DNA of 22,075 nucleotides from the NCBI GenBank assembly GCA_023666975.1, contig JAMPAW010000049.1:1-22075 (forward strand), written 5' to 3'. Both the position numbers and the translations under genes were made by a program. Every line of letters begins with the position of its first letter. Position 1 is the first letter of the stretch. The notes beneath the pieces were generated by a model. It had not been told where the DNA came from. It did not search any database and saw only the letters and a list, made by a program, of their open reading frames with translations. Of the stretch, positions 1-22,075 are shown piece by piece. Source of the stretch: Clostridium sp. (GTDB lineage Bacteria; Bacillota_A; Clostridia; Lachnospirales; Lachnospiraceae).

Positions 1-1
1 A

Positions 2-523
2 AAAATTGGAATGGATTATATTGATTTACTGCTAATCCATGAGCCTACGGGGGATGTGTATGAAATTTACCGTGCTATGGAAACTGCCTATAAAGATGGG
101 AAATTACGGGCTATTGGAATTTCCAATTTCATGGAGGAACGGTATTTGGATTTAGTAAACCACTGTAAAGTGATTCCGGCAGTCAATCAGGTGGAAACCC
201 ATGTTTTCCGACAACAGAAAAAACTCCGCAAGCTAGAATGCCAGATTGGAACAAAACATGAAAGCTGGTCACCGCTTGCCTGCGGGAAAAATGGTATATG
301 GCAGAATCCTACACTGGTTGAAATTGCCAATCATCACAACAAAAGTGTTTCACAGATTGCATTGCGTTTTCTGTTTCAACAGGGAATTATGGTAATTCCT
401 AAAAGCACTAACCCTGAACACATGAAAGAAAATCTTGCTGTATTAGATTTTGATTTGGAAGTTGATGAAATGCGGGAAATCGAACAGCTTGAAATTGGAA
501 AAAGTCTATTTGGTTGGTGGTAA
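2..523 (+). CDS. Aldo/keto reductase, C-terminal part (5' end outside window)
   Basis: NAD(P)H-dependent aldo/keto reductase, cytosolic, probably reducing aldehydes or ketones; the substrate cannot be told. The open frame enters from the left edge (K-I-G before the first Met at 11), so the N-terminal barrel with the catalytic Asp, Tyr and Lys is missing. Visible family marks are DYIDLLLIHEP (the His of the catalytic tetrad), GKLRAIGISNF, the AVNQVETH strand, and the cofactor-binding IPKST followed by ENL. About 170 residues of a usual 270-290 are present. It ends 31 nt before the flavodoxin-like gene on the same strand, so the two may be co-transcribed. The segment LRKLECQIGTKHESW is a slightly unusual join but stays in frame. 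Family call is firm. Confidence 0.9.
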   Translation, partial: KIGMDYIDLLLIHEPTGDVYEIYRAMETAYKDGKLRAIGISNFMEERYLDLVNHCKVIPAVNQVETHVFRQQKKLRKLECQIGTKHESWSPLACGKNGIWQNPTLVEIANHHNKSVSQIALRFLFQQGIMVIPKSTNPEHMKENLAVLDFDLEVDEMREIEQLEIGKSLFGWW

Positions 524-554
524 AGCATTCAGACTATGTGAAAGGAGAACAAAT

Positions 555-1091
555 ATGAAGATATTAGTAATTGAAAGCAGCCCGCATAAAAATGGTTCAT
601 CTAATTTGCTGGCGGATAACTTTATAAGCGGGGCAAGAGAAAACGGACATACTGTCAGCATATTCGATGCTGCAAGGGCAGACCTGCATCCATGTTTGGG
701 ATGCGAGGTCTGCGGCATGGCAGGTCCCTGCTGTCAAAAGGATGATATGGCAGGACTGAAAGAGCAGATACTTGACTCGGATATGGTCGTTCTTGTAACG
801 CCACTGTATTATTTTGGAATGTCTGCACAGCTAAAAACAGTTATTGACCGTTTTTACAGCTTTAATGGACAACTATCCGCTAAGGGGCTGAAAACGGCAT
901 TGATTGTAGCAGCATGGGATAACAGAGATTGGACGATGAACGATATTTCCTCTCACTATCAGACTTTGTGTAAGTATTTGAACTTTAAGGATCAGGGTAT
1001 GATTCTCGGATTTGGATGCGGAACAGTCCCTATGACAGAAAGAAGCGATTATCTGCAAAAGGCTTATAAACTTGGCAAATCAATAAAATAA
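555..1091 (+). CDS. Flavodoxin-like NAD(P)H-dependent oxidoreductase
   Basis: A 178-residue flavoprotein of the NADPH-dependent FMN reductase / flavodoxin-fold group, a soluble electron-transfer enzyme. The start at 555 is preferred because AAAGGAG lies at 541-547; a longer frame from 450 overlaps the reductase gene and has no ribosome site. Residues 1-15 hold the FMN phosphate loop (SSPHKNGSSN). A cysteine cluster (CLGCEVCGMAGPCC) follows at about 46-60. The PLYYFGMSAQLKTVIDRFY segment at about 81-99 is the family's flavin/dimer motif. The Cys cluster is common in the iron-sulfur-flavoprotein-like branch but its spacing is not enough for me to claim a cluster. It lies between a reductase and a MATE exporter on the same strand with short gaps, consistent with a redox/efflux operon. 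Confidence 0.88.
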   Translation: MKILVIESSPHKNGSSNLLADNFISGARENGHTVSIFDAARADLHPCLGCEVCGMAGPCCQKDDMAGLKEQILDSDMVVLVTPLYYFGMSAQLKTVIDRFYSFNGQLSAKGLKTALIVAAWDNRDWTMNDISSHYQTLCKYLNFKDQGMILGFGCGTVPMTERSDYLQKAYKLGKSIK

Positions 1092-1118
1092 CGATTGAGT
1101 ATAAGGAGGTATATGATA

Positions 1119-2450
1119 ATGAAAAATAAATCATTAACAGAAGGATCGCCGTGGAAGGGTATCCTGTCTTTTATGGTACCAGTACTTTTGGGATTGCTGC
1201 TCCAACAGCTTTATAACACAGTGGACACGATCATTGTAGGTAATTTTGCCGGAGAAACTCCTTTGGCGGCGGTTGGCGCCTGCGGTGTCCTCACAATGGC
1301 TTTTCTGGCGTTGGCAAATGGTTTTTCAGCAGGAGCCTGTATCCTGATTGCCCAGCTTTTTGGGGCAGACAAAACGGAGGATATGCGCAGGCAGGCATCC
1401 TCTTCTCTCTTAGTAATGCTTGCTATGGGTGTGTTAGCTACAGCAACAGGTATTGTAATCAGCCGGTTTGCCCTGAAATATATTCTGGCAACACCGGACA
1501 GTCTGCTCCCTATGGCAGATACCTATTTCAAGATTTATGCGGCAGGGCTTCTGTTTCAGTTTGGATATAATATTGTAGCCGCTATCCTCCGGGGAATTGG
1601 CGACAGCAAGGCAACCTTGTATTTTCTGCTGGTTGCCAGCGTAATCAATGTTGTTCTGGATATTGTATTCGTTTATAACATGAATATGGGAGTGGTCGGC
1701 GCTGCTGTTGCTACCGATATTGCGCAGGGCATTTCCTGTATCGTGGGTATTATTTATATGATGAAGAAGTATCCTTTGTTTCGCTGGAAGTTAAATGAAT
1801 TTACCTTTGAATGGCAGCTTGCAAGGCAGACCTTGAAAGCGGGATTTCCTATGGCATTACAGCAGTTTATTGTGTCATTTGGCTTTGTTTTCATTCAAAG
1901 AGCAGTTAATAGCTATGGTGAAGCTATGACGGCATCTTTCTCCGTTGCACAGAAAGTGGAGACATATATGACGTTACCTGCAAACGCACTGATGACAACG
2001 CAGGGAACCTATACAGGACAAAATATTGGTGCGGACAGGCTTGACCGGGTAAAGACGGGCGCAAAACATACGGTATTAATCTCAGAAATAATTACAGTCT
2101 GTATCCTGACAGTGGCTTTTATTTTTGCAAAACCGATTGTCACTGCGTTTGGATTGGGAACGGAGGCTATTGGTTATTGTGCTGCCCATGTGCGGTTTGT
2201 GGCACTTTGCCTGCCGTTGTTTGCATCTTACTTCCCATTATTGGGTTTATTTCAGGGTGCAAACAATGCCCTGTTTTCCACTTTCGTGGCTACCGGCGCA
2301 TTGACGGTTCGTGTGGCAACTACATATCTTTTTCAGGGGATTCCAGGCGTGGGCTATCATATGATTTGGTGGAACACACTTTTGGGCTGGGGATTTAGCT
2401 TTATCATTACATGGACACATTTTCTGCGCGGAAAGTGGAAACATAAATAG
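1119..2450 (+). CDS. MATE family multidrug/Na+ antiporter
   Basis: A 443-residue inner-membrane exporter of the MATE family, which uses an ion gradient to expel cationic drugs or metabolites. AAGGAGG at 1103-1109 sits 9 nt before ATG 1119, which decides the start over TTG 1095 and ATG 1113. The protein is strongly hydrophobic throughout, compatible with 12 membrane segments in two six-helix halves. Diagnostic stretches are near the N-terminus (PVLLGLLLQQLYNTVDTIIVG, residues about 22-42) and AAILRGIGDSKATL in the middle. The length is only slightly below the usual 450. It starts 27 nt after the flavodoxin-like gene, so it is probably in the same transcript. The substrate cannot be deduced from sequence. 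Confidence 0.92.
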   Translation: MKNKSLTEGSPWKGILSFMVPVLLGLLLQQLYNTVDTIIVGNFAGETPLAAVGACGVLTMAFLALANGFSAGACILIAQLFGADKTEDMRRQASSSLLVMLAMGVLATATGIVISRFALKYILATPDSLLPMADTYFKIYAAGLLFQFGYNIVAAILRGIGDSKATLYFLLVASVINVVLDIVFVYNMNMGVVGAAVATDIAQGISCIVGIIYMMKKYPLFRWKLNEFTFEWQLARQTLKAGFPMALQQFIVSFGFVFIQRAVNSYGEAMTASFSVAQKVETYMTLPANALMTTQGTYTGQNIGADRLDRVKTGAKHTVLISEIITVCILTVAFIFAKPIVTAFGLGTEAIGYCAAHVRFVALCLPLFASYFPLLGLFQGANNALFSTFVATGALTVRVATTYLFQGIPGVGYHMIWWNTLLGWGFSFIITWTHFLRGKWKHK

Positions 2451-2468
2451 AAAAGCCAAACTATCATT

Positions 2469-2882
2469 TTACAGAACCATTACTAATGTTCCAACACCGA
2501 TTAAAATACAACCGATTAAAGATTTGACTGTAAACTCCTCATGCAGGAATACAAATGCTAAAATCAATGTAATCACTACGCTGAGTTTGTCTATTGGCAC
2601 AACTTTAGAGGCATCTCCCATTTGTAAAGCCTTATAATAGCAAAGCCATGATGCACCCGTTGCAAGACCTGACAGGATTAAAAATAACCAGCTTTTATGG
2701 CTTATTTCGGAAAGTCCTTTCTGTGTATGTGTAAGGAATACCATTCCCCATGCCATAGCAACGACAACAACTGTTCTGATTGCTGTTGCCAGATTGGAAT
2801 TAACGCCATCTATGCCAATTTTTGCAAGTATAGAAGTAAGTGCTGCAAAAACAGCCGATAGCAAGGCAAACACAATCCACAT
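2469..2882 (-). CDS. Small EamA/DMT-superfamily transporter
   Basis: A 137-residue membrane protein carrying a single EamA repeat of the drug/metabolite transporter superfamily. It begins WIVFALLSAVFAALTSILAK and ends in a hydrophobic helix (LIGCILIGVGTLVMVL), with about five membrane segments. The sequence GASWLCYYKALQMGDASKVVPIDKLS is typical of the half-size branch, which acts as a dimer in place of the usual ten-helix fused form. GGAGG lies upstream of the ATG on the - strand at about 2891-2895. It converges with the MATE gene with only 18 nt between stop codons, and no clear terminator hairpin is visible there. Substrate unknown. Confidence 0.88.
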   Translation of the reverse strand: MWIVFALLSAVFAALTSILAKIGIDGVNSNLATAIRTVVVVAMAWGMVFLTHTQKGLSEISHKSWLFLILSGLATGASWLCYYKALQMGDASKVVPIDKLSVVITLILAFVFLHEEFTVKSLIGCILIGVGTLVMVL

Positions 2883-3032
2883 TTACCATTACCTCCGCTT
2901 TAAATATATATTTTCCAGTTCTACAAGTTGGAAATGGAAGCCTGTTTATCTATTCAAAACATTTCTTCAAGTTCGTGCTGGATTTCTTCAGCACGGGCAA
3001 TCTGCTTTTTTAGATTCCATGCACCGATGTTT

Positions 3033-3455
3033 TCACCATCCCGCAGAAAGTTTATCTGCCATTTCCTGATTTTCAATTGATATACTCATATGTACATGCT
3101 CCCAGCCATCACCCCAATCATTTGGCAAACACTGACAGATACGCTCCGGTCTTTTTGTCGTTAAAACGAAGATACAATCTCTGCGGCGGCGAATCGTATC
3201 CCAACATCCATCTCTCCATTCATCTGCCTCCTCCAAAAAGAAATCAGAGGAAAAGCAAAGCTTCACAAGAGAACCCTCAGGGCAGTTTTTGTCTTTCAGC
3301 TCATAGGTTGTTTTACCTTTTGTTATGACGGAAGTATCCCTGCCGTACCGCTTGTCCATATTGAAAACAAAACAGTTTTGACAGCCCGGGCTGCATTTAT
3401 GACAACCATGCCACGGATTCCACGGAATTGCTTTTTCAATTTGTTCGTTCTGCAT
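3033..3455 (-). pseudogene. DUF5131 (phage Gp37/Gp68-like) gene, 3'-truncated
   Basis: A DUF5131 protein, a family found in phages and mobile DNA with Cys motifs resembling those of radical-SAM proteins. The N-terminal block is intact: IPWNPWHGCHKCSPGCQNCF with its cysteines, then SDFFLEEADEWR and FVLTTKRPER. Members usually run past 220 residues, whereas this frame stops at 140, just after ENQEMADK, where the family normally continues into the second half of the barrel. In the next - strand frame, coding-looking sequence continues to a stop at 2954-2956 (FLRDGENIGAWNLKKQ, then ARAEEIQHELEEMF). That tail does not resemble the DUF5131 C-terminus I know, so a deletion has probably joined two genes. 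Ribosome site GGGGAGG precedes the ATG. Probably non-functional. Confidence 0.75.
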
Positions 3456-3506
3456 ATTATTTTACCTCCCCAAAAGCCTGGTTTTCCGCCTTTCACAACA
3501 TAAAAC

Positions 3507-3536
3507 AGTATAACATATCTCCTCTTTCCAAAGCAA
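3507..3536 (-). promoter_or_regulatory. Candidate promoter for the DUF5131 gene
   Basis: Read on the - strand, TTGCTT (3531-3536) and TATACT (3507-3512) are separated by 18 nt and lie about 50 nt upstream of the DUF5131 start. This is a reasonable sigma-A type match but not exact in the -35 box. Confidence 0.4.
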
Positions 3537-3593
3537 GAAATTCAATTTTGTTCATTACATCATTTTTATAGTATCACAATATAGGCTCAGATT

Positions 3594-3691
3594 ATCCATA
3601 ATCAATTCCCGCACTTCCATTCTTCACCCAGAACACAATATTTTTCAGTTGTATCAAACACTACATCACGAAAGCCGACTGCTTTATAATT
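3594..3691. repeat. Direct repeat, left copy (partner 4381-4477)
   Basis: About 98 bp repeated in the same orientation at 4381-4477, with a few mismatches and one 1-nt length difference. It corresponds to the 3' end of the GNAT gene and brackets the ORF6N relic. Recombination between the copies would remove about 790 bp. Confidence 0.9.
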
Positions 3692-3747
3692 ATAACAATT
3701 CCAGTTTTATCGAATGCAGTAAACGGCATTAGAGATTCAACAAAACA
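3594..3747 (-). pseudogene. Internally deleted duplicate of the GNAT acetyltransferase gene
   Basis: This stretch repeats two separate parts of the intact GNAT gene at 4372-4857. Positions 3594-3691 match 4381-4477 (the C-terminal coding end) almost base for base. Positions about 3699-3747 match about 4680-4729 (the coding part for FCFVESLMPFTAFDETGIV). Roughly 200 bp of the gene is missing between them, and the 5' third is absent. A few substitutions (Asp to Lys in TAFDKTG, for example) show that the copy is diverging. It faces the same way as the full gene and is separated from it by the ORF6N relic. No product is expected. Confidence 0.85.
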
Positions 3748-3812
3748 AAGAAGCAATAAATTATTTGTCGATTGAAGCCGAAACCGATTGACATAAAGCA
3801 ATGTACTGATGT

Positions 3813-4323
3813 AATATTTCTTTGAGGTCGCAAATTGCGACCTCAAATATAGAGTCAGAAAATGTTTCATCTAAAGGCGGTAGAAGATATTTACCATATG
3901 TGTTTACTGAACAGGGAATAGCAATGCTTTCGGCGATATTGCGAAGTGATGAAGCAATACAGATAAGCTTAAATATCATGAATACTTTTGTTAAGATGAG
4001 GAAATTCCTGGCAGAAAATGCGTTGTGTTTGAACGATTAAGCAGCTTGGAATTAAAACAACTGCAATATCAAAAGGAATCAAATGAAAAATTCGATAAAA
4101 TCTTTGCATATATTTCAGAACATGAAGAGGCAGATCATCATATATTTTTTGACGGTCAAATATATGATGCATTCAGTTTGTTGGTAAGTCTTATTCAAAA
4201 GGCTGAACAGTCGATAGTCCTGGTAGACAATTATGTTGATGTAGGCACATTGAACATCCTTGCAAAAAAACGAGAAGCGGTGGATGTAACGATATATACA
4301 GTAAGAAGAACAAGACTTGCTAC
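3813..4323 (+). pseudogene. ORF6N-domain (phage antirepressor-type) gene, broken
   Basis: Two adjacent + strand frames together give one recognisable ORF6N-type protein. The first part has LRSQIATSN, SSKGGRRYLPYVFTEQGIAM, then a helix ending FLAENAL. The second begins at about 4021 in another frame with VFERLSSLELKQLQYQ and continues through YISEHEEADHHIFFDGQIYDAF and VDNYVDVGTLNILAKK. A single frameshift near 4020 separates them. The N-terminal part of the ORF6N domain is missing before 3813, where stops appear, and the C-terminus is lost after about 4323, where sequence related to the GNAT gene's end begins. Family members are phage or mobile-element DNA-binding proteins of about 300 residues. 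This one is a relic. Confidence 0.85.
3821..3847. repeat. Perfect 27-bp palindrome inside the ORF6N relic
   Basis: Arms TTTGAGGTCGCAA (3821-3833) and TTGCGACCTCAAA (3835-3847) are exact reverse complements around a single A at 3834. It codes for the LRSQIATSN segment of the ORF6N protein. In RNA it would be a strong hairpin only if the loop opens; in DNA it is a dyad suited to a dimeric binding protein. Confidence 0.9.
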
Positions 4324-4371
4324 TCGTCATTTTATCCTTTCTTTAAGTGCGAATAAATTGTTTACAAAAAA

Positions 4372-4857
4372 TTATATATTTTCCATAATCAATTCCCTGC
4401 ACTTCCATTCTTCACCCAGAACACAATATTTTTCAGTTGTATCAAACACTACATCACGAAAGCCGACTGCTTTATAACAGTAATACGCGGAAGGATTATT
4501 CTCAAAAACACCCAATGATGCTTTTTTTGCTCCATATATTTCAAATACAAATTTCAGCCCTAACCGGATCATAGCTTTTCCATAGCCTTTTCCTCTTTTT
4601 CGAGGATTTACAATAACAAATCCAAAGCGTAGCTCATCTAATGATTCATCAGGATTTCTTAGTGTAAAAAAGCCAACAATTCCGGTTTCATCAAATGCAG
4701 TAAACGGCATTAGAGATTCAACAAAACAAAATTCTTTTTGTGTGATAGGATAATTACCAAGTATACCTGCTGTCCATTGATAAAATGCTTTTTCATCCTG
4801 GCACCACGATAAAATCGTATCTACATCCGAAGCTCTATATGGTCTTATTCTAATCAT
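4372..4857 (-). CDS. GNAT family N-acetyltransferase
   Basis: A 161-residue GNAT enzyme that would transfer an acetyl group from acetyl-CoA to an amine; acceptor unknown. The start at 4857 is chosen for the GAGGGA ribosome site 5 nt upstream; a frame from 4905 adds 16 residues without one. It begins IRIRPYRASDVDTILSWC, the common N-terminus of the group. The acetyl-CoA pyrophosphate loop is present as PRKRGKGYGKAMI (about residues 93-105), and the C-terminal half has FENNPSAYYCYKAVGF, the usual motif B. It appears intact and resembles uncharacterised GNATs next to TA loci. A damaged copy lies 0.6 kb downstream on the same strand. Confidence 0.9.
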   Translation of the reverse strand: MIRIRPYRASDVDTILSWCQDEKAFYQWTAGILGNYPITQKEFCFVESLMPFTAFDETGIVGFFTLRNPDESLDELRFGFVIVNPRKRGKGYGKAMIRLGLKFVFEIYGAKKASLGVFENNPSAYYCYKAVGFRDVVFDTTEKYCVLGEEWKCRELIMENI

Positions 4858-5011
4858 ATGTGTCCCTCGCAAATCCTTATTATTGTTCCGTTCAAAATCA
4901 ATCATACTATTGCACTTTTACAGTAATATCAGAATCCTTGCGTACCCCTAAGGCCAATAATCATGAATATAGCCATAATGCAAAAGGCTACTCCTAAAAG
5001 TTAGAAATCTG

Positions 5012-5284
5012 TTAAAACAAATCCGAATGTGTTCCGGTACGGAATAGGAATAATTCAAGTGCATCTTGATGAATACGGTAAATAAGGAGCCAATCCGGTT
5101 CAACATGACACTCCCGAAATCCATTATAATTACCTGCTAATCCGTGGTCATGGTGCTTTTCATCTAACTTTTGTCCATTCGCTAATACATTAACAACATC
5201 CCGCAAACGCTCTATTTTGCAGCCACGCTTTCTTGCAAGTTTCAAATCCTTTTTAAATTGATTAGACGGAACAATTTTAAGCAT
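5012..5284 (-). CDS. yafQ: YafQ-family mRNA-interferase toxin
   Basis: Type II toxin of the YafQ/RelE fold, a ribosome-dependent endoribonuclease that cuts mRNA during translation. The 90-residue protein starts LKIVPSNQFKKDLKLARKRG and keeps the YafQ active-site set: DHGL His, the ECHVEPDW stretch with His, Asp and Trp, and the C-terminal RTGTHSDLF His and Phe. Start 5284 (ATGCTTAA) overlaps the antitoxin stop by 8 nt, the usual coupling; an upstream ATG at 5299 is possible. Full length with no lesions, so the toxin is predicted to be active and neutralised by the RelB protein encoded just before it. Confidence 0.93.
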   Translation of the reverse strand: MLKIVPSNQFKKDLKLARKRGCKIERLRDVVNVLANGQKLDEKHHDHGLAGNYNGFRECHVEPDWLLIYRIHQDALELFLFRTGTHSDLF

Positions 5285-5558
5285 CAGTAAATACCTCATC
5301 TAACACTTCGTCAAATGATTCGTAACGCTTGTAATTACCAGGATTCTTTTTCATTTCTTCATATTCATCTAAGGCAGCTTTTGTTTCTGCATTTGGTGCA
5401 GGACGTTTGATTTCAAACGGTATACCGTTATGATTGATAGCAGAACGCAAAAACATATTAATCGCAGAAGACATATTTAAGCCAAGATCATTAAAAAGAG
5501 TTTCTGCTTCCTGTTTTAATGCAGAATCTACACGCACATTAATATTTGTAGTAGCCAT
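5277..5558 (-). CDS. relB: RelB/DinJ-family antitoxin
   Basis: Antitoxin of the RelB/DinJ family: an N-terminal ribbon-helix-helix (TNINVRVDSALKQEAETLF, residues 4-22, then GLNMSSAINMFLRSAI) that binds the operator, and a C-terminal tail that wraps the YafQ-type toxin. The 93-residue length is normal. It is the first gene of the pair, and the toxin start lies within its last codons. A near-consensus promoter lies about 35 nt upstream and contains short inverted repeats, which fits autoregulation by the antitoxin-toxin complex. Confidence 0.93.
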   Translation of the reverse strand: MATTNINVRVDSALKQEAETLFNDLGLNMSSAINMFLRSAINHNGIPFEIKRPAPNAETKAALDEYEEMKKNPGNYKRYESFDEVLDEVFTDA

Positions 5559-5590
5559 ATTGAGATCACCCCTTGTTTCAGTTTGATTTT

Positions 5591-5619
5591 ATTATATGTG
5601 CGAACGCAAGCATTGTCAA
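5591..5619 (-). promoter_or_regulatory. Consensus sigma-A promoter of the relB-yafQ operon
   Basis: On the - strand, TTGACA (5614-5619) and TATAAT (5591-5596) are both exact consensus with a 17-nt spacer. The spacer contains TGCG-AA-CGCA as written on the + strand, a small dyad that could be an operator half-site pair. A second inverted repeat, CAATG/CATTG (5642-5646 and 5652-5656), lies further upstream. Confidence 0.85.
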
Positions 5620-5668
5620 CAAAACAAGTGATTTTGTGTTGCAATGTTTTGCATTGTGTTTCATCGAA

Positions 5669-5737
5669 TCAAAAATACTGCTCTACCAGCTCAATGATAT
5701 CTGCATTGCCGCATTTTAAGGCGACATTCATTCCCAT
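5669..5737 (-). pseudogene. Short 3' gene scrap with ankyrin-like end
   Basis: A 22-codon frame ending NVALKCGNADIIELVEQYF then stop. The pattern resembles the last helix-turn-helix of ankyrin-type or immunity proteins, and there is an in-frame stop just before it, so only a 3' end is left. It lies between the relB promoter and the membrane-protein gene. Probably a relic of gene replacement in the array. Confidence 0.4.
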
Positions 5738-5762
5738 TCACCATTGCACGGACCATTCACGG

Positions 5763-7010
5763 TTAATCAAGCAGCTTACACTCTTCTTTTCTGCTTACTG
5801 TCCACACATCCTCCTCTATATTGCCGGATACCTCAATATAATCATCATCTTCGCCGGGTATGTCATACCAGAACGAAACTTTATGTGCCGATTCCACGAA
5901 AAATCCAAGCAGCCCGATCTCATTTTTCCGATAAGCCTTCTCTCCTTTGCCTGTCTTTTGCTCAATTAAGGGCAGCAGTTTCCTATTCCATGCGGCTGTA
6001 TCACGCATAATCGCCAGGAAGTCTGCCTTTACCTGTTCCATGTCTTCAGCCTGTAAGGTTTTCGGTTTCAGCCTCACGCAGCAGTCATAATCTTCATCCC
6101 ACGTTATACTTTCATTGAAAAAGCAATCGGAATCCCAATAAAATACAAGCTCCTTCTGCCCGAAATGCACTTTGGCAGCCTCCCGGTATGCTTCAATCTC
6201 TTTTTTAATACCGTTATCCCAGTCATACGCCGGAACCAGTATCTCAAACTGCCCGTTAGAACCGTAGATTTGTATGCTTCCATATCCCTCTACCTTATAA
6301 TAACCGGGGATAAAACAGGATATCCCCGCTGTGTCAGATCTCGCCGTACTATTCGCCATATAGATTGTGCCTGCCGTGTAGGACAATTGGAGCTTTGGGA
6401 TTTCCATTGCAAACAAATGCAGATGATCCGTAATGTACAATGTATCATTTTGAAAAAAGCACGTCCATGTCGATGCCTTATACCGATGCTTATATTGTTT
6501 TTCCCGCACTGTTTTCCCATATTCTACGGATAATACATCCAGCGGATAACAATCAATATCGGTTGGAATATGTAACCCTTGAAAAATTTTTTTCTGTATG
6601 CGGTTTTTCTCTTTCCGCAGCCCGGTATGGTCTTTTTTGCTGTTAAGTATTTTCATGATGATGAGATATAACACCAGCAAAATGGTAATGCCAAACACGC
6701 AAATGCCAAGCCCTATGATCAAACTCCACGGGGCATCCGGCGAATTTTTCATGATCTCGCCTATATTGGGCAAATGCACAAGCAGCGGAATATAGGGAAC
6801 CAATAAAATCATCCCCAACACGGTTAAAAGCTGCAGCGGGAACGGCAAAATCGCAAAGGGCAGATAGCCTGCATAATTTGTTATCTGTTTTTCGTATTGC
6901 CTGTTTATGTCCAGCCATTCCTGCCATAAGGCTTCCCCGGTTCTTGCCTGCTCATAAGCCGAGCCGTCATACTGTCTGATTTCTGTGTTGTAATCAAAAA
7001 AATTGTTCAT
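5763..7010 (-). CDS. Unrecognised two-helix membrane protein, candidate immunity protein
   Basis: I do not recognise this 415-residue protein. It has a soluble N-terminus of about 45 residues, a hydrophobic stretch at about 47-78, a second at about 95-121, then a basic segment (NSKKDHTGLRKEKNRIQKK). The rest is a large domain rich in aromatic and acidic residues (ITWDEDYDCCVRL, SFWYDIPGEDDDYIEV), presumably cytoplasmic. AAGGAG precedes the ATG. It follows another small - strand gene by 31 nt and lies in a run of immunity-type genes. The acidic, Trp/Tyr-rich tail resembles immunity proteins of polymorphic toxins, but this is a guess from composition and context only. Confidence 0.65.
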   Translation of the reverse strand: MNNFFDYNTEIRQYDGSAYEQARTGEALWQEWLDINRQYEKQITNYAGYLPFAILPFPLQLLTVLGMILLVPYIPLLVHLPNIGEIMKNSPDAPWSLIIGLGICVFGITILLVLYLIIMKILNSKKDHTGLRKEKNRIQKKIFQGLHIPTDIDCYPLDVLSVEYGKTVREKQYKHRYKASTWTCFFQNDTLYITDHLHLFAMEIPKLQLSYTAGTIYMANSTARSDTAGISCFIPGYYKVEGYGSIQIYGSNGQFEILVPAYDWDNGIKKEIEAYREAAKVHFGQKELVFYWDSDCFFNESITWDEDYDCCVRLKPKTLQAEDMEQVKADFLAIMRDTAAWNRKLLPLIEQKTGKGEKAYRKNEIGLLGFFVESAHKVSFWYDIPGEDDDYIEVSGNIEEDVWTVSRKEECKLLD

Positions 7011-7041
7011 CTTAATCTCCTTTATCCTGCGAAACCGTTAC

Positions 7042-7560
7042 TCATATAATTCTTGACAGGCTTCTCCCGTCAAACCGGTTTCCCCAGCCTTTATTCTCCT
7101 CTATGCGGAATCTCCTGAAAGCATCGATATCCGGCAGTGGTATCTGTTTTTTCGTCATATAATCAATCAATTTTGTGAGTTCATAAAAACTTTCTTGTCC
7201 GCAGCCCACTATCACGCTGTAGGAATGGCTGGCTCCGATAGCGTAGACAGCCGACATCACATCATCTATCTGCTCATCAATGTTCTGATATAATTGATAA
7301 AGATATTGAAACGTATCCTCATCCAAATATTCAAAATCGTGTTCTTCATATGACACAAATTCCAATAAATTTTCCGGGATCATTTCGGATATGATTCCAT
7401 TCCAATCATCTAAATATTCGATACTGGTAAAACTCCAGAGGGCTTCCAGTACGATTTTCCAATCCTGCACCCGGTAGCCCAAATGAAACAGGGTGTTTTC
7501 AAAACAGCAGATGCCATATGACACCCTACCCATTAATGAAATAGTTTTCAGTATTTCCAT
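7042..7560 (-). CDS. Unrecognised acidic protein, immunity-protein-like
   Basis: A 172-residue soluble acidic protein. The start at 7560 is set by GGGAGG at 7568-7573, 7 nt upstream; a TTG start two codons earlier is less likely. It has a helical N-terminus (SLMGRVSYGICCFENTLFHLG), an acidic middle (YEEHDFEYLDEDTFQYLYQLY) and a conserved-looking end (PLPDIDAFRRF, then GWGNRFDGRSLSRII). I associate this layout with small immunity proteins encoded beside polymorphic toxins, though no family name can be assigned with certainty. Its ribosome site abuts the stop of the truncated toxN-like frame, so it probably shares that transcript and could be read through from the repeat-RNA promoter. Confidence 0.65.
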   Translation of the reverse strand: MEILKTISLMGRVSYGICCFENTLFHLGYRVQDWKIVLEALWSFTSIEYLDDWNGIISEMIPENLLEFVSYEEHDFEYLDEDTFQYLYQLYQNIDEQIDDVMSAVYAIGASHSYSVIVGCGQESFYELTKLIDYMTKKQIPLPDIDAFRRFRIEENKGWGNRFDGRSLSRII

Positions 7561-7573
7561 TTCCAAGCCTCCC

Positions 7574-7690
7574 CTATCTGACTTTATCGCTTGTTAATTC
7601 TTCTTCCATATTACTCATAAGGTATTTGTCCTTTACCAAATCATAAAATTCATTTTTGATATGGTATGCGTATCCTTGTCTTATTTCCAT
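7574..7690 (-). pseudogene. ToxN-like type III toxin gene, internally deleted
   Basis: A 38-codon frame directly after the repeat RNA and its terminator, with an AGGAG ribosome site about 5-9 nt before the ATG. The first 26 residues (MEIRQGYAYHIKNEFYDLV, KDKYLMSN) look like the N-terminus of type III toxins of the ToxN/AbiQ/TenpN group as I recall them. The last 12 (MEEELTSDKVR) look like a C-terminal tail of such a protein. A full toxin is about 150-180 residues, so the middle, with the catalytic core, would be missing. If this reading is right, the toxin is dead and its RNA antitoxin is an orphan. Alternatively it could be an unrelated micro-gene. Nothing else in the gap before the next gene restores a longer frame. 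Confidence 0.6.
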
Positions 7691-7704
7691 GATTTCTCCT
7701 TATA

Positions 7705-7736
7705 AAAAATCCCCATCAAAACCGATGGGGATTTTT
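7705..7736 (-). terminator. Perfect intrinsic terminator between repeat RNA and toxN-like frame
   Basis: A 13-bp perfect stem (7705-7717 with 7724-7736) closes a 6-nt loop and on the - strand ends in a T-run. A leaky terminator placed between antitoxin repeats and toxin gene is the standard layout of type III toxin-antitoxin loci, where it sets the RNA-to-toxin ratio. Confidence 0.92.
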
Positions 7737-7886
7737 ACGAACTATACTACTTATATCCCACCTGTATAGCAAGTGGCAATCATTTACATACCGAATCATT
7801 TATACCCCACACCATCGGCAAGTGGCAAAATTACTTATTATGCTTCTTATACCCCGTTGCATAAAAACGGCAAACATTTACTTCTA
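7737..7886 (-). ncRNA. ToxI-like type III antitoxin RNA: three tandem pseudoknot repeats
   Basis: Three imperfect tandem units with conserved TATAYCCC at 7752, 7801 and 7848 and GGCAA at 7775, 7824 and 7869 (+ strand), a period of 45-49 nt. Each can fold as an H-type pseudoknot. Stem 1 pairs 7758-7761 with 7773-7776, 7807-7810 with 7822-7825, and 7854-7858 with 7866-7870 (CCAC/GTGG twice, then CCGTT/AACGG). Stem 2 pairs 7742-7747 with 7764-7769, 7789-7794 with 7815-7820, and 7838-7843 with 7859-7864. The stem-2 sequences differ completely between units but pairing is kept, including one G-U. This covariation argues for a selected RNA structure. In type III systems each unit is cut out by the toxin and binds it. 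The 3' boundary is the terminator; the 5' end is inferred from the promoter. Confidence 0.75.
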
Positions 7887-7892
7887 TATCAT

Positions 7893-7920
7893 AGTATAGC
7901 AGAATACCGGGAAAATGCAA
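7893..7920 (-). promoter_or_regulatory. Candidate promoter of the repeat RNA
   Basis: On the - strand, TTGCAT (7915-7920) and TATACT (7893-7898) lie 16 nt apart, placing initiation near 7886, just upstream of the first pseudoknot unit. From here to 8133 (about 210 nt) I see only AT-rich DNA. Confidence 0.5.
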
Positions 7921-8133
7921 CAGATTTTTCTAATCCGTAAATTGTTGCAGCAATAAGTTCAATTTTTCAACCACTATACCATGTATACCTTATTATATTC
8001 AAAACATCTAAATTTACTATGCAAATCTAATTAATATCCCCTTTGTTCCTAATTTTATATTGTTTCGGTGCATATTCAAGTATCGTTTTTATTCTATACT
8101 ATATCCTGATGAATGAATCAATATTGAAAGAAA

Positions 8134-8547
8134 TTATATGGTCTCTCCTTCAAAATCTATATCAACTTTTATATTCCCTTGTTGATCTGGTCTTCCATTA
8201 ACAGCGTATTGAATTAATGCTTCTTTAAAATCTTTAGCAAAAGGTTTACCCAATACACTTTCTTTTTCAAATTTCGAAATCTTCCATTTAATATAACCTT
8301 CCATACGATCTGGAACTATATATTCCATAATCAAAGAATATTCTTCTCCATTCCACTCAAACAAAAACATATAATGCTCAAAAAAGTCTCTTCCCAAATT
8401 ACCTAAATTCCAAAGACACATATTTCTTTCTACATCTATTGTTCTGTAAATAGGATTTGCTATTCGTTCCGACCATGGTCTTTTTATTCCTCTACTTACA
8501 AACTCTTTCCTTTGTTTTTCCGTTAATTTTTCATTTACAAATGGCAT
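8134..8547 (-). CDS. Unrecognised small protein, candidate immunity protein
   Basis: A 137-residue soluble protein with GGAGG 6 nt before the ATG. It begins MPFVNEKLTEKQRKEFV, continues with IYRTIDVERNMCLWNLG and a hydrophobic/aromatic core (HYMFLFEWNGEEYSLIMEY), and ends in an acidic strand (IKVDIDFEGETI). I recall similar proteins starting MPF-N and carrying a TIDxER motif beside Rhs/WXG-type toxin genes, which suggests an immunity role, but I cannot name the family. It stands alone, with 140 nt to the next upstream gene. Its AT-rich composition differs from the flanking 5.7-7.5 kb and 8.7-9.2 kb genes, suggesting a separate origin. Confidence 0.6.
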   Translation of the reverse strand: MPFVNEKLTEKQRKEFVSRGIKRPWSERIANPIYRTIDVERNMCLWNLGNLGRDFFEHYMFLFEWNGEEYSLIMEYIVPDRMEGYIKWKISKFEKESVLGKPFAKDFKEALIQYAVNGRPDQQGNIKVDIDFEGETI

Positions 8548-8690
8548 ATCGTACCTCCATGCAGACGATTGAACCCCTGTTTTGTCACTGCTCTTATTCT
8601 ATTCGTTCATGATTGCTGCTTCCTGCAAACAGTATGCCTTGACTCTCGCAAAGCTTTTCAGTGTTCGCTCATCATTGTGATTCCTTCAAC

Positions 8691-9164
8691 CTAGTGTCCT
8701 AGCCCCTGCACAAACTCAGAGAACGTATTTGCCACTTTATATGTCACCGGTTCAAAATCTCCCGATTCCTCGTGGCTCCACACGCAGATACACGGTTTCC
8801 CCTGATCTTCCCGATAATCAAGGCATACATAATCTCCGGCAAATAATTCTGCAATCGGCAGTACCTCTATGCCAATTAAATCCTCATTATCCGTCAGCCG
8901 TTCTCCGATCTGGGATTCTACGGCACCAATATCATAAATACCATTCGGACTTTCCTGAACATTCTGCAAAATACACAAAAATCGCGTTATTGCATAGCTG
9001 CGGCTGCCACATTCAAATGATGCCTCATTTGGTATTCCGCCATTATACTTCATAATAAAATCCCTATAATCCGCAGGCAAAACCAGCCTCCATTTTCTCT
9101 CCTTCTCCGCCAGCAGTTCCACACTTGGCATCGGTTGAATAACCGTATTCTCCTGTATCGTCAT
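8691..9164 (-). CDS. SMI1/KNR4 (SUKH) family protein, probable immunity protein
   Basis: A 157-residue SMI1/KNR4-superfamily protein, the SUKH fold used widely as toxin-immunity protein in bacteria. The start at 9164 follows AGGAGG (9172-9177) by 7 nt; a longer frame from 9200 would place that site inside the gene. Marks of the fold are the early EKERKWRLVLPADYRDFIMKYNGG segment (family pattern L-P-x-x-Y-x-x-F-x-x-xNGG), the middle strand IGIEVLPIAELFAGDYVCLD, and the late FEPVTYKVANTFSEFVQGL. It would neutralise a nuclease or other toxin made by a neighbouring cell. No toxin gene is present in the window, so it would act as an orphan immunity gene. Confidence 0.9.
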   Translation of the reverse strand: MTIQENTVIQPMPSVELLAEKERKWRLVLPADYRDFIMKYNGGIPNEASFECGSRSYAITRFLCILQNVQESPNGIYDIGAVESQIGERLTDNEDLIGIEVLPIAELFAGDYVCLDYREDQGKPCICVWSHEESGDFEPVTYKVANTFSEFVQGLGH

Positions 9165-9346
9165 TTCGTATCCTCCTATCGTCATAAAGTATCTGCCCAC
9201 ATTCCAGCAGTTCTCCCACCGTTATGTCCTGCTATGTCTTTCGGTTGGCACCAACATCTTTTCGATAACCGGATGCCGCATTTCTTATATTAACAGCAAA
9301 ATTCCAAATAGTATAACAATATAACTGGCAACTGCTATCAAAAGCT

Positions 9347-9667
9347 TCAGTATATAACAAAAAAATCATCATCTACATCACCGTCAAGCGTATAATGCAC
9401 ATCATAATAGCCAACGATTTCATCATTATACTCAATCGTAAGATTAATCACGATACAGCAATAATCCTCATCCGGCCAGTTATGCACCAGAAAGGAGACG
9501 TCATTTGCTATAATATTCATTCTCTCTGCACGGTAGGGACAAAATACCTCATTAAATTCTTCCGGACATTCCACCTGATAATTCTTAAATGTTTTCCAAA
9601 ATGATTCTTTCGTCTTTTCAATATAATTGTTTTTGGTTATTATCTCTTGTAATTCTTTTAACATCAT
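9347..9667 (-). CDS. Unrecognised small acidic protein, candidate immunity protein
   Basis: A 106-residue acidic protein with a helical start (LKELQEIITKNNYIEKTKESFWKTF split across the first 28 residues) and alternating beta-type segments (CCIVINLTIEYNDEIVGYYDVHY), ending DGDVDDDFFVIY. No family recognised. The ribosome site is weak (AAGGA about 13 nt upstream), and it lies 33 nt after the HATPase-type gene, so it may be translated from that message. A 22-codon scrap at 12022-12090 ends in a similar way (GNADGDFLLYTEST), hinting that related 3' ends recur in this array. Confidence 0.6.
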   Translation of the reverse strand: MMLKELQEIITKNNYIEKTKESFWKTFKNYQVECPEEFNEVFCPYRAERMNIIANDVSFLVHNWPDEDYCCIVINLTIEYNDEIVGYYDVHYTLDGDVDDDFFVIY

Positions 9668-9700
9668 TTAGTTCCAAAGATCCTTCAATTCAAATTGTAT

Positions 9701-11196
9701 CTACTTCTTAACCTTCCACGTTCCATTTCTGTTAGAACCTTCTCGCTCAAGCATACCCTGTTCCCGCAGTTCCTTTATGGTCTTTTGTACCTGTTTTCTA
9801 CTTAAATCCAATATATCCATGAGCATTGGTTGTGTCATTGTTGGATTCGCCCCTAAAAGTTCTAATACTTCCTGCTTTCTTTTGGCTCCTTTTTTCGGCT
9901 CTCTTTTTTGGCTCCTTTTTTCGGCTCCTTTTTTCGGCTCTTTTTTTAAAAATGCCTCGTGTACAAACAATCTTGAAATAAAATAACTATGATCATCATC
10001 TGTTTCAAATTCTGGTTTTGGTGAACCATTCAACTCCAATGCTTTCAGGATCTTTTCAAATCCCGTATTTCTGCCCTCTGTCAAATGCAGTTCTTTTAAG
10101 AAATCACCGATTCGGCGATTTCTGTATCGTCGATTAGATACTCTAAATTTTTTTAGCCCCTCTTTCGTTACGGAACGGTCTGGTCCCGGAAAACTCACTA
10201 TTTCAATTTTATCCTGCTCTACCCGCACTTCAATTGGTTCCCTGACATCATATGCACGATGATATACCGCATTAGACAAGGCTTCCTCTATGGCAGCATA
10301 TGGATAGTTAAAGAAACGATCGGATTCTGCCCTATCTGGATGCTTAACAACCTTTTGCGTAATAATCGTATTATTGATAAATTGAAGTGTATTTCTAAGC
10401 TGTTGATGAATTGGTCCTTTAAACGTATTTTCTATAATATCATTTCCTCCTAATCCATCTGGAAACTGGACAACATCTATTTGTGTATATGGGAAAAATT
10501 TATCCGGCTCCATACTAAAAAACATCAAACCAACATTCTTTGGTTTTATATATTCCGGAAGATTACTAATTATATTCATATCGCTACATACTTCAATAAA
10601 GTCACCTGCTTTTGACTTTTCATAAAGAGAACTTTTAATTTCTTTCAGATAATTCTGAATCAAGGTTATATTCAAATCTGAAATATCTGCCTGATGATTT
10701 ACCCTGTCATCAAACGGTACTCTATTGGCAAGAGTAAACAAATCCTTTTCTTCATCGTCTGACGGTTCTACCGTATTTGATGCCTTACGAATATAATGAA
10801 TACGAGACCTGTTTTCCTTCGCCATCGTCTTAGGAGAAGAATACGGTCTGTTATCTCCACCCGGACACCAAAGAATAATAAATTGCTTATTCTTATAAGT
10901 CTCAATGCCTACTATAGGGGTATAAGCCGGTCGGATAAGTTTGCATTTTGCATAAATATCTTTTTATATGCATCAAGTTTATGTGTTGGAACACCATTTA
11001 ACAAATAATCGGAGCCTCCATTTTCCTCTTTAACACCAATTATAATATAACCACCACCCCAGTTATCAATATCATTTGCAAATGCACAGATTGTTTTCAA
11101 GGATGCCGCAGAATCCCACGTTTCTTTAAATTCAATTCTTGCCCACTCTACTACTTCACCTGATAATAAAGTTTTTATGTTTGTCGGTATTGCCAC
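9701..11196 (-). pseudogene. Schlafen AlbA_2 / HATPase_c_4 ATP-binding protein gene, split by a 1-nt deletion
   Basis: The N-terminal frame (GTG at 11196 to stop at 10912) is an AlbA_2/Schlafen-type domain: EFKETWDSAASLKTICAFANDIDNWGGGYIIIGVKEE in outline. The next frame continues without a break in similarity through KDIYAKCKLIRPAYTPIVG and WCPGGDNRPYSS into the 374-residue part. That part has the HATPase_c_4-like segment EALSNAVYHRAYDVREPIEV and a C-terminal winged helix (PMLMDILDLSRKQVQKTI). A run of five T at 10961-10965 (A on the coding strand) is where the frame is lost; six would give YKKDI and a 498-residue protein. Such proteins are putative DNA-binding or defence-associated regulators. 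The gene is inactive unless the run slips or the base is a sequencing error. Confidence 0.85.
9884..9948 (-). repeat. Five 13-bp tandem repeats in the Schlafen-type gene
   Basis: Units at 9884-9896, 9897-9909, 9910-9922, 9923-9935 and 9936-9948, with + strand core GGCTCCTTTTTTC. They encode the Lys-rich linker KKEPKKGAEKRSQKREPKKG before the winged helix. Because 13 is not divisible by 3, gain or loss of one unit changes the reading frame of the C-terminal domain. Confidence 0.9.
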
Positions 11197-11318
11197 GATA
11201 TCACTTCCTTTTCAAATTCTATTTCCAAAGACCCTTCGATAAATATCCTATCTCCTTCCATATAGCCTACGACGTCTTTAAACGCAATCAAAATCTCACC
11301 AAGCCTGTATTTTTCATT
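11175..11318 (-). pseudogene. 3' end of a lost gene overlapping the AlbA_2 start
   Basis: A 47-codon open frame without a start, bounded upstream by a stop. It reads EKYRLGEILIAFKDVVGYME, then GDRIFIEGSLEIEFEKEV, and ends 19 nt inside the next gene. Its composition is protein-like (alternating hydrophobic and charged) and it resembles the C-terminus of small immunity proteins, so I read it as a truncated member of the array. It provides no ribosome site of its own. Confidence 0.45.
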
Positions 11319-11329
11319 TTAACCGCTCT

Positions 11330-12007
11330 TTACCCCTGAAAACCAATCACCATCCATTCGTCTACAATATCCCAGAACGGGATATGATAATGCGGCAGTT
11401 TCGTGGTATACCACAATGTCGCATCACTGTCTTGACAATTGGATGCATCCATCACAACATATACGCCCATTCCGCTGCCAAAAAAACCAAAGGCGGACTC
11501 CAGGGAATCTTCCATTCCCTCAATGATTCCCCATTCTTCATCTCCTAAACACAAAATGTCACTTTTCGCATACAATCCCATACTTCCGCTTGCATAATCG
11601 TAAAATCCATCATGTACATTCTGATAAAAATTTTGAACCGTGGCCGGAAAGTCTGTCCAGAATTTTTCCAAATTGCCTGACGGCTGGCATTGGAGAGGAT
11701 TTTCTCCCTCATAATATAAGATCTGTCCATTTGCCGATGCAATGCTGTACAATAAGGAATACCGTCCCCCATAGGCAATCAGTTCAACATTTTTCAGATT
11801 CATCCTCATGTACTGTATCGAATTACTTAACTCCCTACCGGCAGCTCTGCTCCACATCTGCATGGCAACGATTACCTTGTCCTCTGTCCTTTGCAGATTC
11901 AGCACCCGCTTCCAGCTATCCGGAATATCCGCAATCTCATCAAAGCCGCCTGCAATTACCTGAACATCCTTATGATATTTCTGTAAATAGTCCATCTTGT
12001 TATCCAT
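11330..12007 (-). CDS. Unrecognised 225-residue protein, candidate immunity protein
   Basis: A soluble protein with AGGAGG 9 nt before the ATG. It begins MDNKMDYLQKYHKDVQVIAG and has a Gln/Met-rich early segment (VIVAMQMWSRAAGRELSNS). The late half has LGDEEWGIIEGMEDSLESAF and the hydrophobic GFFGSGMGVYVVMDASNC, and it ends WDIVDEWMVIGFQG. The spacing of acidic and aromatic residues loosely recalls SUKH-type immunity proteins, but I cannot see the L-P-x-x-Y motif, so no family is assigned. It is the first gene of the - strand array, with only a gene scrap and gene-poor DNA upstream. GC is higher than in the Schlafen-type gene that follows. Confidence 0.6.
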   Translation of the reverse strand: MDNKMDYLQKYHKDVQVIAGGFDEIADIPDSWKRVLNLQRTEDKVIVAMQMWSRAAGRELSNSIQYMRMNLKNVELIAYGGRYSLLYSIASANGQILYYEGENPLQCQPSGNLEKFWTDFPATVQNFYQNVHDGFYDYASGSMGLYAKSDILCLGDEEWGIIEGMEDSLESAFGFFGSGMGVYVVMDASNCQDSDATLWYTTKLPHYHIPFWDIVDEWMVIGFQG

Positions 12008-12021
12008 TTTGGGGTTCCTCC

Positions 12022-12090
12022 TTAAGTGCTTTCCGTATATAACAAAAAATCGCCGTCTGCATTACCTATTTCATGATTATACTTTTTCAT
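12022..12090 (-). pseudogene. 22-codon 3' gene scrap
   Basis: A frame reading KKYNHEIGNADGDFLLYTEST then stop, upstream of the 225-residue protein gene. Its end resembles that of the 106-residue gene at 9347-9667 (DGDVDDDFFVIY). Probably the remaining 3' end of another array gene. Confidence 0.4.
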
Positions 12091-12147
12091 TCATAAATCA
12101 CCTAATCACGAAGGTTTCATTTGTCGCTCTATGCTAATGTACTTTGC

Positions 12148-12181
12148 AAGAACAGCCGTATGTAGGGTGGCGGCAGTTCTT
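12148..12181 (+). terminator. Hairpin with T-run
   Basis: AAGAACAGCCG (12148-12158) pairs with CGGCAGTTCTT (12171-12181) apart from one mismatch and is followed by a T-run on the + strand. No + strand gene precedes it in the window, so it is either a relic or ends transcripts from the element boundary. Confidence 0.55.
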
Positions 12182-12301
12182 TTTTATATTCTTATATGTA
12201 ACATACTCTAAACATCTTTGCAATAGACAATCTCCGATAGCTTACAAGAAAGTGATTGAATATAATCACCCAAAGCAACTACGTTATCAAAAATTCATTT
12301 A

Positions 12302-12331
12302 AAAAAGAAGGTGTATTTCAACCTTCTTTTT
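12302..12331. terminator. Perfect bidirectional terminator-like hairpin
   Basis: An 11-bp perfect stem (AAAAAGAAGGT 12302-12312 with ACCTTCTTTTT 12321-12331) and an 8-nt loop. A/T runs flank it on both sides, so it could work in either direction, for example to end int transcription. Confidence 0.65.
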
Positions 12332-12615
12332 CATCATCTTTTCAATTGTCGTAAATTGGTCGTAAATCCGAATCCCCAATCGCCAAAACCCTTGATTTTA
12401 CTGGTCTTTTCCGCCCAAGGACTTCATTGTCGGGAGCTTTTTGGGAGGTGGATTATTCTCCTTTATTTTCATTTAAACATGTTCTTACTCTTCCCAAAAC
12501 CTCTGTGCGTTTCTTTGATATTCTTTGCGAATTCATCGCACTTTTTGGTCAAAAATTGGTCTTTTCCAATTTTTTTAGTCAGATGCATTTGTCCTCACCA
12601 ATAGAGGACTCTTTT

Positions 12616-13851
12616 CTAAAATACATTCATGTTTTTAGCTAAATTTTCAAGCGATTCTCTGGTAATCTCGGTATTGACTTCTGCGTAGATGTTCATTGTT
12701 GTAGTAACATCTGCGTGTCCCATCACACTCTGAATTACCTTTACATTTGTTTCCTTTTCACAGAATCTAGAAGCAAAGGTATGACGGAAAATATGACATG
12801 AGAATCTGGGGATCATAATAGGTTCTCTCTTCTGCTTTTTTGCCTTAACCTCTTCTTCTGAATTGTGTGCATCGACAATTCTCTTAATTGCTCTGTTGAC
12901 TGCTGCAGGATTGTGAGGCATTCCAAATCTGTTTGTAAAAACGAAATTCGTCATACCATCAATGTTCTCTTCACAAAAGCCTTCTTCCTGCTGTCGTTCC
13001 CATTCTGATTTCAAAACCTCATACACCGGCTCCATCATAGGTATTTCTCTTATGCCCGCCTCTGTCTTTGGTTCTGACACACGGAACTCACACTTAAAAG
13101 AATCATCTGCTCTTGAGTAATAAGTCAGGCTATGGTTAATGCTAATAATTCTTTTTTCCATATCCACATCATCCCAACGGATACCAATCGCTTCTCCAAT
13201 TCTGCATCCGGTTCCTAATAGGAATGTAAAGAATAGATACCAATGAAAGAAGAATGGACTGTTTGCCACATACTCCATAAAGGCTCTCTGCTGTTCTACT
13301 GTCAAAGCTCTTCTTGTCTTTCTTGAACCGCCATTCCTTTTTTTAACCTCGGCATAAGCACCATCAACGGGATTCTTCCTTATTATATCATCTCTCACAG
13401 CCAACTGAAAAGCCGGTCTGAGAACTGTGTTGATACTCTCTAAGGTATTCACCTGCAAGTGCTGATTCTGAATCAAATCCGTGTAGAAGAATAATACATC
13501 TGAATACTTGACATCTTTTATTTTCTTCTTACCAAATGTATCTCTTATGAAATGATTCCATGTATATACATAATTGGCATATGTGGTACTTCTTAATTCC
13601 GACTTGGTTGATATATACCTATCAAACAAGAAATTCACATCTGCCGAACCCGCTGTATATACATCAAGCCCATCCATCTGGTCACGAACTAATTCTTCCT
13701 CTTTCTGCCTCAGTGTAACCAAGGACTTAGCATATATGGTTCGCTGTTTGCCTAATGGATCTGTGTAGATATAAGAATATCTTCCATCCGACTTACGATA
13801 ATGCTCGCCTTTCCTTAAAACTCTTCCTTTACCATCTTTTCTACAAACCAT
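12616..13851 (-). CDS. int: Tyrosine recombinase (Tn916-type integrase)
   Basis: A 411-residue site-specific recombinase that would integrate and excise the mobile element. It has a small N-terminal arm-binding-like domain (KSDGRYSYIYTDPLGKQRTIYAK, about residues 20-42), a SAM-like core-binding domain (about 72-160), and the catalytic domain. Catalytic residues are all present: Arg217 in GTGCRIGEA, Lys262 in SEPKTEAG, His353 and Arg356 in HIFRHTFASR, His379 in GHAD, and the nucleophile Tyr389 in MNIYAEV. AAGGAG precedes the ATG. It follows the RHH micro-gene by 31 nt and is probably transcribed from the promoter at 14079-14107. Intact and likely active. Confidence 0.95.
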   Translation of the reverse strand: MVCRKDGKGRVLRKGEHYRKSDGRYSYIYTDPLGKQRTIYAKSLVTLRQKEEELVRDQMDGLDVYTAGSADVNFLFDRYISTKSELRSTTYANYVYTWNHFIRDTFGKKKIKDVKYSDVLFFYTDLIQNQHLQVNTLESINTVLRPAFQLAVRDDIIRKNPVDGAYAEVKKRNGGSRKTRRALTVEQQRAFMEYVANSPFFFHWYLFFTFLLGTGCRIGEAIGIRWDDVDMEKRIISINHSLTYYSRADDSFKCEFRVSEPKTEAGIREIPMMEPVYEVLKSEWERQQEEGFCEENIDGMTNFVFTNRFGMPHNPAAVNRAIKRIVDAHNSEEEVKAKKQKREPIMIPRFSCHIFRHTFASRFCEKETNVKVIQSVMGHADVTTTMNIYAEVNTEITRESLENLAKNMNVF

Positions 13852-13882
13852 CTTTTCTCCTTTCCAAAGAAAAGAGCCTGCA

Positions 13883-14056
13883 TTACTGCTGTTTGGTTAA
13901 AATTTCTCTTTCAACCGCCAGCCTAACCGCTTGCGCTATAGTCATTTTGCGATGTTCAGCATACTCAAGCAAAAGATTGTATTCCTGTTCCTTGAATCTT
14001 ACCGTCACTCGCTTATCAGCGGGTTCATCAACTTTAGGTCTACCCATCTTTGCCAT
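13883..14056 (-). CDS. Ribbon-helix-helix (CopG-type) DNA-binding protein
   Basis: A 57-residue protein starting with MAKMGRPKVDEPADKRVTVR, with a beta strand (KRVTVRFKEQE) followed by two helices (EYNLLLEYAEHRKM and TIAQAVRLAVEREIL), the layout of CopG/Arc-type repressors. The GRPK N-terminal arm is common in this group. GGAGG lies 7 nt before the ATG. It is the first gene after a strong promoter that contains a 21-bp palindrome, so it is a good candidate for its own repressor and thus for control of int, which follows by 31 nt. Function inferred from fold and context. Confidence 0.85.
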   Translation of the reverse strand: MAKMGRPKVDEPADKRVTVRFKEQEYNLLLEYAEHRKMTIAQAVRLAVEREILTKQQ

Positions 14057-14078
14057 CGTTCTACCTCCATCTGACTAT

Positions 14079-14107
14079 AGTATACTTTATGGCTGCCATA
14101 AAGTCAA
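14079..14107 (-). promoter_or_regulatory. Promoter with embedded palindromic operator upstream of RHH-int
   Basis: On the - strand, TTGACT (14102-14107) and TATACT (14079-14084) with a 17-nt spacer. A perfect palindrome, ACTTTATGGC (14084-14093) and GCCATAAAGT (14095-14104) around one base, fills the spacer and touches both boxes. A dimeric RHH protein bound there would block RNA polymerase. Confidence 0.82.
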
Positions 14108-14149
14108 GTAGATTCTTGCAGACTCTTACAAATTCTTTTTTACATCTTT

Positions 14150-14356
14150 TTATTTATAGAAATCCTCGTCAGTAATACGAAATGTTTCCAAGTATTCATC
14201 TATTAGGTCAAGATTTACAAGCACCATATGGTTCAATTTGTAACAAGCCCTTGCATCCTTTGCCAGTTCTTGAAACTTGGATAAACTCATTGAATACATT
14301 TCGGCACCTTCTGCATATCGTACAAATCGCTTTTCCCTCTTATTTCGCTCCCGCAT
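14150..14356 (-). CDS. Excisionase-like DUF6462 family protein
   Basis: A 68-residue basic protein with the winged-helix/MerR-like pattern of excisionase-type accessory proteins: MRERNKREKRFVRYAEGAEM, then YSMSLSKFQELAKDARACYK and a short wing, and an acidic tail (TFRITDEDFYK). The start at 14356 follows GGAGG by about 9 nt and overlaps the end of mazF by 17 nt; a longer frame from 14404 lacks a ribosome site. Proteins like this are found next to Tn916-type integrases and are assigned to DUF6462; a role in directing excision or in regulation is inferred from that, not shown. Confidence 0.8.
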   Translation of the reverse strand: MRERNKREKRFVRYAEGAEMYSMSLSKFQELAKDARACYKLNHMVLVNLDLIDEYLETFRITDEDFYK

Positions 14357-14774
14357 TTTGCATCTCCTCCAATACCATCTTTCTAGCAACGGGTAACAAA
14401 TCAAACTGCATTATCAATGCTCTGTCAATCTCTTCCCTGACTACTGAGTCTTTTGGAATATATCCGCTTTTACTTCTGATACATCCTTTAGCCAAAGTCT
14501 GTGCATCCTCTGGCATAAAATCCGACTGTTTTCTGAGATTGTATCCTCTTACATCAGAAGGATTAACAATCACATGTACCGGAATATCCTTCAACTTGCT
14601 ACTTAACGGAACAACTGATACCTGTGGAGCACCGGCATGATTTGATGCATCACAAGAAATAATGATACCAGGTCTTACTCCGCTTTCTACTCCGTGTGGG
14701 TTACTTCCAAAGTCCGCATACACAACATCAAATTTGTTATATTTCTTATAAACCTTCTTATTCTTCTCCTTCAT
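14340..14774 (-). CDS. mazF: PemK/MazF-family endoribonuclease toxin
   Basis: A 144-residue MazF-type toxin, a sequence-specific mRNA endonuclease. It has the start strand FDVVYADFG, the GVESGVRPGIIISCD segment with the family Arg34-Pro35, VSVVPLSSKLKDIPVHV (about residues 52-68), and the later QTLAKGCIRS and IDRALIMQF. It is somewhat longer than typical MazF (about 110-120) because of an N-terminal basic extension and a C-terminal helix. The start overlaps the previous gene by 17 nt. No ordinary MazE antitoxin (AbrB or RHH type) lies directly upstream; the adjacent gene encodes a resolvase-like protein without catalytic residues, so the antitoxin is uncertain. Confidence 0.9.
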   Translation of the reverse strand: MKEKNKKVYKKYNKFDVVYADFGSNPHGVESGVRPGIIISCDASNHAGAPQVSVVPLSSKLKDIPVHVIVNPSDVRGYNLRKQSDFMPEDAQTLAKGCIRSKSGYIPKDSVVREEIDRALIMQFDLLPVARKMVLEEMQNAGAK

Positions 14775-15150
14775 TACAATCCCTCTTGATATTCATATCC
14801 AATCTACCTTCATCAACGGTTACAATGATTCCGCCAGCATCAACAATCTGACCGACCTTATAAAATGCATCCGGTACGCTGTCTGATACTGCTGCCATAT
14901 TTGCAATAACCACCCCATCTACACGCTTCGCCCTGATAAGTTTTACAATGGCTGCCCACTGTCTATTAACATCGCCCTGCGAAAATCCGTGTCTGCGTTC
15001 CGTACCAACAATGCTATATTCCTTATTTTTTACATATTCACGAATGTATTTGCTCTGCTTATCTTCAAGATAATCCACTTTCTCAAGAGGAGCTTCAACA
15101 GATAAGTATTCAATACAATCGAACATTTTCCTTTTCTTTGCCCTGCTCAT
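14758..15150 (-). CDS. Resolvase-fold protein without catalytic residues
   Basis: A 130-residue protein that follows the N-terminal domain of serine recombinases: strand CIEYLSVE, helix QSKYIREYVKNKEY, SIVGTERRHGFSQGDVNRQW, strand VDGVVIANM and the IVDAGGIIVTVDEG end. The usual Y-x-R-V-S start motif reads YLSVE, losing the active Ser and Arg, and the D-R-L-S-R motif reads AAVSD. There is no C-terminal DNA-binding domain. It therefore cannot recombine DNA and probably serves as a binding or regulatory protein. GGAGG precedes the ATG, and its end overlaps mazF by 17 nt, so they are translated together; it is a candidate antitoxin or partner of MazF. Confidence 0.75.
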   Translation of the reverse strand: MSRAKKRKMFDCIEYLSVEAPLEKVDYLEDKQSKYIREYVKNKEYSIVGTERRHGFSQGDVNRQWAAIVKLIRAKRVDGVVIANMAAVSDSVPDAFYKVGQIVDAGGIIVTVDEGRLDMNIKRDCNEGEE

Positions 15151-15165
15151 AATCTTCCTCCTGTT

Positions 15166-15495
15166 CTACAGTGAAGCCACTTCCACCTGATCTAACATAA
15201 ATGAAAAGGTTTTAAAGAAATACTCTCGCTGCTTTTCGTCCAAGTCGTCTAATCTCTCATCAATCGAATACTTATTTTTGCTCGGATTGATGCTTAAGAC
15301 GGTATTGGCATCTACTTCAAACGCCTCCATAATGCTATACAGATTTTTCATACTAAGTGGTCTATTACCCTGCTCAATTCTCTTAATCGTTGAAGTGCTA
15401 ATGCCAGTCTTATCACTTAACTCTTCCAGTGTGTAATCACTATTTTTGCGTAAAGTCCTTATTCCCGGTCCTACTGTAAATCCATCATACTGCAT
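15166..15495 (-). CDS. XRE-family helix-turn-helix regulator
   Basis: A 109-residue protein with an N-terminal Cro/C1-type HTH (residues about 10-62): IRTLRKNSDYTLEELSDKTG, then ISTSTIKRIEQGNRPLSMKN. The C-terminal part (SIDERLDDLDEKQREYFFKT) is helical and may mediate dimerisation. GGAGGAG precedes the ATG. It overlaps the preceding 64-residue gene by 11 nt and is followed after 15 nt by the resolvase-like gene, so it belongs to the same operon as mazF and could be the transcriptional arm of the toxin module. Confidence 0.9.
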   Translation of the reverse strand: MQYDGFTVGPGIRTLRKNSDYTLEELSDKTGISTSTIKRIEQGNRPLSMKNLYSIMEAFEVDANTVLSINPSKNKYSIDERLDDLDEKQREYFFKTFSFMLDQVEVASL

Positions 15496-15679
15496 CAGCC
15501 ACTCCTCCTTTCCACCTTACCACAGCCTCTCGTGCCTCTTCCTCTGTGTCAAAATGTCCTAGAAGATTTTCGTAAGGGTCATAGACATTCGTTCCATCAA
15601 AGTCTACTGCCAAATATACGTCATAGTCGGGCAGGAAGACTAAATCTTCCCGCTCTCCATTATGAAAAGCTGCTAACAT
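15485..15679 (-). CDS. Small protein of unknown function in the mazF operon
   Basis: A 64-residue protein beginning MLAAFHNGEREDLVFLPDYD, then VYLAVDFDGTNVYDPYENLLGHF and a helical end (EEEAREAVVRWKG). The strand-rich first half and final helix suggest a small alpha/beta fold. Start 15679 follows GGAGG; six more codons upstream are open but lack support. It overlaps the genes on both sides (7 nt and 11 nt), so it is translationally coupled. No family recognised. Confidence 0.65.
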   Translation of the reverse strand: MLAAFHNGEREDLVFLPDYDVYLAVDFDGTNVYDPYENLLGHFDTEEEAREAVVRWKGGVADAV

Positions 15680-16065
15680 CCTGTACCTCCGTCCCAAATC
15701 TCACTATCTGATTCCGGAGTTACGTCAATAATATGAATATTTACCTTGTGATCATCAGCATATCTGGCAAAAGCCAACTGGTCATCAAAACTTGTTGCAA
15801 TATCCTCCATTCGTCTGATAAACAGATCATGAAAAGACTCCAGTTTCATAAGCTCATAAATCTCATCTAACTGCTCTCTGTCAATGTCTCTGCTGCCATC
15901 ACGGTCTACAGTGATTTCCAAGATGCAATAGCCCTTCTTCATGGCTTCTGCATGCATTTTTTCTGCCATATCCATCGCAACACACTCAAGTTTTCTGGTC
16001 TTAATAAAACCGATTGCAGGAATATGCTTATTTGCTTCTGCTTTGTTATTCAATGTTTTTTCCAT
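15673..16065 (-). CDS. Second resolvase-fold-like protein without catalytic residues
   Basis: A 130-residue protein, the first gene of the dense operon. From residue 14 on it follows the resolvase N-domain pattern: AIGFIKTRKLECVAMDMAEK, a helix and GYCILEITVDRDGSRDIDREQ, then a strand LFIRRMEDIATSFDDQLAF and final KVNIHIIDVTPE. The expected Tyr-x-Arg-x-Ser start reads FIKTR and the Asp-Arg-Leu-Ser-Arg block reads MEDIATS, so catalysis is not expected. The ribosome site GAAAGGTGA precedes ATG 16065. The relation to the resolvase fold is my reading and weaker than for the 14758-15150 protein. Confidence 0.6.
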   Translation of the reverse strand: MEKTLNNKAEANKHIPAIGFIKTRKLECVAMDMAEKMHAEAMKKGYCILEITVDRDGSRDIDREQLDEIYELMKLESFHDLFIRRMEDIATSFDDQLAFARYADDHKVNIHIIDVTPESDSEIWDGGTGC

Positions 16066-16223
16066 ATTAGTATCACCTTTCTTAATCAAATTTGGGTGAT
16101 ACAAGCGCCTGTATCTTTACTGCAAGTGGCGTCCCGCTTGCTATGTATTTATGATAAAACAGATTTTAATTCTATGTTCGTCCTCGCAGGACTATCTTTT
16201 GCTTGCAAATAGTCTTTGCAAGG
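16066..16223 (-). other. Hairpin-rich leader before the mazF operon
   Basis: No gene. It contains several short stems: GATACA/TGTATC (16098-16115), GCAAG/CTTGC around 16122-16140, GTCCT/AGGAC near 16181-16193, and GACTAT/ATAGTC around 16190-16214. I see no strong promoter here; the XRE gene at 16224-16535 ends just upstream, so readthrough from its promoter is possible. Confidence 0.4.
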
Positions 16224-16535
16224 CTAATTTTGTATGCTACGATACAAACGCTTAACTAATTCCACCTGCTCTGGCGAAAAAGTCAAGTGTTCTTTCTTTC
16301 CATATAGAAGGTAATCCGTAGTGCAGTCCAATATCTGAGCAATAATGAAGATATGTTCCAAAGAACATTTCGCTTTACCTGTTTCAATGCGGGATATCTG
16401 ATTCCCCTTGATTCCTAAATACGCTCCTAGGTCCTCACCTGAAATCCCTTTAGCCAGTCTTGCTTCCTGAATACGCTGTCCTATTTCAAGCCTTGTAGTA
16501 TCATCTAATTTTTTCACTTCAGATGTAAACTGCAC
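16224..16535 (-). CDS. XRE-family helix-turn-helix regulator
   Basis: A 103-residue Cro/C1-type repressor. GTG 16535 is chosen because AGGAGG ends 8 nt upstream; the longer frame to 16592 would put that site within the gene. The HTH covers about residues 17-75: IGQRIQEARLAKGISGEDLG, AYLGIKGNQISRIETGKAKC, SLEHIFIIAQILDCTTDYLL. The short tail (SPEQVELVKRLYRS) is typical for element-borne regulators. It follows the zinc-ribbon gene across a large hairpin (16573-16630) and may be partly attenuated there. Regulation of the element is inferred. Confidence 0.9.
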   Translation of the reverse strand: MQFTSEVKKLDDTTRLEIGQRIQEARLAKGISGEDLGAYLGIKGNQISRIETGKAKCSLEHIFIIAQILDCTTDYLLYGKKEHLTFSPEQVELVKRLYRSIQN

Positions 16536-16572
16536 TCGTTTCACCTCCTTCCGTCTTTTATTACAAAACAAA

Positions 16573-16630
16573 AACGCCCGACAAAAATACACTTGTAACC
16601 TGCATTACAAACATATTTTCGCCAGGCGTT
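16573..16630 (-). terminator. Long-stem hairpin, candidate attenuator between zinc-ribbon and XRE genes
   Basis: On the - strand, AACGCCUGGCG pairs with UGUCGGGCGUU (11 bp with several G-U pairs), contains an inner TTGTAA/TTACAA stem, and is followed by TTTGTTTTG. It lies 16 nt after the zinc-ribbon stop and ends 38 nt before the XRE start, a position suited to attenuation. Confidence 0.5.
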
Positions 16631-16645
16631 GGTAGCTATAGTAAC

Positions 16646-16837
16646 CTATGCTCCGATTTGCTCAGTACGATTTATTCTTTCATTATTACTAGCTTTACCA
16701 TCATGGAGGGAAACTGCCACAACAGCTCTGCATATCGGACACTTTATAGAAACGATGCCCTTAGATCCTCGTATCAAATCAAACAATCGCTTGTTCTTGC
16801 AGCAAGGACAGGCAATGTGTATGTATTCATCTTCCAC
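16646..16837 (-). CDS. Small zinc-ribbon protein under an SOS-type promoter
   Basis: A 63-residue protein with two CxxC knuckles, Cys10/Cys13 in ACPCCKNK and Cys33/Cys36 in IKCPICRA, separated by a short beta hairpin: a zinc ribbon. The start is GTG 16837, 8 nt after AGGAGG; the longer frame to 16936 overlaps the promoter and is unlikely. It resembles the Cys-rich KTR-type small proteins of clostridial mobile elements, though I cannot match it exactly. It is the first gene after the LexA-box promoter and is followed by an XRE regulator, suggesting an induction switch. Confidence 0.7.
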   Translation of the reverse strand: MEDEYIHIACPCCKNKRLFDLIRGSKGIVSIKCPICRAVVAVSLHDGKASNNERINRTEQIGA

Positions 16838-16907
16838 ACTTTGCACCTCCTGTTTTCTGCGTAAGGCAACTGCTTTATCATTTGACCTGCTAAGATAGCG
16901 TAATTTA

Positions 16908-16936
16908 ATTATAGAACATATGTTCTTGTTTTGCAA
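16908..16936 (-). promoter_or_regulatory. Promoter with LexA (SOS) box
   Basis: On the - strand, TTGCAA (16931-16936) and TATAAT (16908-16913) lie 17 nt apart. The spacer contains the perfect 14-bp palindrome AGAACATATGTTCT (16913-16926), which matches the Gram-positive LexA/DinR box GAAC-N4-GTTC. LexA bound here would cover the promoter, so the zinc-ribbon/XRE unit should be induced by DNA damage. Confidence 0.8.
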
Positions 16937-16963
16937 GTCCTATTTAATATTTTTCAAAAAAGA

Positions 16964-17019
16964 AAAGCCGAAGCAGAACGCACACATATAATTTATGCAT
17001 GCATTTCTACTCCGGCTTT
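16964..17019 (-). terminator. Terminator of the AbiE operon
   Basis: An imperfect long hairpin (AAAGCCG at 16964-16970 with CGGCTTT at 17013-17019, extended inward by GAGTAGAA/TTCTGCTT-type pairing) followed on the - strand by a T-rich run. It lies between the last small gene of the AbiE operon and the SOS promoter. Confidence 0.7.
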
Positions 17020-17058
17020 GTTTACCACATAAATATGGAACTAGCTCGTCCAAGTCTG

Positions 17059-17277
17059 TTATACATTATTGTATTGATATTCCATCAGAATCGTAACCAA
17101 TTCTTCAATTCTTATATAATCTGTTTTCCTATGATCTTTAACAATTAGCACCTTTTTACCATCGTTCTCCTGTAGACATCCTATGGGAATACCTTTATCA
17201 AGACCCGTAGTATATATTAGTCCACCATTTTTTGTAGCATTTAAATTAGTTTCCGTCAATAACATCACCTTCCTCAT
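17059..17277 (-). CDS. Small protein, last gene of the AbiE operon
   Basis: A 72-residue protein (MRKVMLLTETNLNATKNGGL, then IYTTGLDKGIPIGCLQENDG, KKVLIVKDHRKTDYIRIEEL and a hydrophobic end). Its ATG overlaps the stop of the 52-residue gene as ATGA. An internal ATG at 17265 has a GAGG just before it and could be the real start. Strand-rich with a basic centre; family not recognised. Coupling to AbiE genes suggests a shared role, but none can be stated. Confidence 0.6.
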   Translation of the reverse strand: MRKVMLLTETNLNATKNGGLIYTTGLDKGIPIGCLQENDGKKVLIVKDHRKTDYIRIEELVTILMEYQYNNV

Positions 17278-17432
17278 TCAATCACATCAGGCAACTCAAC
17301 AGTTTCATCATCCGCCGCCTCTCTCAGCACACCCAAAAGTCGCTCACATTCTGCTTTTGGAATTTTATCACCAATAAGCATATACGCAATAATTCCACCC
17401 GCATTCTTAAGTGCTGAGGAACCGGTAATCAT
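17274..17432 (-). CDS. 52-residue micro-gene coupled to its neighbours
   Basis: A 52-residue frame joined by ATGA overlaps at both ends (17429-17432 and 17274-17277), which supports real translation. The protein begins MITGSSALKNAGGIIAYMLI, with a short hydrophobic helix, and continues GDKIPKAECERLLGVLREAA, ending acidic (DDETVELPDVIE). It could be a small membrane-interacting or helical regulatory peptide. No family recognised. Confidence 0.6.
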   Translation of the reverse strand: MITGSSALKNAGGIIAYMLIGDKIPKAECERLLGVLREAADDETVELPDVIE

Positions 17433-17764
17433 CTTTTTACTTCCGCTATTCGTAACAAGAATATTTGACCATCAAGTACCCCTGACAGATAATCAGTTCC
17501 TCTTTCTAATTCCCTCGTAATATAAGGAGCCAGTATGTTATCAATTACATATTTGACAACTGGATGTATTCCCCACTCATTTTGTATTCTCATCAATTCG
17601 CTTTCATCCACTTCTATCAATTCAACCGGACCATTTAAGTCATTTGTTCCATCGCAAAATTGAATGGAACTTCTTGAACCATCTGAATTTATCTTTCTAT
17701 TTACATGACTACCTTTTTTTCGTCGAATTTTATAATAACCTTCCTCAATTACTTTTTCTTCCAT
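17429..17764 (-). CDS. Unrecognised protein downstream of AbiEii
   Basis: A 111-residue protein starting 16 nt after the AbiEii stop; ATG 17764 has AGGAG 6 nt upstream, and a GTG one codon earlier is possible. It has a basic N-terminal part (EGYYKIRRKKGSHVNRKINS), an acidic middle (GPVELIEVDESELMRIQNEW) and a C-terminal helix region (VVKYVIDNILAPYITREL). Family not recognised. Its place in the operon suggests a function accessory to AbiE or to the mobile element. Confidence 0.65.
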   Translation of the reverse strand: MEEKVIEEGYYKIRRKKGSHVNRKINSDGSRSSIQFCDGTNDLNGPVELIEVDESELMRIQNEWGIHPVVKYVIDNILAPYITRELERGTDYLSGVLDGQIFLLRIAEVKR

Positions 17765-17780
17765 CACGTTCTCCTATTCG

Positions 17781-18797
17781 TCACAAAATATCACTATTTC
17801 TCAGCTCATGTATTTCATCCTGTAATTTCTCAAGAAATGCAAGTATATCCTCAAACTCTGGTATATTCCCATATATCATATTCCTCATTGCCTGATAGTC
17901 CTCCTGCAATGCACTGAGTACCGATTCTCTCGGTAAAAGCTCAATACTGCTCAAAGTTGCCGTTTCATAATGAGCACCCTTGGCATAATAAAACTTTTGC
18001 TTAAAAGCAACATCCTTTTCCAATAATTCTTTTCTATCAAATGCACTCTCTTTTACCCATGAATTACCCAGATTATAGACATCATATAAATGTCTTGCAT
18101 ATCTTGCAGGCAATGTTTTACCTTCCGGAAAATTTGCAATTTTATGTAATATAGTGAGTTTTTCCCAAAAAGTTCTCTCAACATCAATGGTCAGAACCGA
18201 TGTTTCTTTTTGCAAAAATATGTCCGGATATTTTTCCGCTGCAAATGGAGTTACTGTAGTCTCGTGAGATGGCATCCAGTCTGCCAATGGTCCAATTTCC
18301 AATCTTACACAGGAATGCAAATATTCTGCTTCAAATATCTGTGGATAATAAAAATTAACCGCCATCTCATCCTCTGTATCAACTGAAATCCATTCTCCAT
18401 CCCCCAGCTTTTCTTTCATTTCTAAATTCAACTGTGGAACCAATTCCTCTTTATAAAATTTTGCTGCTTCAGCGTTGATCTGCTTATTAAATATATTCTG
18501 CTTTGTTTTTGACCTTTCTTCCCAGGGATTTATCTCGTCATTAATAATTTTTCTCCAATCCAAAATTAAATCTATATCCTCAGAAAATCTTTCGATAACA
18601 TGGTACGATTTAGATAAACTTGTACCACCTTTGAAAACAAATGCATTCTTATACTTACAATCATGGAACAGATGGTCCAGCATAAAACACACCCAAAATT
18701 CTTTCTCTATTACATTGGGCTGCATTCCCATCGAAATTGCAGTAGCCTGAAACAATTCTGTTCTATCCTTTATCTGTAATTTAGCAACTTCTTTCAT
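17781..18797 (-). CDS. abiEii: AbiEii/AbiGii-family nucleotidyltransferase toxin
   Basis: A 338-residue type IV toxin/abortive-infection nucleotidyltransferase of the AbiEii family. Related enzymes transfer nucleotides to RNA (tRNA in the MenT/AbiE-like group) and arrest growth on phage infection. The catalytic nucleotidyltransferase motif is intact: FKGGTSLSK (Gly57-Lys63) and the acidic pair in FSEDIDLILDW (Asp74, Asp76). Later landmarks are VLTIDVERTFWEKLTILHKI and ARYARHLYDVYNL, the family's conserved helix. The gene starts at the antitoxin stop (TAATG, 1-nt overlap). Length is normal and no lesion is seen, so it is predicted to be functional. Confidence 0.93.
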   Translation of the reverse strand: MKEVAKLQIKDRTELFQATAISMGMQPNVIEKEFWVCFMLDHLFHDCKYKNAFVFKGGTSLSKSYHVIERFSEDIDLILDWRKIINDEINPWEERSKTKQNIFNKQINAEAAKFYKEELVPQLNLEMKEKLGDGEWISVDTEDEMAVNFYYPQIFEAEYLHSCVRLEIGPLADWMPSHETTVTPFAAEKYPDIFLQKETSVLTIDVERTFWEKLTILHKIANFPEGKTLPARYARHLYDVYNLGNSWVKESAFDRKELLEKDVAFKQKFYYAKGAHYETATLSSIELLPRESVLSALQEDYQAMRNMIYGNIPEFEDILAFLEKLQDEIHELRNSDIL

Positions 18798-19402
18798 TAT
18801 TCAGCACACACCTTTCTGATTACTGCATATATCCATTCGCTTACACCTGTTGCTTCCTCTAATATCTTTTTCTTCTCCGCTTCAGGCAATCTGTTTCTCA
18901 AACTCAAGATAATACCGTCATCAATCCGCTCTTTTCCCAACGTCTTTAATGCCTCAACAACCAAAGTGGTAGTCTCAGACATAAATGAAATCTCTCTGTT
19001 CGCACGGTGCTTAAAAGACAGTGTAATATTATCCCACGAAAATTTTCGATAAGGTCCGTCACTGATATAGGACCAAACAACCGGAACTTGTGTAGATAGT
19101 CCCAGCTTATTTAAGGCTACATCTCCGCATGGAGCAATAGTCCAATGAAAACTTCTGGCAATGGCATATGCTATCGCATCGGGATTTGCAGGAATATATT
19201 CTTTAAGTAACTTACTATATACAGGTTTTTCATACACTCCATTCATAATTCTTCGTATATTCTTTTCTTCAACTTGTCTTCCAAGACATTTTCTAACAGT
19301 TGTTGTTGTTGCAATATCTGTAAAATCTGATGTCAAAAATACCGTTCCCGGTTCGGCCATCTCTATTCTCTTCTTTATTTCTGTATATATGCCACTTGCC
19401 AT
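18797..19402 (-). CDS. abiEi: AbiEi-type antitoxin (DUF6088 family)
   Basis: A 201-residue antitoxin for AbiEii. The N-terminal winged-helix region (VFLTSDFTDIATTTTVRKCL, residues about 21-40, then GRQVEEKNIRRIMNGVYEKP) would bind the operator, and the C-terminal domain contains the antitoxin core (KEYIPANPDAIAYAIARSF, TTTLVVEALKTLG). AAGGAGAG precedes ATG 19402. Related antitoxins repress their own promoter through inverted repeats, and such a repeat is present at 19421-19452. Confidence 0.9.
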   Translation of the reverse strand: MASGIYTEIKKRIEMAEPGTVFLTSDFTDIATTTTVRKCLGRQVEEKNIRRIMNGVYEKPVYSKLLKEYIPANPDAIAYAIARSFHWTIAPCGDVALNKLGLSTQVPVVWSYISDGPYRKFSWDNITLSFKHRANREISFMSETTTLVVEALKTLGKERIDDGIILSLRNRLPEAEKKKILEEATGVSEWIYAVIRKVCAE

Positions 19403-19420
19403 AAAAACACTCTCCTTGTT

Positions 19421-19460
19421 TTGTCACGATAATTATATAATTTTCGTGACAATTTTTCAA
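19421..19460 (-). promoter_or_regulatory. AbiE operon promoter with inverted-repeat operator
   Basis: On the - strand, TTGAAA (19455-19460) and TATAAT (19432-19437) have a 17-nt spacer. Perfect arms TTGTCACGA (19421-19429) and TCGTGACAA (19444-19452), 14 nt apart, flank the -10 box and would let AbiEi bind on both sides of it. Confidence 0.8.
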
Positions 19461-19613
19461 CTGTTTTTTAATTTTTGAAGAATTAATACAGATTACATGT
19501 TAGACCAATAATAAAATAGACGAAGATTTTTCCCTCGCCTGTTATAAAAATACAGCTACCTCATTAGTGTATATCCTTTTAAAGGTAATTATGCAATATA
19601 ATAAATTTAATCC

Positions 19614-20335
19614 TCATTGCTCTCTCTTCGTACATTTGGATAAATCTTCCTCATCCAAATATTTAGGCAAAACTGCAATAATCATCTACAATCTGCTTTT
19701 GTGCCATATACCTCAAGTATGCATAATACTTCCTATCGGAGGATACGCGTCCAAGAAAATGATACATTTCCCTGTCTACAGTCGCTTCACACTCTTCCTG
19801 CTCCTTCAAATAACGCCATTGATACTTATTAATCATAGCACCTCGAATCAGGTTATGATACTTTGAGTACATATATCTTGCCCATTTTCTATTTTCCACA
19901 CTTCCCAAGACCTCTAATACAAATGGTGCATTCATCACTCGAAGCATCCCTATCTGTACATCAAATATCTTCTCTGGCGAAGAGCAAATCAGATTATACT
20001 CATTTATTCGGTTTGCGAAGTTGCAAAATAATTTAAATTTGCCTTGAATAAAATTTCATACAGATCGGTTCTGTGAAAAGTATAATACATATGTAACATA
20101 GTTTGCCGCCAATCTGCATAATGTATTAGATGAATCTCTGTATATTCTTCTGCTACCCTTCTGATTTAATTCTCAAACATAGTCTCTCAAAGAGAATATC
20201 CTCATGAAAGTATTTTTCAAACATTTCTTCATCAATAATAGGATAATGTATATCCTTATTGTCTATTGACATATATAACATTCTTTCTACATTTCGCAAA
20301 GAATTTACTTCATCACTTCCTTTTTTATTTCAAAC
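19614..20335 (-). pseudogene. Unknown gene decayed by at least three frameshifts
   Basis: Coding-like sequence runs across all three - strand frames. In order it reads RNVERMLYMSIDNKDIHYPI, then RRVAEEYTEIHLIHYADWRQ, then FCNFANRINEYNLICSSPEK and RKWARYMYSKYHNLIRGAMI, and finally AVLPKYLDEEDLSKCTKREQ before a stop at 19614-19616. Each join needs a one-base change. Rejoined it would be about 235 residues, helical, Tyr- and Arg-rich. I do not recognise the family, though it has the look of a small element-borne replication, transfer or abortive-infection protein. The 5' end lies close to the left end of the IS. Confidence 0.6.
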
Positions 20336-20460
20336 CGAAACTTGATTGATACCAGATAAGGATAAAATTAGATATGTATGGGCATGATGTGGTAAAGTAA
20401 AATTGTAACACCGATACTGGAATAAATGATATAATTCAAATGAAAGTGAAGGTGAGAAAA

Positions 20461-20754
20461 ATGGCAAATACCAACAAACGTTATGAGCCTGAATTCAAAA
20501 AACAGATGGTTCGTCTTGTCTTAGAGGAGGGCAGAACCATCGCAAGCGTCAATAAAGAGTACCATTTAGGTGAAGGAACTGTCCGAAGCTGGATCAGGCA
20601 GTTTGAAGAAGAATGCGAAATGAATCCAGATGCAAACGAAAAGGGAGAACTTTATAAAGAAAATCTCCGGCTCCGCAAAAAACTGGAAGAAATGGAAAAA
20701 GAAAACCGTTTCCTAAAAAAAGCCACCGCATTCTTCGCAAGGGAAACCGATTAG
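20461..20754 (+). CDS. IS3-family transposase OrfA
   Basis: A 97-residue OrfA with an N-terminal helix-turn-helix (KRYEPEFKKQMVRLVLEEGR, then TIASVNKEYHLGEGTVRSWI) that binds the terminal repeats, and a C-terminal leucine-zipper-like coil (YKENLRLRKKLEEMEKENRF) for dimerisation. ATG 20461 is preceded by GAAGGTGAG. Near its end, seven A at 20715-20721 form the slippery run A_AAA_AAA, where a -1 frameshift would join it to OrfB. OrfA alone acts as a regulator; the fused OrfAB is the transposase. Confidence 0.92.
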   Translation: MANTNKRYEPEFKKQMVRLVLEEGRTIASVNKEYHLGEGTVRSWIRQFEEECEMNPDANEKGELYKENLRLRKKLEEMEKENRFLKKATAFFARETD

Positions 20755-21611
20755 ACCAATACCGATTTATTGACGAAAGCCACAAGGAATTTGGAGTCAG
20801 ATGGCTTCTTTGCAGATTCCATCTTTGCCCGAATGCCTACTACAATTATAAGAAGAACAGAAAAGCAGTTTATCTAAAAAACAAAGAAAAGAGCAAACAG
20901 GAAATATTAGATATCTATAACGAATATGACGGGCGTCCGGGATACCGAATGATGGTTATATTTTTAAAGAGGCGGGGAATCAGCCTGAGCAGAACCACCG
21001 TGCATAAGTATATGCGGGAACTAAAGCTTAAATCGGTTGTAATGCCTAAAAAGCCAAAATACCGCAAGGGAGAATGTTATAAAAAGTTTGATAATTTACT
21101 AAAACAGGATTTTACAGTATCAAGACCAAATGAAAAATGGTGCACGGATTTTACATATCTGCATTTGAAGGACGGGGCAAAAAGATATAACTGCAGCATC
21201 CTAGATTTGTATGATAAATCCGTCCTTGCAACCATGAACAGTAAAAGAATAGATGCAGAACTGGCCATTCTGACTCTACAGGCTGCACTTAATAATCAGC
21301 ATGTGCCGGAAGAACTCATACTGCATAGCGACCAGGGCTCCCAATACACCTCAAGGGCATTTACAGAATTTTGTGAGGAGAACCATATCACACAAAGCAT
21401 GAGTAAAGCAGGATGTCCCTATGATAATTCGCCGATGGAAAGCTTTTATGGAACATTTAAGGCGGAATTTGTACACCAAAACAGCTTTGAGAGCGACCGT
21501 GAGCTAAACAAACATACATTCGATTATGTATATGGTTATTATAATCACATACGTCCTCATTCATCAAATGGATATATGACACCATTTGAAAAAAGATATG
21601 CAAAGGAATGA
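20721..21611 (+). CDS. IS3-family transposase OrfB (DDE domain), made by -1 frameshift
   Basis: The frame runs open from the slippery run (SHRILRKGNRLDQYRFIDES) to 21611. The DDE integrase core is complete: first Asp in KWCTDFTYLHL, second Asp in ILHSDQGSQYTS, and Glu in SPMESFYGTFKAE, with the downstream Lys/Arg region (YNHIRPHSSNGYMTPFEKRY). The helical segment DGRPGYRMMVIFLKRRGISL is the HTH_21-type block. It has no convincing start of its own before 20949, so production as OrfAB by -1 frameshift is expected. Intact and probably active. Confidence 0.92.
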   Translation, partial: SHRILRKGNRLDQYRFIDESHKEFGVRWLLCRFHLCPNAYYNYKKNRKAVYLKNKEKSKQEILDIYNEYDGRPGYRMMVIFLKRRGISLSRTTVHKYMRELKLKSVVMPKKPKYRKGECYKKFDNLLKQDFTVSRPNEKWCTDFTYLHLKDGAKRYNCSILDLYDKSVLATMNSKRIDAELAILTLQAALNNQHVPEELILHSDQGSQYTSRAFTEFCEENHITQSMSKAGCPYDNSPMESFYGTFKAEFVHQNSFESDRELNKHTFDYVYGYYNHIRPHSSNGYMTPFEKRYAKE

Positions 21612-21651
21612 AATTTGTTCAGTGGTAGTGTTACAAAAAAGCTTGACCATC

Positions 21652-21984
21652 TCACTCCCTGCTCATCACGTTCACAAGGGAAACTTCCAGACCGGACAGC
21701 TCTATGTTCCCCGGCATCAGGTCAATCCCCTCGTCATGCTTCAGGATACCGTAGCCCGGTTCGATTTCCTCATCGTTGATAACCTTTTCCATCACATTCG
21801 CAAGGGTGATTTCCAGCTTGTCCGGCTCCGTGAAGCCGAGGCTTGCGGTTAAACTTCCCTGCGCATCCGCATCGACAAGCAGCACCTTTTTCCCCTGCTT
21901 TGCCAGCCCTATCCCTAAGTTGCTTGTGGTGGTAGTCTTGCCTACCCCGCCTTTCTGGTTTGCGATTGCTATAATTTTACACAT
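21652..21984 (-). pseudogene. parA: ParA-type partition ATPase gene truncated by the IS
   Basis: The first 110 residues of a ParA/Soj-type Walker ATPase, which normally has about 260-280 residues and segregates plasmids or elements. The deviant Walker A motif is intact ([20 protein letters not shown], residues 8-27), as is the A' segment ([17 protein letters not shown]). The frame ends [13 protein letters not shown] and then TGA; that TGA is the first three bases of the IS right terminus (21652-21654). The remaining 60 percent is not found on the other side of the IS. GGAGG precedes the ATG. GC is clearly higher than in neighbouring genes. Non-functional for partition. Confidence 0.9.
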
Positions 21985-22001
21985 GGTCTTATTCCTCCGT
22001 A

Positions 22002-22075
22002 TCAGTTAGATTTTTCTTTAATGTTGGCTTTCTGCACTTCCACATAAGCCCGGTAATACCTGTTTGTACCTTTGT
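22002..22075 (-). CDS. C-terminal end of an unidentified gene (continues past window)
   Basis: An open frame entering from the right edge and ending with [20 protein letters not shown], then KSN and stop at 22002-22004, 17 nt before parA's start codon. Tight spacing with parA suggests one operon, and genes in this position in clostridial elements often encode replication initiators, but 23 residues are too few to identify it. Confidence 0.45.

Follow-up and report, generated by a model that had tools for sequence, protein, structure and literature searches.

The described type III toxin-antitoxin system closest to the locus reported here is CptIN of Eubacterium rectale (PDB 4rmo; NCBIfam NF047359), whose antitoxin RNA, CptI, is given in PMC4627078 as 45 nt long, with a one-base loop 1 and a loop 2 running from A27 to G35. 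For type II proteins, PMC7354431 discusses orphan antitoxins as well as anti-addiction, and PMC12548467 takes up anti-addiction in chromosomal systems generally, the antitoxin kept without its toxin being proposed in these sources to neutralise incoming toxins; an orphan protein antitoxin has also been named in Listeria (PMC7020466). Toxin-less ToxI-like RNA repeats, pseudo-ToxI, can suppress ToxN (PMC5086642). No title or abstract among those searched described an RNA antitoxin of type III standing as an orphan, although such loci may be mentioned in the type III survey PMC3401426. At the locus described here an antitoxin is likewise present with no functional toxin in the locus. Unlike the type II orphans, it is a structured RNA with a putative protective role, and unlike pseudo-ToxI, which is carried by phage, came from escape mutants and belongs to the ToxIN family, it is part of a decayed CptIN locus with a promoter-like block and a terminator.

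We analysed 22,075 nt of Clostridium sp. (Lachnospiraceae; GCA_023666975.1, contig JAMPAW010000049.1), and this whole stretch is called the window. Between 7920 and 7574 on its minus strand lie, in order, a promoter-like block, three H-type pseudoknot units, a terminator, an AGGAG site and a 38-codon frame (L and G numbers denote loci and genomes used for comparison):

7893..7920, minus strand: promoter-like block, TTGCAT (7920-7915), 16 nt, TATACT (7898-7893); same block in relatives
7835..7881, minus strand: CptI unit 1, H-type pseudoknot (limits approximate); 91% identity to L041 unit 1
7788..7834, minus strand: CptI unit 2, H-type pseudoknot (limits approximate); 98% identity to L040 and L049 unit 2
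7737..7787, minus strand: CptI unit 3, H-type pseudoknot with one-base loop 1 (limits approximate); 98% identity to L040 and L041 unit 3
7705..7736, minus strand: terminator hairpin between array and toxin remnant; perfect 13-bp inverted repeat 7705-7717 / 7724-7736
7696..7700, minus strand: ribosome-binding site AGGAG, read from sequence
7574..7690, minus strand: CptN toxin remnant, 38 codons and stop; NF047359 match and comparison with L014

The three tandem units with interlocking stems, the perfect 13-bp terminator, the AGGAG site and the 38-codon frame were all found as the original prediction had claimed them, and its coordinates are correct. Unit starts are spaced 45 and 49 nt apart. 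Read on the minus strand, unit 1 pairs CCGTT (7870-7866) with AACGG (7858-7854) in stem 1 and TTATGC (7864-7859) with GCATAA (7843-7838) in stem 2; unit 2 pairs CCAC (7825-7822) with GTGG (7810-7807) and GCCGA (7819-7815) with TCGGT (7794-7790), the latter with one G-U; and unit 3 pairs CCACTT (7776-7771) with AGGTGG (7763-7758), again with one G-U, and CTATAC (7769-7764) with GTATAG (7747-7742). Loop 1 of unit 3 is a single base (G) and its loop 2 is 10 nt long and A-rich, which is the layout described for Eubacterium rectale CptI. The window has in common with CptIN units of about 45 nt, a one-base loop 1 (in unit 3), a long loop 2, and a terminator between RNA array and toxin gene, followed by a gene that begins as CptN. 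It differs in that the toxin is reduced to 38 codons without the active site, and in that the three units are unlike each other, each being conserved by position. A consensus promoter scan did not call TTGCAT-16-TATACT; the block is recognised by its recurrence in L040, L041 and L051, which have it in common, and in L052, where it is less exact.

The neighbouring genes of the window were also surveyed. Directly downstream of the remnant, a 174-aa protein is encoded at 7042-7566 (minus strand); in L001 a relative with 75% identity lies behind a YwqJ-like deaminase tail (PF14431, E 3.5e-7), which makes the 174-aa protein look like one conferring immunity to a polymorphic toxin. Further genes include a SUKH immunity-type gene (8691-9200), a YafQ/RelB pair (5012-5558), a PemK/MazF-like toxin gene (14340-14774) and an AbiEi/AbiEii pair (17781-19402). 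A Tn916-type integrase (PF02920, PF00589; 12616-13851) and an IS3-family transposase (20440-21611) make the right part of the window look like an integrated element. Two minus-strand frames, 3661-3870 and 4372-4905, have CFVESLMPFTAFD in common, a sign of partial gene duplication.

The toxin remnant joins, in frame, 27 codons from the start of CptN (7690-7610) to a piece of its C-terminal end (7609-7577), and reads MEIRQGYAYHIKNEFYDLVKDKYLMSN followed by MEEELTSDKVR. A toxin reduced to its two ends had been predicted, and comparison with L014, whose CptN of 159 aa starts with MEIQQGYSYHIKDEFFDLVQDKYLMSN and ends in IMEEELGK, agrees with this, although the C-terminal match extends over five residues only (MEEEL). 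Exact MEEEL occurs within the last 30 residues of 16, and a like motif in 82, of the best 120 homologues among 460 proteins at E 1e-10. Against the first 27 residues of L014 CptN, 22 are kept and five codons are replacements, while the equivalents of residues 28-152 (about 125 codons) are absent from the frame. Since R4 and N13 of the remnant are present also in long homologues, not all of its changes postdate the death of the toxin. The CptIN toxin family NF047359 was the sole NCBIfam family on the remnant, aligning frame residues 6-30 to model positions 1-25 of 150 (E 1.5e-4) at a score of 21.6 bits that falls well short of the 90-bit cut-off, and a profile of window-type toxins matched the window at profile positions 1-30 only. 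A Pfam search of the frame gave no family, and peptide searches returned chance-level matches only from PDB, none from plasmids and two weak, unrelated-looking matches from phages. The active-site residues of CptN (a serine pair, Asp81, Ser85 and Tyr104; PMC4627078) fall within the missing stretch, so the remnant has no active site and should be inactive. Because a complete CptN endoribonuclease gene is absent, with only NF047359 positions 1-25 and a short C-terminal end in place, we class the locus as a decayed locus with a CptI array and not as a working CptIN system.

Full-length relatives were reached through the downstream 174-aa gene, which matched five genome contigs; one of the four genomes searched from those contigs held CptIN loci. 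Scanning 397 genomes of its family gave a CptN match at E 0.01 in 70 and one over the NF047359 cut-off in 55. We read 31 toxin loci; a stop interrupts both L017 and L027, and L028, as read, lacks a start codon. Direct repeats (22 or more of 30 bases matching at 45-48 nt) lie upstream of the toxin in 29 of them, and in L034 the upstream region is hidden by a run of N. By eye, L012 and L014 come closest to the window. The L014 toxin matches the solved CptN PDB 4rmo (E 8.6e-27, residues 5-144 on 4-142), and since it also lies well over the cut-off of NF047359 (E 9.3e-58), the toxin belongs to known CptIN and, for the toxin, the undescribed subfamily once suggested for this locus was rejected. Units stand 5' of intact CptN in the order seen in the window, three in L010 and L013 and two in L012 and L014, and are accompanied by a terminator and a full CptN; unit 3 of the window differs by 1 base in 42 from that of L040, whose toxin is open to the contig end. 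Together with the remnant's position on NF047359, these relatives uphold the predicted type III origin. Three findings had been named in advance as ones that would speak against it: homologous loci without a toxin gene, a frame aligning to an unrelated family, and a lack of covariation once more units are aligned. None of them came about, as homologous loci do carry the toxin gene, the frame aligns to CptN, and covariation persists in the larger alignment described below. As judged from sequence, the comparison shows that array, terminator and toxin start are homologous to those of intact CptIN loci, and the locus is almost certainly a CptIN locus that has decayed while its CptI array stayed whole. 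Searches of plasmid and phage DNA with the locus found none, as did searches of viral contigs with the neighbour gene or a CptN-start pattern.

The idea that an intact toxin never stands without an array was rejected. L015 (G263), which is among the 31 toxin loci, is a rare but real case in which the CptN frame is complete but no array precedes it, only part of a terminator-like sequence being left upstream.

Structure of the units was assessed in an unedited MAFFT alignment (A1) that combines units of the window with those of 12 other loci, 28 in all, in 26 distinct rows. Excluded from it were L041:2084-2135 (a spurious pattern match) and L051 (cut by a contig end); L038 unit 2 and L050 unit 1 lie outside A1 and were included in unit typing, and the units of L080 and L081 are in neither. 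In A1, 99.0% of cells are paired as against 82.1% in shuffles, and the covariation score is 0.574 as against 0.277, values that none of 500 shuffles reached; sliding the partners by 1-3 columns lowered covariation to at most 0.136 and destroyed the signal. Cells changed on both sides number 47 versus 17.0 in shuffles, and no shuffle reached 47. Such changes fall in 6 of 8 pairs, a count reached by 98 of the 500 shuffles, and further pair types number 8, below the shuffles (10.1). A1 shows that both predicted pseudoknot stems are kept by compensating changes, and the claim that pairing is kept while sequence changes thus carries over to a larger alignment. Among 30 units typed, four have one unpaired position, in stem 2 of unit 1 in L040 and L046 and in stem 1 of unit 1 in L013 and L050. 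For distinct stem-2 pairs, own arms score 0.93 versus 0.62 for swapped arms in unit 1, and 1.00 versus 0.93 and 0.92 in units 2 and 3, where G-U pairs blur the difference; the 5' arm of unit 1 stem 2 pairs 6/6 with the 3' arm of unit 3 when G-U is used. Whole arrays recur in other genomes, and units that hold the same position in different loci show 82% agreement (129 pairs), versus 59% for different units within one locus (20 pairs). Unlikeness among the units, earlier taken as a sign of novelty, is therefore normal for this branch, whereas several other CptIN branches have near-identical units (30/30 bases match in L011, L016, L033 and L036).

Tests on the window alone do not decide the matter. 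A shuffle test whose fixed geometry passes over unit 2 gave two pseudoknots, as did 19 of 300 shuffles, and was set aside as too weak a test of chance; nested folding (z -1.62), which cannot see pseudoknots, was also set aside. It is the comparative test that decides for structure beyond chance. Rfam held no family at gathering score and gave weak matches only, at E up to 10.

How often the toxin is lost beside such arrays was read with R1, a covariance model trained on units of which some come from toxin-less loci, and run with strict filters that may lose weak matches; toxin status was judged over 1200 nt from the matched unit, with the profile of window-type toxins and by eye. R1 found arrays in 13 of the 397 family genomes, with the toxin complete in G092, G390, G175 and G226, cut by the contig end in G020, and broken or absent in G030, G035, G152, G153, G313, G353, G356 and G384. 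Among 383 genomes drawn from the order, 10 had matches, three of them already counted; the toxin is complete in G686 and broken or absent in G714 and G677, and the contig of G460 ends 240 nt beyond the array. G402 has an array with a complete toxin. With G603 and G501 (other CptIN branches) and G605 (E 0.009, probably chance) omitted, 18 window-type arrays elsewhere comprise 6 with a complete toxin, 10 with a broken or absent one and 2 cut by contig ends, a tally in which G092/G390 and G175/G226 are near-identical pairs and not independent, and which differs in branches and searches from the toxin-locus tally, so that the two are not a matched test. The genera of G020 and G153 contain only those genomes, and a second draw of 329 family genomes gave no new array genome. 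The visible lesions differ, with distinct deletions in the window, G153, G035, G384 and G714 and a broken frame in G152; several of the losses are therefore independent. The array-based search newly shows that toxin loss is recurrent and that the array is often retained. Later stages of decay are also seen, with one unit left in G353 and G384, units without terminator or toxin in G030, and units or the whole array lost too in L048, L049 and L052.

Two junctions seen among these loci may be recorded here. In L048 (G181) and L052 (G060) the promoter-like block is nearly directly joined to the terminator, the array being gone and the toxin shortened or absent. In L098 (G460) three whole units are followed at once by a long inverted repeat resembling an insertion sequence end.

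Our best explanation, which we consider probable, is a CptIN type III locus of which the toxin half is dead and the RNA half whole. The toxin remnant (81 nt) has 11 window-only changes versus 4 L040-only changes with L012 or L014 as outgroup, or 2 with L010 or L013, and the array has 3 (outgroup L041), 1 (L010) or 0 (L013) window-only changes versus 8, 7 and 7 L040-only. For the three outgroup combinations tried, Fisher p for the contrast between remnant and array is 0.009, 0.002 and 0.045, on small counts; taken alone, the toxin side gives p 0.118 or 0.022 and the array side 0.070 or 0.227, most of them not significant. This contrast, limited by few changes, a single comparison lineage with a partly seen toxin (L040) and possible gene conversion, is what one would expect to see with a drifting remnant and an RNA held constant, and it fits that view weakly without proving it. 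Active retention of the array as an antidote may be proposed tentatively on these grounds. The array may instead be a neutral relic, the toxin having been lost not long ago and the RNA simply not having decayed yet, to which we give close to an even chance. Loss of the antitoxin first would poison the cell, an order that follows from how toxin-antitoxin pairs work, so loss of the toxin first needs no function of the surviving RNA; being expected without any use of the RNA, it counts against retention as an antidote. Relatives at later decay stages (G353, G384, G030, L048, L052) also agree with a relic, but the window array has changed less than the toxin remnant (Fisher p 0.002-0.045), and the stems are whole in all eight (ten minus two) typed units of the toxin-less loci L041, L043 and L047, which together with L081 (outside typing) are the other toxin-less loci with two to three full units and a terminator. 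On balance, a relic that is being lost is about as likely as an antidote array.

Promoter, array and leaky terminator might also have been kept as a borrowed leader that drives the downstream immunity-like gene for the 174-aa protein (7566-7042), which starts 8-14 nt past the remnant stop, the promoter scan calling none between the two on the minus strand. We regard this as improbable, however, as it leaves the conserved pseudoknot stems unexplained and other toxin-less loci have other downstream sequences. That the toxin deletion is an assembly misjoin would agree with the finding of no near-identical copy of the locus in the collections searched, but the two pieces meet in frame where ends of one and the same gene correspond, and other toxin lesions lie inside contigs in relatives, making an error of this kind very improbable.

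The locus would most likely make a terminated RNA of three CptI units, which would be expected to fold as CptI pseudoknots once transcribed. Lacking a toxin in cis, the array would not be processed into units; a CptN that arrived from outside should itself do the cutting, as CptN does with its own antitoxin, and the units could bind and inhibit a same-branch CptN brought by another element. CptN relatives occur on mobile DNA, in 5 of 72,556 plasmid records (each below 60% identity) and none of 50,697 phage records, and a viral contig (L096) carries a 46% identical toxin behind two units. The specificity of CptI is narrow, PMC4627078 reporting no non-cognate rescue from CptN toxins 35-44% identical, and this counts against an antidote role. 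Conceivably, these bacteria lost the toxin independently several times and have kept CptI arrays as a lasting type of RNA immunity to mobile elements that carry CptN and would addict or attack them, three position-specific units widening the range of CptN covered, although we consider this rather unlikely. The window and its relatives provide natural RNA orphan antitoxins with intact sister loci for comparison, where orphan antitoxins have otherwise been discussed for proteins; they allow a direct test of whether selection maintains a structured antitoxin RNA after the loss of its toxin, and they give a CptI branch whose units are conserved by position instead of being homogenised.
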